Source: Psychroserpens sp. SPM9
GTDB taxonomy: Bacteria; Bacteroidota; Bacteroidia; Flavobacteriales; Flavobacteriaceae
DNA length: 64,000 nucleotides
Assembly: GCF_025153525.1 (NCBI RefSeq)
Contig: NZ_JANZNR010000003.1
Location: 1 to 64,000 of the forward strand
Direction of reading: 5' to 3'
In this document: piece by piece, positions 1 through 64,000 of the stretch
How positions within the stretch are numbered: position 1 is the stretch's first letter
Layout of the letters: each line of letters opens with the position of its first letter
Notes under the pieces: generated by a model
What the model was told of the DNA's origin: nothing
Seen by the model: only the letters and a program-made list of their open reading frames with translations
The model's database searches: none
Position numbers and translations under genes: made by a program

Positions 1-2425
1 TATACGGAATTGGTAATGGGTTTGTATTTGAATCTGCATCACCCTGAGTTAAATGATAACTCACCGAATAATCCGGATTGTTTCCTGTAACCTCTACGTT
101 TTTTAAACTTAAATCAATACTGGTAATACCATCTGGAGTACCGTCATCACAAACCTCTAAAGCGGTTGGAACAACTAGGGCTGGTAATGGGTTGACTAGG
201 AGTTGGAAAGTCGTAATGTTATAACAATCTGTATAAAAATCATTTTCAGCACGCACATAAATGGTTTGTGGACTACTTGTATTGGTATACGGACTAGCAA
301 GTGGATTAGCATTGTTTTCAGCATCAATTTGTGAGGAGTGATAGGATATTGAAATGTCTGAGTTTCCAGCTAAAAGAATCGCTGTTTGAGAATCTAAATC
401 AAATGACGTAAAACCGTCATTACTCGTATCATCACAGACTTCAAAAGAAGTTAAAGCTGTTACGACTGGCGTGTCGAAAACCTCTAATTCTAGTGCAACG
501 ATAGAATAACAATCTGTAGCATCAGAATCTACGCGCGCATAGACAGTTTGATTATAAGGTGTTGTGTTTTGAAATGAGTTTGGGTTTGCAATTTCAGGAT
601 TACCAGCTTCAGCTTCTGTTTGCAATATAAAATAGGAAACCTGAACTGCCTGCGTATTACCTAAAATGATATCTGGAGTTGCCTGCGTTAAATCAAAAAC
701 ACCAATTCCCTGATTATTACTATCACAGCCTTGTAAAGCAGGAACTGAATTGGCTATTGGTGCACCAACAACTTGTAAATCTAGTGTTGTATAAGCGATG
801 CAACCTAAATTGGTTTCAATACGTACATAAATAGTTTGATTTGCAGAAGTACTGTCATAAGGAGATGCTAAGGCATCGGAGGTATTTCCAGTTTCGGCTA
901 GTGCCTGTGTTTCATAATAAGTTACAGTAACATCTGTACCATTATTGGTAATTGTAGCACTTTCGGCATCTAAATCAAAGGATGCTGAATTTGGATTTGT
1001 ACCATTATTACATGCCAGTAATGGATCAGGATTGACAACAGTAGGTAATGGATTAACAACAATAGTTTCAGTAGTGTCAATAGTCTGCACACAATTAGGA
1101 GGAGATGCACTCGTTACAGACACAAAGTGTATATCTGTATCTGATGATAATGCAGCTATGGTTAAAGTGAAATTACCTGTACCATCCAGATTTAAGGTTT
1201 GATCTGGACCGTTATTAATGGTATATGTTACAGTTGCATTTGGATCTCCTGAAATCTGTAATTCACCATCTTCACCCTCACAAATTGGTGAATTATTAAT
1301 GATAGAAGGGACGGTATTTCCAGTAACGGTTATGGTTTCTGAATCATTGATAGCCTGTGAGCAAATTACGGTTCCGGTATTGCTTAGAATTTGTGCATCA
1401 ATAAGATCAAAAGTCAGATTAGATATTGGTGACTGCGTGATGGTTATTTCTCCCGTAGCGTCTAGTAAAACGTCTTGTGTAGGACCACTATCTATTGAAT
1501 AATGGATGGTGGCACCTGGAGTACCAGTAATGGTAAACGTGACGCTTTCATTGGCACAAATAGCTGATGAAGACACTGATAAAGTGGCATCAGGAATTGG
1601 TGTTACAATCAAATCAAAATCGATGAGACTATAGCAATCGGTTCCAGCAGATTTAACTTTAGCATAGATGGTTTGCGGATTAGAAGTATTGGCATAGATA
1701 GCCGGTAGTTCGTTGATATCGTCAACGGCATCTGCTAAACTTTCATAAAATTCGATGGTGTTGCCAGCATCAGAATTAATGCTAGGTCTTAATCCGTTAA
1801 GGTCAAAAATGGCAATATCGGGATTGCTGCTACATTGTTTAACATCTTCAATTTCATTTGCAACAGGAGGTGCAGGGAATGCACCAGCTCCATCGGTAGC
1901 CGTTCCAGTCCACTGAATTTCAAATCCGCCATCACCAGCAGGTCTGTCAATTGCTATGTAATACGTTTCTCCAACGTTGACATTTAGCCAATACACATAA
2001 CCATTTCCGTTAGGTCCAGGACCAGTTTGTGTCAATGTGGTACTTCCGTTAATTCCTGTGTGATTATTAGGAAGACCAGCTTCATTAGGATTTGTGGTAG
2101 AACATCTAATTGGACTACCTAAATTTGAACAGATACGATTTGGTCCATACACCCAAAAGTCATAATCGACCATTATGTCTGGATCTTCCGGAATCAAATC
2201 AAAGCCTAGGGTTCCTGCCTGAACAATATTAACTTCTAACCATAGTGAATTATGCTCAAAACCACCGCAACCCGAAACCTCTTGAATGGCGCCTATGCCA
2301 TTTGCATTAGACATAAAATTACTATTACCGCAAACAGTGACCGCGTTAATACAATCATTGGGTTCTTGTGCGTTAAGCTGTGAACACAGAAATAGTGAAA
2401 AAAATAAGATTATATAATTTTTCAT
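1..2425 (-). CDS. Giant secreted Ig-like/adhesin protein, C-terminus outside the window
   Basis: The reading frame is open from an ATG at 2425 to the window edge, giving at least 808 residues without a stop. It starts with a signal peptide ending in a CSQLNAQ-type cleavage region. A domain containing NDCINAVTVCGN follows; it resembles the pre-peptidase-like domains of flavobacterial surface proteins. From about residue 190 onward there are repeats of roughly 85-95 residues with recurring elements such as VCDDG, FDL, YYxTQAxAE, NPLPSPY and QTIYVR. These are the Ig-like modules typical of large Bacteroidota proteins that end in a gliding-motility-type (type B) T9SS C-terminal domain. The CTD itself would lie beyond position 1, so its class is inferred. 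Antisense ORFs inside it are shadows. It follows the OmpA/PD40 gene on the same strand after a 122-bp gap with its own promoter-like box. Confidence 0.85.
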   Translation of the reverse strand, partial: MKNYIILFFSLFLCSQLNAQEPNDCINAVTVCGNSNFMSNANGIGAIQEVSGCGGFEHNSLWLEVNIVQAGTLGFDLIPEDPDIMVDYDFWVYGPNRICSNLGSPIRCSTTNPNEAGLPNNHTGINGSTTLTQTGPGPNGNGYVYWLNVNVGETYYIAIDRPAGDGGFEIQWTGTATDGAGAFPAPPVANEIEDVKQCSSNPDIAIFDLNGLRPSINSDAGNTIEFYESLADAVDDINELPAIYANTSNPQTIYAKVKSAGTDCYSLIDFDLIVTPIPDATLSVSSSAICANESVTFTITGTPGATIHYSIDSGPTQDVLLDATGEITITQSPISNLTFDLIDAQILSNTGTVICSQAINDSETITVTGNTVPSIINNSPICEGEDGELQISGDPNATVTYTINNGPDQTLNLDGTGNFTLTIAALSSDTDIHFVSVTSASPPNCVQTIDTTETIVVNPLPTVVNPDPLLACNNGTNPNSASFDLDAESATITNNGTDVTVTYYETQALAETGNTSDALASPYDSTSANQTIYVRIETNLGCIAYTTLDLQVVGAPIANSVPALQGCDSNNQGIGVFDLTQATPDIILGNTQAVQVSYFILQTEAEAGNPEIANPNSFQNTTPYNQTVYARVDSDATDCYSIVALELEVFDTPVVTALTSFEVCDDTSNDGFTSFDLDSQTAILLAGNSDISISYHSSQIDAENNANPLASPYTNTSSPQTIYVRAENDFYTDCYNITTFQLLVNPLPALVVPTALEVCDDGTPDGITSIDLSLKNVEVTGNNPDYSVSYHLTQGDADSNTNPLPIPY

Positions 2426-2495
2426 AAGTCGACTATGGTCATGTATTCTTGCTCTCAAATTATTGTTTGTCTAAGTTAATTTTCAAAATGGATTT

Positions 2496-2503
2496 CAAAT
2501 ATA
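2496..2503 (-). promoter_or_regulatory. Candidate Bacteroidota -7 promoter box (TATATTTG)
   Basis: On the minus strand this reads TATATTTG, an exact match to the TAnnTTTG box used by the Bacteroidota housekeeping sigma factor. It lies about 70 bp upstream of the ATG at 2425. No strong -33 TTG box is obvious, so this is a candidate only. Confidence 0.4.
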
Positions 2504-2547
2504 AAACAGCTATACGGATCTAATTCCTACTTTAAATTGTTTCTCTA

Positions 2548-4419
2548 TTATTTTTTAATAATTAAGAATTCTGATCGTCTGTTTTGAGCATCTTCTTCAT
2601 CGGTACAATTAGATTTACAGTCAATCTTAGGTTCTTGACTTCCTATGCCTTCAGCAGATAAACGCGCTTTATCAATGCCTTTAGAAATAAGATATTGTAC
2701 AGTTGCTTGAGCACGTTTTTCAGATAGGTTTAAATTGTAACTCGCTGTTCCTTTTGAATCGGTATGCGATCTCACCTTAATAGACATGTTTGGATAATCA
2801 TTCATGATTTTCACTAATTTATCCAATTCAAAAGCACCTTGTTGTGTAATGTTACTTTTGTTAAACTCGAAGTAGATGTTTTGTAATTTTACTTCAGTAT
2901 CTGTGATAATTTCATTGATGGGTTGTAGTGAAATTTTAACCATTGTTTCATCGTCTTTAGATTCTGAAACAGGGATTGAAACAGTTTCGAAGCCTTCTTT
3001 AGAGACGGTAAGTTTGTAATTAGTGTCACAGCCTACTGTAAAATCTGTCTCGCCTTTAGCATTTGTTTCTTGAGTTGCTATAGTATTATTTTGGGCATCA
3101 GTGATAGAAACATTAGCATTGGATATAGCTGTATTGTTTTCAGCATGCTTAACAAGTGCAATAATATCAAATTTACAAATAGGTATTGCGATATAGATTT
3201 GATCTACGCCAGATCTGTTTGAAGAAAAGTAACCGATTTTTTTAGAAGTATTCACACTAAAAGAAAAATCGTCTCTTTTAGTGTTGATTCCGTTTCCCAG
3301 GTTTTCAGCTTTTTCATTTTTATTAAGGTCAATTTTAAAAATATCAAAACCTCCAAATCCTTGTCTTCCAATGGAAGCAAAATAAAGAATATTATCATCG
3401 CTAATAAACGGAAAGCCTTCTTTACCTGCAGTATTTACATTAGGACCTAGGTTTTGTGGTTTTCCGTAGGAATTACCATTAACACTAATTTTCCAAATAT
3501 CAGTATCTCCCAATCCGCCAGGCATATTAGAGGCAAAATATAACGTTTTACCATCGCTGCTTAAACTTGGATGGCTTACGGTATAATCGTTGCTATTGAT
3601 AGGTAATGCTTGCACATTGCCCCATTTTCCATCAACAAAGGTGGCTTTGTACAAACCTTGTTGTGCCAGTTTTACTTTTTTATTTTTTATTTTTTTGAAA
3701 CTCCCTTCACTATGTCCATCTCTGGAGAAAAACATGGTTTTTCCGTCGGCACTAATTGTAAGTGGCCCATCATGATAAATGGTGTTTAATTCTTCAACTT
3801 CTTCAGGGTCTGATAAAGAACCATCGTCTTTTCTAACCGATTTATAAATGTCTAAATAGGGTTGGTTTGTCCAACGATCTTCTTGTTTTGAATTATTTCT
3901 TGTGCTTACAAAGTAAAGAATATTATCGTTTGACAACACGGCTCCAAAATCACTCTGCTGGCTGTCATTTATTGTAGTTTCTTCAACCTCGAAAGATTTC
4001 GTTTTATCGGCTAACTGCGGAATGTAATTAGGATTTGATAAATGCATTTTTGCACGTTGATCATCTGGTGATAGTTGAGCAAACGTATTCATTTGTTCGT
4101 TGGCTGCTTCATACTTTCCTTGAGATTTTAATACTTGAGCATAGCGGAAGTAAGTTTCGGCATCTTGTTTAGTTTCTATAGCAGTGGCATACCATTTAGC
4201 GGCTTCTTCAATATTAAAAACGCTGTAATAACTGTCGGCCAATCGCTTATAGGTTTGTGCGTCGGCTTCTTTATTTTTAACCAGTTCTAAATAGGCTTCA
4301 ATAGCATCAACATATTGATAGCTTTCAAAAAGTTTGTTGGCTTGCTCAATTTTTTTGCTTTGTCCGTAGCTTATTGCAATAATGAAGAATAAACAAGAAA
4401 GACTATATATTTTTTTCAT
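2548..4419 (-). CDS. OmpA-family protein with TPR, PD40 beta-propeller and carboxypeptidase-regulatory-like domains
   Basis: The 623-residue protein has a signal peptide ending near SYGQ. TPR-like helices cover about residues 25-130, and WD40-like/PD40 blades about 150-420, with recurring motifs such as SxDGKTLYFASxxPGGxGxxDIW. A CNA-B/carboxypeptidase-regulatory-like beta domain lies at about 425-495. The C-terminal OmpA peptidoglycan-binding domain spans about 510-623, with the YFEFNKSNI start and the NLxLSExRAxxV motif. This architecture is known from the gene that follows sprF-type genes in Flavobacteriia, and T9SS-linked OmpA proteins are thought to anchor the outer-membrane machinery to peptidoglycan. 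It sits 19 bp downstream of the PorP/SprF gene and probably shares its transcript with the giant adhesin upstream. Confidence 0.9.
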   Translation of the reverse strand: MKKIYSLSCLFFIIAISYGQSKKIEQANKLFESYQYVDAIEAYLELVKNKEADAQTYKRLADSYYSVFNIEEAAKWYATAIETKQDAETYFRYAQVLKSQGKYEAANEQMNTFAQLSPDDQRAKMHLSNPNYIPQLADKTKSFEVEETTINDSQQSDFGAVLSNDNILYFVSTRNNSKQEDRWTNQPYLDIYKSVRKDDGSLSDPEEVEELNTIYHDGPLTISADGKTMFFSRDGHSEGSFKKIKNKKVKLAQQGLYKATFVDGKWGNVQALPINSNDYTVSHPSLSSDGKTLYFASNMPGGLGDTDIWKISVNGNSYGKPQNLGPNVNTAGKEGFPFISDDNILYFASIGRQGFGGFDIFKIDLNKNEKAENLGNGINTKRDDFSFSVNTSKKIGYFSSNRSGVDQIYIAIPICKFDIIALVKHAENNTAISNANVSITDAQNNTIATQETNAKGETDFTVGCDTNYKLTVSKEGFETVSIPVSESKDDETMVKISLQPINEIITDTEVKLQNIYFEFNKSNITQQGAFELDKLVKIMNDYPNMSIKVRSHTDSKGTASYNLNLSEKRAQATVQYLISKGIDKARLSAEGIGSQEPKIDCKSNCTDEEDAQNRRSEFLIIKK

Positions 4420-4438
4420 TTTAAAGAGATTTTTTGGA

Positions 4439-5374
4439 TTAGAAGAATCGAGGTGAAATGGATACTTTTTTAGGGAAATTCAAATCAAACAGTAAGAAAA
4501 CTTCGTGTGATGAAGATGTCGCAGCTGAAAGTTCTGAAGTAATATAATCATAGGCATATCCTATTCGAATTCCGGGAGAAACAGCAAAATTAGCCATAGC
4601 TCCAATAGCATCATCTAAGCGGTATGTTGCACCGAGCTCAAAGCGTTCATTAAATAAGAAATTCCCTGAAACATCCAGAGATGTTGGTGCTTCAAAAGCC
4701 GATTTCAACATGAATGATGGCTTGAATTTGGTGTTTTCAGAAAGGTTAAACACATAACCACCAGATAAGAAATAATGTTGTACATCAGAACCATAAGTAA
4801 ATTCTTGACCGTTATTTGTGATATCGAGATAGGTGTTGTTTAACATATTAGGAATAGCAAAAGATACATAATATTTTTTGGTGTAATAAAAGAAACCAGC
4901 ACCTAAATTTAAATGTGTATTATTTGAGTTTTCACTGAAAGCTTCATCGTTCATGTCGTTTACAAATCCATTTCCTATATCACTAAAGAGCCCGATATTT
5001 TGAATGGTAGCTCCCGCTTTTAAACCGAAAGCCAAGCGATGATCTCCACCAAGTTTTAGGGTATAAGAGAAATCGGCATAGACATTGTTTTCTTCAACAG
5101 GCCCTATTTTATCTGAAATGACAGATAGCCCTAATCCAACATTTTTACTTATCGGACTATGAACAGAAAGGGTTGCTGTTTTAGGCGCATCATTGATATT
5201 AACCCATTGTGTACGATATAACAATCCAATAGCTAGATTCTCTTTAGAGCCGGCATATGCAGGGTTAACCACATTCATGTTATACATATATTGTGTGTAT
5301 TGCGGATCTTGCTGTGCATGAGTACTTACGAAAATCGCAAGTGAAAAGACAAGTGTGAAATATATAGTTTTCAT
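4439..5374 (-). CDS. PorP/SprF-family type IX secretion outer-membrane protein
   Basis: The start is placed at the ATG at 5374, which gives a clean signal peptide (MKTIYFTLVFSLAIFVSTHAQ); an ATG 18 bp upstream only adds an unlikely extension. The mature protein opens with DPQYTQYMYNMNVVNPAYAGS, the hallmark of the PorP/SprF family, and continues as a beta-barrel of about 310 residues. SprF-like proteins are known partners for export or surface attachment of proteins carrying type B (gliding-motility) C-terminal domains. The gene lies 30 bp downstream of a 2413-residue protein with exactly such a domain, so it is very likely that protein's dedicated partner. It is followed 19 bp later by the OmpA/PD40 gene. 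Confidence 0.92.
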   Translation of the reverse strand: MKTIYFTLVFSLAIFVSTHAQQDPQYTQYMYNMNVVNPAYAGSKENLAIGLLYRTQWVNINDAPKTATLSVHSPISKNVGLGLSVISDKIGPVEENNVYADFSYTLKLGGDHRLAFGLKAGATIQNIGLFSDIGNGFVNDMNDEAFSENSNNTHLNLGAGFFYYTKKYYVSFAIPNMLNNTYLDITNNGQEFTYGSDVQHYFLSGGYVFNLSENTKFKPSFMLKSAFEAPTSLDVSGNFLFNERFELGATYRLDDAIGAMANFAVSPGIRIGYAYDYITSELSAATSSSHEVFLLFDLNFPKKVSISPRFF

Positions 5375-5404
5375 TTGTATATGATATTGCATGTTGTTAG
5401 TTGA

Positions 5405-8400
5405 TTATTGCGCTCTATTGATATAAATCCATCCGGTATTTGTACTTCCATCTTGTTTTTCGATGTTGTAGAAATACGTGCCATCTGGAAGTTCATTTCC
5501 TTTATTAGATTGTCCAAACCATTGGTTGGTATAATTGCCTCTAAACTGGTAGACTTCCCGACCATGACGATTAAAGATAGTAATGTGTGTGACGCCTAAA
5601 CCAGTTAGATCTAAAGTGTCATTTTTACCATTTCCGTCTGGAGAGATACCTCTCGGAATTTGACGTTCGATACAGGCTAACTGTTCTGCTGTAAATGTTT
5701 GTGTTGTAGAGCAACCGCCTAAGGTTACGGTCACCGAAAATTGAACAGGAGCCGTCAGATTTTGATTTAATGCATAAGTACTTACATTGAAATTTTCCGA
5801 GTTTTCACCAACACTGTTTCCGTTGGCATCCATCCATTCAAACGTCGCATCATTCACATTGAAGGAACTGTTAAGGGAAGAAGCGGTTAAAATGTAATCA
5901 CTATCAACACATTCTCCTTCAATTACGACAGCTAAATCTTCTAAAATAGTGATGTCGAATGTACTCATTCCGCTTTCAATACAATCATCAATAGCTTCTG
6001 AAAATTGGTAAGTTACGGTATAGCTACCAACATTGCTTGCTGCGATATTAATATCTCCAGTGGCACTATCGATGGCTAATCCACTTTCTGAAGCAAAGGT
6101 ACCGCCTGTTGTAAAGTCTGTACCTAAAATAGGAGCGATATTACTATTATCTGCACAGTAAATAGTATCAGCGTAAGCAAAGTCTGTGTTAGGTGCTATA
6201 CTGGTGCTAATCACAATACTTGTTGTTGATGTTCCGGCACCAGAGCAGGTATCTGCGTCAGCTTCTACAGAATAAGTAATATCATGTGTGCCAGCAGTGG
6301 CCGACGCTAAATCTACTTCGCCTGTGTTTGGATCAACAGTTATAGTTGCTGCGCTAAACGTACCTCCAGTTGTAAAGTTGGAATCTAAGTTTGGTGTAGG
6401 ATTTGTGTTCAATAAGATACAATAGGCTTCAGTTCCGTAATTAAAATCGGTAACAGGCGTCGAAGCAGCAGTAAAGGTTATTGTCGCTGTAAACGTTCCA
6501 GCCGAAACACAATTATCTTCATCACCATCGTAAGTGTAGGTTACATCATGTGAGCCTTCTGTAGCCGAAGACATATCAATTTCACCAGTCGTAGCATCAA
6601 CGGTTAGTGTTGCAGATGTAAATACACCACCAGTAGCAAATCCGTCACTTAAATCAGGAGAAGGGTTGGTGGTAGCTACAACACAGGTATCAGCAAAACT
6701 GAATGTAAGTTCTGCATCGAAAGATTCGCTGACTTCAACAATGATTTCAGCACGCGGACCTTCACAGCCTTCAGTATCCATATAAGCAACATAGTATGAG
6801 GTTGTATTGACAACCGAAGTGTCTGGCGTAGGAGCCGTTGTGCTTCCTGTGCCACCAACAGCTTGCGTGTACCAAACTAAAGTATATGTTCCAGATTCGG
6901 AAGCTGTAAGTTGTTCCGCAGTATCATTGAGACAATATTCAATAGGTGATTCTACGGTTGGCGTCTCAGCAATACCGTTGTATACAATTTCAATATCGTA
7001 TGAACAGTAGCGTGTTTGCCAAGTAAACGTATAGGTACCTGGTTGAACAAAGTTGTTGATTGTTGTCGTGTTGCTATTAGAATCGGTTATACTTACGGTT
7101 CCTGGATTGTTTTCACTAGCGATCCAAGTTCCGGTTCCGTTGGCTTCTACAGCCGCAGTTGCATTGTCACAATCTACTGTAAATGGTTCTGTAATAATTT
7201 CATTATTTGGTAAGAAATTAACGGCATCAATAACATTTCCAATATCATCGCCATCACTAGCTCTAAAGATAATTCGGGTGTTTGTTTGACCATTAGGAAC
7301 GATGTATTCTCCTGTAACTAAGGTCCATGCTTGTGTAACTCCTACATGATTATTAATCATGGTATAAGGGCCACCCACAGGACCAGCAAAAAGTTGAATG
7401 GTATTACCATCAAATCGTGCAAGGTGTGCAAAACTATAATCCATTAATGTGATTTCAGATGTATCAAAATCTCTGTAATACCCTTTTATATTAGGATCGT
7501 TAGGATCTATCGTTGTCCCTTGGTCAGATAATATTTGAACACTTTGTCCGCCTTCATAAGCTGTAAAGCCAGGCGCATTAAGAGTTTCCCAGTAAAATAT
7601 ATTGTTAGATGAATCTAAGTTTGAACGCCATCCTGGAATTGTATTTACTGAAATAATAGTGTTTATACCACTTAATCCGTTTAACGTAGGTTCTTCAAAT
7701 CCGCCATTAACGGTATCAACCAAACATAAATCTTCTGGAGTCTTGACACAGATATTGAAACGATATTCAGTAGTATCTGGAGTTGTTAAGGTTAATCTTA
7801 CTTTATAGTTATCACCTACAATTAATTCAGAAGTATACATTGCAACGATAAGATTATCATAGCTACAAACCATTTCTTGAAGGTTGCCTCCACCATTATC
7901 TTTGTAAAGAGTCATGACAATTTCCGGATATAAAGGATCACCATTGCTGTCACGTAAGCTTCCGTTGAAGCTGTTGATTTCTATGATATGAATCATTGAT
8001 TCCGCAGTAAAGTCAAACCAAACATCACCTTGATTTGTTCCATCACAGGTCATCATTTCGGAGGAGACTGAAGCATTAATAAATGAAACATTAGAAACAG
8101 ATTCGTTACAAACCTCATTTGAATTTATTGGTAAGCTAATAGCATTTGAAATATCATCATTTCTAACAAATTCAAAAGGGCCAGACCAATAACTCTCATC
8201 ATCTGTACCACAAACCGCTCTTACGAAATACTCATAGGTTGCAACATTTGGATCTACAAAATCGGAAGCAGTTGGTGTATAAGAACTGGTTGTTACCAGC
8301 GTTCCAGATTGTGGTAATGTACCATTTTGGAATGGCTGAACAGCAACTTCCCATTGTGTTTCGCTACCACCTGGTGTCCAAGAAAACACAGACGTATCAC

Positions 8401-11400
8401 TGATGGTTAAATCGGTTGGTTGCGGACAAGTAACAGTGCCACAGATAGCAGTTCCTTCATAAACAACTGTTCTTAGAAGGATACCTGTAGGACTTGAATA
8501 AACGATGTTGTTTGAAGCATCTAGTATGTCAAACTGATAATCGTCATATTGAGGTTGTGAACTTCCTAAGGTGTTGAAGAATACAGAAAACTCAACTCCA
8601 GAACAAAGGAATACACTAAAACTTTCATCGGTATTTCCTTCAAAAGGAATAGACTGTACAACCTGATTGTTTTGTGTAATATCTAAACTAGCCGAAATAT
8701 CGGAATCGCTAGTGAGTATAAATGTGTACTGACATAAGTTATCAAAACTACATTTTGTGGTTACAGTTTCAGGTCCTGTCCATTCTCCTTGATTACCATC
8801 ACAAACAGCTCTCACGTAGATATCATACATGGTTGAAGCATCAAGTCCGGTAACCGTAAACGGATTTGTTGGAGCGTTATATAAATAACTCGGATCGGTA
8901 TCACCTACAGGAGCAGGTGTACCAGAAGGTTGCACTGAAATTTCCCAAGCGGTTTCAGAACCATTTGACTCCCAAGCCACTTGAACAGCAGTATCTGTAA
9001 TGTTATTAAGAACAATATTTGTTGGTTCAGGACAGTCTGGAATGTCTTCGATGTTTACATTATCGATTGCCAGTGTTTGTCCTCTGTAAGGTCCAGTACT
9101 TGGAAAGAATGGTACATGAAAAGCGATGTTCACATCACCAGTAATTCCAGCTGGGAAATTGATAATTTTAACCTTGTACTCTTCATTGTTAATCACTACT
9201 GGGTCATCATCAGAATCGTATAATACTGTAGTGAACTGATCGAGGCCAATTCCATTTGTAGATAACAGCACTTCTAAATCTTCAGTAAAGAAGCTATCAT
9301 TCACGCGATAGTAGTAACGCAGACGCTGATTTTCAGAAATAGTAATAGTAGGAGAAATTAACCAATCTTCATTTTGACCATTCGTTCCGGTAAACATCAC
9401 TGCAGCTTGATCACCTTCATAAGGAAAGGAAGCACTGTTTAATTCCCAAGTTTCTAAATCTTGGTTGTCATTTACAACGGTCCAGCAGTTTTCTGAATCA
9501 GAATCGGAATTAAAAGTTTCCACAAAAGGAGCTGTAAATGCTGGACACTGCGTATTAAAAGTAATTGGACCAACCCATTCGCTTGAGTTGTCGCCACAAT
9601 CTGCCATCACATAAAATTCGTAAGCTGTATCTGGCATTAAATCGGTCGCTGTATAACTTGTCTCGGTCACAGATTCACCATTCGTTGTTGGAATCCCTGA
9701 ACCTGCTGGTTGAACAACAATATTCCAAGATGTTTCTTGAAAACCACTAGTCCAAGATAAGTCTGCACTATCAGTAAAAGTAGAATCCACTGTCAAATCT
9801 GTAGGATTCGGACACGCAGGTGCGTCAGTAATACTTACATTGTCAATATCAAGAACTGTAGCAGGTCCCGAATATGTTGGTGGTACTCTAAATGCGATAT
9901 AAATAGTTCCTGAGCCTTCAATGATTAAAGACTTTTCGATATAGCTTGAATTGGTAAAAGTTTCCAGCGGAGAAATTACGGTAAAGCTAGTTGGATTTGT
10001 ATTTGTTGTAGATATCAATACTTCGAGACCAAAATGAGGAGGTCCTGTGAAGAAAGAAAAAGGAGATCTGTAGCTGTATTTAAGTTGTTTAACACCATCA
10101 ATATTTATAGCAGGTGAAATTAAATAATCATTAAAATCTGCAGCCGCTCCAGATAGTGTTGCATGTGTTTCGTTTATAGTCCAGGTGTTACCGTCATTAT
10201 TATTGTCGTTAATTTCCCAACAAAACTTTTTAGTATCAGGATCTTCATCATCAAAGCTTTCAAAAAATGGCGTATCGTACGATTCACATAAGGTTGTGAA
10301 AGCTACTGGTCCTACCCATTCACTTTGGTCATCTTCTCCACAATAGGCTCTTACATAAAACTCATATCTTCTCCCAGAGTCTAAATCGGTAGCCATATAA
10401 GGAGAATTACTATCAACTAAAAGACCACTAGTCGTTGGTACACCAGAGTCTAAATCTTGAATAGCCACTTCCCATTGTGTTTCGGCATCACCAGGAGTCC
10501 ATAATAACCAAGCCGAATTGGTTGAAATACTAGACCCTAAAACAAAAGGATCTAAGGGATCAGGACATGTTGGTTTATCTTCGATAAATACATCGTCAAT
10601 TGAAAGCCTTAAAGCGGTTTCAGTTGTATTTGGTTCAACAATAAAGGCTATGTTTACGATGCCAGTTATAGTTTCAGGAATATCCACAATTATTTCTTGG
10701 AATGAGGTGTTGTTAATTGTGGTTTCAGGTAAAATAGTAGTAGTGAAATTATCCACGCCAACTCCTGTTGTTGATAATTTTACGGTATAAGTTGAAACAC
10801 CTTGCGTTGCTCTATGCTTATATCTCAATCGCTTTTGTACACCATCAAAATTTATTTGAGGAGACACATATAAATCATTGTTTTCAAATTGCGACACGTT
10901 AGTAACTGTCGTTGCATAACCTCCAATAAAAGCCCATGTTGTGCCGTCGCCATTAGCATCTATTGTTGTCCAGCAAGGCTCAGGATTGGCGTTGGTAGCA
11001 TTTGCAAAATCAGTTGAATAAGGCGTGTTAAAAACTGTACATTGTGTAGTAAATGTTGAAGGTTCGCTCCAATTTCCGGCGGCACCATCACAAATAGCTC
11101 TCACATATATATCATAGGTTGTTGCTGGAGCTAGACCAGTGTTAATGACATTATCAATATTGGAGTTAGTTGGTGTACCAGAACCATTAGGCTCACCAGA
11201 ACCTGTTGGAACAACTGTATATTCCCAAGAATCTGCAAAACCACCAATATTATCCCAAGAGAAGCTTACGCTGTCTTCGGTTAAATTACTGTATACTAAG
11301 TCGCCAGGAGGAGCGCAGGTAGGACTTGAAATGACTAATTCAAAGCAAATTCCTGCAGTTGGAGACAATTCAGAAGACACTACAATAATATAGGTTTCGC

Positions 11401-12646
11401 CGGCTTGCACCAAAAGATTAGAAATTGTTTTAGGGTCAAACGGATCATTGGTTATGACGCCAGCAGTACAGTTGACACCAACCTCGGCACAGCTATCATA
11501 AACAAATAATGAGCTTCTAGAATTAAAGCAATTATCATCACCACCTCCTGATACCACAGCAGTCGTTTGTGTTAATGTCACTAATCCATCTTGTGTAGGC
11601 GTATAGCTTAAAAAGATTTTATTTCCGTTAAGGTAATTTGTCGTAGAAGTTCCTGAAACACAGTTAGTGCCTTGCGTAGAGTATACCTCATCAGGATTAG
11701 ACCATTGATCTAAGTTATCAATAAGTACATAAGGTGTAGCTGAAATATCTGGAATGATGATTGGCGTATCACAAGACAAACCAAATTTTAAGGTACTAAA
11801 CGTATAAGGTCCTGTGAAAGCACTCTGAGTATCATTATCACAAACTGCAGCGATGTAAATGTCGTATTCAGTATCTTCATCTAAGTTATTAAGCGTATAT
11901 GATGTTCCTGAAACAGGAATACCGCTATCGGCAGGAACACCATCTGTTGGTAAAATTTGTATTTCAAAGTTGGTTGCTGTAGGATGTGACCAGGTGACTT
12001 CGGCACCATCAACAGTTATATCATCAATGCTAACATCATCATCTTCAACTTCAGTACAACCTTCTAGAATCGAAACATTATCTACAAACCATTGATCGCC
12101 AGTTGGTGTGGCGCCATTTTGAGTGTTAACCGCAACAAAAGCTACATAAATATTTAGACCTGCAGGGATAGAACTAGGAAGTTCGACCACTTTTTTCTCA
12201 TAATTAGTTTGAGCACCTACATTTAAACTTGTTTCGGTGTAAGATTGAATAACAATATTAAAACCGTTAATATCAGGTTGCGCAGCTGTAGAAATTCTTA
12301 TTTCGTATTGTGATCCATTATCGGCTTCATCTCCTTGCTTTGTGAAAAATTGAATTTCGCCATTTTCGGGAACTGTTAATTGTGGTGTCACCAAAAAATA
12401 TTGAGCTGTATTTTGGTCTCCAATATTGTCTAAACTAGGATTGACAGATGTGCCATTAGTTCCTAAATAACCGTCGGTAGTTTCAGACCATGTTTGTGTC
12501 CCAACTCCGTTTCCAAAAAGGGTCCAAGTATTTGGAATTCCCGAATCAAAATTTTCTGATAATTGCGCAAAACTTTTAGTTGAAAACAACAGCAGGAATG
12601 CGATTCCTAAAATAGGGAGTAATGTTGGTTTTAATTTATTTCTCAT
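5405..12646 (-). CDS. Giant T9SS-exported fibronectin-III adhesin with type B gliding-motility C-terminal domain
   Basis: The chosen ATG at 12646 gives MRNKLKPTLLPILGIAFLLLFSTKSFAQ as signal peptide; an ATG 51 bp upstream adds a non-signal-like extension. The protein has about 2413 residues. It begins with a cleaved-adhesin/MAM-like domain (SENFDSGIPNTW). At least six units then pair a fibronectin-III domain (CPxPTDL...SWTxGxxETxWEVxVQPxG...YxFYVRAxCG) with a jelly-roll domain of the choice-of-anchor/cleaved-adhesin type. Later come three SprB-like repeats of about 85 residues (FAYADT...GTFSxATxTVDxxTGEIDxxSATxGSHDVTY). The C-terminus is a CHU_C type B CTD (PRGISPDGNGKNDTLDL...IFNRHGREVY...GTYFYNIE). 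The family is exported by T9SS and displayed at the surface, where it acts in adhesion or gliding. It is the first gene of an adhesin-SprF-OmpA unit. Confidence 0.93.
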   Translation of the reverse strand: MRNKLKPTLLPILGIAFLLLFSTKSFAQLSENFDSGIPNTWTLFGNGVGTQTWSETTDGYLGTNGTSVNPSLDNIGDQNTAQYFLVTPQLTVPENGEIQFFTKQGDEADNGSQYEIRISTAAQPDINGFNIVIQSYTETSLNVGAQTNYEKKVVELPSSIPAGLNIYVAFVAVNTQNGATPTGDQWFVDNVSILEGCTEVEDDDVSIDDITVDGAEVTWSHPTATNFEIQILPTDGVPADSGIPVSGTSYTLNNLDEDTEYDIYIAAVCDNDTQSAFTGPYTFSTLKFGLSCDTPIIIPDISATPYVLIDNLDQWSNPDEVYSTQGTNCVSGTSTTNYLNGNKIFLSYTPTQDGLVTLTQTTAVVSGGGDDNCFNSRSSLFVYDSCAEVGVNCTAGVITNDPFDPKTISNLLVQAGETYIIVVSSELSPTAGICFELVISSPTCAPPGDLVYSNLTEDSVSFSWDNIGGFADSWEYTVVPTGSGEPNGSGTPTNSNIDNVINTGLAPATTYDIYVRAICDGAAGNWSEPSTFTTQCTVFNTPYSTDFANATNANPEPCWTTIDANGDGTTWAFIGGYATTVTNVSQFENNDLYVSPQINFDGVQKRLRYKHRATQGVSTYTVKLSTTGVGVDNFTTTILPETTINNTSFQEIIVDIPETITGIVNIAFIVEPNTTETALRLSIDDVFIEDKPTCPDPLDPFVLGSSISTNSAWLLWTPGDAETQWEVAIQDLDSGVPTTSGLLVDSNSPYMATDLDSGRRYEFYVRAYCGEDDQSEWVGPVAFTTLCESYDTPFFESFDDEDPDTKKFCWEINDNNNDGNTWTINETHATLSGAAADFNDYLISPAINIDGVKQLKYSYRSPFSFFTGPPHFGLEVLISTTNTNPTSFTVISPLETFTNSSYIEKSLIIEGSGTIYIAFRVPPTYSGPATVLDIDNVSITDAPACPNPTDLTVDSTFTDSADLSWTSGFQETSWNIVVQPAGSGIPTTNGESVTETSYTATDLMPDTAYEFYVMADCGDNSSEWVGPITFNTQCPAFTAPFVETFNSDSDSENCWTVVNDNQDLETWELNSASFPYEGDQAAVMFTGTNGQNEDWLISPTITISENQRLRYYYRVNDSFFTEDLEVLLSTNGIGLDQFTTVLYDSDDDPVVINNEEYKVKIINFPAGITGDVNIAFHVPFFPSTGPYRGQTLAIDNVNIEDIPDCPEPTNIVLNNITDTAVQVAWESNGSETAWEISVQPSGTPAPVGDTDPSYLYNAPTNPFTVTGLDASTMYDIYVRAVCDGNQGEWTGPETVTTKCSFDNLCQYTFILTSDSDISASLDITQNNQVVQSIPFEGNTDESFSVFLCSGVEFSVFFNTLGSSQPQYDDYQFDILDASNNIVYSSPTGILLRTVVYEGTAICGTVTCPQPTDLTISDTSVFSWTPGGSETQWEVAVQPFQNGTLPQSGTLVTTSSYTPTASDFVDPNVATYEYFVRAVCGTDDESYWSGPFEFVRNDDISNAISLPINSNEVCNESVSNVSFINASVSSEMMTCDGTNQGDVWFDFTAESMIHIIEINSFNGSLRDSNGDPLYPEIVMTLYKDNGGGNLQEMVCSYDNLIVAMYTSELIVGDNYKVRLTLTTPDTTEYRFNICVKTPEDLCLVDTVNGGFEEPTLNGLSGINTIISVNTIPGWRSNLDSSNNIFYWETLNAPGFTAYEGGQSVQILSDQGTTIDPNDPNIKGYYRDFDTSEITLMDYSFAHLARFDGNTIQLFAGPVGGPYTMINNHVGVTQAWTLVTGEYIVPNGQTNTRIIFRASDGDDIGNVIDAVNFLPNNEIITEPFTVDCDNATAAVEANGTGTWIASENNPGTVSITDSNSNTTTINNFVQPGTYTFTWQTRYCSYDIEIVYNGIAETPTVESPIEYCLNDTAEQLTASESGTYTLVWYTQAVGGTGSTTAPTPDTSVVNTTSYYVAYMDTEGCEGPRAEIIVEVSESFDAELTFSFADTCVVATTNPSPDLSDGFATGGVFTSATLTVDATTGEIDMSSATEGSHDVTYTYDGDEDNCVSAGTFTATITFTAASTPVTDFNYGTEAYCILLNTNPTPNLDSNFTTGGTFSAATITVDPNTGEVDLASATAGTHDITYSVEADADTCSGAGTSTTSIVISTSIAPNTDFAYADTIYCADNSNIAPILGTDFTTGGTFASESGLAIDSATGDINIAASNVGSYTVTYQFSEAIDDCIESGMSTFDITILEDLAVVIEGECVDSDYILTASSLNSSFNVNDATFEWMDANGNSVGENSENFNVSTYALNQNLTAPVQFSVTVTLGGCSTTQTFTAEQLACIERQIPRGISPDGNGKNDTLDLTGLGVTHITIFNRHGREVYQFRGNYTNQWFGQSNKGNELPDGTYFYNIEKQDGSTNTGWIYINRAQ

Positions 12647-12706
12647 GCTTAGGTGGTTTCTGAATGTATTAAGAAATTTAATATTATAAAGATACAACCT
12701 AAATAG

Positions 12707-12776
12707 TCATATATAAAGACTATGGCTTTGTTAATTACTGAATTTTGAAAGTCTAAAATTCATTATAAACATCTGA
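12707..12776 (-). promoter_or_regulatory. Upstream block conserved between the two complete adhesin genes (copy A)
   Basis: This segment lies about 60-130 bp upstream of the giant adhesin start. It aligns without gaps over nearly 60 bp with 18942-19011 upstream of the second adhesin gene. Shared stretches on the plus strand include ATATAAAG, AATTACTGAA, TTTGAAAGT and ATCTG. Such similarity between two unrelated coding genes suggests a shared promoter or operator. The activator is not shown by the sequence, but the TPR/AraC regulator pair lies between the two genes. Confidence 0.5.
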
Positions 12777-12815
12777 AAAATAAGATGTTATGTTGTAAAA
12801 TGAAGTAAGATAATC

Positions 12816-13973
12816 TTATGAAGTAGGTTCTTCTTTCTGAATGAAATCTATTTCAGATTGTAGTGATTTAATGACTTTTTTGTTACGTCTTTCGATAAGA
12901 ATAACGGTACTAATCATTAAAACAAGTGCTACAAAAAACCATTTTAGTTTGGTATAAAAATTCTTTTTTTGGTTCTCAAGTTTTTCGTTTTGGCGCTTAG
13001 AATTTTCATCTAAAGAATGGCTTACAGAGTTGCGTTCGGATGTTTTGATTTTCAATTGAGTTTCAGCATAAAGGTCGAAGTACTTCTGGTATTCATCCCA
13101 TTGATTTAATGCCAAATGATTTTCAAATAGCCCATTATAAATGCTTGAATTTAGAATTAAATCGCCCACATTTCCAGATTTGTCTAAAGCTGTGTTTAAT
13201 AAGTCAATGGCTTGTTGATACTCCCCTTGTTCGGTATAAACTGACGCCAATCCTTTTTGAGCAAAAGCAATAAGGCTATTGGCTTTTTCAATTTGTGCGT
13301 GCTCTATGGATCTATTAAAACTGGTTTTAGCGTTCTCATACTGAGACAGTAAGGTGTAACAATTACCTTTATTGTAAAACACAATACTTAAGTTGGTGTT
13401 AACTTCAACATTTTTAAGCTTTAGATATTCTTTGATACCTTTATCAAAAAATTCTAAGGCGATATCACAGTTCAAATTGTCTTTGTATATAAACCCTTTA
13501 ACTATGTAGCTATTAGCTAGATACTTACCAACAGAATCGCGAACAGGATATAATAAAGCCATTCGTTCGGTTCTTTCTAAATACTCTATAGATTTATCAA
13601 ATATTTTTAGTTGCTGATAAAGAATTCCTGTTCTGAATACTATTTCCGTTTGTAAAACCTTATCGTTTAATGTCGCAGAAAATTCATCGGCTTTTAAGAT
13701 ATACTCTAAAGCTTTCTGATAATTTCGTTTAGAAGTATGTGCTAAAGAAACGAGCATTAAAGCCTTGGTTCGTGATTTCTTTGAATACGATTCGTTTTCA
13801 AAAACCGACATCCCTAATTTGATAGACTCATCAGGGTTTTCATAAACACGTGTGATACTTACTTTTAAAATACTGTCAATTTGATGTACATCATCTAATG
13901 TAACCAATGCTGAAGCTGTGTGATGCATCCCGAGCATGAATAATAAAAGCAAATATGTGAGCCTTTTAATCAT
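12816..13973 (-). CDS. Exported TPR protein with a C-terminal membrane anchor, partner of the adjacent AraC-type regulator
   Basis: The 385-residue protein has an N-terminal signal peptide or anchor (RLTYLLLLFMLGMHHTASA) and TPR repeats at about residues 60-300. A single transmembrane helix lies at about 345-365 (LKWFFVALVLMISTVILI), followed by a short basic tail with no DNA-binding domain. Its layout copies the sensory half of the upstream gene product but lacks the HTH domain. Its ATG overlaps the stop of that gene by 4 bp, so the two are translationally coupled. I infer that it acts as a membrane co-sensor or antagonist of the AraC-type protein. The exact ligand or partner is not visible. 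Confidence 0.75.
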   Translation of the reverse strand: MIKRLTYLLLLFMLGMHHTASALVTLDDVHQIDSILKVSITRVYENPDESIKLGMSVFENESYSKKSRTKALMLVSLAHTSKRNYQKALEYILKADEFSATLNDKVLQTEIVFRTGILYQQLKIFDKSIEYLERTERMALLYPVRDSVGKYLANSYIVKGFIYKDNLNCDIALEFFDKGIKEYLKLKNVEVNTNLSIVFYNKGNCYTLLSQYENAKTSFNRSIEHAQIEKANSLIAFAQKGLASVYTEQGEYQQAIDLLNTALDKSGNVGDLILNSSIYNGLFENHLALNQWDEYQKYFDLYAETQLKIKTSERNSVSHSLDENSKRQNEKLENQKKNFYTKLKWFFVALVLMISTVILIERRNKKVIKSLQSEIDFIQKEEPTS

Positions 13974-15562
13974 TGCAGTATTTTTTCTGTCTTAAGTCCT
14001 TGACGTTCCTTCTGAATTAACTTAATAAAAGTTACAGGAGACATTCCAATAATCGATTTAAACACGGTTGCGAAACTACTATGCGAAGCGTAACCACTTT
14101 CTTCAGCTAAGAAACTAATCTTATAATGGATATAGTTGGAATCATTTTTCAGTTTATCAATAATATAGTTGATACGTAGTTTGTTGATAAAAGTGTTAAA
14201 ATTATCGTGGTAATGTTTATTGATGACACCAGATAAATATTTGGTATTGGTTTCAAATTGACCAGCCAAAACAGCAAGGGACATCTCTTTGTTTAAAAAT
14301 TTTTTTGAAGCCTCAAATTTTTTAAGTTTCTGTAAGATTTGTTGTTCGGTTTCTTCAGGAATATCAATGCCTTTAGATGCAGATTTTTTTGAAGGTTTAG
14401 GCTTTGTATTGATAAAATTATTCCGGCTTATTTCAATATATTTTATAATTTCTCTAAGTCTTTTTTTTCTACTTACACTTTTTGAAATTAAATAGATGCC
14501 AATGAGTAATGCTAAAGCTAAACCAGCTAAAGCGATGTATGAATAATTTTTATAGGTATCGTTGTTGGCTTCTAAGCGTTGGTCACTTTGGCTTGTAAGC
14601 ATGTTGTAGAGAGAATTAACAGACTCTTGCTCCATAGATTCTATTTGCGCGTTTAATGCCAGGTATTTGTCATTATAGGCTTTGTGTTGACTGGTTTTGT
14701 TTGTGGCTAAGTAGTTGATTGCTAAATCCTTATTTATTTTGGTTAACACCACAGGATTATCAATAATCTCAGCAAATTTCGAGGCTATAAATAGGTTTTC
14801 TTCACTTTTTGAGAACTCCTTTTTTAGGAGTTGTAAATGACCTAATTCTCTATATATTAATGCTTTTTGATAAAGGTTGTTACTCGTATTAGAATTTATT
14901 AAGCCTAAAGTTTTATTGATGTATACGCTTGCTGAGTCATATTTAGCTAGATTGTTGTACACTTGTTCTTTAGCAAAATATAAGCTTCTTTTTTCAGATT
15001 TATTCTGCTTAAAAAAGTCTTGGTAATCCTGTTCTAAAGTTTTAATTGCAGCTATTGCGTTTTGATTATCGTGTTCAATCAAATGCATGTTGATTTGCTC
15101 TAGTTTGATAAGAATTTGAAGCGAATCTCTTTGTCTGTTAACTGGTAATTCAGTAATGAGTTGATTAGCCAATTGCAAGTATTCTTGGCCTTGTTTATTT
15201 AAATATATGTTACTTAGTAGTCGGGCTTTGATGAGATGTAATTCGATTTGTGTATCTGGCCTTATATCATCTGAATTATTTTGATCACTAAATGCAAATT
15301 GAACCGATTGATTATAATCACCTTTAACTAAGTAGCTTTTTGCCAGTAAAAGATTTGTATTGGCTTTTTCTTGAGTACTTTGGTTGGTTTTAATTAGGTG
15401 TTCGGCAATTTTAATGGCTTCATCAGGATTTGAATGAATAAGTTCCTGCGCTTTTAAAATCAAATCGTTTTCTTGAGATTCTACATTTAGTGCAATTAAC
15501 ATACTTGCCCAAAATCCGATTAAGGGAATATATCTATAAAGACAAGTGTAAAATTGTTTCAT
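13970..15562 (-). CDS. Membrane-bound TPR regulator with C-terminal AraC-type DNA-binding domain
   Basis: The 530-residue protein begins with an N-terminal hydrophobic segment (YIPLIGFWASMLIALNVESQ). TPR-like helices cover about residues 35-320. A transmembrane helix lies at about 338-358 (YSYIALAGLALALLIGIYLI). A cytoplasmic linker leads to an AraC-family HTH domain at about 420-525 (LAVLAGQFETNTKYLSGVINKHY ... ISFLAEESGYASHSSFATVFKSIIGMSP). This is a one-component signalling design common in Flavobacteriia, with a periplasmic TPR sensor joined to a cytoplasmic HTH. It starts the two-gene unit with the HTH-less TPR protein. Given its place between two adhesin genes with a shared upstream block, it may control them; that is inference. 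Confidence 0.88.
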   Translation of the reverse strand: MKQFYTCLYRYIPLIGFWASMLIALNVESQENDLILKAQELIHSNPDEAIKIAEHLIKTNQSTQEKANTNLLLAKSYLVKGDYNQSVQFAFSDQNNSDDIRPDTQIELHLIKARLLSNIYLNKQGQEYLQLANQLITELPVNRQRDSLQILIKLEQINMHLIEHDNQNAIAAIKTLEQDYQDFFKQNKSEKRSLYFAKEQVYNNLAKYDSASVYINKTLGLINSNTSNNLYQKALIYRELGHLQLLKKEFSKSEENLFIASKFAEIIDNPVVLTKINKDLAINYLATNKTSQHKAYNDKYLALNAQIESMEQESVNSLYNMLTSQSDQRLEANNDTYKNYSYIALAGLALALLIGIYLISKSVSRKKRLREIIKYIEISRNNFINTKPKPSKKSASKGIDIPEETEQQILQKLKKFEASKKFLNKEMSLAVLAGQFETNTKYLSGVINKHYHDNFNTFINKLRINYIIDKLKNDSNYIHYKISFLAEESGYASHSSFATVFKSIIGMSPVTFIKLIQKERQGLKTEKILQ

Positions 15563-15781
15563 TATTTAGGAACATATTAGACGCTCAATTGTTGATTCTA
15601 TCTCATAAGAAATGAGTTATACAAGTTAGTAAATATAATAAACTTTAGAAAAGAATTGACAGCAGCTAACAAACATCGGGTTGGTTTGAAGTGATATTGA
15701 GATGGGATGTTCTTATAAGTTTCTCGCTTACAGTATCTAGAGAAATTATAAACGATTTTACTAGGTTAAAAAATAATAAGG

Positions 15782-15818
15782 TAAAAAAACAAAGGGCAAC
15801 ATATTAATGTTGCCCTTT
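15782..15818 (-). terminator. Rho-independent terminator of the type A adhesin gene
   Basis: A perfect 12-bp stem (AAAGGGCAACAT paired with ATGTTGCCCTTT, 15791-15818) has a 4-nt loop. On the minus strand a GTTTTTTT tract follows directly. It lies 26 bp after the stop of the gene ending at 15844 and clearly serves that gene. Confidence 0.88.
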
Positions 15819-15843
15819 ACCCTTAGTAATTAAATAAATTCAA

Positions 15844-18800
15844 CTATTCTTTAATAATCTTAAAGGTTTTTTGAGAATTATTGATCTTGACTGTTACGAA
15901 ATAAATTCCTTTTTCCATCGCACTCATATCAATAGTAGTTTCTAGGTTATTAGGCATTTTTGTTTTTACACTTTGACCTAAAATATTGTGTACAGTAACC
16001 ATTGATATTGTGTTTTGAGCATCAATTGTTAATGTGTTTTCTACAGGATTAGGGTAGTATTTAAATGCATTGAAATCATTTGAAGCAACGCTTAATGATT
16101 CATCAGGATAAGCGAACAGTGTAAATTCAGCAGCGCTTGAAGCATGAACCAAAATTAAATAAGTGTTTCCTGCTACTAATTCACCAGTTCTAGGTGTTGT
16201 GTTGTTAAAGCAACTACTAATACCTGTTACATAACTAGCTGTATCCGTTTGTGAGCAGTCATCTGTATTGTAAACAGTATAGCTAGCAGAACCACTGTCT
16301 CTTGTAAAATTGAAGTGGTAAGTTCCGGTGTATTGCGGAGTCAATTCGTACCATACTGATTCTGAAGAAGTACCAGCACATCCTTCAGGTGAATAATAAG
16401 CAACATCAGTGACGTTAATATTACTACTAATAGAATTGTTACCATTCATATCAACCGATTCTGTTAATGTCAAAGCTGAAGCACAGTCACTATTTACAAC
16501 AGCATCTGGTAATTGCCATACACATAGGTTGAAATCAATACCTTCACCATTTTGATTAGATTGTACCATAACATAATAAGTTAACGTACTATCTAAAGTG
16601 AGGATTTGATTAGAGTTGGAGTTACAAGATGTTGTTTTCTCAACAAGTGATCCGCAAGTTCCTTCATAAACTGAAAAATATGTTGATGGAGTTGTGCTTA
16701 ATCGTTCTAAAGAAAACTCATAAACACCGCTAACTGTCGGGTTGTACACATACCATACATCTCCATAACCATCGGTATTACAAGCATTGTCTGAAGATAA
16801 TGTAGCGCCAATTGTGGTTCCAAATACTTGGTTGTCACAGCTGTCATCAGTAGATGTTGTTAAGGTCACAGCATTAGCACATTCATCATTTGCTGGTGCT
16901 GCTGGTGCCTCTCTTAAACAGATGTCAAAGTTTTGTTGAGAACTACCTAAGTTCGTTTTATTTCTAATATAATACGTGTTTCCTATAGTTAAGTTTGTGA
17001 ATGTTACATAAGATGACGTGTAGCAAGCTAAACTAGTTAGAGTACCGCAATCTCCAGATAATAATTCAGTAGACTGGAAAATTCCACCTGCAGGAAATCC
17101 AGGAGCCGATTCGAGGTTTAAATATTCTAATATGATAATTTCCTCAGTAGCAACAAAGCTAAACCAAACATCATTTGTATTTGTTGACGAACATGAACTT
17201 AAGTCTCCAGCAGATTCTGTCGCACCTGCGTTTGATGCATTTGTAAGAATAGTACAGGTATCATCTGTATTAACAGTTAGATTAATAGCATCACCACAGT
17301 CATCATTTGAAGGCGGACAATAAAAGAACGTAGAATCTGAAAAGAAACACTCATTGTTTTGATCATTTGTTAATGAGAAATTTACAACAGTACCACTTGC
17401 ATATGGTCCAGCAGTTACAATACCTGTAGAGGTAATATTCGTAATATCAGCTGTTGTACCATCGTCGTCAGATAGTGTTAATGATGTTGCATCTCCTAAA
17501 TATGTAATATCTACGTCTACAAAAAACTGATCGTTATCACAATCTGCCACAGGAGTTAGTGCGCCAATTGTAGGGTTTATACAATCGTTTTCAGTAATAA
17601 TTAAATCGTAAGTATACGTACTTGTGTTACCTGTATTACTTAGCACTATAAAATAAGTGTTGCCAGATAATAATACTACTTCGGTTAAACTTCTGGTATT
17701 TCCAGAAAAGGTACCTACATAGGCTACACATTCTGTAGCAGCATCTGGACAACCATTTACAACATGGATACTAGCACCAGTATTAGAAATATTTTCAACT
17801 TCAATATTTATAGACACATCTGTCGTTGGCGTGATTTCATAAAATACATCTTTACCTCTCATATAAGTGTTGCTACAAGGGCTCGTATCAATATTGTCTT
17901 CATAATTATCAGTATCTCCACCTAGTTCAAAATAAGGCAAAGAAAGAACTATTGGGCTACTACATGTTGCTCCTGGTATTGGAGCCATACGTGTTGTAAA
18001 GCTTTCTTCAACACAACCAGTTGCACTACCAATTCCATTATAAGGGACTATATTAACAAAATACTCGGTTTCATATTCTAAATCGGTCAAAGCATAATTA
18101 GTTTCTGTTGTCGTTGCTCCATTAACTATATCTGTTCCGCCAGAAGTCGTTCCAACAGAAACAGTATATCCAGTTGGTAATCCTGTCGCTGCTTGCCACA
18201 CTAATGACACATCTGCATCAGCAGTATCAGATCCGTTAGCAGGCGAAATAAGTGTAACATCACAATTTGGTGCTGTAGTAGCTGTTTGTGTAAATGATAC
18301 ATTATCAATAATTACCCATAAAGCAAAATTTGACACCGTTGCAGTAGTGACCACAAAACGTGCTTGAAAATCGCTACCATTAGCAATTGGTCCAACATTA
18401 ATGCTTGCTGTTGCACCACAGTTAGCCGTATCAACAAAGTTATAGTTAGAATCATCTATGGTTGTAATATCTGTCCAAGAAGTTCCATTATTAGTAGAAT
18501 ACTGTAAGACTATCGAACCCCAATCTGTTGCAGGAGCAACAAAGCTAGGAGGAGGGAACTGAGACACTTGCTCAAAAATATTATATGAAAAACTTACAGT
18601 AAGGTCTGTGCCATTTGATATGGCAGCATAATTTGGTGTTGTAAGTGTTTCTTCTCCAGCAGACATAAAAAATGTTGCAACAGCTTTTTCAGAAGCATCA
18701 CAAGTAAAATTTGATGTAGCTCCAAAGTTAGTTTCGGTCCAACCTGCAGGAACTTGATTATTCGAAATTTCTTCGAAATTTTCATTCACCTCAATTTGAG

Positions 18801-18852
18801 AGAAAGCAGTCATACTTAAAAGCATGATAAAATAAAACGTAATTTTTTTCAT
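15844..18852 (-). CDS. T9SS-exported multidomain adhesin with type A C-terminal sorting domain
   Basis: The 1002-residue protein starts with a signal peptide (KKITFYFIMLLSMTAFSQ). A choice-of-anchor jelly-roll domain covers about residues 20-190, followed by a fibronectin-III-like domain at about 195-290. Four beta-sandwich modules follow, marked by CxSPIxL/CxNAVTLTxSTDDSC and GDVWYxYxPT...YxFSxxR motifs and many paired cysteines. The final 75 residues form a Por_Secre_tail type A CTD (YYPNPVENTLTID ... VHNILGQSV ... MEKGIYFVTV ... FKIIKE). Type A CTDs are recognised by the T9SS and usually removed by PorU during attachment. No protease or glycanase active site is visible, so a binding or adhesion role is inferred. 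It is monocistronic, with its own terminator downstream. Confidence 0.9.
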   Translation of the reverse strand: MKKITFYFIMLLSMTAFSQIEVNENFEEISNNQVPAGWTETNFGATSNFTCDASEKAVATFFMSAGEETLTTPNYAAISNGTDLTVSFSYNIFEQVSQFPPPSFVAPATDWGSIVLQYSTNNGTSWTDITTIDDSNYNFVDTANCGATASINVGPIANGSDFQARFVVTTATVSNFALWVIIDNVSFTQTATTAPNCDVTLISPANGSDTADADVSLVWQAATGLPTGYTVSVGTTSGGTDIVNGATTTETNYALTDLEYETEYFVNIVPYNGIGSATGCVEESFTTRMAPIPGATCSSPIVLSLPYFELGGDTDNYEDNIDTSPCSNTYMRGKDVFYEITPTTDVSINIEVENISNTGASIHVVNGCPDAATECVAYVGTFSGNTRSLTEVVLLSGNTYFIVLSNTGNTSTYTYDLIITENDCINPTIGALTPVADCDNDQFFVDVDITYLGDATSLTLSDDDGTTADITNITSTGIVTAGPYASGTVVNFSLTNDQNNECFFSDSTFFYCPPSNDDCGDAINLTVNTDDTCTILTNASNAGATESAGDLSSCSSTNTNDVWFSFVATEEIIILEYLNLESAPGFPAGGIFQSTELLSGDCGTLTSLACYTSSYVTFTNLTIGNTYYIRNKTNLGSSQQNFDICLREAPAAPANDECANAVTLTTSTDDSCDNQVFGTTIGATLSSDNACNTDGYGDVWYVYNPTVSGVYEFSLERLSTTPSTYFSVYEGTCGSLVEKTTSCNSNSNQILTLDSTLTYYVMVQSNQNGEGIDFNLCVWQLPDAVVNSDCASALTLTESVDMNGNNSISSNINVTDVAYYSPEGCAGTSSESVWYELTPQYTGTYHFNFTRDSGSASYTVYNTDDCSQTDTASYVTGISSCFNNTTPRTGELVAGNTYLILVHASSAAEFTLFAYPDESLSVASNDFNAFKYYPNPVENTLTIDAQNTISMVTVHNILGQSVKTKMPNNLETTIDMSAMEKGIYFVTVKINNSQKTFKIIKE

Positions 18853-19220
18853 TGGTTTAGAATTAATTATTAGTTACAAAATGACCGTTTTGATTAAAGA
18901 CCATTAGTTAATGAGTTCTAAGTAAAAGTATGTATAGATATTCATTATATAAAGCATAAGACTTTTGTAATTACTGAAATTTGAAAGTTAAAAACACATT
19001 TTAATAATCTGTTAGTCAGGTGTTTGTGGTAAATTGTTTGCGTAGTTGTTAATTCAGAAGGATTGAAGCGTAGAATCGCCTAATTATGACAATAATTGAC
19101 AGTTTTAGGGCTCATAGTCACCAGAAATGGAGCTTTAATTGAAGACTAAGAATAGATCTGTTAGATATGGTTTTTTGGTATTTGATGCGTCTATGCTAAA
19201 ACGTAAAGTTCAAGTATTGA
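18853..19220. other. Intergenic stretch, 368 bp
   Basis: This stretch contains no convincing ORF. Its left part is the leader and upstream region of the type A adhesin, including the conserved block at 18942-19011. The remainder up to the FUSC gene stop at 19221 shows no clear hairpin with a T-run or other recognisable element. Confidence 0.6.
18942..19011 (-). promoter_or_regulatory. Upstream block conserved between the two complete adhesin genes (copy B)
   Basis: This is the counterpart of the block at 12707-12776, placed about 90-160 bp upstream of the type A adhesin start. The match is ungapped from ATATAAAG through ATCTG and is strongest over TAATTACTGAA and TTTGAAAGT. It implies a shared promoter or operator for the two adhesins. 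Confidence 0.5.
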
Positions 19221-21374
19221 TCAATTCAATTTGAACTTAGAAGTTAACTTTAGCATATCTTCACTAAGCGCAAACAACCAGTACATTTGTTCCCAAATAA
19301 GATGCGCTTCTTTATGAGTGTGAACATTATCTGTTTTCAAAATAGTTTCAGTTGTAAGCCGATGTATTGAGGATTTAAGTTGTTCAGATTCGTTATTTAA
19401 TATTGAAGGCTTGGATTTTAATTGGGGATTTTCAAAATTTATAGTTTTTAATTGCGAACAAACGGCATCCAGATTGTCTTGAATTTTTTCTGAAATTGCT
19501 ATAAATTCTTCCGAAGCATCCGTCGTTTTATGATTTTGTACATAGGCACTCAATGATGCTAAAGATGCTAAAAAGTTGTGATTAATTTCAACAAGTTCGT
19601 AAATCTCATCAATGTGATTTTGTTTCGATTTTGGTTCTTGAGCCATACGTTGAAATGCTGCACTTAAGTTAGACATTTGCAAAAACGCTTCTTTACGGTT
19701 CACTTTTAAACTGGTTGGAATCTTACCTTTTTGCTGTAAATAGGAACTAATGGATTTAAAAAATGCGGTGTTAGCCTTTAAGCCGTCTTTTATATTGTCG
19801 CCAATTTCCATGAACGACCACACAGGTAAAAGCCATCGCATCGCTAAATAGGATAGTGTAGCACCAATAATGGTATCCAGAACTCTAAATTGAATAACCT
19901 TTAAAATATCGGGTTCTAAAATGGCATAAATAAAAATAACACTCAGTGTAACAAAGGTTGAAGTTGCCTTGTAGTTTTTCTGAATCATAGAAAATGCAAT
20001 CACTATGGATAACACTCCTAAAACCCCAAAGACATAAATGTTACTAATAAACAGCACCAAAACACTTGCCAAAACAGCACCAATTAATGTTCCAATAACG
20101 CGGTCTTTAGAACGGGTTTTCGTGAGTCCGTAACTGGGCCGCATAATGATAATTATGGTTAAAATAATCCAATACGGATTTTGTAAATCAAAAAATAAAC
20201 CAATACCATAACCCAGCATTACGGTTATTGCCAAACGCAGTGAATGTTTAAAAATAGTGGATCTAAAGCTCAGGTTTCTAAGGATTAATTTTGGAGTATA
20301 ATCCTGAGTATTTACAAAACGTTTGAGATCATCTGTTGTTATTATTTTTTCTGAACTTAATTCGGGATTACCTAACAACCATTTGATTTTATTAAGCTTT
20401 TCGAACTGCTCTTTTTGGTAATCCAAAAAATTATGAAGCATTAAATACTGCTCGTAATCTTCGGGATGATCTTCATTTTTTAAACTCAAAATATCTTGCT
20501 CTAGATGTTTGAATAATTCATAAAGAACTTTGTTGGACGGAAATTTTTTAGAGTTATTGGTGTGATTTGCAATGGCACGTAATTGAGACGATAATTCAGA
20601 AACTAACTCCTGAAAATTAGTTTTAAATTTAGGATGTGTTTCAAATAACGCATCCATTTTGCTATAGTTTACAGGGTTTGCTATGGCAGTTTCCAGTAGC
20701 TCCACTAACTGGATAAATACCAATAAGCGTTTTCCTAAATAGTTAGACCTTCCCGAACTTTTGCGATAAGAAATTAAAATTTCTCTAAAGGTGTCGTGAT
20801 GCTCGGTGAGCTCAATCTTTAAATTGGTAAGTTGTTCATTTAGTGTTTCTCGAGTTGGTTGCTCACCAAAAAGTTGTTTCCTTGTATCTAGAAAATCTGC
20901 GGTAAGTAAAAAAATGTCATGCAAGGTTTCTTCGCTATAGGCTTTCGGATTTAAATAAAACCAGAGTGTTGACAATCCTAAATACCATAAGCCACCAGCA
21001 CCAATCCAAAGTGCGTATTGGTAGATTTCTAAATTTTCAGAAGTATGAGCAAAACTCAAAACCAAAGCTAATAATCCTGAAAAACTAATCAACGAAGCTC
21101 TAAATCCGTAGATAGAAATAAACGCAATACTAAAGGTGAGTACGCCTAGTAAAGGAAATAAAAAGACATTTGAAACATGAAAATAACCACCAATAAAACT
21201 AATGATAGTAACTAAAAAAGCAGCAATAAGAATCCCAATTTGTTTGTGTTTTAAATTGCCGCTTACGTCACTTGGTGAACACCAAAAAGCACCAAAACAG
21301 AGGGCTAGTCCAATATCTAAATGATTGGTTATAATTCCCAAAATAATAGGAGTCGTAATAGCAATACCTATCAA
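19221..21374 (-). CDS. FUSC-family inner-membrane protein (YccS/YhfK-like)
   Basis: The protein has two membrane blocks, each of about five to six helices, at about residues 1-140 and 370-500 (LRLAITVMLGYGIGLFFDLQNPYWIILTIIIIMRPSYGLTKTR is the start of the second). Cytoplasmic helical regions separate and follow them. The PYWxxLTxxxxxRPxYGxT motif is characteristic of the FUSC family (aromatic acid exporter/YccS-like). The transported substrate is unknown. The coordinate given is a TTG codon. The frame stays open to 21533 and includes residues reading KELLDFLKSTSFSKAILIG, which look like the natural N-terminus of the family, yet no ATG, GTG or TTG precedes them. A consensus promoter box at 21476-21483 suggests that translation begins at a non-standard codon near 21447-21456. 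Confidence 0.85.
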   Translation of the reverse strand: MIGIAITTPIILGIITNHLDIGLALCFGAFWCSPSDVSGNLKHKQIGILIAAFLVTIISFIGGYFHVSNVFLFPLLGVLTFSIAFISIYGFRASLISFSGLLALVLSFAHTSENLEIYQYALWIGAGGLWYLGLSTLWFYLNPKAYSEETLHDIFLLTADFLDTRKQLFGEQPTRETLNEQLTNLKIELTEHHDTFREILISYRKSSGRSNYLGKRLLVFIQLVELLETAIANPVNYSKMDALFETHPKFKTNFQELVSELSSQLRAIANHTNNSKKFPSNKVLYELFKHLEQDILSLKNEDHPEDYEQYLMLHNFLDYQKEQFEKLNKIKWLLGNPELSSEKIITTDDLKRFVNTQDYTPKLILRNLSFRSTIFKHSLRLAITVMLGYGIGLFFDLQNPYWIILTIIIIMRPSYGLTKTRSKDRVIGTLIGAVLASVLVLFISNIYVFGVLGVLSIVIAFSMIQKNYKATSTFVTLSVIFIYAILEPDILKVIQFRVLDTIIGATLSYLAMRWLLPVWSFMEIGDNIKDGLKANTAFFKSISSYLQQKGKIPTSLKVNRKEAFLQMSNLSAAFQRMAQEPKSKQNHIDEIYELVEINHNFLASLASLSAYVQNHKTTDASEEFIAISEKIQDNLDAVCSQLKTINFENPQLKSKPSILNNESEQLKSSIHRLTTETILKTDNVHTHKEAHLIWEQMYWLFALSEDMLKLTSKFKLN

Positions 21375-21475
21375 AATGGCTTTTGAAAAGCTGGTGCTTT
21401 TAAGAAAATCTAATAGTTCCTTGAAGTTATTTGAGGTGATTTTTATAATGGAAATTATGGTTTTTATATTTAATA

Positions 21476-21483
21476 CAAAGATA
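21476..21483 (-). promoter_or_regulatory. Candidate -7 promoter box (TATCTTTG) for the FUSC gene
   Basis: The minus strand reads TATCTTTG, an exact TAnnTTTG match. Transcription would start near 21469. This places the translation start downstream of that point and leaves only 20-30 nt of leader if the conserved N-terminal residues are translated. Confidence 0.45.
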
Positions 21484-21746
21484 CGATTAGAATTGCGAAG
21501 CCACTTAAATTGATGCCCAACATTTGGCAGATTCTATTAAATAAATTAGTGATATTTTAATTTTAACGTTAATGACTTTTAATTTTAAATTATAGACTTA
21601 TATTTAAAAACAAACTCAGAGAAGTGATATCGAGTATTGGCTTTACACCATCTAAATATGTCTGAAAGCAGCATCACGATATGATATTTTGTTCAGATTA
21701 TATATGGGAAGCATGAGATTAGAAATTAATAGCGAACAACTTGCAG

Positions 21747-22838
21747 ATGAATAAAACAGAACAGGCATTAAAGGAACGCATCAAAGAGTTAACCTGTCTT
21801 TATGAGGTCTCATCCATTATTGGAAATGCTAACTTAGAATTGATAGAAGACACACTGCAAGCCATTGCATTCAGTTTAAAAAAGGCATTTCAATATCCTG
21901 AAAAAACGGTGATTAGATTCCATGTGGAATCATTTACAGTTGCTAGCGATAACCAACTTAAAAATGCTTTAAGAATTAAAGCTAATGTCAATATTTTTAA
22001 TAAGATTAAAGGCGAATTAATTGCTGAATTAAATAATACAGATTCTCATGACATCAATTTTTTAAAAGAAGAACAATTGCTTTTAGATAATGTTGCTTTA
22101 AAAGTTGGTAGCTTAATGGAACGTATCGAAATTCAGAAAAATGAAACTTCCTTAAAACGCCAAATGGAACATGCTGACCGACTTGGTATTTTGGGTGAAA
22201 TAACCGCAGGAATTGCACACGAACTCAATACACCTTTAGCTAATATCTTAGGGTTTGCAGAATTACTTAAAAGCGACGTAGAGGCTAACGATAAATTGTC
22301 AAGTGATGTAGATAAAATCATTAGCAATGCTATTTTTTCTAGAGAAGTGGTTAAAAAACTCATGTTTTTTGCTTGTGAAATGCCACAAGAAATGAAGCAG
22401 ATTAATCTTGTGCCGCAAATTAAGAGTGCCATACATTTATTAGATGCTACGTTTAAAAAAGAAGGCTTAAAATATAGTATTAAAATTGAAGCTGAAGAAC
22501 TTTGGTTAAAAGCAGATCCCATTCAGATTACACAAATTATTTTTAACCTACTCATTAATGCCATTTACTTTTCACCAAAGGATGGCTTAATAACGGTTGA
22601 AGCCTATAAACGAAAGACAGATGTGGTTCTTAAAATTTCTGATGAAGGACAAGGCTTTAAACCTGAAGATTTAGATAAAATATTTCAACCTTTTTTTACT
22701 ACCAAGCCCACTGGAGACGGTTCAGGTTTAGGATTGAGTGTTGTTCATGGGATAGTAACGTCTCATAAAGGCACAATTACTGCAAAAAATAACACTAAAA
22801 AAGGTGCTATATTTACAATAACACTTCCTAAAGATTAA
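21747..22838 (+). CDS. NtrB-like sensor histidine kinase
   Basis: The ATG at 21747 is preferred over the TTG 6 bp upstream. The 363-residue protein has no transmembrane helix and is soluble. An N-terminal sensory region of about 125 residues (KELTCLYEVSSIIG, GAF-like in helix content) precedes the kinase core. The H-box is GEITAGIAHELNTPLANI (His near residue 158), the N-box is IIFNLLINAIYFSP, G1 is ISDEGQGF, the F-box is IFQPFFTTKP, and G2 is GDGSGLGLSVVHG. These are typical of the NtrB-type kinases that partner sigma-54 activators. The cognate regulator begins 8 bp downstream. The signal sensed cannot be read from the sequence. Confidence 0.93.
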   Translation: MNKTEQALKERIKELTCLYEVSSIIGNANLELIEDTLQAIAFSLKKAFQYPEKTVIRFHVESFTVASDNQLKNALRIKANVNIFNKIKGELIAELNNTDSHDINFLKEEQLLLDNVALKVGSLMERIEIQKNETSLKRQMEHADRLGILGEITAGIAHELNTPLANILGFAELLKSDVEANDKLSSDVDKIISNAIFSREVVKKLMFFACEMPQEMKQINLVPQIKSAIHLLDATFKKEGLKYSIKIEAEELWLKADPIQITQIIFNLLINAIYFSPKDGLITVEAYKRKTDVVLKISDEGQGFKPEDLDKIFQPFFTTKPTGDGSGLGLSVVHGIVTSHKGTITAKNNTKKGAIFTITLPKD

Positions 22839-22846
22839 ATTAAGCT

Positions 22847-24175
22847 ATGGCATTACGCAAAGAAAATATACTTATTGTTGATGATGATGTCAATATTCTT
22901 GAGCTCTTACAGCGTCATTTACAATCCTGGAATTATCATGTTTTTAAGGCCATTTCGGTAAAAGAAGCGGTCGTTATTTTGCGAGATACGAAGATTGATT
23001 TGTTGATTACAGATTTAAAAATGCCAGAAGTTGATGGTTTTGAGCTTATAAAATTTGTATCCGAACACTATCCTAAGCTTCCTAAGTTAGTGGTAACGGG
23101 TTATCCGTCTGTTCAAGACTCTTTAGCTGTAATTAAATCGGGTGTGGTTGATTATTTGACCAAACCCTTTACTAAAGCCGAGTTAAAGTTGGCGTTAGAT
23201 AACACCTTAATTACTTCCGAAGATACAGCACAGCAACAAAAAGATACTTCTGAAAAGCGTCAGACCACTTACGGAGAAATTATTGGAAATTCGGATAAAA
23301 TAAACGAGGTCGTTCAAATTATTGAACGCGTTAAAGATAATAAAGCAACCATTTTTATAACAGGCGAAAGTGGTACAGGAAAAGAGTTGGTAGCTCGTGC
23401 CATTCACTATGAAGGTAAGTTTTCTAGAGCCCCTTTTATTGCTGTAAATTGTGGTGCTATTCCTGAAAATCTTTTAGAAGCCGAGTTGTTTGGGTATTTA
23501 AAAGGCGCTTTTACGGGAGCGGAAACAAACAGAGAAGGTTTTTTTCAAGCAGCCAATGGTGGTACGATTTTCTTAGACGAAATTGGCAATGCTTCCTTAG
23601 CGGTTCAATCTCGGTTATTACGTGTGCTGCAAGAAAAAGAAGTGGTTAAAGTTGGTGCCACTAAAGCCGAAAAGATTGATGTTCGGATTATAGCAGCTAC
23701 CAATAGCGATTTACGTGACTTGATAAAAAAGCAAGCGTTTCGAGAAGACTTGTTTTACCGGCTGACTGTTGTAGAAATTAATGTGGCACCTTTACGGGAA
23801 CGAAAAGATGATATTCCATTGTTAGTAGATAAATTTCTATTTAAATATGGTCTAGAGTATAAAGATCGCTTTATAAAAATAACGCCTGACGCTTTAGCTG
23901 TTTTACAACGGTATGACTGGCCCGGAAATATCAGAGAGTTAGAAAATATCATTCAGCGCGCAGTGATTATGTGTGACAAAAGCATTGGTCTAACCCAACT
24001 ACCTGAGCACTTAAAACATACGATCGCTTTTTCTACGGAATCGTTAGTGCCACTTAAGGTGATAGAAAAGCAATATATTGAAAAAGTATTGCGAGCTACT
24101 GGAAATAATAAAACAAAAGCAGCAAAAATTCTTCAAATTGACCGAAAAACCATTCGGCAAAAACTTTCAGAATAA
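22847..24175 (+). CDS. NtrC-family sigma-54-dependent response regulator
   Basis: The 442-residue protein contains all three modules of the family. The receiver domain has acidic residues IVDDD and phosphoacceptor Asp56 in ITDLKMP. The AAA+ domain has Walker A GESGTGKE at 173-180, the sigma-54 contact loop GAFTGA at 220-225 and Walker B GGTIFLDEIG at 238-247. A Fis-type HTH occupies the C-terminus (KVLRATGNNKTKAAKILQIDRKTIRQKL). The intact GAFTGA loop predicts that it opens sigma-54 promoters. It is co-transcribed with the kinase at 21747. The next gene cluster begins with an almost ideal -24/-12 promoter 136 bp after its stop, which is the obvious local target. Confidence 0.96.
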   Translation: MALRKENILIVDDDVNILELLQRHLQSWNYHVFKAISVKEAVVILRDTKIDLLITDLKMPEVDGFELIKFVSEHYPKLPKLVVTGYPSVQDSLAVIKSGVVDYLTKPFTKAELKLALDNTLITSEDTAQQQKDTSEKRQTTYGEIIGNSDKINEVVQIIERVKDNKATIFITGESGTGKELVARAIHYEGKFSRAPFIAVNCGAIPENLLEAELFGYLKGAFTGAETNREGFFQAANGGTIFLDEIGNASLAVQSRLLRVLQEKEVVKVGATKAEKIDVRIIAATNSDLRDLIKKQAFREDLFYRLTVVEINVAPLRERKDDIPLLVDKFLFKYGLEYKDRFIKITPDALAVLQRYDWPGNIRELENIIQRAVIMCDKSIGLTQLPEHLKHTIAFSTESLVPLKVIEKQYIEKVLRATGNNKTKAAKILQIDRKTIRQKLSE

Positions 24176-24191
24176 ACGTATTCTACTGAGA

Positions 24192-24217
24192 CATTTTTAC
24201 CCAATTGGGGAATAATG
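24192..24217 (+). promoter_or_regulatory. Palindrome, candidate activator-binding (UAS) site
   Basis: The dyad CATT-N4-CCCAATTGGG-N4-AATG has a perfect 10-bp centre and matching outer arms. It lies about 100 bp upstream of the sigma-54 promoter at 24311, the usual distance for an NtrC-family enhancer, and just after the activator gene. Confidence 0.5.
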
Positions 24218-24310
24218 TACCGTTATACTATTTAATTTAAATTCATATAAAACGCTTTAAACCTATATAAATAAAGGGTTTGGGCTTTGGTATTGTTATG
24301 AATGATTGTT

Positions 24311-24327
24311 TTGGCATTGCTATTGCC
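24311..24327 (+). promoter_or_regulatory. rpoN-dependent promoter: Sigma-54 (-24/-12) promoter
   Basis: The sequence TTGGCATTGCTATTGCC carries the invariant GG (24313-24314) and GC (24325-24326) exactly 10 nt apart within TGGCA-N7-TGC. It is close to the RpoN consensus. Transcription would begin near 24338, about 24 nt before the ATG of the Cys4 microprotein. The adjacent NtrC-like activator supports its function. Confidence 0.75.
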
Positions 24328-24361
24328 TTATCATGAGTGAATAACATTAATACGTTTTAAT

Positions 24362-24541
24362 ATGAATCACTTTAATATTTGTCCGAGTTGCATGCACCGC
24401 AATTCTTGTGTGTTAACAGCACAAAAGGACAAAGTTTGGTCCTGTAGTGAGTTTGATGAAGAAACACCACCAGATCCATACCATTTTGAGACGAAGCAAA
24501 GCTCAGATCAACACAAAGAAGAAATTTTACAATTAGTTTAA
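24362..24541 (+). CDS. Small four-cysteine protein (59 aa), probable metal-binding
   Basis: The frame runs from ATG to TAA and encodes MNHFNICPSCMHRNSCVLT followed by WSCSEFDEE. The cysteines have spacing CxxC-x5-C-x11-C at residues 7, 10, 16 and 28, which suggests a zinc ribbon or an iron-sulfur/zinc knuckle. The remainder is acidic and polar, with no signal peptide. It is the first gene after the sigma-54 promoter and precedes glutamate dehydrogenase. I do not recognise a named family. Its position and the ordered cysteines make it very likely real. Confidence 0.7.
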   Translation: MNHFNICPSCMHRNSCVLTAQKDKVWSCSEFDEETPPDPYHFETKQSSDQHKEEILQLV

Positions 24542-24559
24542 TCATTACCACATATAATT

Positions 24560-24697
24560 ATGATTTTTAAATCCATACTATCAACAGTAACGTGTCAAAG
24601 TTCAATAGGCAAAAAGTCTAATGCCAAAGCAGCAAGACAAAGGTATTTAAGTGAGAAATATCACGAAAGATCAATCATTAACCGATATTTTAAATAG
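24560..24697 (+). CDS. Possible small basic protein (45 aa)
   Basis: The ATG is 18 bp after the Cys4 gene stop. The product is short and basic (KKSNAKAARQRYLSEKYHERS) and ends at a TAG. After that stop the same frame remains open for another 47 codons, so a read-through or a nonsense-split gene is conceivable. It overlaps the next candidate ORF in a different frame, and only one of the two may be real. Confidence 0.35.
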   Translation: MIFKSILSTVTCQSSIGKKSNAKAARQRYLSEKYHERSIINRYFK

Positions 24698-24896
24698 CAC
24701 CCAAATAATCTACGAAGCACTCAATTATATAAAGAGTCTTTACGTGAAAAAGCAACAAACAACTATGAATTTAAAAACAATTTTAAACCAATTAACCATT
24801 CGAAGCATTTTAAAAGGGCAACTAAGATTAGTGCCTGTTAAAACAAGTCTGTATCGATTTTTAACCCGAGAACAATATCTAAAATACAAACAATAA
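24651..24896 (+). CDS. Possible small protein upstream of gdhA (81 aa from GTG, or 44 aa from ATG at 24765)
   Basis: The frame opens with GTG at 24651. An internal ATG at 24765 would give a 44-residue basic peptide (MNLKTILNQLTIRSILKG...) ending 16 bp before glutamate dehydrogenase. No domain is recognisable. It overlaps the 45-residue candidate in another frame, so I regard the shorter form as the more plausible, but with little support. Confidence 0.3.
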   Translation: MRNITKDQSLTDILNSTQIIYEALNYIKSLYVKKQQTTMNLKTILNQLTIRSILKGQLRLVPVKTSLYRFLTREQYLKYKQ

Positions 24897-24912
24897 TTAG
24901 AAACTATTATAA

Positions 24913-26217
24913 ATGGCAACTTTAACAGCAGAATATAAAAAGAGCGTCAAAAAAGTACCTGTAAAAGGTATGATGGATAACGTGATGGAGCAGTTTAACA
25001 GTGCTGCAGATCAAATTAATTTACATCCTAACATCAAAAAAATATTAAGCATTACCAATAATGAAATCATTGTCAATTTTCCAGTTAAAATGGATAATGG
25101 TGACGTAGAAATTTTTAGAGGTTACAGAGTACAGCACAATAATGCTTTAGGGCCTTATAAAGGCGGATTGCGTTATCATCCAACAGTAGATATTGATGCG
25201 GCAAGAGCTTTAGCAATGTGGATGACCTGGAAAACATCTTTGGCAGGATTGCCTTATGGTGGAGGTAAAGGTGGTATTCAATTAGATCCGTCGAAATACT
25301 CTCAAGGCGAGTTAGAGCGTATCACCAGACGTTTTACGTTTGCCTTGGCTGATAATATTGGTCCAGAACACGATATTCCAGCTCCAGATGTAAATACCAA
25401 CAGTCAGACTATGGCATGGATGGCCGATACGTACATGAGTACTCGTCCGCCAGCAGAGCGTACAGCCAATCAGCATGTTGTAACAGGCAAGCCTGATGGG
25501 AGTGGCGGCTTAGAAGGTCGTGATCGTGCCACGGGATTTGGTGTGTATTTAACCATCAAATTCTGGGCAGAAAAGAATAATATAAAATTGAATGGCAAAA
25601 AATATATCGTTCAAGGCTTCGGAAATGTAGGGTATTGGGCATCCTATTTCTTAGAGCAAGATGGTGCCAAATTGGTAGCTGTTCAAGATGCTTCAGGAAG
25701 TATCGAAAACCAAAAGGGGATAAGTGTAGCAGATTTGTTCGCCTATACCAAAGCTCATAAAGGGAGTCTGTTGGGCTTTCCGAATGCTAAGGTATTAGAT
25801 AACGACGATTTTTTTGCTACAGATTGCGATATCTGTATTCCAGCAGCTTTAGGTAATCAGATTACTGCTGAAAATGCTTATCAAATTAAAGCAAGTCTTA
25901 TTGCTGAAGGTGCTAACGGACCAACCAATGTTGAAGGAGAGAATATGCTTTTAGAGCGAGGTATTACCATAATACCAGACATTTTATGCAATTCGGGAGG
26001 TGTTATTGGTAGTTATTTTGAATGGCTGCAAAACCGAAATGGAGAATTATGGCAATTGGATGAGGTTATGGTTAAACTCGAAAAGAAACTAAAAGAATCT
26101 TTTGAGAACGTCTATAAATACGCTGAAGATAAAGCCATGGATATGCGAACGGCTGCCTATTGCATTGCCATAGAACGCATCGAGAAAGCCTATGTGCAAA
26201 GAGGGATATTTCCATAA
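24913..26217 (+). CDS. gdhA: Glutamate dehydrogenase (Glu/Leu/Phe/Val dehydrogenase family)
   Basis: The 434-residue protein has the usual length for a hexameric bacterial glutamate dehydrogenase. The N-terminal dimerisation/substrate domain contains GGLRYHP, WKTSLAGLPYGGGKGGI with the catalytic Lys near 119, and the catalytic Asp in PAPDV near 159. The C-terminal Rossmann domain carries the GFGNVG nucleotide motif. It interconverts glutamate and 2-oxoglutarate plus ammonium in the cytoplasm. Cofactor preference cannot be settled by eye. Its placement behind a sigma-54 promoter and an NtrBC-like pair fits nitrogen or energy-stress control, although Bacteroidota sigma-54 regulons are not confined to nitrogen. 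Confidence 0.96.
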   Translation: MATLTAEYKKSVKKVPVKGMMDNVMEQFNSAADQINLHPNIKKILSITNNEIIVNFPVKMDNGDVEIFRGYRVQHNNALGPYKGGLRYHPTVDIDAARALAMWMTWKTSLAGLPYGGGKGGIQLDPSKYSQGELERITRRFTFALADNIGPEHDIPAPDVNTNSQTMAWMADTYMSTRPPAERTANQHVVTGKPDGSGGLEGRDRATGFGVYLTIKFWAEKNNIKLNGKKYIVQGFGNVGYWASYFLEQDGAKLVAVQDASGSIENQKGISVADLFAYTKAHKGSLLGFPNAKVLDNDDFFATDCDICIPAALGNQITAENAYQIKASLIAEGANGPTNVEGENMLLERGITIIPDILCNSGGVIGSYFEWLQNRNGELWQLDEVMVKLEKKLKESFENVYKYAEDKAMDMRTAAYCIAIERIEKAYVQRGIFP

Positions 26218-26239
26218 AACATTTTAAAAACGACTCACA

Positions 26240-26659
26240 ATGAAATACGGAAGTTTAATATTAGAAAAGAAAGAGTATGTCTATCTAAAGCGAATACTGA
26301 ATATATCAGGTTATGCAAAAGACCAGAAAATTCAACAATGTTTAGTAACCTTATCTGAAGAGCTAAAAATGGCTCTAATTGTAGATGAAGAGGAAGTTCC
26401 AGCTGATATTATTCGATTTAATAGTATCGTCACATTGGTATTAGAGAATGGTGTAGAAAAACAGCTGCAGGTTGTCATTCCTACAGATAGAGATGTAAAT
26501 CAGAATAAAATTTCTGTCCTTACTCCAATGGGATCAGCGTTAATTGGGTATTCAAAAGATGATACGATTTTATGGGATTTTCCAACAGGAAAACAATTGA
26601 TAAAAATTATTGATGTGGTTCAAGAAGAAACCTTCAATGGTATTGATTTAGTAATTTAA
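26240..26659 (+). CDS. GreA/GreB-family C-terminal-domain protein (Rnk-like)
   Basis: The 139-residue protein has a short N-terminal helical part. Its C-terminal FKBP-like GreA/GreB domain spans about residues 50-135 (VLENGVEKQLQVVIPTDRDVNQNKISVLTPMGSALIG ... LWDFPTGKQLIKIIDV). It lacks the long coiled-coil N-terminal domain needed to reach the polymerase secondary channel like true GreA, and so resembles Rnk, an RNA-polymerase-binding regulator. It begins 22 bp after gdhA and is part of the same run of genes. Confidence 0.85.
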   Translation: MKYGSLILEKKEYVYLKRILNISGYAKDQKIQQCLVTLSEELKMALIVDEEEVPADIIRFNSIVTLVLENGVEKQLQVVIPTDRDVNQNKISVLTPMGSALIGYSKDDTILWDFPTGKQLIKIIDVVQEETFNGIDLVI

Positions 26660-26670
26660 AATTTACAGCT

Positions 26671-27096
26671 ATGACAACTTTAAATACAGAAATATACAAC
26701 CATGATTCTAATGTTGATGTGACTCATAAAATTAATACAATGGAACTGGATAATTGGATCAATCACTTAAGGTATATAAAAAAGGAATTGATTAATCTGG
26801 TTGGAGTATGTAGTGAAGATCTAAAAGATAAATTAGATGATGACCATGTTTTAGAGCGTTTTCAAAAAAAGGAAATTGAAAACGAAACCTTATTAAATGC
26901 TCTTCTAAAATACGCAAATTCCAGGTCTAATATCGCAGAATGTGAAGACACGCAATGCGATATGATTTACATTACCGAGCATGAAAGTTACCGAAGAAGT
27001 TATCTGTATCATTTAGATAAATACCGAAGACTCAAGGATGAATTTTTTAGTAAAGTACAAGGTCAGTTTAGGCTTTTAAATTTTAGCAATCAGTAG
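26671..27096 (+). CDS. Unknown helical protein (141 aa), paralogue of the next gene
   Basis: No named family is recognised. The product is predominantly helical and charged, without signal or membrane segments. Segments reading MELDNWINHLRYIKKELINL near the N-terminus and YRRSYLYHLDKYRRLKDEFFSKVQ near the C-terminus match corresponding segments of the 128-residue protein encoded 3 bp downstream, so the two look like an old tandem duplication. It starts 11 bp after the Rnk-like gene and is probably co-transcribed from the sigma-54 promoter. Confidence 0.75.
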   Translation: MTTLNTEIYNHDSNVDVTHKINTMELDNWINHLRYIKKELINLVGVCSEDLKDKLDDDHVLERFQKKEIENETLLNALLKYANSRSNIAECEDTQCDMIYITEHESYRRSYLYHLDKYRRLKDEFFSKVQGQFRLLNFSNQ

Positions 27097-27099
27097 CAT

Positions 27100-27486
27100 T
27101 TGACTTCCATTTCAAGGTATAAAATAGATGAGCATAGACGGCTGTGCATAAAAAAAGATTTAAACGAATTGATGACATGGATTCATACGTTGGAATCTTT
27201 CAATACTGAATTGGATCACTTGTCTGTAATAGAAAAACAACTGGTGAAGAATACTGCGGTTTTGAACGACATTCAAAACATTCGTAGAAAAAATGTTTTA
27301 AGTATGGCAAACTTATGTAAATACGAGCAAGAGCTTAAAACAGAATATGAGTACGGACAAGTTGAATATGGTTTTAATCGCTTAAAAGTTCATGAGCAAA
27401 AACGTGAACATTATTTAAAACTTATTGAGGCATACACGAGTTTTAAGAACCAATTTTATTTGCTAGTTAGAAAGTATAAAAGATAG
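27100..27486 (+). CDS. Unknown helical protein (128 aa), paralogue of the preceding gene
   Basis: The best start is a TTG at 27100, 3 bp after the preceding stop; the next in-frame ATG would delete about 25 residues. The protein is rich in Lys, Glu and Leu and likely coiled-coil. It contains LMTWIHTLESFNTELDHL and EHYLKLIEAYTSFKNQFYLLV, which align with equivalent segments of the 141-residue neighbour. There is no signal peptide and no recognisable catalytic motif. The tandem arrangement suggests a heteromeric pair acting with the gdhA/Rnk-like genes. Function is unknown. Confidence 0.7.
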   Translation: MTSISRYKIDEHRRLCIKKDLNELMTWIHTLESFNTELDHLSVIEKQLVKNTAVLNDIQNIRRKNVLSMANLCKYEQELKTEYEYGQVEYGFNRLKVHEQKREHYLKLIEAYTSFKNQFYLLVRKYKR

Positions 27487-27590
27487 GAAACACAAATAAA
27501 AAAATTATGATTTGATACTGTTTAAAAGGCTTAAGAAGCCTGATTGATTAATAGTACAATAATGTTATCTTGGTTTTTTTTATGTGTTAT

Positions 27591-27620
27591 CAACCGTGAG
27601 AGTTACAGCTTTCACGGTTG
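27591..27620. repeat. Inverted repeat upstream of the universal stress protein gene
   Basis: CAACCGTGA (27591-27599) pairs with TCACGGTTG (27612-27620), and three inner pairs (one G-T) can extend the stem to 12 bp with a 6-nt loop. No T-run follows on either strand, so it is not a standard terminator. It lies 43 bp upstream of the USP start and could be an operator or a leader structure. Confidence 0.5.
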
Positions 27621-27662
27621 TCCTTAAGAGCAAAATAATTATTAACCTTAAACGCAAATACG

Positions 27663-28493
27663 ATGAAAAAGATTTTAATTCCGACAGATTTTTCGCTAAA
27701 CAGTTATCAAACCATAGACTATATCATTCAACTTTTTGCTAATGAATGTTGTGAGTTTTATTTCTTGAATTCATACAATTATACGGTTTCAGGTTTGAAT
27801 GCCATTGAAATGCTTCATGCAGACGACGATTGGTTTGATAAGCCTAAAAACGAATCTATTGAACAATTAGGTAAATTAATAGAGCGTTATACATTAAAAT
27901 CTAAAAATTCCAAGCATGAATTTAATGCTATTTCTGAGCAACATAATTTGGTAGACAGTATAAAGAAAACTATAAAGAGTATACCTATTGATTTAATGGT
28001 GCTCACGGGTAAAACTGAAAAAACAGTAGGAAAGCATACCGAAAGCATACTAAAGAAAATAAGATGCTGTCCTATTTTGATTGTGCCACCACATGCCTCT
28101 GCCAGCAAAGGAATTTACCTTACTATTGCTTCCGATTTTAAACGAAAAATAAATACGCTTGAAATTGATAGGTTTGTCAAGGTCTTAGAAAACACGAAGG
28201 TTGATGTCGGAATTTTAGTTTTAGAAGAGCAAAATACATTAGCAGATGAGTCTAAAAACAATTTAGAAGCATTAATAAGCGCACTAAAGCTAACGCTAAG
28301 TCAGGATATAGATTTAGAATACATTCAGCCTACATTTCGACTCAAAGATTACGCAAGATCACACCATGATGGCATTATGTGCATTATAGATAATAAACCA
28401 GACTGGTTGAGACAATTAGGACTTTATAAATCTAAGGCCATATCTATATTAGAAAAGTTAAGGACAAATACAGTACTAACAGTACATCAGTAA
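27663..28493 (+). CDS. Universal stress protein family protein, tandem-domain
   Basis: The 276-residue cytoplasmic protein begins with MKKILIPTDFSLNSYQTIDYII, the canonical USP N-terminus. The first USP domain ends with a TGKTEKTVGKHTESILKKIRCCPILIVPPHA segment that resembles the family's nucleotide loop. A second, degenerate USP-like half follows from about residue 150 to the end (GIYLTIASDFKRKI ... VLTVHQ). USPs are linked to stress and starvation survival; the biochemical role is unknown here. It has its own 176-bp upstream region with the inverted repeat at 27591 and follows the sigma-54 gene run on the same strand. Confidence 0.85.
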   Translation: MKKILIPTDFSLNSYQTIDYIIQLFANECCEFYFLNSYNYTVSGLNAIEMLHADDDWFDKPKNESIEQLGKLIERYTLKSKNSKHEFNAISEQHNLVDSIKKTIKSIPIDLMVLTGKTEKTVGKHTESILKKIRCCPILIVPPHASASKGIYLTIASDFKRKINTLEIDRFVKVLENTKVDVGILVLEEQNTLADESKNNLEALISALKLTLSQDIDLEYIQPTFRLKDYARSHHDGIMCIIDNKPDWLRQLGLYKSKAISILEKLRTNTVLTVHQ

Positions 28494-28566
28494 GTAAGGA
28501 TGGGAAATTAATCATTTTGTTTCTAATGATTTTAAAAGAGTTTATTTTATTAGGACTTTAGTATAT

Positions 28567-30333
28567 TCAATTCAATGTCAAGTCAATAATTGGAATTCGT
28601 ATTTCATAACTCTCATCATTATCATAATAAACTACTTTTAAAAATATTGAAGCAGCAGTAGCAGGGAAAACATTCTCCCATATAAGATACGAAGTTTTTA
28701 AATATGATTTTTTCAAGTATCTTACATACTTTGATTCCTCAATTTTTTGAGACAAATAAGTGTCATTCAAATTACCTGACTCTGTGCCAGATTTTATTTG
28801 TTTTATAGGTGACCACAATTCATCAGAAGTATTGTTGTATTTGCACTTGCAAACAATTGCTGGAAATTTTACTCCCTTTGCAAAAGCTAATTTTTTTTTC
28901 GAAAATAACGCATCCCAGGATTTTTGCTTTTCATAGATTCTATTACTTTCTTTTTTGTCATCAGTAGATTTCTTTACAGGTCTTTCTCCAACTTTATAGC
29001 ATTCAAATGATTTTGAATCAATTTTTGTTTTTAATTTTAATTTGTTTGTTAGCTTTTGGAGTGTTTCCCAACTCTTAAATTCATATTCATAAGGTCCTAG
29101 TACTTCTCCGCTTAACAAAGTAAACTTTAAGGATATTTTTTTTGATGTGGTTATTACAGGTATTTCAAAAATGGAATAAACACCAGTTTTATAATTTGTC
29201 AATGGATTTATTTTTTCATATTCATCAGAATCATATGCGTATGAAACGTGGGTAGTGTATGCCGGAGTTTCTGGTAGGATTTTTAAAGGATTCGGTGATA
29301 TAAAAATTGAAGGCAATTCTCCTTTCTTTATGTTTATAGGTTTTAGTGAGTAGCCTATTCCCTCTATATTTGGCTGATTACTTATATTTTTTACTTCGTA
29401 TATTTTACTTCTTTCGTTATTTTCAAATTGATATTGATAATACATGGAAGTTGAGCCAACGCGTTTTGGAATATGTACCTGGTTTTTATTGTAGACGGTA
29501 TCATTTAAGATTGCTTTCAGGTCAATGGTTCGGTTCAGATAATTCTTGTTTTCACCAAAATTTAACTGCTTTAGTTTTTTAATGTCATCAGTAAATAAAT
29601 CATCAAATGACTTAAATCTATTTTTATCTATACTGAAAAGAAATAAATCTCTGTCCTTATAACTTAAACTCCCATAATTGTTAAAGCCCAAGGCTTTTTT
29701 TATATTTTCATTTTTTCTTTCTTCTACGGTCGATTTGTCAAAAAATGAATTCGTAATTTCGTGCAGAGCACTAATCTTTATAAACTCACCAATAGTTCCG
29801 TCACTATCTATATTTATAACCATTCCTATAATTTCGTTATCAAATTTGATAGCTGCACCTATCATTTCAGTTGAAAATAGTGAGTCGCTTTTGGGTATGA
29901 TTGTAATATATTTTTCGCCTATATTTTTAATAGAAACAGGAATTTGTAAACGACTTTTGTTCTTTTGGATGATTGATAAATTTGCTTTGAATGTAAATCC
30001 GTTAGTATAATCTATTATTTTATCATTGTCCCAAGGGTCACTAACTATATTAGATTTTTTGCTAGGTAATTTTAAAATAACTAATTCTTTATTATAGTAA
30101 CCGCTGACCCTTATCGCATTTGTTTCAAAATCATTTATCCCAAAAACTTTCGCATCAACTTGAGTATCTTCAAAAAGAAGTTTTGGAGCGATAATATAAT
30201 TTTCACTATTGTAACTTCTGAGTATACCTGCCCCAATTTTATTTGTGTGAATCCCTACTTGCTTTTGAGTGTAAACCTTCTGACAAATACATGCAAACAG
30301 AATCATAAAGACTAATGATTGAAAAGCCCTCAT
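28567..30333 (-). CDS. Secreted trypsin-fold pseudoprotease, paralogue of the upstream protease
   Basis: The 588-residue protein has a signal peptide (MRAFQSLVFMILFACICQKVYTQ). It aligns along its full length with the 582-residue protein encoded just upstream. The positions matching the trypsin-like triad are altered: IIAPKLLF has Lys51 for His, KELVILKL has Glu83 for Asp, and EMIGAAIKF has Ile158 for Ser. Hydrolytic activity is therefore not expected. The shared C-terminal half of about 350 residues contains conserved segments such as GPYEYEFKS, IKSGTESGNL and FLKVVYYD and matches no family I know. It overlaps the protease gene by 4 bp, so the pair is made together. A regulatory, scaffold or inhibitor-decoy role is inferred. 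Confidence 0.8.
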   Translation of the reverse strand: MRAFQSLVFMILFACICQKVYTQKQVGIHTNKIGAGILRSYNSENYIIAPKLLFEDTQVDAKVFGINDFETNAIRVSGYYNKELVILKLPSKKSNIVSDPWDNDKIIDYTNGFTFKANLSIIQKNKSRLQIPVSIKNIGEKYITIIPKSDSLFSTEMIGAAIKFDNEIIGMVINIDSDGTIGEFIKISALHEITNSFFDKSTVEERKNENIKKALGFNNYGSLSYKDRDLFLFSIDKNRFKSFDDLFTDDIKKLKQLNFGENKNYLNRTIDLKAILNDTVYNKNQVHIPKRVGSTSMYYQYQFENNERSKIYEVKNISNQPNIEGIGYSLKPINIKKGELPSIFISPNPLKILPETPAYTTHVSYAYDSDEYEKINPLTNYKTGVYSIFEIPVITTSKKISLKFTLLSGEVLGPYEYEFKSWETLQKLTNKLKLKTKIDSKSFECYKVGERPVKKSTDDKKESNRIYEKQKSWDALFSKKKLAFAKGVKFPAIVCKCKYNNTSDELWSPIKQIKSGTESGNLNDTYLSQKIEESKYVRYLKKSYLKTSYLIWENVFPATAASIFLKVVYYDNDESYEIRIPIIDLTLN

Positions 30334-32078
30334 ATTTTCTTAAAATTTTTAATATCAAGTTTGAATATTGGGCTTAAGGATTTATCATAGAACACTAATT
30401 GTAAATATACATGAGTAATCGAAGTAGGATATATTTCTTGCCATTTAAAATTACTTGACTTTTCGTCCTTAGGAATATTTACAACAGAGACGAGATCTAA
30501 ATTTGTCCTATCAGTTCCTGATTTAATAGAACTAACCGCTTTCCATTCAGAAGTTGTAATAGGTATAAAATTAAATGGGTTTTTAGGATTGTCCGGACGT
30601 GCAGAAGCGCATGCAATTAAAGGAAATTTTTGATTCTTTTTAAACGATAGGTTAAATAGGTCTAATTGAATATCACGTGTTTTTAATTTTTGCTCGGATA
30701 GGACTTTAGCTAATTGATCTGAATTGTCATAAGAAGTCCATTCTTTTGGAATTGGTTTCACATTATAACAATTAATAAGCCCACTATTCATCGAAGAAAT
30801 TATTTTTGCTTTCGCAGTTTCTAGAAAAACAGCATCTCTATTTTTAAATTCGTAATGTAAAGGACCTATTATATTTCCATCTTCTAAAGTTAATTTTAAG
30901 TATAATTCTTTGGCCGATTTTGGGATTTTAATTTTGTATAAAGGATATGGACCATGATTTTCAGGGTTTTCTGAAAAAAAACCATTGTTGTCAAAGGAAT
31001 AATTTAGAATTTTAGTTCCAACAGGAACAATAGGAGTAAAGGAGAAATCTGGATTCACAAGAACTCTGATATCAAAGTTTTGTGTTTTATTCGTAGGCTT
31101 AATTTCATAACCTTCTCCATGGCCTAGCTTATTTGTGGTTATGGCCTTAACTTCAATAATTTGACTTTTTTCTCCGTTATTAAACTCAGCCTGTACAAAC
31201 ATTTTTTCGGCCCCAATTCTACGATGTATATACTGTCGTGTCTTCATTGGAATTCGTGACGAATTAAGTTTTTCTAAATCGATTACTTGAAATAAATCAT
31301 TTTTGTTCTCTCCTGCGAAGAGTTTTTTAAGAACAATTGTTCTAGATTTAGAATCTTTAATTTGAGTTTTTTCAGAAAATTGGCAACCATGAAAAGGAAG
31401 GCACAAAATTGTGGAATTGACATGATCTTTGAAAGCCTCATTCTTTTCGGCAGAGGTGATTGATTCTAAGGACAAATCAGAATTAAAATAAGAATAAGTT
31501 ACACCCATGATAACTTCTTTCTTTATTACTTTTCCTTGACCATTATCAGTATTAACACTAAGTAACATTCCAACTACTTTCCCATTATATCGCAGTGTTG
31601 CACCGCTCAGACCTTTGTAAAGGCTTTGCTCTCCTGCTATCGGTTCTATGGTAATATATTCAAATCCAGATGTCTTAATTAAAACTTGAATTGCGCTTAC
31701 ACTTCCATCGACTTCTGTATACGTCAGAATACCTTCTGAATTGTTCGGAATTTGAATATTTGTTTTCTCCCAAAGATTTGATGGTAATTTATCTTCAACT
31801 ATTTTTAAAATAGCCAAATCATAATCTTCATAAGATCTTACTATTTCAGCATTTTTACTAGAAGAACTCATAGATTTCATTCCGATCACAACAACTCGAT
31901 CATCTGTGGTTAAGTTGTCTACGACATGATAAGGACATATTATAAAGGTCTCTTTTTTCTGTGTCCAAACAAGACCTTTTCCAATTTTTGACTTTGTTTT
32001 GATATAAACCGGTCTTTGTGCTTGAGCAAAATTTCCGAGAGTTAAAACGCATAATAGAAAAAGAAACAAAGATTTCAT
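30330..32078 (-). CDS. Secreted trypsin-like serine protease with unknown C-terminal domain
   Basis: The 582-residue protein has a signal peptide ending at FAQAQ. The N-terminal ~190 residues carry a chymotrypsin-fold signature: IICPYHVVD (His51), EDYDLAILKI (Asp87) and KGLSGATLRYNGKVVGMLL (Ser158, as GxSGA rather than the more common GNSGG/GxSGP). All three catalytic residues are present in the right order and spacing, as in HtrA-like trypsins, but there is no PDZ domain. The C-terminal ~350 residues form an unrecognised module shared with the downstream paralogue. It would act in the periplasm or outside the cell. It lies third in a four-gene operon, 8 bp after the two-TM protein gene. Confidence 0.8.
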   Translation of the reverse strand: MKSLFLFLLCVLTLGNFAQAQRPVYIKTKSKIGKGLVWTQKKETFIICPYHVVDNLTTDDRVVVIGMKSMSSSSKNAEIVRSYEDYDLAILKIVEDKLPSNLWEKTNIQIPNNSEGILTYTEVDGSVSAIQVLIKTSGFEYITIEPIAGEQSLYKGLSGATLRYNGKVVGMLLSVNTDNGQGKVIKKEVIMGVTYSYFNSDLSLESITSAEKNEAFKDHVNSTILCLPFHGCQFSEKTQIKDSKSRTIVLKKLFAGENKNDLFQVIDLEKLNSSRIPMKTRQYIHRRIGAEKMFVQAEFNNGEKSQIIEVKAITTNKLGHGEGYEIKPTNKTQNFDIRVLVNPDFSFTPIVPVGTKILNYSFDNNGFFSENPENHGPYPLYKIKIPKSAKELYLKLTLEDGNIIGPLHYEFKNRDAVFLETAKAKIISSMNSGLINCYNVKPIPKEWTSYDNSDQLAKVLSEQKLKTRDIQLDLFNLSFKKNQKFPLIACASARPDNPKNPFNFIPITTSEWKAVSSIKSGTDRTNLDLVSVVNIPKDEKSSNFKWQEIYPTSITHVYLQLVFYDKSLSPIFKLDIKNFKKI

Positions 32079-32086
32079 GGCAAAAA

Positions 32087-32983
32087 TTATTTCTTGTTTT
32101 TGACGTAATTCATCACTTCCATGTAGAAGCCTAATATGGCAATAATAGCTATCAGTACAGTGAAAATTATTGATGTTCCTCTAAAAAAATCGTCGTAAAG
32201 AAATTTATTAAGTAATGAAGATTGCACTGGATATTCATCACCACCAGGCCTAATGATTTTTGCATTATTGCCAGACATTCGATTTATAAATGATAATGCA
32301 GGTTCTTCATTTATAGATATAAAACCATAATTAGGACTATCAAGCTCATCGACGATAAATTGATCACCAATATTGAGTTCAATTTCTCCTGCCTGATAAA
32401 TAGTATTACCGTCGACTGATCGATTAAGTAAACTTACTTTTCCAGATTTTAAAATGGGTACGGTAGATTCTGTTTCATAGCCAACAGGTCTACTTGATTT
32501 TATTTTTGATTCCACACCAATTATTGGTAAAATAATTGTTTCTCCTCTTTTGGCTCTTTCCAAAATATTATCTACATAAATCTCAGTTTTTTTTGGAATT
32601 TTTCTAATAAACTTATCATCATAGCCTATGTATTCTCCAGAATTTTCTTCGTTAGTAAATAGTTTTATATACAATGGTCCATTTGAAATTCTTTCAATTT
32701 CAACATTTACTAACGACCCAATTACTATTGAACCTGTGTATTGAATTGTGTCTTTATAATTTTCTATTATTAAAGCATCATCAAAACTCCATCTTGACTC
32801 CATTTTTTTACGCGTCAAAAACTCAATGGATTCTGTTTTAGCAGTGATATTATAAGTTGTGGTAAGAGATGAGTTTGAAATTTGATGTGCTAAAACAATC
32901 AAAGTAATTATAGAAATTAATATTATAAATATTGATAATATGACAATTTTAAATCTATTTAGATACAGAAAAATGTTTTTCAT
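32087..32983 (-). CDS. Membrane protein with N- and C-terminal transmembrane helices, unknown family
   Basis: The 298-residue protein has one helix at about residues 12-34 (FKIVILSIFIILISIITLIVLA) and another at about 268-290 (IIFTVLIAIIAILGFYMEV). They bracket a periplasmic domain of about 230 residues with beta-rich sequence (VNVEIERISNGPLYIKLF, GETIILPIIGVES, SGKVSLLNRSVDGN). No family was recognised. It overlaps the upstream gene by 4 bp and precedes the protease gene by 8 bp, so it probably forms an envelope complex with the secreted proteins of this operon. Confidence 0.7.
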   Translation of the reverse strand: MKNIFLYLNRFKIVILSIFIILISIITLIVLAHQISNSSLTTTYNITAKTESIEFLTRKKMESRWSFDDALIIENYKDTIQYTGSIVIGSLVNVEIERISNGPLYIKLFTNEENSGEYIGYDDKFIRKIPKKTEIYVDNILERAKRGETIILPIIGVESKIKSSRPVGYETESTVPILKSGKVSLLNRSVDGNTIYQAGEIELNIGDQFIVDELDSPNYGFISINEEPALSFINRMSGNNAKIIRPGGDEYPVQSSLLNKFLYDDFFRGTSIIFTVLIAIIAILGFYMEVMNYVKNKK

Positions 32984-33678
32984 TTTTTTATAGGTAACTC
33001 AATATCAATTTTAAAACTTCTTTTTCTCTCTCGAATAAATAATTTAATTTTTGAATCAATATATTTCATTGGGATTTTACACGATTGATTGTATGCTACT
33101 TTTAGGTAATTATCTGATTCAATTTTTGAGAAATCTTTTTCGAATTCGATTTCGTTATTTTCGAAAGCAATAATACTTGCCTGGTTACGAGTGTTAATAT
33201 AGACGATAAAAAAGTCTTCTGAAACATCTTTGTCCCAAGTAGTCAAAACAAATGAATTAGAAGATGTATTACAATTGGAACCAATACTTGCCAAAACGGT
33301 AATCTCTTCTGGTGAATACTTTCGTAATTTAGATTTATGTTTTGTAGGAAAATGAAGTTTGATTAAACCTGGTGCTTCTTTACTAATATCGTAATTTAAT
33401 TTTGCCGAATATCTACCATCTAATGATACAATTGATAAGCATAAAAAATCGCTCTCGGAGTCAGGAATTAGAACTGTTAAATATTCTGGATTTATAAATT
33501 TTAATTTAGTGTAAGATAAAATTCCGACTCTTTTTTCTCCATTTATGGGTCGATTATTTGTCCAGTTTTCTTCAAGGTTTATAGGTTCTAAAGAAGTACT
33601 AGAACTCTGTGAAAATAACTTATTCGAGTTGAGAGAAACGAACAAGATCAAAAGAAGGAGAAATTTGTTAGTAACCAT
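32980..33678 (-). CDS. Secreted protein of unknown family, first gene of the protease operon
   Basis: The start is placed at the ATG at 33678, giving MVTNKFLLLLILFVSLNSNKLFSQ as signal peptide; an ATG 21 bp upstream is possible. The mature part of about 210 residues is beta-rich (EYLTVLIPDSESDFLCLSIVSLDGRYSAKLNYD) with two separated cysteines and a basic C-terminus. No recognised motif is present. Its stop overlaps the start of the two-TM gene by 4 bp, making it the likely lead gene of the four-gene operon. Confidence 0.65.
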   Translation of the reverse strand: MVTNKFLLLLILFVSLNSNKLFSQSSSTSLEPINLEENWTNNRPINGEKRVGILSYTKLKFINPEYLTVLIPDSESDFLCLSIVSLDGRYSAKLNYDISKEAPGLIKLHFPTKHKSKLRKYSPEEITVLASIGSNCNTSSNSFVLTTWDKDVSEDFFIVYINTRNQASIIAFENNEIEFEKDFSKIESDNYLKVAYNQSCKIPMKYIDSKIKLFIRERKRSFKIDIELPIKK

Positions 33679-34156
33679 TGTAACTGTAATTTGATTCATT
33701 ATTCGTTGGTCTAGATTTACAATCTCAATATTGATCGGGATATATAATTATTCTTAAGTATCTGAATAAGATAAAACTACAAAATATTAATGAACAAACA
33801 AAAAACTATACTTGTTCAGTTTTTCTGACATTATTTAACTTTGATATATTAGTAGGAAGTAGGAAAAAATAGATTAATAGTCAATGTTGAAGACTCTGAC
33901 CTCAGCAAAACAAATACCTTAAAAGGATGAGCAAAATGTAAAACATGACACAAATTATGATGCTCAAACTCATTGATATTGCTTAGGTTTACCTAAAAGC
34001 ATTAAATACCATTTTAACGACAGAAAAACAGATTTCTTAAATGTCTAGAATCTGAAATGCAGTTGAGAAGTAAAATAGAAGAACCTACTCAATCGCACTT
34101 AGAACCAGTCAAATCTTATAAAAAAAAGGCCTACGATAGTTGATCACAAAGGTTTT

Positions 34157-34170
34157 GCGGAGAAATAGGG
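34157..34170 (-). repeat. Relic of a tRNA-Ser 3' end (older attachment scar)
   Basis: The sequence GCGGAGAAATAGGG, followed by ATT, matches the plus-strand copy of the tRNA-Ser 3' end at 56041 (GCGGAGAAAGAGGGATT) with one mismatch in 17. It is 124 bp outside the left core repeat of the present element and has no tRNA body attached. The simplest reading is a scar of an earlier integration at the same tRNA. Confidence 0.5.
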
Positions 34171-34217
34171 ATTATTTCATACCCGCTCTTTAAGCATTTT
34201 GCAAATGCTAATAGCTT

Positions 34218-34257
34218 AAAAAAACAAAAACCACTCAAGTAAACTTGGTGGTTTTCT
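34218..34257 (-). terminator. Rho-independent terminator, stranded from tRNA-Ser by the insertion
   Basis: Read on the minus strand, AAAACCACCAAGT pairs with the CTTGAGTGGTTTT segment (one bulge) and is followed by TTTTTGTTTTTTT. It points away from the left end of the mobile element and has no gene immediately upstream on that strand. In the element-free arrangement it would sit about 25 nt after the tRNA-Ser 3' end, so it was probably the original tRNA terminator or that of an older element. Confidence 0.65.
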
Positions 34258-34280
34258 GTTTTCAAGCCTAGTGCTTGATT

Positions 34281-34293
34281 GCGGAGAAAGAGG
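34281..34293. repeat. Left core repeat (att) of the mobile element
   Basis: GCGGAGAAAGAGG is identical to 56041-56053, which is the 3' end of tRNA-Ser on the opposite strand. This is the expected duplication made by a tyrosine recombinase that inserts into tRNA 3' ends. Confidence 0.75.
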
Positions 34294-34353
34294 TAAGTGA
34301 ACCTCTTTCGTAGTGCCTTTATTTATTACTGTTTCAGTCCTGTACCATTGTTG

Positions 34354-34372
34354 GGTCACCTAATAGGTCACC
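34354..34372. repeat. Arm-type repeat inside the left end
   Basis: GGTCACCTAATAGGTCACC consists of two direct GGTCACC heptamers 5 bp apart. It is identical to 55921-55939 at the other end. Such repeats flanking att cores are typical integrase arm-binding or Xis-binding sites. Confidence 0.65.
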
Positions 34373-34400
34373 TTTATACCTTGTAGTAAAGATAAGGAAT

Positions 34401-34589
34401 TTACTTGATTAATCCTTGTACTTTACTGATTTCAAAGCCCATAAAGTCGCAAAATTCATCGATAGTAACTAACTGATGAGCTTCTTTGTTAAGGCGTTCT
34501 TTAATCGCTTTGATTATTGTTCTGCCATAACGCTCACTCTTTCCTGTTACTACCTGTACGTCTTTAGGGTAAATACAGATTCTACTCAT
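34401..34589 (-). CDS. Small unknown protein (62 aa)
   Basis: The product reads MSRICIYPKDVQVVTGKSERYGRTIIKAI at its start and ends with a segment (LVTIDEFCDFMGFEISKVQGLI) that looks like a short helical DNA-binding or interaction motif. There is no signal peptide. It lies just inside the left end of the mobile element and is divergent from the 249-residue gene. No family is recognised. The clean ATG-to-stop frame and hydrophilic, ordered composition support it as real. Confidence 0.6.
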   Translation of the reverse strand: MSRICIYPKDVQVVTGKSERYGRTIIKAIKERLNKEAHQLVTIDEFCDFMGFEISKVQGLIK

Positions 34590-34798
34590 TTACTTTAAAT
34601 TTAAAATTAATACTCTAACTATACTTTATCTATACCGTAGCTATAAAGCACTTATATACAATATACGACTAATATCCCATTGAAAAAACTAACTAAATCG
34701 GAAGTTTTGGCAACTTATAAACAGTACGGAAGCACTCTAATACACTGACAGTCAATAGCTCGTATATTTGATATTCATCATCAAAAAATGTATTAGTT

Positions 34799-35548
34799 AT
34801 GGCAAAATTGAAAGGTATTATTAAGTTAGAAGGAACGTTAGACAATCTAACTTTTTACAAAGCAAAAGAGGGTTATTTAGTAAAAACTAAAGGCGGTGTT
34901 TCTAAAGAGCGTATTCAAAATGACCCAGCGTTTGAACGTACTCGTGAAAACGGTTCAGAATTTGGAAGTTCTGCATCATCTGGTAAGTTATTGAGAACAT
35001 CAGTTAGAAACTTAATGATTAGAGCAAAAGACAATCGAGTTTCAAGTCGTGTTACTCAAAAAATGACACAAATTAAAAACTTTGATACAACCTCTGTAAG
35101 AGGACAAAGAAATGTAGCTACAGGATTAGCAACACCAGAAGGTAAAGCCACATTAAAAGGCTTGGATTTCAACAATAGAGCCATTTTAAGTGCTGTTTTA
35201 TTCGCTCCGTTTACTGTAGATGGTGCGACAGGTGAAATTACTATCCCAAATTTAACACCTACAAATGATATTGCATATCCAAGTGGCGCAACACACGTAA
35301 GTTTAAGTTCAGCATTTCTAAAAGTTGACTTTGATACTACAGATAAAGCAATCGAATACAGTCCTACTGTAAATATTCCGATTGATTCAACGTCTGCAAC
35401 GCAAACACTAACTCCAGCAGGTGTGCCAACAGGTACAGGAAACGATATATTCGTTTTATTAGTAGAGTTCTTCCAAGAGATTAACGGTGTTCAGTATCCG
35501 CTTAAAAATGGCGCATATAACGTTTTAAATATCGTTGAAGTAGCATAG
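34799..35548 (+). CDS. Unknown protein of the mobile element (249 aa)
   Basis: The N-terminal ~110 residues are basic (LKGIIKLEGTLDNLTFYKAKEGYLVKTKGG ... SVRNLMIRAKDNRVSSRVTQKM), and the C-terminal half is beta-rich with Thr and Pro (IPIDSTSATQTLTPAGVPTGTGNDIFVLLVEFF). The overall feel is of a structural or phage-tail-like protein, but I recognise no family and assign no function. There is no signal peptide. It is the only plus-strand gene in the element, has its own terminator immediately downstream and a 209-bp upstream region shared with the divergent 62-residue gene. Confidence 0.7.
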   Translation: MAKLKGIIKLEGTLDNLTFYKAKEGYLVKTKGGVSKERIQNDPAFERTRENGSEFGSSASSGKLLRTSVRNLMIRAKDNRVSSRVTQKMTQIKNFDTTSVRGQRNVATGLATPEGKATLKGLDFNNRAILSAVLFAPFTVDGATGEITIPNLTPTNDIAYPSGATHVSLSSAFLKVDFDTTDKAIEYSPTVNIPIDSTSATQTLTPAGVPTGTGNDIFVLLVEFFQEINGVQYPLKNGAYNVLNIVEVA

Positions 35549-35575
35549 TTTCATTCTGACCTTTGAAGCTGCAAG

Positions 35576-35610
35576 AGTCCTATAATTTTTATTGTAGGGC
35601 TTTTTCTTTT
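35576..35610 (+). terminator. Rho-independent terminator after the 249-aa gene
   Basis: AGTCCTATAAT pairs with ATTGTAGGGCT (11 bp including two G-T pairs) around a TTTT loop, followed by TTTTCTTTT. It begins 27 bp after the stop at 35548. Confidence 0.8.
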
Positions 35611-36077
35611 GCCATAATTTTTTTGAAGAAAAGAAAAAAGACAGCCAATGTTAAAGGTAGCGTGGATGATGCTGTCAAGGTTTTTGGGTAAAAGTTTTTT
35701 ACTCTAAAATCTTGAAACCTTTTACGATAGCTACTTAAAAAAGTTTTATTCAAAACCCGTAGGGCTTGACCTTTACAGTATTGAGCGTTGGCAGAAGGAA
35801 GCTACCTATATTTGCTTTCTTTTTTATTTTTTTATGTACTTCATTTACAAGTTTAGCACAATCTAATCACCTTTTAATTATAGCACTATGCTTCTTGATA
35901 TTTGTTAACGAAATGAAACAAACAAAGACTTGAGGTAAGGAATACTTGGACTTAACGATGGTTTTGTGCAGATGAATGAGATAACTAATATTCTAACCTA
36001 CTTTATCTTACTTCTGTTTCATTAGAGTTCCAAATGTGGTTGTGTGTTCCAATGTGAGCGTGGGTTAAGCGGATATT

Positions 36078-36170
36078 TTACATAATACCAGTTATAGCTA
36101 CGAAAATATAAGAATACTGCGTTAGCAAACCTTTGAAAGGATTTTTGCTACTATAACTTGTATTATGTAA
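36078..36170. repeat. 93-bp inverted-repeat element
   Basis: TTACATAATACCAGTTATAG (36078-36097) is the reverse complement of 36151-36170 except for one base. The 53 bp between contain a second short complementary pair (TAGCAAA against TTTGCTA, around 36123-36150). The arrangement resembles a MITE-like unit or a folded RNA/DNA recognition site. No transposase is nearby and no target-site duplication is evident. Confidence 0.6.
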
Positions 36171-36183
36171 CATAGCTTGGGTG

Positions 36184-36298
36184 AGTTTAGGGTTTTATGA
36201 TATAATAATAACAGAATAGCTTATTGCAGTTTGGTTTGATTTTATGAAAACCAAAGCTGTAATATGCTATTACCTTAAAGACAAAAAAACGCTAAACT
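36184..36298. repeat. Nested inverted repeat, about 115 bp
   Basis: Inner arms 36215-36237 and 36248-36271 are complementary at about 21 of 24 positions (AATAGC-TATT-CAG-TTTGGTTT type) around a 10-nt loop. Outer arms 36184-36196 (AGTTTAGGGTTTT) and 36286-36298 match at 12 of 13. The whole can fold as one interrupted hairpin. Function is unknown. Confidence 0.55.
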
Positions 36299-36371
36299 TG
36301 TTAGGTGAGCGGAACAACACAAAAGACAGAGGATTTTGAGGTACGAAAAAACTGGATTTTGGGTTGTGGGG

Positions 36372-36403
36372 AATAAAAAAGAGCCTTCCGAAAAAGACTC
36401 TTT
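36372..36403 (-). terminator. Rho-independent terminator of the copper operon
   Basis: On the minus strand AAAGAGTC pairs with GGCTCTTT (one G-T pair) and runs into TTTTTTATT. It lies 10 bp after the last gene of the cus-type operon and ends that transcript. Confidence 0.75.
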
Positions 36404-36412
36404 CATTATTGC

Positions 36413-36853
36413 TTAATGGTCGTGATTTGAATGGTCATCACTTTTTGTTTCACCTGATTGATTCATCATCATTTCGTGGTCGTATTTACAACAACCTGGT
36501 AAACCATCATATGCTTCTTCATCACCTGCTACTTTTTCGGTATCATAACCTGAAGCTGCGATTGCTTTATGGATTGCCATTGCATCGGTTTTTGTATCAT
36601 CAAAAGACACATCAATCTTCTTTTTATCGACATCCCAATTAGCACTTGCAACACCTTCAACACCGTTAGCTGCTTTTTCGATAGTGTTTTTACACATTCC
36701 GCAATTTCCTCTTACACCAAAAGACAGGTCTGTCATTGCCATATCTTTTGACATTTCAGTAGTTGTGGTTTCTGTTTCTTTTTTGGTTTCGTTTTTACAA
36801 CTTGTGAAACCTAATGCTGCTATTACAGCTACACTTAAAATTACTTTCTTCAT
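36413..36853 (-). CDS. Lipoprotein with heavy-metal-associated (HMA) domain
   Basis: The 146-residue protein has a lipobox ending in LGFTSCK, so it is a predicted lipoprotein. After a Thr/Glu-rich linker comes an HMA ferredoxin-like fold at about residues 42-110 with GNCGMCKNTIE as the metal site. The C-terminus is rich in Cys, Met and His (GLPGCCKYDHEMMMN ... DDHSNHDH) and is likely extra copper-binding. It would act as an envelope copper chaperone or sink for the RND pump. It is the last gene of the operon, 32 bp after the adaptor gene, with a terminator just downstream. Confidence 0.88.
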   Translation of the reverse strand: MKKVILSVAVIAALGFTSCKNETKKETETTTTEMSKDMAMTDLSFGVRGNCGMCKNTIEKAANGVEGVASANWDVDKKKIDVSFDDTKTDAMAIHKAIAASGYDTEKVAGDEEAYDGLPGCCKYDHEMMMNQSGETKSDDHSNHDH

Positions 36854-36885
36854 TGTTTAAAATTTAATTGTTATTACTTGATTTA

Positions 36886-38664
36886 TTATTCTATTATTTG
36901 TTTTACTTCACCACAGGTTAGCATTGCTTCGCCAAAGTATGGATTGATTACTTTTTCTTCTTTACTCAACCAATATGCACCATTGTTATTATCTGCCATT
37001 GGACAAAATTCTAAATAGACTTTTTCATTTACACCAAATAGTTGAACAGCATTGATTAGATGTGATGACAAATGCTTGAAATGGTTTCTTTGAAGTTTTA
37101 TATCTGACGTTTCAGAAATTGAGGTCGCTGAAGATTTTATTTCCTTTTCTAATGACATCCAATGGTTATACGCCTTATTATCTGACAACAATTTCATATT
37201 TACTTTGGTTAAATTGTTTAGTAAAGTTGATGCGCTTGTTGAAGTACTTTTTGAATCTTCTTTTACTAAAGCATCTTTTAAATTGATATATTCATTGTAA
37301 ACACTATTTAACTGTTGTTGAAATTTCTCTGATACTTCCAAACGCTCATTCATATTGGTGTGGTCAGTTTGTTTGTTGGATGCATTGTTATCCATACCTA
37401 AATGTCCTTCGTGTCCAGTCATTACTTTACCACCATCTTTATTCATCATAGATTTTTTGCCTTGTAATTGTGCAGCTGCATCAACTGTAAATGTTCCGTT
37501 AGTCACTATTTCATTTCCAACAAATAAACCTTCTACAACTTCATATTCATTACCAATTTGATTGCCTAATTTAATTTCACGCATTTCAAAAATAGGTTGG
37601 TCTGGATTTGTTTTAAGGTACACCACAGAACGTTCACCTGTCCATAACACAGAAGATGTAGGAATTGTTAATACTTCGTCATTTTTAGCTGTACTGCCTT
37701 CAATATTTGCGGTTACAAACATTCCTGGTTTAAATACATCATCCTTGTTGTTTAGAACCACACGCAAGGTTACTGTTCTTGTTTTCGTGTTTAAAACTGG
37801 GTCAATGAAATCTACTTTACCTTTAAACTCTTTATTAGGATAAGCATTGGTTGTTATCATCACTTCCTGTCCTTTTTTAAAGCGTTCAATCTGATTTTCA
37901 TAAACATCAAAATTTCCCCAAACCGTATTGAGATTAGCAATTTTTAATAAGGGTTGACCTTGTTTAATGTAATCGCCTTGCTCTACCAATTTTTCTGTAA
38001 CAGTACCCGAAAAAGTTGCATAAACAGGAAAGTTTTCTTTCACTTTTCCTGTTTCTTCAATCTGATTGATTTGATTTTCAGAGAGCTTCCATAATTTCAG
38101 TTTATTACGGACTGCTTTATATAAAGCAGGTTGTGATTCTTTTAAAGATGCTGCTGTAATTAATTCTTGTTGTGCTGCATAGAGTTCTGGCGAATAAATG
38201 GTTGCCAATAATTGACCTTTACGAACTTCTTCGCCTGTAAAACTCACATTCAAACGCTCAATTCTTCCAGCGAAATAACTTACTTGTACTGCATTGGCTT
38301 CTTCGTTTTCAGCAATTTTACCAGATAGTTTTATGGTATTGCCTTCTGCATTGCCTTTACCCACAACGGTTGTTTGAATATTGGCTAATGCCATCGCATT
38401 TTCTGTTAGTTTGAACTGGTCTGCCATTAAGCCATCGCTTCCGCTTTCCGCAGGAATTAAATCCATACCACAAATAGGACAATCACCTGGTTCTGGTTTC
38501 ATAATCTGTGGATGCATAGAACACGTCCACATTTGATTGGTTTCTGCAACCGCATTGTGATTATGGTCTGTTTCTTTATTTGATGAGCCACCAAAAAGCA
38601 ACCACCCCAATAACACACCTACTACGAGTAAGCCTATGTATATGACAATTTTATTATTTTTCAT
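36886..38664 (-). CDS. cusB: CusB-type RND periplasmic adaptor with N-terminal metal-binding motif and C-terminal DUF3347 domain
   Basis: The 592-residue protein has an N-terminal membrane anchor (KIVIYIGLLVVGVLLGWLLFGG) followed by His residues. Next is a heavy-metal-binding module at about residues 45-72 (WTCSMHPQIMKPEPGDCPICGMDLIP). The membrane-fusion core covers about 100-420 with hairpin, lipoyl and barrel segments (GRIERLNVSFTGEEVRKGQLLATIYSPEL; VEQGDYIKQGQPLLKIA). The C-terminal ~150 residues resemble DUF3347. It connects the CusA pump to the outer-membrane channel and hands over copper or silver. It overlaps the DUF305 gene by 11 bp, and the HMA lipoprotein follows. Confidence 0.92.
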   Translation of the reverse strand: MKNNKIVIYIGLLVVGVLLGWLLFGGSSNKETDHNHNAVAETNQMWTCSMHPQIMKPEPGDCPICGMDLIPAESGSDGLMADQFKLTENAMALANIQTTVVGKGNAEGNTIKLSGKIAENEEANAVQVSYFAGRIERLNVSFTGEEVRKGQLLATIYSPELYAAQQELITAASLKESQPALYKAVRNKLKLWKLSENQINQIEETGKVKENFPVYATFSGTVTEKLVEQGDYIKQGQPLLKIANLNTVWGNFDVYENQIERFKKGQEVMITTNAYPNKEFKGKVDFIDPVLNTKTRTVTLRVVLNNKDDVFKPGMFVTANIEGSTAKNDEVLTIPTSSVLWTGERSVVYLKTNPDQPIFEMREIKLGNQIGNEYEVVEGLFVGNEIVTNGTFTVDAAAQLQGKKSMMNKDGGKVMTGHEGHLGMDNNASNKQTDHTNMNERLEVSEKFQQQLNSVYNEYINLKDALVKEDSKSTSTSASTLLNNLTKVNMKLLSDNKAYNHWMSLEKEIKSSATSISETSDIKLQRNHFKHLSSHLINAVQLFGVNEKVYLEFCPMADNNNGAYWLSKEEKVINPYFGEAMLTCGEVKQIIE

Positions 38665-39142
38665 TTTCTAATCTTTTTATCATTGCTTTCATTTCTTCTA
38701 TTTCTTTACGCTGTGCTTTTATGATGTCTTCTGCTAATTTCTTAACTTCTGGGTCTTGAATATCTGCTCTTTCACTTGTTAAAATAGCGATAGAATGATG
38801 TGGTATCATTGCTTTCATCCAAAGGACATCACCAATAATTGGTGCTTGTGTTCTTACCAATCCTAATGCACCAACAAACAGAATAAAACTACCTGCAAGT
38901 ATGGCAATATTCTTCTTTTTATCATTATACATTTTTCGCATAAAAAACCACATTATAACTGCCATTGTTGAAATTCCTAAACACGTCATATAGAAACGTG
39001 TTAGACTAAACCATACGTGGTCTATGGAATAGGTGTTTAAATACATTGTGATGTACATTGCTACAAATGAGCAAGCCAGCATTATAAAGAAGGTTTTGTA
39101 GTTTCCTTTGTTTGAGTGTTCTTTTGGATTTTCCATAATCAT
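38654..39142 (-). CDS. DUF305-like membrane protein of copper-resistance operons
   Basis: The 162-residue protein has about three transmembrane helices in the first 100 residues (YKTFFIMLACSFVAMYITMYL; FYMTCLGISTMAVIMWFFM; NIAILAGSFILFVGALGLV). A DUF305-type helical segment follows, with the family signature of adjacent histidines (WMKAMIPHHSIAILTSERADIQDPEVKKLAEDIIKAQRKEIEEM). Genes of this type frequently accompany copper P-type ATPases and Cus pumps. The biochemical role is unsettled, but metal binding by the His/Met cluster is plausible. Starts at 39142 or 39136 are equally possible. Confidence 0.85.
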   Translation of the reverse strand: MIMENPKEHSNKGNYKTFFIMLACSFVAMYITMYLNTYSIDHVWFSLTRFYMTCLGISTMAVIMWFFMRKMYNDKKKNIAILAGSFILFVGALGLVRTQAPIIGDVLWMKAMIPHHSIAILTSERADIQDPEVKKLAEDIIKAQRKEIEEMKAMIKRLENEK

Positions 39143-39153
39143 TTGATTTATAG

Positions 39154-41649
39154 TTATACTTTAATCGTTCTTAATCTTAATGCGTTACCAATAACCGAAA
39201 CAGAGCTAAAACTCATTGCTAAAGCTGCAATCATTGGCGAGAGTAATATTCCGAAGAATGGAAACAACACACCTGCTGCAATAGGCACACCTAATGTGTT
39301 GTAGATAAGTGCAAAAAATAGGTTTTGCTTAATGTTTTTCATTACAGCATTACTTAAATTTTTTGCTTTTACAATTCCGTGTAAATCACCTTTTACCAAT
39401 GTTATCATAGCACTTTCAATTGCTACATCTGTTCCTGTACCCATAGCAATACCAATATCGCTTTTAGCCAATGCTGGTGCATCATTAATACCATCACCTG
39501 CCATAGCAACTACTTTTCCGTTTTCTTGTAATTTCTCTACTTCTTTGAGTTTGTCTTCTGGTAACATACTGGCTTTAAAATCTGCAAGATTTAGTTCTGA
39601 TGCTACTGCTTGTGCTGTATCGTGATTATCGCCTGTCAGCATTATTACATCAATCCCTTTATCTTGAAGTGCTTTAATGGCTTTGGCACTTGTTTCTTTT
39701 ATTTTATCGCCTATAACTACATACCCAACAACGGTTTCATCTATTGACAAATAAGAAACTGTTTTACCCTGTTTTTGGTAAGATTTAGCTTCGTCTTTCA
39801 TTTTTGAAGCAATATCTGCTTTGGCATATTCCATCATTTTAGGATTTCCTAATGCTACTTTTTTATCATTTATTATAGCTTCAACACCTTTTCCTGTAAC
39901 TGCACTAAAATCTTCGGACTTTAAAATTACTGCGTTGTGTTCTTTGCCATATTTAACAGTCGCTTCTGCTAAAGGATGTTCGCTATTGGTATTTAATGAA
40001 ACGATGTATTGTAACACTTCTTTTTCGCTTAAAGCCTCATTAAAAGCATCAACGGTTTCAACTGTTGGTTTTCCTTCGGTAATTGTGCCTGTTTTATCAA
40101 CGATAAGCGTATTTACCTTATCCATTTTTTCAAGAGCTTCAGCATTTTTAATCAATACACCATTTTGAGCACCTTTACCTACACCAACCATTACAGACAT
40201 TGGTGTTGCTAAACCTAAAGCACAAGGACACGCAATGATTAGTACTGCAATTGCATTCACAAACCCATACACATAAACTGGTTCTGGTCCCCAAATAGAC
40301 CATACAATAAATGTGATAACAGAAATAAGAACTACAACTGGCACAAAATAACCTGAAACTTTATCTGCTAAATTTTGAATAGGTGCACGACTTCTACTGG
40401 CATCATTAACCATATGAATGATTTGCGATAATAGCGTATCACTTCCTACCTTTTCGGCTTTCATTAAAAAGGATTGATTCCCATTAATTGTTCCGCTACT
40501 TACTTTATCATTTTCAGCCTTGTTTACTGGAATAGGTTCTCCTGTAATCATAGATTCGTCAATAGTTGTTTCGCCTTCAGTTATCACACCATCCACAGGA
40601 ATTTTATCTCCTGGTTTCACTTTTAGAATATCATTTAATTCTATCTCGTCAATACTGACCTCAACTTCTTCACCATCAACTATTTTTATGGCTTTATTAG
40701 GTGCTAACTTTAGTAACTCTTTTACTGCCGAATTGGTTTTACTATGCGCACGAACTTCTAACAATTGACCTAAAAGCACTAACGTTAGAATAACTGTTGC
40801 AGCTTCAAAATAGACGTGTACCGCACCTGATTCTGTTTTGAATTGACTTGGAAATACATCTGGAAACAACATTCCAATTACGCTAAACAACCACGCTACA
40901 CCTGCACCGATTCCAATGAGTGTAAACATATTGAGATTCCACGTTTTTATGCTTCTATAAGCACGCTCAAAGAACATCCAAGTGGCATAAAACACTACTG
41001 GAATTGATAATGCAAACTGAATCCAGTTCCAATATTTCTGTTCCATTATATCGTACAACGGATTGTTATTGAGCATTTCGCTCATAGCCATTAAGAAAAT
41101 GGGCAAGGTAAATGCTGTGGCAATCCAAAATTTCTTTAATAGCTTTTTATACGTTTTTTCTTCTGCTGAACTATCTGCTTCCATTGGCACTAAATCCATC
41201 CCACAAATAGGACACGAACCTGCTTCTTCTTTTACAATTTCTGGATGCATCGGACACGTCCATTGTTCCTTTGAAGTTGCTGATAGATTTTGTTCTTCCA
41301 CCAAATCCATTCCGCAAACAGGACAATCACCTGGTTTGTTATAGATTTTATCGCCTTCGCAATGCATAGGACAATAAAATGTGCCTGTACCTTTAGGTTG
41401 CTTTTCCTTTTTAGCTTCTGAATGCTGATGGTGTTCACCTTGTTTATGAATGCTATATGTACCACCATCCTTTTTTAAGGCTTCTTGAAATGTTTCTATG
41501 GGAATATGTGATTCCATTTCTATGTTAGCTTCTGCCTTATCTAAATCGACTGTTGCTTTTGAAACACCTCCTACTTTAGAGAGCGTTTCCTCAACGTGAC
41601 TGCGACAACCGTTGCAGGTCATTCCGTGTATGTGATATGTGTGTGTCAT
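39154..41649 (-). CDS. copA: Cu(I)-exporting P1B-1-type ATPase with HMA and two heavy-metal-binding modules
   Basis: The 831-residue protein begins with an HMA domain (GMTCNGC, Cys12/Cys15). A His-rich linker follows, then two short YHS-like metal modules at about residues 88-120 (YCPMHCEGDKIYNKPGDCPVCGMDLVE) and 130-158 (CPMHPEIVKEEAGSCPICGMDLVP). The ATPase core has the A-domain TGEP, the membrane motif ACPCALGLATP, the phosphorylation site DKTGTITEGKP and GDGINDAPAL. Late helices contain YNTLGVP and MSFSSVSVI. CPC together with the YN and MxxSS motifs marks the copper/silver P1B-1 class. It exports Cu(I) across the inner membrane to the periplasm, where the Cus system can take it. Confidence 0.96.
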   Translation of the reverse strand: MTHTYHIHGMTCNGCRSHVEETLSKVGGVSKATVDLDKAEANIEMESHIPIETFQEALKKDGGTYSIHKQGEHHQHSEAKKEKQPKGTGTFYCPMHCEGDKIYNKPGDCPVCGMDLVEEQNLSATSKEQWTCPMHPEIVKEEAGSCPICGMDLVPMEADSSAEEKTYKKLLKKFWIATAFTLPIFLMAMSEMLNNNPLYDIMEQKYWNWIQFALSIPVVFYATWMFFERAYRSIKTWNLNMFTLIGIGAGVAWLFSVIGMLFPDVFPSQFKTESGAVHVYFEAATVILTLVLLGQLLEVRAHSKTNSAVKELLKLAPNKAIKIVDGEEVEVSIDEIELNDILKVKPGDKIPVDGVITEGETTIDESMITGEPIPVNKAENDKVSSGTINGNQSFLMKAEKVGSDTLLSQIIHMVNDASRSRAPIQNLADKVSGYFVPVVVLISVITFIVWSIWGPEPVYVYGFVNAIAVLIIACPCALGLATPMSVMVGVGKGAQNGVLIKNAEALEKMDKVNTLIVDKTGTITEGKPTVETVDAFNEALSEKEVLQYIVSLNTNSEHPLAEATVKYGKEHNAVILKSEDFSAVTGKGVEAIINDKKVALGNPKMMEYAKADIASKMKDEAKSYQKQGKTVSYLSIDETVVGYVVIGDKIKETSAKAIKALQDKGIDVIMLTGDNHDTAQAVASELNLADFKASMLPEDKLKEVEKLQENGKVVAMAGDGINDAPALAKSDIGIAMGTGTDVAIESAMITLVKGDLHGIVKAKNLSNAVMKNIKQNLFFALIYNTLGVPIAAGVLFPFFGILLSPMIAALAMSFSSVSVIGNALRLRTIKV

Positions 41650-41653
41650 TGTT

Positions 41654-42889
41654 TTACTGAATTAAATAATTAATGATTGTACTTTGCACATAGTAGGTCT
41701 TCACAGATTCTATTTGGTTCATTTGAAACTTTAGCTGCAACTCTTGAATATCCAAAACATCATTAAAATCAATCGTTCCTGTTTCATAGCTTTTGATTAA
41801 AATGTCTTCTGCATCTTTGGCTTGCTGTAGGTTTTTGGTTTGGGTAGCATAACTTATTCTTGCAGAAATGCGTTCGTTATTCGCTTTGTCTAAAAGCGTT
41901 TCCAATGCATTTAAACGTTCCTGTTTTTGAGCAGTAATTTCCTGCTGTTGCAAATCATTTTGTTTGGTTTGGGATTTATATTTCTTATTGAAAATTGGGA
42001 TAGATACCGAAACCATTGGCATTACAATATCCTTTCCGTTATCGCTGAAATCCATATTTGGTCTTTCAGCAACATTGATATAATCTAATCCAAAACCAAT
42101 CATTGGACTGCTTTCTTTTTGATTCAATAATTCTGATTGCTCTATGGATTGATAGAGTTTATCAAATTTTAGTAATTCAGGATGTAATACTAATTTTTCA
42201 AAAGTAATATCAAAGTCTTCTGAAGGTATCATTAAACTATCTACCACATTCACGGTAACATCATTATCTCTATTCAATAGATTATTGAAGTTAGTTTGTT
42301 CTGCTAAAAACTGTTGTTGCAATACATCTTTTAATTGTTGCATTTCGTTCTGACGCATTTGCAATCGCAACACATCTACTGCGGATGCTTTACCAACCTC
42401 TACAGAAGTTAATGCCAACGTTTCATAAGTTTCTAATAGTTTGATGTTTTCAGTTAAAACCTCTTGCTTTGCTTTGTTAGCGTATAGATTATAATAGGAT
42501 TGTGATACCGAAGCCATTAGTTTTCGCTTTGCGATGACAATGTCTTCGTATTTAGCATCTGCCAATGAACTCACGTAATTTTCTCTCGAAGTAATAGTCC
42601 CAAACCACGGTAACATTTGTTTAGCAGATACTTTAAAGCGTTGTGCACCTGTTCGTGTTTCTGGCTCACTCACAAAATAACCAACACCAAATTCGGTATT
42701 AGGAATGGTGTTGACCTCGTTTACCTTTTCGGAAGCTCTTTTGTATTGTAACTCAAACTTTTGAATTTCTGGATTGTTTGTTAAGGCTTCATCGATAAGT
42801 ATTTCTAATTGTTGAGCGTTCGCAAAAAGACTCAAGAAACAAGAGCCAAGAGCCAAGACGATTTTTATTTGTATTGATTTATATTTCAT
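41654..42889 (-). CDS. cusC: TolC-family outer-membrane efflux protein (CusC-like)
   Basis: The 411-residue protein has a signal peptide ending at LFANAQ. Long alpha-helical stretches with the family's repeating pattern follow (EILIDEALTNNPEIQKFELQYKRASEKVNEV; ALETLLDKANNERISARISYATQTKNLQQAKDAEDILIKSYETGTIDFNDVLDIQELQL). It forms the outer-membrane channel of the tripartite pump. Its start overlaps the end of cusA by 4 bp, and the copper ATPase gene begins 4 bp after its stop. It may start at the annotated ATG or a few residues later, with little effect. Confidence 0.93.
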   Translation of the reverse strand: MKYKSIQIKIVLALGSCFLSLFANAQQLEILIDEALTNNPEIQKFELQYKRASEKVNEVNTIPNTEFGVGYFVSEPETRTGAQRFKVSAKQMLPWFGTITSRENYVSSLADAKYEDIVIAKRKLMASVSQSYYNLYANKAKQEVLTENIKLLETYETLALTSVEVGKASAVDVLRLQMRQNEMQQLKDVLQQQFLAEQTNFNNLLNRDNDVTVNVVDSLMIPSEDFDITFEKLVLHPELLKFDKLYQSIEQSELLNQKESSPMIGFGLDYINVAERPNMDFSDNGKDIVMPMVSVSIPIFNKKYKSQTKQNDLQQQEITAQKQERLNALETLLDKANNERISARISYATQTKNLQQAKDAEDILIKSYETGTIDFNDVLDIQELQLKFQMNQIESVKTYYVQSTIINYLIQ

Positions 42890-45800
42890 TTTGATGTTCT
42901 TTTAAGTTGAACTTCTGCTTTCCAGCTATACAATACTGGTACAACAAACAAAGTGATTAAGGCTATAAGCATTCCACCAAAACTTGGTATTGCCATAGGT
43001 ATCATTATATCGCTTCCTCGACCTGTAGAGGTTAATACTGGTAATAATGCTAAAATGGTCGTAGCTGTAGTCATTAAACAAGGTCTGATACGTTTTTCTC
43101 CTGCTTCTACAACAGATGCTCTTACTTCCTTTTTATTATCCGGTGTATTTCTACCGAATGTTTGAGTTAAATAGGTTGCCATAACTACACCATCATCGGT
43201 TGCAATTCCGAATAGTGCAATAAACCCTACCCAGACTGCAACACTTAAATTAATTGGGTGTATTTGGAATAAATCACGTAGATTTTCGCCAAAGAAATTA
43301 AAGTTTAAAAACCATCCTTGACCATACAACCAAATCATAATAAAACCACCTGCAAATGCTACTGCAATACCTGTAAATACCATTAATGACGTACCTACAG
43401 AACGGAATTGGAAATACAGAATTAAGAAAATAATTGCTAATGCTAAAGGCACAACAACCGACAAGGTTTTTTCGGCTCGCAACTGATTTTCGTATGTTCC
43501 TGTAAATTGGTAGTTAATACCTTTTGGAACTACTAATTCGCCACTATCTATCTTTTGCTGAATTAGAGCTTGTGCGCTTTCAACTACATTGACTTCGGCA
43601 AAACCATCTAGTTTATCGAACAATACATAGCCAACTAAAAAGGTATCTTCACTTTTAATGACCTGTGGACCTTGTTCGTAACTTATAGTTGCCAATTCGC
43701 TTAAAGGCACAGGACTTCCTTTTTCAACTGGCACATAAATCTGTTGTAAGTCTGTTGGGTTTGCTCGTAATTCTCTTGGGTATCGTACTCGTACACCATA
43801 TCGCTCTCGACCTTCTACCGTTTGGGTTAAGACCATACCACCAACTGCTACTTTTAATACATCTTGAACATCTTGTATCGAAATGCCATAACGTGCAATT
43901 TTCTCTCTATCAATATCAATTAACAAATAGGGTTTACCAACAATACGGTCTGCAAAAACAGCTTCTTTTTTAACACCTTCAGCTTCCTTGATGATGTTTT
44001 CTAATTGCACACCAAACGCTTCAATCTGCTTTAAGTCTTGACCTTTTACTTTAATTCCCATAGGAGCTCTCATTCCTGTTTGAAGCATTACCAATCGGGT
44101 TTCAATAGGTTGTAGCTTTGGTGCAGAGGTTACGCCTGGCAATTTGGTAACTTTTACAATTTCATTCCAAATATCGTCCGGTGACTGTATTTCTGGTCGC
44201 CAATTACGGTAGAACTCGCCATCATCGTCTGGAATGAGTTGTTCTTTTGCTTTAAGAGATTGCCACGCTTCACGCTGTTCCGCTCGCAATGACATTCCGT
44301 TTTTTAACACATATTCACCATCATCATTGACTTTATAGCGTTGGCGTACTCCGTTTTCATTCAGCATATATTCTGGTTTATACTGAATGATATTTTCATA
44401 CATCGACAAAGGTGCTGGGTCTAACGCTGATTCTGTTCTACCTGCTTTACCAACTACGGTTTCAATCTCTGGAATACTGGCTACTGCCATATCCAATTGC
44501 TGTAAAACACGTTTATTTTCTTCCACGCCAGAATGAGGCATCGAGGTTGGCATTAGTAGAAATGAGCCTTCATTTAATGAGGGCATAAACTCTTTGCCTG
44601 TATTTTTCATAATGAAAAAACCTGCAATTACAATAGCCGTTGGTACAGATAAAAACAATAACTTATTATCTAAACACCACCTTAAAATACGTGTGTAGTA
44701 TTTTATAAATAATGAGAAAACACCTAATAAACCAAAGCAAATAACACTCACAAAAATGAGATTCCAAAAAATGCTTTTATCAACGCCTAATGGTCTCCAA
44801 TATTCGGCTAACAAGAATACAATAGCTGATACCGAAATAATGATATTGATAAGATTAGCTTGCTTGTCTGTTATCTTACTTTGAAGATTGAGAAATGCTG
44901 TAATCCCAAACGCAATTAAAATTAATCCTAACCAATATCCATAGACTATGGCTACGATTCCCAATGCTATTAAAACACCATTTAAAACATATTTAAAAGT
45001 GTTTTTGATGTTTTTCTTTCTGAATAAAAATGCAGCAAACGGTGGAATTAAAAACAACGCTACTATTATAGAAGCTGTTAATGCAAAAGTCTTTGTGAAG
45101 GCTAATGGTCTGAATAGTTTTCCTTCCGCTCCAATCATTGTAAATACAGGAATGAAACTGATAATAGTTGTCATAACTGCGGTTACGATTGCACCAGACA
45201 CTTCAGCTGTTGCGTTATAGACTACTGTGTTTATGGGTAACTTTTTATGAGATTCCTCGTCGCTCGTTCCTTGCTCTGTCGGAATGACATTTTCGTTTTC
45301 ATCCAAATGCCTTATAATGTTTTCTGATAGTATGACACCTACGTCGACCATTGTACCAATAGCAATAGCAATACCTGATAATGCCACAATATTAGCATCA
45401 ACACCAAAGAGTTTCATCGCAATAAACACCATTAAAACCGCTACTGGTAAAAGTCCAGAAATTAGTATGGAAGCTCGAAGATTAAATACCATAATGATAA
45501 TTACCAGGATGGTAATTAAGATTTCTAAAGTCAATGCTTCATTGAGTGTACCTAAAGTTTCTTGTATCAGTTCTGTTCTGTCATAAAATGGGACTATTGT
45601 TACTTGGGAAGTTCTACCATCCGCCAATACTTTTGAAGGTAATCCTGCACTTAATTCATTAATCCTCTCTTTCACATTATTGATGACTTCCATTGGGTTT
45701 GCGCCATAACGAGCCACCACAACAGCACCAACAACCTCTGCACCTTCTTTATCTAATAAACCACGTCTTGTTGCAGGACCTAATGAAACTTTACCAATAT

Positions 45801-46632
45801 CCTTTATCCTAATTGAAGTATAATCTTCTGAAGTGACTACTGCATTTTCGATGTCTGAAATGGATTTCACATAACCCAAACCACGCACTAAATATTCGGC
45901 TTGGTTAATTTCCAAAGTCTGTGCACCAATATCCTTATTACTTTCCTTAACCGCTTTTACAACGTGATGCAATCCAATATTATACTGACGCATTAGTTCT
46001 GGATTTACGTCCACTTGATACTCCTGAACATAGCCACCAATAGAAGCAACCTCTGAAACACCACTTGCAGAAGATAGAGCATATTTTACATAGTAATCCT
46101 GAATACTGCGTAACTCTTGCAAATCCCAACCACCAGTTACATTTCCTTTTTCGTCACGACCTTCTAAAGTGTACCAAAATATTTGTCCTAATCCTGTTGC
46201 ATCTGGACCCAAAGCAGGATTAACACCTTCGGGCAATAAACCACTTGGTAAGGAATTAAGTTTTTCGAGAATACGACTTCTACTCCAGTAAAATTCTATA
46301 TCCTCTTCAAAAATGATATAGATACTTGAAAAGCCAAACATAGAGGAACTACGAATGGTTTTTACTCCAGGAATACCCAATAATGATGTGGTTAATGGAT
46401 AGGTAATTTGGTCTTCTATATCTTGTGGCGAACGTCCATCCCATTTGGTAAAAACGATTTGTTGGTTTTCGCCTATATCTGGTATGGCATCTACAGCAAC
46501 TGGATTACTTGGTAAGAAACCAGTATCCCTATTGAAAGGTGCATTAACCGTTCCCCATCCTACAAAAAGGACGAGTAGCAGAACTGCTACGAGTTTGTTT
46601 TCTATTAAAAATTTGATGCTTTTATTGAGCAT
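42886..46632 (-). CDS. cusA: CusA/CzcA-family heavy-metal RND efflux pump
   Basis: The 1248-residue protein is longer than typical CusA because of an insertion of about 100 residues with extra helices at about 560-650 and a polar segment near 770-850. The hallmark sequences are present: AIPDIGENQQIVFTKWDGRSPQDIEDQITYPLT, an early TM helix, IAIAIGTMVDVGVILSENIIRHL in TM4 with the proton-relay Asp, and TDDGVVMATYLTQTFGRN near the C-terminus. Metal specificity (copper/silver rather than cobalt/zinc/cadmium) is inferred from the operon, which also contains a Cu(I) ATPase, an HMA lipoprotein and CusB with a copper-type module. It heads the operon. Confidence 0.94.
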   Translation of the reverse strand: MLNKSIKFLIENKLVAVLLLVLFVGWGTVNAPFNRDTGFLPSNPVAVDAIPDIGENQQIVFTKWDGRSPQDIEDQITYPLTTSLLGIPGVKTIRSSSMFGFSSIYIIFEEDIEFYWSRSRILEKLNSLPSGLLPEGVNPALGPDATGLGQIFWYTLEGRDEKGNVTGGWDLQELRSIQDYYVKYALSSASGVSEVASIGGYVQEYQVDVNPELMRQYNIGLHHVVKAVKESNKDIGAQTLEINQAEYLVRGLGYVKSISDIENAVVTSEDYTSIRIKDIGKVSLGPATRRGLLDKEGAEVVGAVVVARYGANPMEVINNVKERINELSAGLPSKVLADGRTSQVTIVPFYDRTELIQETLGTLNEALTLEILITILVIIIMVFNLRASILISGLLPVAVLMVFIAMKLFGVDANIVALSGIAIAIGTMVDVGVILSENIIRHLDENENVIPTEQGTSDEESHKKLPINTVVYNATAEVSGAIVTAVMTTIISFIPVFTMIGAEGKLFRPLAFTKTFALTASIIVALFLIPPFAAFLFRKKNIKNTFKYVLNGVLIALGIVAIVYGYWLGLILIAFGITAFLNLQSKITDKQANLINIIISVSAIVFLLAEYWRPLGVDKSIFWNLIFVSVICFGLLGVFSLFIKYYTRILRWCLDNKLLFLSVPTAIVIAGFFIMKNTGKEFMPSLNEGSFLLMPTSMPHSGVEENKRVLQQLDMAVASIPEIETVVGKAGRTESALDPAPLSMYENIIQYKPEYMLNENGVRQRYKVNDDGEYVLKNGMSLRAEQREAWQSLKAKEQLIPDDDGEFYRNWRPEIQSPDDIWNEIVKVTKLPGVTSAPKLQPIETRLVMLQTGMRAPMGIKVKGQDLKQIEAFGVQLENIIKEAEGVKKEAVFADRIVGKPYLLIDIDREKIARYGISIQDVQDVLKVAVGGMVLTQTVEGRERYGVRVRYPRELRANPTDLQQIYVPVEKGSPVPLSELATISYEQGPQVIKSEDTFLVGYVLFDKLDGFAEVNVVESAQALIQQKIDSGELVVPKGINYQFTGTYENQLRAEKTLSVVVPLALAIIFLILYFQFRSVGTSLMVFTGIAVAFAGGFIMIWLYGQGWFLNFNFFGENLRDLFQIHPINLSVAVWVGFIALFGIATDDGVVMATYLTQTFGRNTPDNKKEVRASVVEAGEKRIRPCLMTTATTILALLPVLTSTGRGSDIMIPMAIPSFGGMLIALITLFVVPVLYSWKAEVQLKRTSK

Positions 46633-46741
46633 TGGCTTTGATTATTAAACAGTTAGACATTGGTGTTACGACAACACCGAATACAGCGAATTATCCTTAC
46701 GACATTGCAGTCATAGGATAAAAAAGTCTATTGTTTAAAAA

Positions 46742-47155
46742 TCAAATTAAGTATGTTTCGTCAATCTTGTAGAGTTGCCTTATGACGAGTGGCGGTTTAT
46801 ATTCTTCGTAAGTAGAAACGTTATTTTCTAAACCTTCAAAAAGGTTAATGTAAGTGTAAACAAATGAAGCTATAAATACTTGTTGTTCAAATGTGATTTT
46901 GTCAACTTGCAATTGTAATTCGTCTTGACCTTCAATTGATAATTGTTCATCATCACAACAATTTTTCTTGGTAATAGAACATCCTTCGGTTGAAGGCTTT
47001 TCCATTTCCATTCCGCACCCTTTGGCCTTATGAAATATGGCAGTTTCTACTAAAGTATCTCCGCAATAATGCATATTCACAGTAAATGACATTGTAGAGA
47101 ATAACACTACAAAAGCCATTGCTAAAGACATTATTTTATGGAAAAATTGCTTCAT
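46742..47155 (-). CDS. HYC_CC_PP-type small envelope protein
   Basis: The start is taken at the ATG at 47155, which gives the signal peptide KQFFHKIMSLAMAFVVLFSTMSFT. The product of about 137 residues contains the HYC motif (NMHYCGDTLVE), Cys residues near GCGMEMEKP, a paired CC (KKNCCDDEQ) and a C-terminal PP segment (EEYKPPLVIRQL). This matches the HYC_CC_PP family found next to metal efflux genes in Bacteroidota. Metal binding is likely but unproven. It lies 109 bp upstream of cusA on the same strand, between the two metal clusters. Confidence 0.82.
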   Translation of the reverse strand: MKQFFHKIMSLAMAFVVLFSTMSFTVNMHYCGDTLVETAIFHKAKGCGMEMEKPSTEGCSITKKNCCDDEQLSIEGQDELQLQVDKITFEQQVFIASFVYTYINLFEGLENNVSTYEEYKPPLVIRQLYKIDETYLI

Positions 47156-47227
47156 ATCTATTTGCAAAGGTATAAAATTTTAACAACTATTGATTTTGTT
47201 TAACAGAAGTTTAATTGACTAATCTGC

Positions 47228-49180
47228 TTAATCCCAACTCATTCGTTGTAATCGAACTGCATTTAAAATTGCTAATAATGCTACTCCTACATCTGCAAAA
47301 ACAGCTTCCCACATTGTGGCTAAACCACCTGCTCCTAAAATCAAGACAATAACTTTAACACCAAATGCTAAAATGATATTCTGCCAAACAATTTTACGTG
47401 TAGAACGACTAATCCTAATAGCCCTCACTACTTTTGATGGTTGGTCTGTTTGAATAATGACATCTGCTGTTTCAATAGCTACATCACTACCTAAACCACC
47501 CATTGCAATACCAACGTTACTTGCTGCTAAAACAGGTGCGTCGTTTATACCATCACCTATAAAAGCTATTTTGTTTTCAGGATTTTTCTTTAAAATTTCA
47601 ACTTCGTTTAACTTATCTTCTGGTAATAAACCACCTTTAGCATTTTCAATATTTAGTTCTTTAGCGACTTGTTGAGTAATGGAATCTTTATCACCAGAAA
47701 GCATCATAATATTTTTAATGCCTACTTTGTGTAATGCTGTAATAGTTTCTTTTGCATCCTCTTTTAATTCATCTGCTATGACTACATAACCTGCAAATTG
47801 ATTATCGATTGCAACTAATACTATCGATTCTACAATAGATTCCGTTTCAGATGGAACATTTATATTATTCGCAGTCATTAAGGCTTTATTTCCTACTAAA
47901 ACTGTTTTATCATTAACAACGCCTTTTAAACCTTTACCTGCAATTTCAGACACTTCGGAAGCTTCATAATCTTCACCTTCTGCTTTATACTCTAAAATGG
48001 CTTTTGCAATTGGATGCGTGGATTGCTCTTCCATCGCCATTAAGTATCGCATAAATTCGGTTTCATTCCAACCGATTGCTTTTACTTCTTTAATTTTAAA
48101 TACACCTTTGGTAACGGTTCCAGTTTTGTCCATTACCAAAGTATTTATCTTGGTCATTGCATCTAAAAATGAAGCACCTTTAAATAATATTCCATTTTTG
48201 GAAGCTGCTCCCAATCCACCGAAATATCCTAATGGAATTGAAATCACTAACGCACAAGGACAAGATATTACCAGGAAAATTAATGCTCTGTATAACCAAT
48301 CTCGAAATACATAATCATCTACAAAAAAGTAAGGTATAAAAGTTACGCCAATAGCTAAAAACACAACAATTGGTGTGTAGATACGAGCAAACTGCCTAAT
48401 AAATAATTCTGTTTTAGATTTACGTGCTGTAGCATTTTGAACCAAGTCTAATATTCTCGCAATAGAACTATCTTCAAAGGTGTTGGTTACCTCAACTTCA
48501 ATAACACTTTCCAAATTGATACTACCTGCGTAAACCTTTGCATCTTTCTGAATAGAATCTGGTTTGCTTTCTCCTGTTAAAGCTGCTGTATTTAACGATG
48601 CTTTTTCGGATAATAAAATACCATCCAATGGAATTTTTTCACCTACTCGAATTTGTATTTTCTCGCCAATATTTACAGCTTCTGGCGACGCACTTATATA
48701 ATCACCATCACGAAATACATTAGCTTCTTTTGGTCTAACATCCAATAAGGCTTTAATGTTTCCTTTTGCTCTATTAACTGCTGCGTTTTGAAATAATTCT
48801 CCTACTGCATAAAATAGCATTACTGCAACACCTTCAGGATATTCACCAATAATAAACGCACCAATTGTGGCAATAGACATCAAAAAGAACTCGGTAAAAA
48901 CATCGCCTTTTATAAGGCTTTTCCATCCTTCTTTAATTACAGGAAACCCAACTGGAATATATGCTAAAGTGTACCAAACTACTCTAATCCATCCTTCAAA
49001 TTGAGGAATCGCATCAAAATAATCTACAGCGATACCTACCATTAACATAACAAAACTTATAATAGCAGGAATGTATGTTTTGAATGCACTTCCATTTCCG
49101 TGGTCGTGACCATCATCGTGAGAATGTTGTTCTTCTGAATTTGGTTTTAAATCTCTTAAATTGACTTTCTTTTTTTTCAT
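47228..49180 (-). CDS. P1B-2-type heavy-metal ATPase (Zn/Cd/Pb exporter-like)
   Basis: The 650-residue protein starts with a short cytoplasmic segment bearing a His-rich stretch (EEQHSHDDGHDHGNG) in place of an HMA domain. The core has TGES in the A-domain, the membrane motif SCPCALVISIPLGYFGG, phosphorylation site DKTGTVTKG, and GDGINDAPVLA. The last helices contain WEAVFADVGVALLAILNAVRLQ. CPCALVISIP and the late Asp-Val-Gly fit the Zn2+/Cd2+/Pb2+ P1B-2 class rather than copper. It overlaps the DUF3703 gene by 4 bp and follows the Fur-family regulator, a common arrangement for zinc or cadmium efflux. Confidence 0.93.
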   Translation of the reverse strand: MKKKKVNLRDLKPNSEEQHSHDDGHDHGNGSAFKTYIPAIISFVMLMVGIAVDYFDAIPQFEGWIRVVWYTLAYIPVGFPVIKEGWKSLIKGDVFTEFFLMSIATIGAFIIGEYPEGVAVMLFYAVGELFQNAAVNRAKGNIKALLDVRPKEANVFRDGDYISASPEAVNIGEKIQIRVGEKIPLDGILLSEKASLNTAALTGESKPDSIQKDAKVYAGSINLESVIEVEVTNTFEDSSIARILDLVQNATARKSKTELFIRQFARIYTPIVVFLAIGVTFIPYFFVDDYVFRDWLYRALIFLVISCPCALVISIPLGYFGGLGAASKNGILFKGASFLDAMTKINTLVMDKTGTVTKGVFKIKEVKAIGWNETEFMRYLMAMEEQSTHPIAKAILEYKAEGEDYEASEVSEIAGKGLKGVVNDKTVLVGNKALMTANNINVPSETESIVESIVLVAIDNQFAGYVVIADELKEDAKETITALHKVGIKNIMMLSGDKDSITQQVAKELNIENAKGGLLPEDKLNEVEILKKNPENKIAFIGDGINDAPVLAASNVGIAMGGLGSDVAIETADVIIQTDQPSKVVRAIRISRSTRKIVWQNIILAFGVKVIVLILGAGGLATMWEAVFADVGVALLAILNAVRLQRMSWD

Positions 49181-49539
49181 TTAATATCTAATAATTTTTC
49201 AATGTCATTGGGAATAGGCATCCGTTTTAATGGTGGCACGTTTGCTCCACCTGTATTACCAAGTGGAACGTGATTTATAAATGATTTCCAGCCACCCACA
49301 AACAACCTAACTATTTGACCTATTACTTCTTTAGTATCTTTTTGTCTAAATCCAAATTTTAGCATTAACCAATGTGAATAGGTATGTTCTATTGGATAAG
49401 ATTGCCCTATGATATGACTGCGTTCTAAATGATACCAAGCATTGCCAAAATGCTTATTTTCTAAACAGAAACTGTATAGTTTTAATTCTTCGTTATACGC
49501 CTGTTTAAGATGTTTAGGTATTTTAGTATTAAACTTCAT
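49177..49539 (-). CDS. DUF3703 family protein
   Basis: The start is placed at the ATG at 49539 (MKFNTKIPKHLKQAYNEELKLYSF). The product of about 120 residues has the family features HFGNAWYHLERSHIIGQSYPIEHTYSHWLMLKFG and LGNTGGANVPPLKRMPIP. It is His/Trp-rich and has no signal peptide. DUF3703 genes usually lie next to heavy-metal P-type ATPases, and this one overlaps the ATPase gene by 4 bp. Its molecular role is unknown; metal sensing or delivery is a guess. Confidence 0.87.
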   Translation of the reverse strand: MKFNTKIPKHLKQAYNEELKLYSFCLENKHFGNAWYHLERSHIIGQSYPIEHTYSHWLMLKFGFRQKDTKEVIGQIVRLFVGGWKSFINHVPLGNTGGANVPPLKRMPIPNDIEKLLDIK

Positions 49540-49595
49540 ATCCACTAATTTTGGATAAATGTACTTTAATAGTAAGTGCAATGGAAGTGCAATTA

Positions 49596-50009
49596 TTAGC
49601 CACTACACTTATCGCAAATACCTTTTACCACCAAATTTACATTCTCTGACACAAAACCATCAGGTACTTTAATTTGCGGTATTTTATGTTCTGTTAGGCA
49701 AATGGTTTCATTGCAATTGTTACAATGGAAATGTAAGTGTAAATCGGTTTTTATATCACAATTACATCCCTTTTCGCATAACGCATATTTTGTTATCCCT
49801 GTGCCATCGTCTATTTGATGCACAATATCCTTTTCTTCAAAAGTTTTAATAGTTCTGTACAAGGTAGTTCTATCTGCTTTTTCAAAAGCATTTTCAATAT
49901 CACTCAATGTTACCGCTATCTCTTTTTCTGCAAGAAACTTATAAATTAACATACGCATTGCTGTAACACGAATATTTTTTGACTCTAATACTTGTTCTAT
50001 TGTTTCCAT
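49596..50009 (-). CDS. Fur-family metal-responsive transcriptional regulator
   Basis: The 137-residue protein has an N-terminal winged helix (NIRVTAMRMLIYKFLAEKEIAVTLSDIENAFEKADRTTLYRTIKTFEEKDIV). The dimerisation domain carries the metal site HLHFHCNNC and the structural CxxC pairs CNNC and CDKC. Whether it senses zinc, copper, iron or peroxide cannot be decided by eye. The cluster context (TonB receptor, DUF3703, Zn/Cd-type ATPase) favours a zinc-like regulator. Its stop is 57 bp from the DUF3703 start, and it begins 2 bp after the TonB receptor gene. Confidence 0.92.
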   Translation of the reverse strand: METIEQVLESKNIRVTAMRMLIYKFLAEKEIAVTLSDIENAFEKADRTTLYRTIKTFEEKDIVHQIDDGTGITKYALCEKGCNCDIKTDLHLHFHCNNCNETICLTEHKIPQIKVPDGFVSENVNLVVKGICDKCSG

Positions 50010-50011
50010 AT

Positions 50012-52198
50012 TTAATCGTGGTCTTCGTTTCCAAATGGTTTAATAATAAGACCTACACTAAATATAAAACCATCTGTAGGTGCATAAATCTCTGGAAAAA
50101 CAGGATTGTCGTGTGGCGGTAAAACTAAAGGTGAAAACCTGCTTTGTCTTCTATCTGTAAAATTCTCAAAATTCACAAATACACTTCCTAATTTAAAATT
50201 ACGCATCACCAATAAACCCATAGTTACAAAGTCTGTAGTTTCTGTACCATTGGATAAGAATTGTTTTCCTGTATAAAAGGTTTCATAACCAATACGCCAT
50301 TTTTCAGATTCGTACATTAAAACACTACCTGCGTTATGCTTTGCTGTTAATGGCTTTTGTGGATTGCCAGGTAAATAATTTAGTTTGGTATCAATAAGCG
50401 CATAGTTTAAAAACCATCTAAAGTCTTTGTAAGTAAACTTAATATTGGTTTCTGCTCCTTTGCTAAAGATTTCATCTGGTGCATTTTCAAACTGAAATAA
50501 ACCGTTATCTGTAGAATTTAAAAGCAGTCCATCATTAATATCAGTCACATAGAATAATTGGTTTATGGAAAAACCAATCTCATCCGATAATCGTGTTTGA
50601 TAATTCACATCGAAATTAACACCATAAGAACGTTCTGCATCTACTGTAGATTTATCTATAGCAAGCACATTTTCAAAATTGATATACTCTGCTTCTTCTG
50701 TAAAAATATCAGGAATCTTATACCCTAAACCTCCACCAATTCTACTTGAAAATCCACTATTGTTTTTATAAAGTAATGAAATTCTTGGAAGTGGAAAGAA
50801 ACCGAAATCCGTATTATAATCTGCTCTTAATCCTGTTTCTAATATCCAATTATCTGATAAATCATAAATATTATTTGCAAATGCGCCAAAGGTTACATCT
50901 TTTTGGTCTCTCTGTAGTGGTGCGTTATCATTTTCATCGAAATTTGAGGTATAAAGATTAGCTCCAACTATCCAATCCGTTTTTTCTGATGCTGTATTAT
51001 ATGTGATTTCAGTAAACGTATTTGTCTGTTTGCCATCAAAATTGAAATCCGGAACGGTTAAATTCCTATCGAAAAAAGAGACACTATTTTTAAACTCTAC
51101 TGAACTAACGGAATCTAATTGTGTTTGATATACCAATTGACTGCTTAATCGTTTTGAATTGTTTTCTTCTGTATATCGATGAATACCTTCTTCACCACTT
51201 TCAATTTTGGTAATATCTCCACCAATTCTATCATCGTACGTTCCGTTTAATCCAAACCAAAGTGTTGTTTTATCTGATGGATAATAAAATAATTTTGGAT
51301 TGAATGAAATTGATGTTGTTTTTGGTAGGTTACTAAAACCATCATCTTCTGGGTCGTATGCTTTTTGGTAATGACCAGAACCATAAAGTGATACACCGAA
51401 TTTTTCATTTCGTTTGCTATAAAATACATTGGCAGTACTTCCTAACGCTTGGGTTTGAGTTAGCATAATATCTAATGCAGGTTCTTCATCTGGTGTTTTA
51501 GATACCATATTTACTAATCCTGCAATAGCACCTCCACCATAAAGTGTTGACGAACTTCCTTTAATAATTTCAAATTGTTGTAAGTCTAAAGGTGGTATTT
51601 GTAAAATACTTAACCCACTTGAGAAACCACCATATAATGGAAATCCATCTCTTAAAAGCTGTGTGTACCTACCATCTAAACCTTGAATACGAATATTGGT
51701 ACTCCCACTACTTAATGATGTTTGTTGCATTTGTATTCCTGTGCTTTCACGAAGCACCATAGAAATATTAGTAGGATTCATTATTGCTTTTTCTCCTAAT
51801 TCCTCTGCACCTATAAACTCTATACGTGTCGGTATTTTTCTAACGGTTCTCGTACTTCTTGAAGATTGCAGTACTACAGCATCTAATTGATTACCACCTT
51901 CTTTTAATTTAAAGACTAACGCTGTATTACTTGGAATTTGAATTGTTGTCTCAAATGCTTCAAAGCCTAAAAAGGAAATTATTATTTGATGCTGACCATC
52001 TGGTATTTCTGTAAAAGTTGCAATACCATCAAAATCGGTTACTGCTCCTTTTTCTAATGCTTCAAAATAAACCGTTGCGCCCAATAAAGGCTCGTTTTCA
52101 GCTTCTGTTAGGACTTTTATTTGTATGTCTGATGTTTGTGCCTGTAACGATAGGCAAAGTATTAATATGAGCTTTATGCTCAATAGGTATTTATTCAT
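50012..52198 (-). CDS. TonB-dependent outer-membrane receptor
   Basis: The 728-residue protein has a signal peptide ending at LQAQ. A carboxypeptidase-regulatory-like domain covers about residues 23-108 (ENEPLLGATVYFEALEKGAVTDFDGIATFTEIPDG), the plug domain about 120-235 (RVDGF-type; SSTLYGGGAIAGLVNMVSK), and the remainder is a 22-strand beta-barrel. It belongs to the ligand-gated TonB receptors of the CirA/BtuB-like branch (COG4771-like), not SusC. The substrate is unknown, but its place immediately upstream of a Fur-family gene and an ATPase points to a metal or metallophore. Confidence 0.93.
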   Translation of the reverse strand: MNKYLLSIKLILILCLSLQAQTSDIQIKVLTEAENEPLLGATVYFEALEKGAVTDFDGIATFTEIPDGQHQIIISFLGFEAFETTIQIPSNTALVFKLKEGGNQLDAVVLQSSRSTRTVRKIPTRIEFIGAEELGEKAIMNPTNISMVLRESTGIQMQQTSLSSGSTNIRIQGLDGRYTQLLRDGFPLYGGFSSGLSILQIPPLDLQQFEIIKGSSSTLYGGGAIAGLVNMVSKTPDEEPALDIMLTQTQALGSTANVFYSKRNEKFGVSLYGSGHYQKAYDPEDDGFSNLPKTTSISFNPKLFYYPSDKTTLWFGLNGTYDDRIGGDITKIESGEEGIHRYTEENNSKRLSSQLVYQTQLDSVSSVEFKNSVSFFDRNLTVPDFNFDGKQTNTFTEITYNTASEKTDWIVGANLYTSNFDENDNAPLQRDQKDVTFGAFANNIYDLSDNWILETGLRADYNTDFGFFPLPRISLLYKNNSGFSSRIGGGLGYKIPDIFTEEAEYINFENVLAIDKSTVDAERSYGVNFDVNYQTRLSDEIGFSINQLFYVTDINDGLLLNSTDNGLFQFENAPDEIFSKGAETNIKFTYKDFRWFLNYALIDTKLNYLPGNPQKPLTAKHNAGSVLMYESEKWRIGYETFYTGKQFLSNGTETTDFVTMGLLVMRNFKLGSVFVNFENFTDRRQSRFSPLVLPPHDNPVFPEIYAPTDGFIFSVGLIIKPFGNEDHD

Positions 52199-52247
52199 TG
52201 AATTGTATTTGTAATTAACTAAATAATTGATTTAAAATCGATTTGTT

Positions 52248-52568
52248 TTAGCTGATTACTTGTGGCGGATGCCAAATATTGGAAAGGAAATTAAACCCGT
52301 AAATAGGTTGATATGTAGAAATTAAATCCGTTGAGATTTCAATATTAAGTTTTAAATCAAATGTCTTGATGGGTTCGTAAGTAATTGTCATACCGCAACA
52401 ATTACAAATACAAGTTACAGGACAAGAATCGTCGCTATCTTCTTGATGATTATGATTTGTACTTATCTCGTCTTGATGCTGCTGGTCTTCTATATTTTGC
52501 CCATCAGAACAAGGCTTTGCTGAAAGCAATAGTATAATTAATGATAATATGATTGTTACAAATTTCAC
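52248..52568 (-). CDS. DUF6660-like small exported protein
   Basis: The 106-residue protein has a signal peptide (KFVTIILSLIILLLSAKPCSDG). A His/Asp-rich stretch follows (QQHQDEISTNHNHQEDSDD), then a Cys cluster (SCPVTCICNCCG) and a hydrophobic tail (WHPPQVIS). The family is known from Bacteroidota metal-resistance loci. The His and Cys clusters strongly suggest metal binding at the envelope. It lies 49 bp upstream of the TonB receptor on the same strand and probably starts that transcript. Confidence 0.8.
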   Translation of the reverse strand: MKFVTIILSLIILLLSAKPCSDGQNIEDQQHQDEISTNHNHQEDSDDSCPVTCICNCCGMTITYEPIKTFDLKLNIEISTDLISTYQPIYGFNFLSNIWHPPQVIS

Positions 52569-52618
52569 AATTACAAAGATAAAAATTTAATGATGCAATG
52601 GTTGTGCAATTATTTTAT

Positions 52619-54115
52619 TTAAGCGACAACCTTTGCTTTCTCCTTTAAAGTTTCAAGATGCTTTACCATATTGCTTTTACACCATACCTCTTGTTTTATT
52701 GTTGGTGGATGACCAATAGCCTTGGTTAACTCTTCCATCATAATCTGCTCAACTACTTCTACATATTCTTCAGTAGTAGATATGCTATCGTGAATAGTGT
52801 ATATAGGTGCTAATGGATATTCTTCTGAAACACGCTTTGCTATGATGTTAATCATTAAATGACTCTCTATGCTCTGTAATAATCTTGGAAGTAAAGATTT
52901 GTCCTTACTTTTTATTTTAGCAAATACATCATACACCGCTTTAAACTTTTGCTCAAATAACCTTTTGGGTGCTGCTTCTGCTTGCCCCTTAAATTGGTTG
53001 GATGTAAACAACACTTGAAAAACTGCTGCTTTAACTTCTTTGCGGTCTTTTAATTCAATACCTAATTCCTGTAAAAAGGCATCCTCTAAAAACTCATATA
53101 ACTTTCCAGATACTACTAAATCAATATAGTCTTGAAACTCATTATTTATAAGGGATTGGGGGATTTCTCCTAACATAATGTAAGAATCATTGTTATGAAT
53201 ATTTATATGTGAAATATTTAATGTATCACTCTTTATTTCATTGAAAACCTTATTTATTTTATTAAGATAAGAAAAATAGCGACTCTGCGGTTCATCAAAA
53301 GCAATCGACAATGAGTTATTCTTATTTCGCTCAAATTTTTGCACTATCCAAAAATCACGACTCAACAAAATAGTACTTAAATAGGGTTGACTGTTTTTAA
53401 TATCTAACGAAATTAATTTTTGGCCATCATACGTAACAGCATTTCTAATTCGACTTGGCATATTGGTCAAATTGGTATGAAAGCGATATACATTATCATC
53501 CAACATCAAATTATAATCTTGCCATTTTAACCTTTGTGCGCTCATTTGAGCGTGTACCATTTGATTTGTTGGATGCTTATATTTTTTTCTTACTCTGTCG
53601 TACTCCCAAAGTGCTTTATCTTTTATTTTTAAATTATGCTCTTGAACTAAAAAGTCATCTATGTAATCATAATCAATTCGTAGTTTATCATTAAACCACT
53701 TTGTTAAAAAGCCAAGATGTTTAACCGACTCTATTTTACGATTTTTATGGGCTTTTAATTTGTTTCTAAAAGTGAAGTCTTCAACTTGCATTGATTTTAC
53801 AGGTGTTCTGTATCTCTCAATAAATCGAAATCCTTTTGATTTTTCTCCAACCACATAATGATTATCGGACTCAATAATTTGTAAATCGCTTTCTAAATAG
53901 TTAAGATACTTTTTATAGTTCTGTATTTTATCCTGCAATTTTTTTGCGTTGATAGGCACAAAATCTTCGCCCTGAATATTCTTATCCATTAATGGAATAG
54001 CATTTATTAAATGCAGGATATAACATAGCTTGTCTAACTTATAAGGTTTAAAACTTGGCGGATTATTGTGCGTTAACTCGAATATATCCAAGTTTTCAGG
54101 TATGTATATTCTCAT
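52619..54115 (-). CDS. DNA polymerase A/single-subunit polymerase-like protein of the mobile element
   Basis: The 498-residue protein shows the palm motifs of the Pol I/T7 RNA polymerase superfamily in the right order. Motif A is LISLDIKNSQPYLS (Asp238), preceded by RFHTNLTNMPSRIRNAV, which matches the GRL..xxLxNIPxRxxxxI segment of Pol I. A motif-B-like stretch is EVKAAVFQVLFTSNQFKG (about 360-377). Motif C is IYTIHDSISTTEE (Asp443). There is no 3'-5' exonuclease domain, and the N-terminal ~200 residues are unrecognised. Its ATG overlaps the stop of the HTH gene (TAATG), so the two are coupled. It probably replicates or primes the element, a role inferred from its fold and neighbours. Confidence 0.7.
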   Translation of the reverse strand: MRIYIPENLDIFELTHNNPPSFKPYKLDKLCYILHLINAIPLMDKNIQGEDFVPINAKKLQDKIQNYKKYLNYLESDLQIIESDNHYVVGEKSKGFRFIERYRTPVKSMQVEDFTFRNKLKAHKNRKIESVKHLGFLTKWFNDKLRIDYDYIDDFLVQEHNLKIKDKALWEYDRVRKKYKHPTNQMVHAQMSAQRLKWQDYNLMLDDNVYRFHTNLTNMPSRIRNAVTYDGQKLISLDIKNSQPYLSTILLSRDFWIVQKFERNKNNSLSIAFDEPQSRYFSYLNKINKVFNEIKSDTLNISHINIHNNDSYIMLGEIPQSLINNEFQDYIDLVVSGKLYEFLEDAFLQELGIELKDRKEVKAAVFQVLFTSNQFKGQAEAAPKRLFEQKFKAVYDVFAKIKSKDKSLLPRLLQSIESHLMINIIAKRVSEEYPLAPIYTIHDSISTTEEYVEVVEQIMMEELTKAIGHPPTIKQEVWCKSNMVKHLETLKEKAKVVA

Positions 54116-54378
54116 TATGCACTTTTGTTTTGGATTAAAATTCCGATTACATCATCATATTCATAGTACATAGTTTTACCCATTTTTGTATAAGGTAATG
54201 TTCCGTTGATTCGTAAATTCTGCAACGTGCCTGCTGAAATATTTAATAGCTCACGTACGTCTGCTGATTTTAACCACTTTTTTTGCTCTGTTTGGCTTCC
54301 TAAAATTGTCTTCAGTTCTGTGATGATTTCCTGTTTAAGAGTCTTTAAATCATCCTTTGTAATTACTTCAAATGTCAT
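54115..54378 (-). CDS. Helix-turn-helix excisionase/MerR-like protein
   Basis: The 87-residue protein has a coiled N-terminal half and a winged HTH_17 domain at about residues 36-80 (WLKSADVRELLNISAGTLQNLRINGTLPYTKMGKTMYYEYDDVIGIL). This is the usual companion of integrases in Bacteroidota mobile elements, where it acts as an excision or directionality factor or as a repressor. It overlaps the downstream polymerase-like gene start and lies 174 bp from the integrase stop. Confidence 0.85.
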   Translation of the reverse strand: MTFEVITKDDLKTLKQEIITELKTILGSQTEQKKWLKSADVRELLNISAGTLQNLRINGTLPYTKMGKTMYYEYDDVIGILIQNKSA

Positions 54379-54493
54379 TTTTTATTAAAACGTATTAAAA
54401 GGTGTAAACACCTGATTTATATTGTGTTAATTTACGATATTTTGACCTTTACATAAAACAAACTTATTAACATTTATGCACTATCTTTTAACA

Positions 54494-54520
54494 GAAAAAC
54501 CCTTGAATAATCAAGGGTTT
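54494..54520 (-). terminator. Rho-independent terminator of the integrase gene
   Basis: On the minus strand AAACCCTTGA and TCAAGGGTTT form a perfect 10-bp stem with a 4-nt loop, continuing into TTTTTCTGTT. It begins 32 bp after the integrase stop at 54553. Confidence 0.8.
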
Positions 54521-54552
54521 AAGCATATACTTTTGTTCTTTGTTTATATATG

Positions 54553-55803
54553 TTAATTAGCGATTCTTTTGGAAGCATCAACATTACTTTTATCAGCAAA
54601 TTTTTGTTTCAAAATTGCCATATCATCGCTTACTTTTCTATCCAATATTTTAGCATAGTGTTGCGTTGTTTTTAGTGATTTATGACCTAACATTTTACTA
54701 ACTGATTCCATTGGCACACCATTAGACAATGTTACCGTAGTTGCAAACGTATGACGAGCTAAATGGGTGGTTAAGTTTTTATTGATACCACACAAATCTG
54801 CTATCTCTTTTAAATAGGCATTAGACTTTTGATTGCTCAATACAGGAAGCAATACATCTTTTGTAACTGCCTCTGGATGGTTCTCGTATTTCTTTATAAT
54901 CTCTAAAGCAGTCGGAAGTAGGGGAATGTTACTACGTGTATCTGTTTTAGTACGCTTTGTCTTTATCCACTTATCTCCATCAATACCAAATACCAAATTA
55001 TCTTTTGATAGTTTCTTAACGTCGCTATACGCTAAACCTGTAAAACAACAGAATATAAAAATGTCTCTTACTTGCTCTAATCTATTAGTGTGTAACTCTT
55101 TTTCGAGCATTGTTTGTATTTCTTCTTCTGAAAGAAATTGACGTTCCACTTCTTTTAAACGGACTTTATAATTTAGAAATGGGTCTTTTTTAATCCAATC
55201 GTTTGCTATTGCAATACGTACAATCTTTTTAAAATTCTTGATATACTTAATTGTACTGTTATGTCCGCAGTTTCTAACCGTTTTTAAATAGAACTCAAAA
55301 TCTGTAATATACTTGTGGTCTATTCTGTTTACAGGTATATCACTTACATTGTATTGATGTTGCATAAACTCTTGCAGATGCTTACATACTGTTTTATAAC
55401 GTTCTAAAGTTCCTGCTGAAAACTCTCTACCAACTAATTTTTCAACTTGCTTGTTGTGATTATTAAAGATGGTTATGAGTGTTCTTTGTTTTTCCTCAAC
55501 ACCTAAAAACTTGTTTTTAAGGGTTTCGGTTGTAACCTCCTTGTTATCTTGAATTAAGTCTCTTTGGCTTTGATATACTTTTGTAGTAAGTGAATCTAAA
55601 TAGGCATTTAGTTCTCGTATATCTTCTGTTCTTCCAATAGCTTTATTGGCTTCAACGCTCCATTTCTCAATCTCAATGGTACGTTTTGTACTAATCTCTG
55701 TACGCTTACCATCTATGGTAATACGTAGGTAAATAGGGCATTTGCCCTGTGCATCTACTTTACTCTTTTTTAAGTAGAATAATAATCCAAATGTTTTGTT
55801 CAT
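54553..55803 (-). CDS. int: Tyrosine recombinase/integrase, IntDOT-like
   Basis: The 416-residue protein has an N-terminal arm-binding region (to ~100), a SAM-like core-binding domain (~105-205) and a catalytic domain (~220-400). Catalytic residues include the HxxR box HLARHT (His347, Arg350), His374 in LGHKS and nucleophile Tyr383 in QHYAKI. The position of the first Arg holds Ala258 in TGLAYSD, the same kind of replacement known in IntDOT-type Bacteroidota integrases. It sits 235 bp from the tRNA-Ser 3' end with the arm-type repeat in between. This identifies it as the recombinase that inserted this element. Confidence 0.95.
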   Translation of the reverse strand: MNKTFGLLFYLKKSKVDAQGKCPIYLRITIDGKRTEISTKRTIEIEKWSVEANKAIGRTEDIRELNAYLDSLTTKVYQSQRDLIQDNKEVTTETLKNKFLGVEEKQRTLITIFNNHNKQVEKLVGREFSAGTLERYKTVCKHLQEFMQHQYNVSDIPVNRIDHKYITDFEFYLKTVRNCGHNSTIKYIKNFKKIVRIAIANDWIKKDPFLNYKVRLKEVERQFLSEEEIQTMLEKELHTNRLEQVRDIFIFCCFTGLAYSDVKKLSKDNLVFGIDGDKWIKTKRTKTDTRSNIPLLPTALEIIKKYENHPEAVTKDVLLPVLSNQKSNAYLKEIADLCGINKNLTTHLARHTFATTVTLSNGVPMESVSKMLGHKSLKTTQHYAKILDRKVSDDMAILKQKFADKSNVDASKRIAN

Positions 55804-55890
55804 TCTGGTGACCTTTAATTATACATTAATTTACAAAATTTCGAGGTCTTTTAATTGATATATTGTACTGATTTATAAACAGTTATAAAC

Positions 55891-55907
55891 AATTAGGTGA
55901 CCTAATT
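55891..55907. repeat. Imperfect palindrome in the attachment region
   Basis: AATTAGGTGACCTAATT is a palindrome except for its central base. It lies 88 bp upstream of the integrase ATG. Further copies of its GGTGACC heptamer occur at 55807-55813 and, in reverse, within the 19-bp arm repeat. It probably belongs to the integrase/Xis binding region and may also govern integrase expression. Confidence 0.5.
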
Positions 55908-55920
55908 AAGGTTTAAAAAA

Positions 55921-55939
55921 GGTCACCTAATAGGTCACC
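55921..55939. repeat. Arm-type repeat inside the right end
   Basis: This sequence is identical to 34354-34372 (GGTCACCTAATAGGTCACC). It lies 101 bp inside the right core repeat, between the integrase gene and the tRNA. Confidence 0.65.
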
Positions 55940-55977
55940 AACAGAATGGTTTTTAATACATATTTTAATGTTTTGGG

Positions 55978-56018
55978 TAAAATAAAAAGTCCCATAAACA
56001 TTGAGTTTACAGGACTTT
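55978..56018 (-). terminator. Element-borne terminator for tRNA-Ser
   Basis: On the minus strand AAAGTCCTGTAAAC pairs with GTTTATGGGACTTT (14 bp, two G-T pairs) around a 5-nt loop, followed by TTATTTTA. It lies about 20 nt downstream of the tRNA-Ser 3' end and inside the mobile element. It would replace the terminator that the insertion separated from the tRNA. Confidence 0.75.
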
Positions 56019-56038
56019 CGTCGATTTTGAATAAATCT

Positions 56039-56126
56039 TGGCGGAGAAAGAGGGATTCGAACCCCCGGAGGTGTGACCCTCAACAGTTTTCAAGACTGCC
56101 GCATTCGACCACTCTGCCATTTCTCC
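56039..56126 (-). tRNA. tRNA-Ser (anticodon UGA)
   Basis: The minus strand reads GGAGAAATGGCAGAGTGGTC at the 5' end, with a long variable arm, TTCGAATCCC in the T loop and TTTCTCCG CCA at the 3' end. The acceptor stem GGAGAAA pairs perfectly with TTTCTCC. The anticodon loop CTTGAAA gives anticodon TGA. The encoded CCA (56039-56041) falls at the element junction. At the left att copy the corresponding bases read CAA, so the element appears to supply the CCA. Confidence 0.95.
56041..56053. repeat. Right core repeat (att) within tRNA-Ser
   Basis: GCGGAGAAAGAGG is the plus-strand image of the tRNA-Ser 3' end and is identical to 34281-34293. It marks the right junction of the mobile element. Confidence 0.75.
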
Positions 56127-56304
56127 AGTGTATCTCATCAGGTATTCCCTGAATGCGGATGCAAATATAGAACCCTTTTTTATTTCTTTCAAATAAAAAG
56201 TGCTTTTTTTAAATGATTTAATAATACTATAGAATTATTTTATAACATAAACCCTTTAAAATAGATATATGAGCTTTATTTTTGCACCAATATTAGCGAT
56301 TTAT

Positions 56305-56934
56305 ATGACAACTATAGATAAATTAAAATGGCGCTATGCCACAAAAAAATTTGATGCCTCCAAAATTCTTTCCAAAGAAAAACTAGAGATATTAAAAGAA
56401 GCCTTTAACTTAACGGCAACCTCTTTTGGACTCCAAACGATTAGCTTAGTTGTATTAAAAGATAAAGCACTCAGAGAACTATTAGTTGACCATTCGTTCA
56501 AACAAAGGCAAATTTTAGAGGCTTCTCATCTTTTGGTGATTTGTATTCAGGATAATATTCTGGAAGACGATGTCGATCAGCATTTCGATAATGTCAAAAA
56601 TATTAGAAATACACCTGAGACAATTCTTGCGCCTTATCGAAAAGATTTAAAAGACATGATGAAGAAAATGTCTATTAAAGAACGTCAAGAATGGTCGATT
56701 AAACAAGCTTATATCGCTCTTGGAAATTTAATGACGGTCTGCGCAATGGAAGGCATAGATTCTTGTCCAATGGAAGGCTTTATTCCGTCTGCATACGACG
56801 ATTTACTAGATTTGAAGGCAATGAATTTAAAGTCGGTATTATTGTTACCTGTGGGCTATCGCGCAGCCGATGACATGTTTGCCGATTTTAAAAAAGTTAG
56901 AAAACAAGTCAAAACATCGGTCATAGAACTATAA
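56305..56934 (+). CDS. Nitroreductase-family NAD(P)H-dependent oxidoreductase
   Basis: The start is taken at the ATG at 56305 (MTTIDKLKWRYATKKFD), which matches the family N-terminus; an ATG 36 bp upstream adds a hydrophobic stretch atypical of a cytoplasmic flavoprotein. The product of about 209 residues shows RYATKKFD (FMN phosphate contacts), FNLTATSFGLQTISLVVL, and MEGFIPSAYDDLLDL. It belongs to the NfsB/NfnB-like branch and should reduce nitro compounds, quinones or flavins with FMN. It begins the chromosomal side to the right of the tRNA and is not part of the mobile element. Confidence 0.9.
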   Translation: MTTIDKLKWRYATKKFDASKILSKEKLEILKEAFNLTATSFGLQTISLVVLKDKALRELLVDHSFKQRQILEASHLLVICIQDNILEDDVDQHFDNVKNIRNTPETILAPYRKDLKDMMKKMSIKERQEWSIKQAYIALGNLMTVCAMEGIDSCPMEGFIPSAYDDLLDLKAMNLKSVLLLPVGYRAADDMFADFKKVRKQVKTSVIEL

Positions 56935-57007
56935 TAAAAGTTAATAGAGTTCACTATATTTGTTTCTATCTTAATCGCGAGATTATTCGCACTTATTGAA
57001 CATAACA

Positions 57008-57427
57008 ATGAAAAAAGTCTTATTTGTTTTATTATTAGCGTTTACATTACAACTTACAGCGCAAGAATCATCGACTTGGCTAACCGATTATAAAGTAGCT
57101 CTAAAGCAATCAGAAACTCAAAACAAACCCATATTAGCTTTTGTAACTAACAATCAAAGTTCTGAAGCTCTAAAGACTTTAAATGAACAGGTTTTTGAAA
57201 CAGAATCATTCAAAAATACACTTGCTCCTAAAGTCATTTTATTGAAGTTAGATATTTCTGATAAACACTCGTATAATGTACGTTTAGGTATACATTATAC
57301 TAAACAAACAACAGCGCCAGGTTTGGCTTTGGTTGATAAATTCAATGATACGATTGGTCAACCCTTAGTCGTTATTACTCCCGAAAACATAAAGACTTTT
57401 TTAACTTCAGTTCACGAAAAACTTTAA
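57008..57427 (+). CDS. Exported thioredoxin-fold protein without a CxxC site
   Basis: The start at the ATG 57008 gives the signal peptide KKVLFVLLLAFTLQLTAQ; the preceding TTG is unlikely. The mature part of about 120 residues follows a thioredoxin-like pattern (YKVALKQSETQNKPILAFVTN ... LAPKVILLKLDISDK ... YNVRLGIHYTKQTTAPGLALVDKFND). No CxxC occurs where the redox motif is expected, so disulfide exchange is not predicted. It probably acts as a structural or binding protein in the periplasm. It ends 6 bp before the aminotransferase gene and may be co-transcribed with it. Confidence 0.75.
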   Translation: MKKVLFVLLLAFTLQLTAQESSTWLTDYKVALKQSETQNKPILAFVTNNQSSEALKTLNEQVFETESFKNTLAPKVILLKLDISDKHSYNVRLGIHYTKQTTAPGLALVDKFNDTIGQPLVVITPENIKTFLTSVHEKL

Positions 57428-57433
57428 TTGTAG

Positions 57434-58627
57434 ATGCCTGGATTTGAATTATTTGGAGACCAAGAGCGTAAAGAAGTTAATGACGTTCTTGACAACGGTG
57501 TCTTAATGCGATATGGATTTGATGGTCTGCGAAATGGCCATTGGAAAGCCAAGTCTCTCGAAAAGGAATTGTGTTCGACTTTTAATACAAACCATGTACA
57601 ATTAGTTTCCAGTGGTACAGCTGCTGTATCGGTAGCGCTGGCTTCTGCAGGTGTTGGTGCGGGTGATGAGGTGATCATGCCAACCTTTACATTTGTAGCC
57701 AGTTTTGAAGCTATTATGATGTTAGGTGCTATTCCGGTGTTAGTCGATATAGACGATACTTTAACTTTAGATCCAAAAGCGGTTGAAGCTGCAGTGACTC
57801 CAAAAACTAAGGCGGTTATGGTTGTCCATATGTGCGGCAGTATGGGAGACTTAAACGCTTTACAAACCGTGTGTTCTAAACACAAGCTACTACTTGTCGA
57901 AGATGCTTGTCAGGCTATTGGCGGAACCTATAAAGGAAAACCACTCGGCAGCGTTGGTGATTTGGGATGTTTCTCGTTCGATTTTGTAAAAACCATTACC
58001 TGTGGAGAAGGTGGTGCCGTTATCACCAATAATGAAACTTATTATGTAAACGCCGATCATTACAGCGATCATGGTCACGATCATGTTGGTTCAGACAGAG
58101 GTGCAGAAACACATCCGTTTTTAGGCTATAATTTCAGGATTTCAGAATTACATGCCGCTGTTGGATTAGCTCAAGTGAAGCGTTTACCAGAATTTATTAC
58201 GATTCAGAAAAAACATTATACCATACTTAGAAAAGCGCTTGCTGATATCCCTGAAGTAAGTTTCAGAAAAGTACCTGAAGGTGGCGAAGAAAGTTATGCA
58301 TTCCTGAATTTCTTTTTACCTGATTTAGATACGGCTCGTAAAGTTACGACTGCTTTTAAGGAGCACGGCATTGATGCCTGCTGGAATTACTTCGACAATA
58401 ATTGGCATTATGTAAGGAAATGGGACCATCTAAAAGATGCAAAATCGCTTTATCCGCTGACTTCCGAAATTAATGCGGCACTTTCAAAACTGAAGACCAC
58501 AGGTTTTTCTCAATCTGATGCCTTTATTGGCCGAAATATTTCCTGTTTGATTAAGTTGTCTTGGACTGATGCTGAAGTTAGTGAACGTGCCAGTAAAATG
58601 GCAGAAGCGATTAAATCTGTCATTTAA
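57434..58627 (+). CDS. DegT/DnrJ/EryC1/StrS-family PLP-dependent aminotransferase
   Basis: The 397-residue protein has the family's PLP-binding features. These include SSGTAAVSVALASAGVGAGDEVIMPTFTFVAS, the Asp in VEDACQAIGGTYKG (D157), and the Schiff-base Lys186 in SFDFVKTITCGEGGA. Such enzymes aminate keto sugars for surface polysaccharides or antibiotics. No sugar-nucleotide genes are adjacent, so the substrate is unknown. Its stop overlaps that of the convergent sensor kinase gene by 4 bp. Confidence 0.93.
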   Translation: MPGFELFGDQERKEVNDVLDNGVLMRYGFDGLRNGHWKAKSLEKELCSTFNTNHVQLVSSGTAAVSVALASAGVGAGDEVIMPTFTFVASFEAIMMLGAIPVLVDIDDTLTLDPKAVEAAVTPKTKAVMVVHMCGSMGDLNALQTVCSKHKLLLVEDACQAIGGTYKGKPLGSVGDLGCFSFDFVKTITCGEGGAVITNNETYYVNADHYSDHGHDHVGSDRGAETHPFLGYNFRISELHAAVGLAQVKRLPEFITIQKKHYTILRKALADIPEVSFRKVPEGGEESYAFLNFFLPDLDTARKVTTAFKEHGIDACWNYFDNNWHYVRKWDHLKDAKSLYPLTSEINAALSKLKTTGFSQSDAFIGRNISCLIKLSWTDAEVSERASKMAEAIKSVI

Positions 58628-60120
58628 TTCAATGGAATTAACAAAGTGACTTTTGTACCAATAGGCACATTTTTATCGTATAAATCAGTAAAGTAGATGT
58701 TTGAAGAATTTTCATAATTTTCACTGAAATGTTTGAGGCGTTCTTCAGAGAGTTTAACACCAAGCGACGTTCTTTTTAAGAGTTTTTTGTTCTTAATTTC
58801 AGTAGATTTCTGTCTGCCTATTCCATTGTCAACAATGTCTATTTTTAATTGATTTTCATTCGATTTTTGAATGTTTAAATGTAATTTCCTGTTATCTTCT
58901 TTTAAAGAAAGTCCATGCCATATCGCATTTTCAATAAAGGGTTGAGTAATTAATGATGGCAATTTAATCGCAGATAAATTTAGAGTGTCATCAATGTCAA
59001 TTTTAAAATCTATGCTATTATTAAACCTTATGTTTTCAATATTGACATAAAGCTGCATCGTTTCTAGTTCTTCATCTAATGATGTTTCTTTCTCAGTAGT
59101 TGAAGCTAATATTTTTCTAATGAGTTTCGAAAACTTATTTAAATAAAATACAGCATTTTCTTTTTCATTATCTATGATATAGCGCTTTATGGCATTTAAA
59201 GAATTAAAAATAAAGTGCGGATTCATTTGGCTTCTTAAAGCAGACACTTTTAATTCGGCTAGCTCTTTATCATATTTCATTTTAATAGCCTCTAACTTTT
59301 CAATTTCGGCTTGTTTACTTAGTTGTTTAACATCTTGCTCTAACTGCGCTTGTATTTTTTTTCTGAGCTCATCATTTTCTTTAAGCTGCTTTATAAGCTG
59401 ATTTTTTGAAGAATTTCTATCGTCTAAAATCAGCTTTTGTTTGTGTCCTAAACCTAAAGAAAATAAAACGTTTTCTAGAATAAAACCTATATATAAAATG
59501 CTATATGATGGCTCAATTGATTGTTCGTTATTTTGTAATTTAAAATAATATAGTATAGACCAGACAGATGTAATAAACAAGATTAATGAACCGATTATAA
59601 CATAATATTTTAAAGGACTTTCAGATTTAAAAAACGGAATGTATAAGACCAGTCCAAATAGTGTCATTGGGATGGTAAAGTAAAAATACCCTTCAAGTAA
59701 TATTTCAATATTGCCTTTAAATACATAGATAAAAACGACAATTAAGCAATATACAATAATAGCATACAAGACCTTAAAACTCCATTTGTGCCATTTGGGT
59801 AATTCGGTTTTTATGTCTAAAAATTTAAATGTAAATAATACATAGATTACAAAATATAACTCAGTTGCAACCATTGGATATTGCGTCACTTTTTGGATTG
59901 GTAAAAACAACTCATAGATGAACCCTTCAGTGAAATGGTGTAATTGCGAGAATATGATGAAAAAGGTATATCCACTATAAAGTAAATAAAGTTTGTCTTT
60001 GTGCTGAAAATAAAGTAAAAAATGGAAAACAGAAAGTATGAACAAGATCCCTATGGTAAATGTTAAGAATCCATTTTGAAAAGGGTAATTAAAAAAATAA
60101 GATGTGAGGCCTTCTTCCAA
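58624..60120 (-). CDS. LytS-type sensor histidine kinase with 7TM sensor
   Basis: The 498-residue protein begins with about seven transmembrane helices (residues 15-220, 7TMR-DISM-like). A coiled coil covers about 230-290. The His_kinase domain is of the LytS/YehU type with RSQMNPHFIFNSLNAIKRYIID (His302), and the C-terminal ATPase has NAIWHGLS, IDIVDNGIGR and GTKVTLLIPL. It phosphorylates the LytTR regulator encoded directly after it in the transcriptional order... in fact upstream at 60867, ending 6 bp before this start. The sensed signal is unknown. Confidence 0.93.
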   Translation of the reverse strand: MEEGLTSYFFNYPFQNGFLTFTIGILFILSVFHFLLYFQHKDKLYLLYSGYTFFIIFSQLHHFTEGFIYELFLPIQKVTQYPMVATELYFVIYVLFTFKFLDIKTELPKWHKWSFKVLYAIIVYCLIVVFIYVFKGNIEILLEGYFYFTIPMTLFGLVLYIPFFKSESPLKYYVIIGSLILFITSVWSILYYFKLQNNEQSIEPSYSILYIGFILENVLFSLGLGHKQKLILDDRNSSKNQLIKQLKENDELRKKIQAQLEQDVKQLSKQAEIEKLEAIKMKYDKELAELKVSALRSQMNPHFIFNSLNAIKRYIIDNEKENAVFYLNKFSKLIRKILASTTEKETSLDEELETMQLYVNIENIRFNNSIDFKIDIDDTLNLSAIKLPSLITQPFIENAIWHGLSLKEDNRKLHLNIQKSNENQLKIDIVDNGIGRQKSTEIKNKKLLKRTSLGVKLSEERLKHFSENYENSSNIYFTDLYDKNVPIGTKVTLLIPLN

Positions 60121-60126
60121 TGTAAA

Positions 60127-60867
60127 TCAACTGTTTAATAATTGTAGTAATTCTGCTTTTTTAGACCTTGAAACCGGAATTGAACTTCCATTTTGAAGCA
60201 CAAGGTAAAGTCCTTCGTTTTTTACAAATTCTTTAATGAAATTAATATTGACCAAATAGGAATTGTGGACTCTAAAAAAAGAGACACTTGTTTGTTCCTC
60301 AATTTCCTTTAGTTTTTTTGATAACATCTGTTTTTCATCATTAACCAGGTGAATTTCAGTATAATTACCATCAGATTTACAATATATAATGTCTTCCATA
60401 TTCACATAAATAGTTTTTCCAACTAAAGGCAGTGCTAATCGTTTAGGCTTTTCAATGGGTTTGAAACTTTCTATAATTTTTTTAACGTCTTCACCCAGAG
60501 AATTTTGTTTTTGATTTTTCCTAACACGAGATATGGTTTCTAATAAATCATCAGAATCAATTGGTTTTAACAAGTAGTCAATCGCATGCGCTTTAAAGGC
60601 TTTTATTGCATAGTTATCGTAAGCAGTCGTAATAATTAAATCAAAATCCTTGAAACTTAATTGACTTAACAGCTGAAAACCATCCATCTCAGGCATTTCT
60701 ATGTCTAAAAACACACAGTCTGGCTTTAAGTAATTGATTGCAGAAATAGCCTCAACAGGATTTGTAAACGTATCACAGACCTCTATATCCTTACCAAAAT
60801 TTTCGATTTCCCATTTCAAATTTTTGATAGCGTTTAATTCATCATCTACTATTATGGCTTTTATCAT
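60127..60867 (-). CDS. LytTR-family response regulator
   Basis: The start is placed at the ATG at 60867 (MIKAIIVDDELNAIKN), the standard receiver N-terminus; an ATG 84 bp upstream is poor. The 246-residue protein has a receiver domain with Asp55 in CVFLDIEMPEMDGF and the conserved Lys in YLLKPID. A LytTR DNA-binding domain lies at about residues 145-245 (IYCKSDGNYTEIHL ... FFRVHNSYLVNINFIKEF ... IPVSRSKKAEL). It forms a two-gene unit with the LytS-type kinase, 6 bp apart. LytTR regulators bind imperfect direct repeats. Possible targets are not evident in the window. Confidence 0.94.
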   Translation of the reverse strand: MIKAIIVDDELNAIKNLKWEIENFGKDIEVCDTFTNPVEAISAINYLKPDCVFLDIEMPEMDGFQLLSQLSFKDFDLIITTAYDNYAIKAFKAHAIDYLLKPIDSDDLLETISRVRKNQKQNSLGEDVKKIIESFKPIEKPKRLALPLVGKTIYVNMEDIIYCKSDGNYTEIHLVNDEKQMLSKKLKEIEEQTSVSFFRVHNSYLVNINFIKEFVKNEGLYLVLQNGSSIPVSRSKKAELLQLLNS

Positions 60868-61121
60868 AGTCTTTAGAGTTTCTGTATCAAATATATGCAG
60901 AAGAAAATTAAATAAGTTTCTAAACCATTTGCTTGGAATTATCCAATACATAAATGGTCGAATATCTTGTATAGATAACCAAAATCGTGGTTTTGCTGTT
61001 CAAATTGCAAAATACAGTCTAATTCTAACATTTTATATAGTGATATAAACGAGTCATAAAATACTGAAGATTAGTCGTATAGCCTAATGGTATATTTAAC
61101 CAAAATTTAAAAATCAAACTC

Positions 61122-62357
61122 ATGAAAACACAATTGAAAATTATCTGTTTATTAATATCAATTTTATATTATGGATGCTCAGACGATGATGGAAATACCT
61201 TGCCAACACCTCCAAATAATTTAGAAGCTTTGCAAGGAGATTGGTATAGAGTTGGATGGAATAATCCCGATTTTAAGGGGATGAAAGTAAATGTAAATGA
61301 AGATCAAGGTACATTATTAGAACCTGCATTATCAAACTTTCAAGTAGATGATATAAAATGGCAAAATATCATGCAAACGGATACTTATCAGTATAGACAC
61401 AAAGATTTAACGAGTAGTTATAATTATTTTGATGCTACCATGACCTTTGGTGTTGACGATACATTAAGAATTGATGTCGCAAATTCTGGAATTGAAAACA
61501 TTCAGAAATGGGTAAGGACTTTTATAGAACCTGCTGTTGATGTCAATGATTGTTCTGAGTATAGTGCTGAAGGTTTTTCAAATACTTTACTTGAGAATTG
61601 GTCTGACTATAATGATTTCGATACGTATCCATCGTTACTACAAACGCCTGGCGAACCTGGAGGAGGTTATTTTATGTATACCATAACTAATGAAGAAATA
61701 GCTCCTGGTTTGAATGTCACCGCTAGTGGAGGAAGTTCTGGTGCTATTTATGCAGAATCTTCTGCAGGAACTTCCGAACCCAACGCTAATCAAGTAGCAT
61801 TTTTAGCACATCCAGGAATATCATATAATGTTAGGGTAAATATAGGGCAAGGCTCAGTAAGTTCTTATCCTTTAGAATATTCAATGAATTGGACATATGT
61901 ACCTGCAGAAGATTGTTTTGAACCCAACAATAGCCTTCAAGAAGCTAAATCTGTACCAAAAGGCGAGTCGCTTGAAGCCTATGGTATCGCTGGGTACATT
62001 TCTAATTATGTTAGCTCTGGTGATGAAAACACCTATGACTATTATAAAATAGTTACACAAACGGAAGGTAAAATTAGGTTTGCACTAGATAGTTGTCCGT
62101 CTGATCTTTGGATATCTTGTGCTCTAAGAAACTCAAGTGGAGCTCAAATAAATGGTCAATATACAACCATTATTGGTGATGCAAATACCCATCAACCTGG
62201 TACAACGTATTATTATGAATCAAATAGCATCTATCCAGCTGGCACTTACTATGTTCAATTACAAATGAATGGTGTGACTGTTGTGGATTTAAATACAGAC
62301 AGTATCCCAGAATATTGGAATACACCTTATACGTTCACAGTAACAACTATTGAATAA
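61122..62357 (+). CDS. Predicted lipoprotein of unknown function (411 aa)
   Basis: A lipobox is visible (ISILYYGCSDDDG), so the protein is expected to be lipid-anchored. The first ~130 residues resemble a lipocalin-like or small beta-barrel domain (LEALQGDWYRVGWNN ... FDATMTFGVDDTLRIDV). A second beta-sandwich covers about 145-270 (DCSEYSAEGFSNTLLENWSDY). The final ~140 residues resemble a pre-peptidase C-terminal-type domain (DCFEPNNSLQEAKSVPKGE ... YPAGTYYVQLQMNG). No catalytic site or T9SS CTD is apparent. Function is unknown. Confidence 0.8.
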   Translation: MKTQLKIICLLISILYYGCSDDDGNTLPTPPNNLEALQGDWYRVGWNNPDFKGMKVNVNEDQGTLLEPALSNFQVDDIKWQNIMQTDTYQYRHKDLTSSYNYFDATMTFGVDDTLRIDVANSGIENIQKWVRTFIEPAVDVNDCSEYSAEGFSNTLLENWSDYNDFDTYPSLLQTPGEPGGGYFMYTITNEEIAPGLNVTASGGSSGAIYAESSAGTSEPNANQVAFLAHPGISYNVRVNIGQGSVSSYPLEYSMNWTYVPAEDCFEPNNSLQEAKSVPKGESLEAYGIAGYISNYVSSGDENTYDYYKIVTQTEGKIRFALDSCPSDLWISCALRNSSGAQINGQYTTIIGDANTHQPGTTYYYESNSIYPAGTYYVQLQMNGVTVVDLNTDSIPEYWNTPYTFTVTTIE

Positions 62358-62526
62358 TTACATATGCTTGTTAAATATAATGGGTAGTAAAAAAAGCTTT
62401 TCTATTCAAATCACTGAAAAAGTAAATATTAGATTTTTGATTGGTGTATTGTAGATATAAAGCTAAATGAATTTGTAAGTATTGAAGAAACAATTATTAT
62501 CTAAATTAATAGTAAACTATTTAGTC

Positions 62527-63492
62527 ATGAATTATATGAAAAAATCATTTATTTTACTACTCATTCTATTTCCTGTTCTTTTCAATTGTAAAACGGAGAA
62601 AAAATCTGAATCTATTGATAAAACAATTGTAGAGGTTGAAGCAGCAGTAAAAGAACCTGAACATGTTATCGATGTGATATCAAGAGGCATGGATTTTCAA
62701 TCGGTAGATACGATTCCGTCGGGTTGGAATACTTTTAAATATCAAAACCGTTCTAATGAAACACATTTCTTTCTACTAGATAAATATCCCGAAGGAAAAA
62801 CGGTTGAAAACACCTTAAGTGATGTCGCTCCAGTTTTTGCTGAAGGTATGGATTTGATTAATAACGGAAAACCAGAAGAAGGATTTGCCGCATTTAATAA
62901 ACTTCCTAAATGGTATTTTGATATAGTATTTTCTGGAGGCGTTGGATTAATTGCACCTAAACATACCGCAACCACAACAGTTAAATTAGATCCTGGCTAT
63001 TATATTATGGAATGCTATGTAAAAATGCCTAATGGCATGTTTCATACCTTGATGGGCATGGCAAAACCTATTATCGTTACCGACGAAGATAGTGGCAATT
63101 CACCTCCTGAAGCTACCATTAACATTACGCTTTCAGCTGAAGATGGCATCTCCTATAACAAAGGAATCATAAAAGGGAAACAAATCTTTTCAGTATTTGT
63201 AAAAGATCAAAAACCACACGAAAATTTTATATGGCATGATGTGAATTTAGTTAAACTTGAAGATTACGCAAGCGAAGATGAGTTGGAGGCTTGGATGGAT
63301 TGGACAAACCCGAAAGGTTTAATAACACCAGTTCCTAATGGCGTAACGTTTTTAGGAGGCGTTAACGATATGCCTGCTGGAAGTACAGGTTATTTTTATG
63401 CCGATTTAAAACCTGGTAAATACGCGTTGATTTCTGAAGTGCCAAATACAAAATCGAAAAATATGTTTAAAGTGTTTGATGTTATTGATTAA
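62527..63492 (+). CDS. Predicted lipoprotein of unknown function (322 aa)
   Basis: An ATG at 62527 (or 62536) fits the signal sequence KKSFILLLILFPVLFNCKTEKK, whose lipobox ends in FNC; the upstream TTG at 62482 is unlikely. The mature part contains two halves with similar beta-rich segments (GWNTFKYQNRSNETHFFLLDKYPEG ... LDPGYYIMECYVKMPNGMFHTLMGM; and GVTFLGGVNDMPAGSTGYFYADLKPGKYALISEVPN). They read like paired immunoglobulin or cupredoxin-like domains. Conserved His and Met residues are present, but no metal site is certain. No family is recognised. Confidence 0.78.
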   Translation: MNYMKKSFILLLILFPVLFNCKTEKKSESIDKTIVEVEAAVKEPEHVIDVISRGMDFQSVDTIPSGWNTFKYQNRSNETHFFLLDKYPEGKTVENTLSDVAPVFAEGMDLINNGKPEEGFAAFNKLPKWYFDIVFSGGVGLIAPKHTATTTVKLDPGYYIMECYVKMPNGMFHTLMGMAKPIIVTDEDSGNSPPEATINITLSAEDGISYNKGIIKGKQIFSVFVKDQKPHENFIWHDVNLVKLEDYASEDELEAWMDWTNPKGLITPVPNGVTFLGGVNDMPAGSTGYFYADLKPGKYALISEVPNTKSKNMFKVFDVID

Positions 63493-63690
63493 TAATTAAC
63501 ATATTCTACAATTTCCAATCCGTAACCAATCATGCCAGAATCATTTAAATCTACATCAATACGCGAAGTGCCTTGGCAATTTGTCGGTCAACTTGATCGC
63601 TTCTAAAACACCTGAAGCTGTTAAATCTTCATTGCTATAAATTTTGTAACCCATTTTGGTTACATAAGTTTTAATGGTAAGAAAATCAAT
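63489..63690 (-). pseudogene. Decayed coding fragment
   Basis: On the minus strand one frame reads IKTYVTKMGYKIYSNEDL, then ASGVLEAIK, then stops. Another frame continues with RIDVDLNDSGMIGYGLEIVEY and ends at 63489. The pieces look like the C-terminal part of one protein broken by a frameshift, with no start codon region left. It overlaps the end of the convergent lipoprotein gene. I do not recognise the parent protein. Confidence 0.3.
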
Positions 63691-63731
63691 TCACTAATAT
63701 TGCTTAACTTTAATAAGTAATTACATAAGTA

Positions 63732-64000
63732 ATGGTTAAGTGTTTTGGTCTCGTATTATTTTTGGTTAGTTTTTGTACGGTAACCTATGGACAAAAACCT
63801 TCTAATTATATTAGAGATTCTATTCAAACTATTGAAAAACACGAACAGTTTGAAACTACCTTGCATACCGATATCCTAAAAGCTAAAACCTATTTAGAGA
63901 CACTCCATCACTTATCATTAACAAGTACCTATCCTAAAACAAGCTATTATTTTCATCATGATTCGGGTAATTATTATTTTGTAGTACATGATTTAAAATC
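63732..64000 (+). CDS. Exported protein, truncated by the window end
   Basis: The ATG at 63732 opens a frame that runs to the window edge. The start is a signal peptide (VKCFGLVLFLVSFCTVTYGQ), followed by helical sequence (SIQTIEKHEQFETTLHTDILKAKTYLETLHHLS). Only about 89 residues are visible, too few to name a family. It may be a TPR-containing sensor or other envelope protein. Confidence 0.6.
   Translation, partial: MVKCFGLVLFLVSFCTVTYGQKPSNYIRDSIQTIEKHEQFETTLHTDILKAKTYLETLHHLSLTSTYPKTSYYFHHDSGNYYFVVHDLK

Follow-up and report, generated by a model that had tools for sequence, protein, structure and literature searches.

A mobile gene set encoding a predicted periplasmic HtrA-like protease and its membrane and secreted companions in Psychroserpens sp. 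SPM9 and other bacteria

Three adjacent genes, encoding a secreted protein (A), a membrane protein with two transmembrane (TM) helices (B) and an HtrA-like serine protease (C), recur as a unit, usually together with a fourth gene for a small secreted protein (D), and very probably constitute a conserved, mobile periplasmic protease system. One copy of this cassette lies in the window, the stretch of 64,000 nucleotides of Psychroserpens sp. SPM9 DNA analysed here (contig NZ_JANZNR010000003.1), in which the fourth-gene position is taken by a full-length paralogue of the protease, C'. The operon in the window consists of the following genes:

Gene A, 32980-33699, minus strand: 239 aa, secreted, predicted to be periplasmic
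Gene B, 32087-32983, minus strand: 298 aa, two-TM membrane protein with a predicted periplasmic domain
Gene C, 30330-32078, minus strand: 582 aa, predicted secreted HtrA-like serine protease
Gene C', 28567-30333, minus strand: 588 aa, full-length paralogue of C, predicted pseudoprotease

A overlaps B by 4 bp, B and C are separated by 8 bp, and C overlaps C' by 4 bp; an N-terminal hydrophobic segment is found in all four products. From the sequences we infer that A, C and D reach the periplasm by export and that B sits in the inner membrane with one domain in the periplasm. A previous sequence-only reading of this region had described four tightly packed genes with such overlaps and spacing in AT-rich DNA, among them a two-TM protein with a large periplasmic domain and another secreted protein. 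This description agrees with the ORF coordinates, with the GC content of the operon (0.285-0.313, where much of the window has about 0.34-0.36), with the helix at each end of the structural model of B and with the hydrophobic N terminus of A. Of the span that it gave, 28567-33678, the lower end stands, but 33678 is the second in-frame ATG of a gene whose longest frame begins at 33699. No Bacteroidota promoter motif was found upstream of the operon, and the motif shows no excess across the window.

The operon lies in a tract of inserted DNA bounded by a stress-protein gene, which is a left flank common to the sibling loci L060-L064, and by a tRNA-Ser gene. The relevant features are:

Universal stress protein gene (Pfam Usp), 27663-28493, plus strand: flank shared with the siblings, insertion boundary
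Degenerate copy of the tRNA-Ser 3' end, 34157-34173, plus strand: 1 mismatch in 17, between the operon and a copper-resistance element
Second copy of the tRNA-Ser 3' end, 34281-34303, plus strand: 83% over 23 bp, probable attachment site at the left end of the copper element
Tyrosine integrase of the copper element, 54553-55803, minus strand: Pfam Phage_integrase, E 8e-18
tRNA-Ser (tga), 56039-56126, minus strand: integration site, the sole tRNA in the window, about 22 kb from the operon

Since in the sibling L060 the stress-protein gene is followed directly by tRNA-Ser and a homologue of window positions 56269-56934, the region from 28.5 to 56.0 kb of the window represents inserted DNA. The tRNA-Ser 3' end has three matches in the window, compared with 0.08 expected. 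Two of the features delimit an integrative element for copper/cation resistance at about 34.28-56.06 kb (34281-56063), which is flanked by tRNA-Ser 3'-end repeats and contains cation-efflux and P-type ATPase genes, a TonB receptor, a Fur-like regulator and its own tyrosine integrase; the repeat GGTCACCTAATAGGTCACC occurs near both of its ends, at 34354 and 55921. At the left end of this element, positions 34799-35548 encode a 249-aa protein with no Pfam, NCBIfam or PADLOC match. The copper element sits between the operon and tRNA-Ser, and the operon is probably part of an older insertion in the tRNA-Ser tract, because the degenerate 3'-end copy at 34157 separates it from the copper element; an attachment copy at the left end of the operon was not found. 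The operon had earlier been placed beside a tRNA hotspot: it is indeed part of a tRNA-linked insertion tract, but it does not adjoin the tRNA itself.

C is, as predicted from its sequence and structural model, a serine protease with the chymotrypsin/HtrA fold. Its triad H51/D87/S158, already recognized as chymotrypsin-type in the first reading, aligns with those of DegP, DegS and HtrA, and the profile of the protease domain matches the structures of HtrA, DegP, DegS and DegQ (best E 2.7e-5). Structure prediction, which had been proposed as a check of the N-terminal domain, returned an HtrA-type chymotrypsin fold: residues about 22-200 of the model have mostly pLDDT 70-94, and in Foldseek comparisons with the domains of HtrA1, DegS and DegQ they gave E about 1e-7 and a target TM of 0.6-0.72. 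The H-D-S triad, in this order and with a GxSG-type motif, is retained in all 24 C proteins of the cassette, and the sole homologue without it is C'. Beyond the protease domain, the window protein possesses a C-terminal region of about 380 residues, which was modelled mostly with low confidence except for a beta-rich stretch around residues 320-420. C resembles the HtrA family in fold, but no PDZ domain, which members of the family sensu stricto bear at the C terminus, was matched in Pfam or NCBIfam scans. The C-terminal part differs by lineage: alphaproteobacteria have a conserved domain there, about 120-150 residues long, and Vibrio has a series of repeated domains. Several tandem repeats end the Vibrio C proteins (L004 6920-8920 and L005 6929-9469), and those of L004 are near-identical, which suggests that the putative recognition part has expanded recently. 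A PADLOC match of C to the Hachiman protein HamA1 (PDLC00169) was weak (residues 31-180, E 4.9e-6) and restricted to the trypsin-like protease stretch, and this identity was rejected; the window operon, in contrast to Hachiman, includes no HamB helicase.

The paralogue C' aligns with C end to end at 26% identity (E 8e-52), and the identity is even along the length (28% for the protease domain, 29% for the C-terminal part), in keeping with the full-length paralogy, C-terminal domain included, that had been claimed before. At the triad columns C' carries L52, E83 and I158, and it is predicted to be a pseudoprotease. The residues originally assigned to the dead site were K51, E83 and I158; the last two stand, but the first was one column off, P-Y-H aligning with P-K-L. 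C' was found at this locus only: it is missing from the 23 other cassette loci, and a tblastn search of the plasmid collection with its C-terminal half gave no match. A stable pair of active and dead proteases can therefore no longer be regarded as the defining feature of the system: in a survey of the kind suggested for the four genes across genomes, A, B and C co-occur, but C' does not. The loss of the triad and the restriction to a single genome would fit a decaying duplicate without function. Such decay is nevertheless somewhat unlikely, given the intact frame of 588 aa, the signal-like N terminus, the overlap suited to translational coupling and a relation to C that stands at about 28% in the C-terminal part and the protease domain alike, which speaks for an old divergence with the frame undamaged. 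That C' functionally replaces D in the window would be a guess. A role of C' as a regulator of C is rather unlikely.

For A and B, no credible match was obtained in Pfam, NCBIfam, PADLOC or PDB. In the A family, E44, G54, G59, G95, Y97 and C207 are conserved and C87/C143 are nearly invariant, and most relatives contain four cysteines. B comprises a periplasmic beta-rich domain of about 220 residues between its terminal TM helices; its model, with helices 2-37 and 256-297, is confident in the TM helices and of low confidence at residues 147 to 264, and with a pLDDT of 53 it was left out of the fold search. D, a small secreted protein, contains HEAT-like repeats, its profile matching AlphaRep proteins (E 7e-6); its C-terminal part has no assigned fold, and its sequence is unrelated to that of C'. 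Weak Pfam/NCBIfam matches to MamE, herpes U91 and MJ1316 fell under the cut-offs and were rejected.

The recurring unit is A+B+C, usually with D. Counting the window, 24 independent loci from Flavobacteriales, Gammaproteobacteria and Alphaproteobacteria have these three genes side by side, each locus being counted once after removal of two repeats (L014 and a Cereibacter plasmid) from the result of the A-bait search. D accompanies them at 21 of the 24 loci and is absent from the window and from two Vibrio plasmids; it is common but not defining for the cassette. The decisive route to relatives was tblastn in plasmid records. The profile alignments of A and C were too diverse for pattern scans. 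With C as a query, distant homologues were detected in Pseudoalteromonas shioyasakiensis, Vibrio sp. 09022 and V. tubiashii, with A-family and B-family genes beside each, and A-family searches added loci in Rhizobium leguminosarum, Bosea, Tistrella and Cereibacter sphaeroides, one copy being located on plasmid C of the laboratory strain C. sphaeroides 2.4.1; the last four loci and that of Pseudoalteromonas include D. A scan of genome contigs with the single window protein P0001 gave no relatives, the divergence being too great for patterns. No match was found for A in the phage collection, nor among IMG/VR viral contigs for P0001, the Vibrio C protein or the Pseudoalteromonas D protein. A match on a Vibrio casei plasmid (L006 5902-6174) proved to be what is left of a degraded A gene, next to an IS3 transposase and an integrase, and was excluded from the count.

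Linkage within the cassette was also seen with single-gene baits. D alone, searched in 84,980 species genomes (GTDB), identified nine loci, all with C, A and B adjacent, and in IMG/VR it identified one contig, which has all four genes; in total, A+B+C accompanied the D bait in 10 of 10 cases. A alone, searched in 298 genomes of one alphaproteobacterial family (that of Roseovarius), gave 11 matches including the centre genome, and B, C and D were present in 9 of the other 10 genomes. The remaining locus, L085, carries an A+B pair (8608-10435) without recognisable C or D, so A and B may serve another use as well. The genes are arranged differently from locus to locus: D> <C A> B>, A> B> C> <D and D> <B <A C> were all encountered in the Roseovarius-family sample, C> A> B> in V. 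tubiashii and A> B> C> C'> in the window. Such shuffling of order with conservation of content argues for a functional linkage of the genes.

The cassette is sporadic. Samples of 24 genomes from the genus, 200 from the family and 395 from the class Bacteroidia each yielded a single carrier, the window's own genome every time, and about 4% of the Roseovarius-family sample has the cassette. Plasmid-borne copies were found in Pseudoalteromonas, two Vibrio species, Rhizobium and others, one of the plasmids being conjugative, and a further copy was found in a Mu-like prophage (an IMG/VR contig); these plasmid and phage examples came to light partly because plasmid and phage collections were searched. 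Relaxase or T4SS genes lie near the cassette at L078 and L016. On the V. tubiashii plasmid pFP31, a gene for a protein of the metallo-beta-lactamase fold directly follows the cassette (L005 11207-12487). The sporadic occurrence on plasmids, a prophage and genomic islands may point to a role against phages or rival bacteria.

Several neighbours of the cassette are of the same tenor. In the Mu-like prophage it is located within the tail module, flanked to one side by head, neck and tail genes and to the other by genes for the tape measure, tail assembly and the minor tail, and the same prophage has a SIR2-HerA pair (PADLOC E 5e-177 for HerA and 2e-75 for SIR2); among the indications of an immunity-type role, this joint carriage is the strongest. 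The prophage SIR2-HerA genes (L059 15270-19999 and L027 1-690) are placed between head genes and neighbour genes for a DnaQ-like exonuclease, a radical-SAM-like protein and a kinase-like protein. Among the plasmid copies, a type IV restriction gene lies upstream of the cassette at L003 (E 3e-205), an Upx-like gene follows D at L009 (E 7e-35) and an HNH restriction-like gene is found beside a Vibrio copy (L004, E 8e-22). A caspase-like gene is just downstream at L077. Most chromosomal copies in Rhodobacterales are surrounded by ordinary metabolic genes, with no obvious defence islands. At L079, a bacterial alpha-2-macroglobulin gene (2431-7887) adjoins the cassette; this arrangement of a protease trap beside a protease set was seen once only and is probably a coincidence, the gene presumably belonging to the common A2M/PBP1C pair. 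A RecQ gene near L079 that matched DpdF models was taken as housekeeping RecQ and not as a defence gene. The linkage of the genes and their location are well supported. Judged from sequence, the chance that the cassette acts in conflict or defence appears about even, and the immunity-type system that was first proposed is a plausible candidate reading.

Among characterized systems, C most resembles the HtrA/Deg proteases (DegP, DegQ and DegS; MEROPS S1C), with which it shares the protease fold, the H-D-S order and, by prediction, the periplasmic location. It differs from them in its lineage-specific C-terminal regions without a recognised PDZ domain, in the constant company of A and B, and in being mobile and sporadic. 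Conflict systems centred on trypsin-like domains, with Trypco1/2, VMAP, MoxR-vWA or NucA partners, were described previously in a paper that likewise notes numerous catalytically inactive trypsin domains (eLife 2020, PMC7159879). The cassette is similar to these in placing a trypsin-fold peptidase in a patchy multi-gene set, but it is predicted to be periplasmic, and none of the four operon proteins matched their named families. Pfam/NCBIfam searches of the four genes and two flanking genes revealed no MoxR, vWA, VMAP or Trypco partner, and no STAND or NucA partner was seen either. SNIPE is an inner-membrane nuclease that acts on phage DNA as it is injected (Nature 2026, PMC13190303). It is akin to the cassette as an idea only, that of an immune protein sited where phage genomes cross the inner membrane; its catalytic domain is cytoplasmic, and the proteins are unrelated. 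The Mu-like prophage, in which the cassette and SIR2-HerA appear as cargo between virion genes, recalls the prophage-borne defence cargo of P2/P4 hotspots (PMC9122126), but the phage type differs. Searches of open-licence papers for a trypsin-like protease together with defence or periplasm found no description of the cassette. The A+B+C(+D) combination is apparently undescribed, with no named family for A or B and no named system in Pfam, NCBIfam, PADLOC or the open-licence papers.

The following mechanism could be proposed for the cassette. B would keep A and C together at the inner membrane as a complex, in which C would stay latent, as other HtrA proteases do. The variable C-terminal domain of C, or A or D, would recognise a foreign or misplaced periplasmic molecule, such as an injected phage protein or the toxin of a rival, and C, once activated, would cleave either the intruder or a membrane protein of the cassette or the host. 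In the window, with D missing, C' in the fourth place would most probably act as a non-catalytic partner or regulator sharing the binding domain of C. In its full form, this would be an immunity acting wholly in the envelope, in which a membrane-tethered, triggered periplasmic protease destroys incoming proteins of phages or toxins ahead of their passage through the inner membrane, the recognition domains are swappable and, here, a pseudoprotease replaces the HEAT-like partner; we regard it as a tentative possibility.

Other roles have to be weighed against it. The closeness of C to HtrA, DegP and DegS, the predicted location of all parts in the envelope and the ordinary genes around the chromosomal copies could point to an accessory module for envelope quality control or stress, in which B and A sense damaged envelope proteins and C degrades them, as a mobile niche trait without any part in conflict. 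Such a module is rather unlikely, considering the variable C-terminal domains and the lack of a recognised PDZ domain in C, the presence in about 4% of genomes per family or fewer, and the carriage in a prophage tail module with SIR2-HerA. A harmful periplasmic protease held in check by A, B, D or C', as an addiction or abortive-infection device, would account for the mobile carriage, for the apparent exchange of D and C' as positional alternatives and for the dead paralogue directly downstream with a 4-bp overlap, a natural dominant-negative regulator. However, HtrA proteases usually regulate themselves, the dead paralogue occurs at one locus only and the Vibrio copies have neither D nor C', and this reading is unlikely. 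Least probable is a machine for processing or assembly of a specific secreted or surface product, with C maturing A or D and B exporting or anchoring it. Such a machine would fit the way in which small secreted proteins stay together, locus after locus, with a single protease and a single membrane protein, but at the loci inspected no additional substrate gene or transporter was seen to recur next to the cassette, and the gene order reshuffles while the content stays constant.

The immune systems known in bacteria operate for the most part in the cytoplasm. If the reading of the cassette as an envelope-acting immunity is true, a mobile periplasmic-protease set, shared by Bacteroidota, Gammaproteobacteria and Alphaproteobacteria and by a prophage that also carries SIR2-HerA, would represent an envelope layer of defence.
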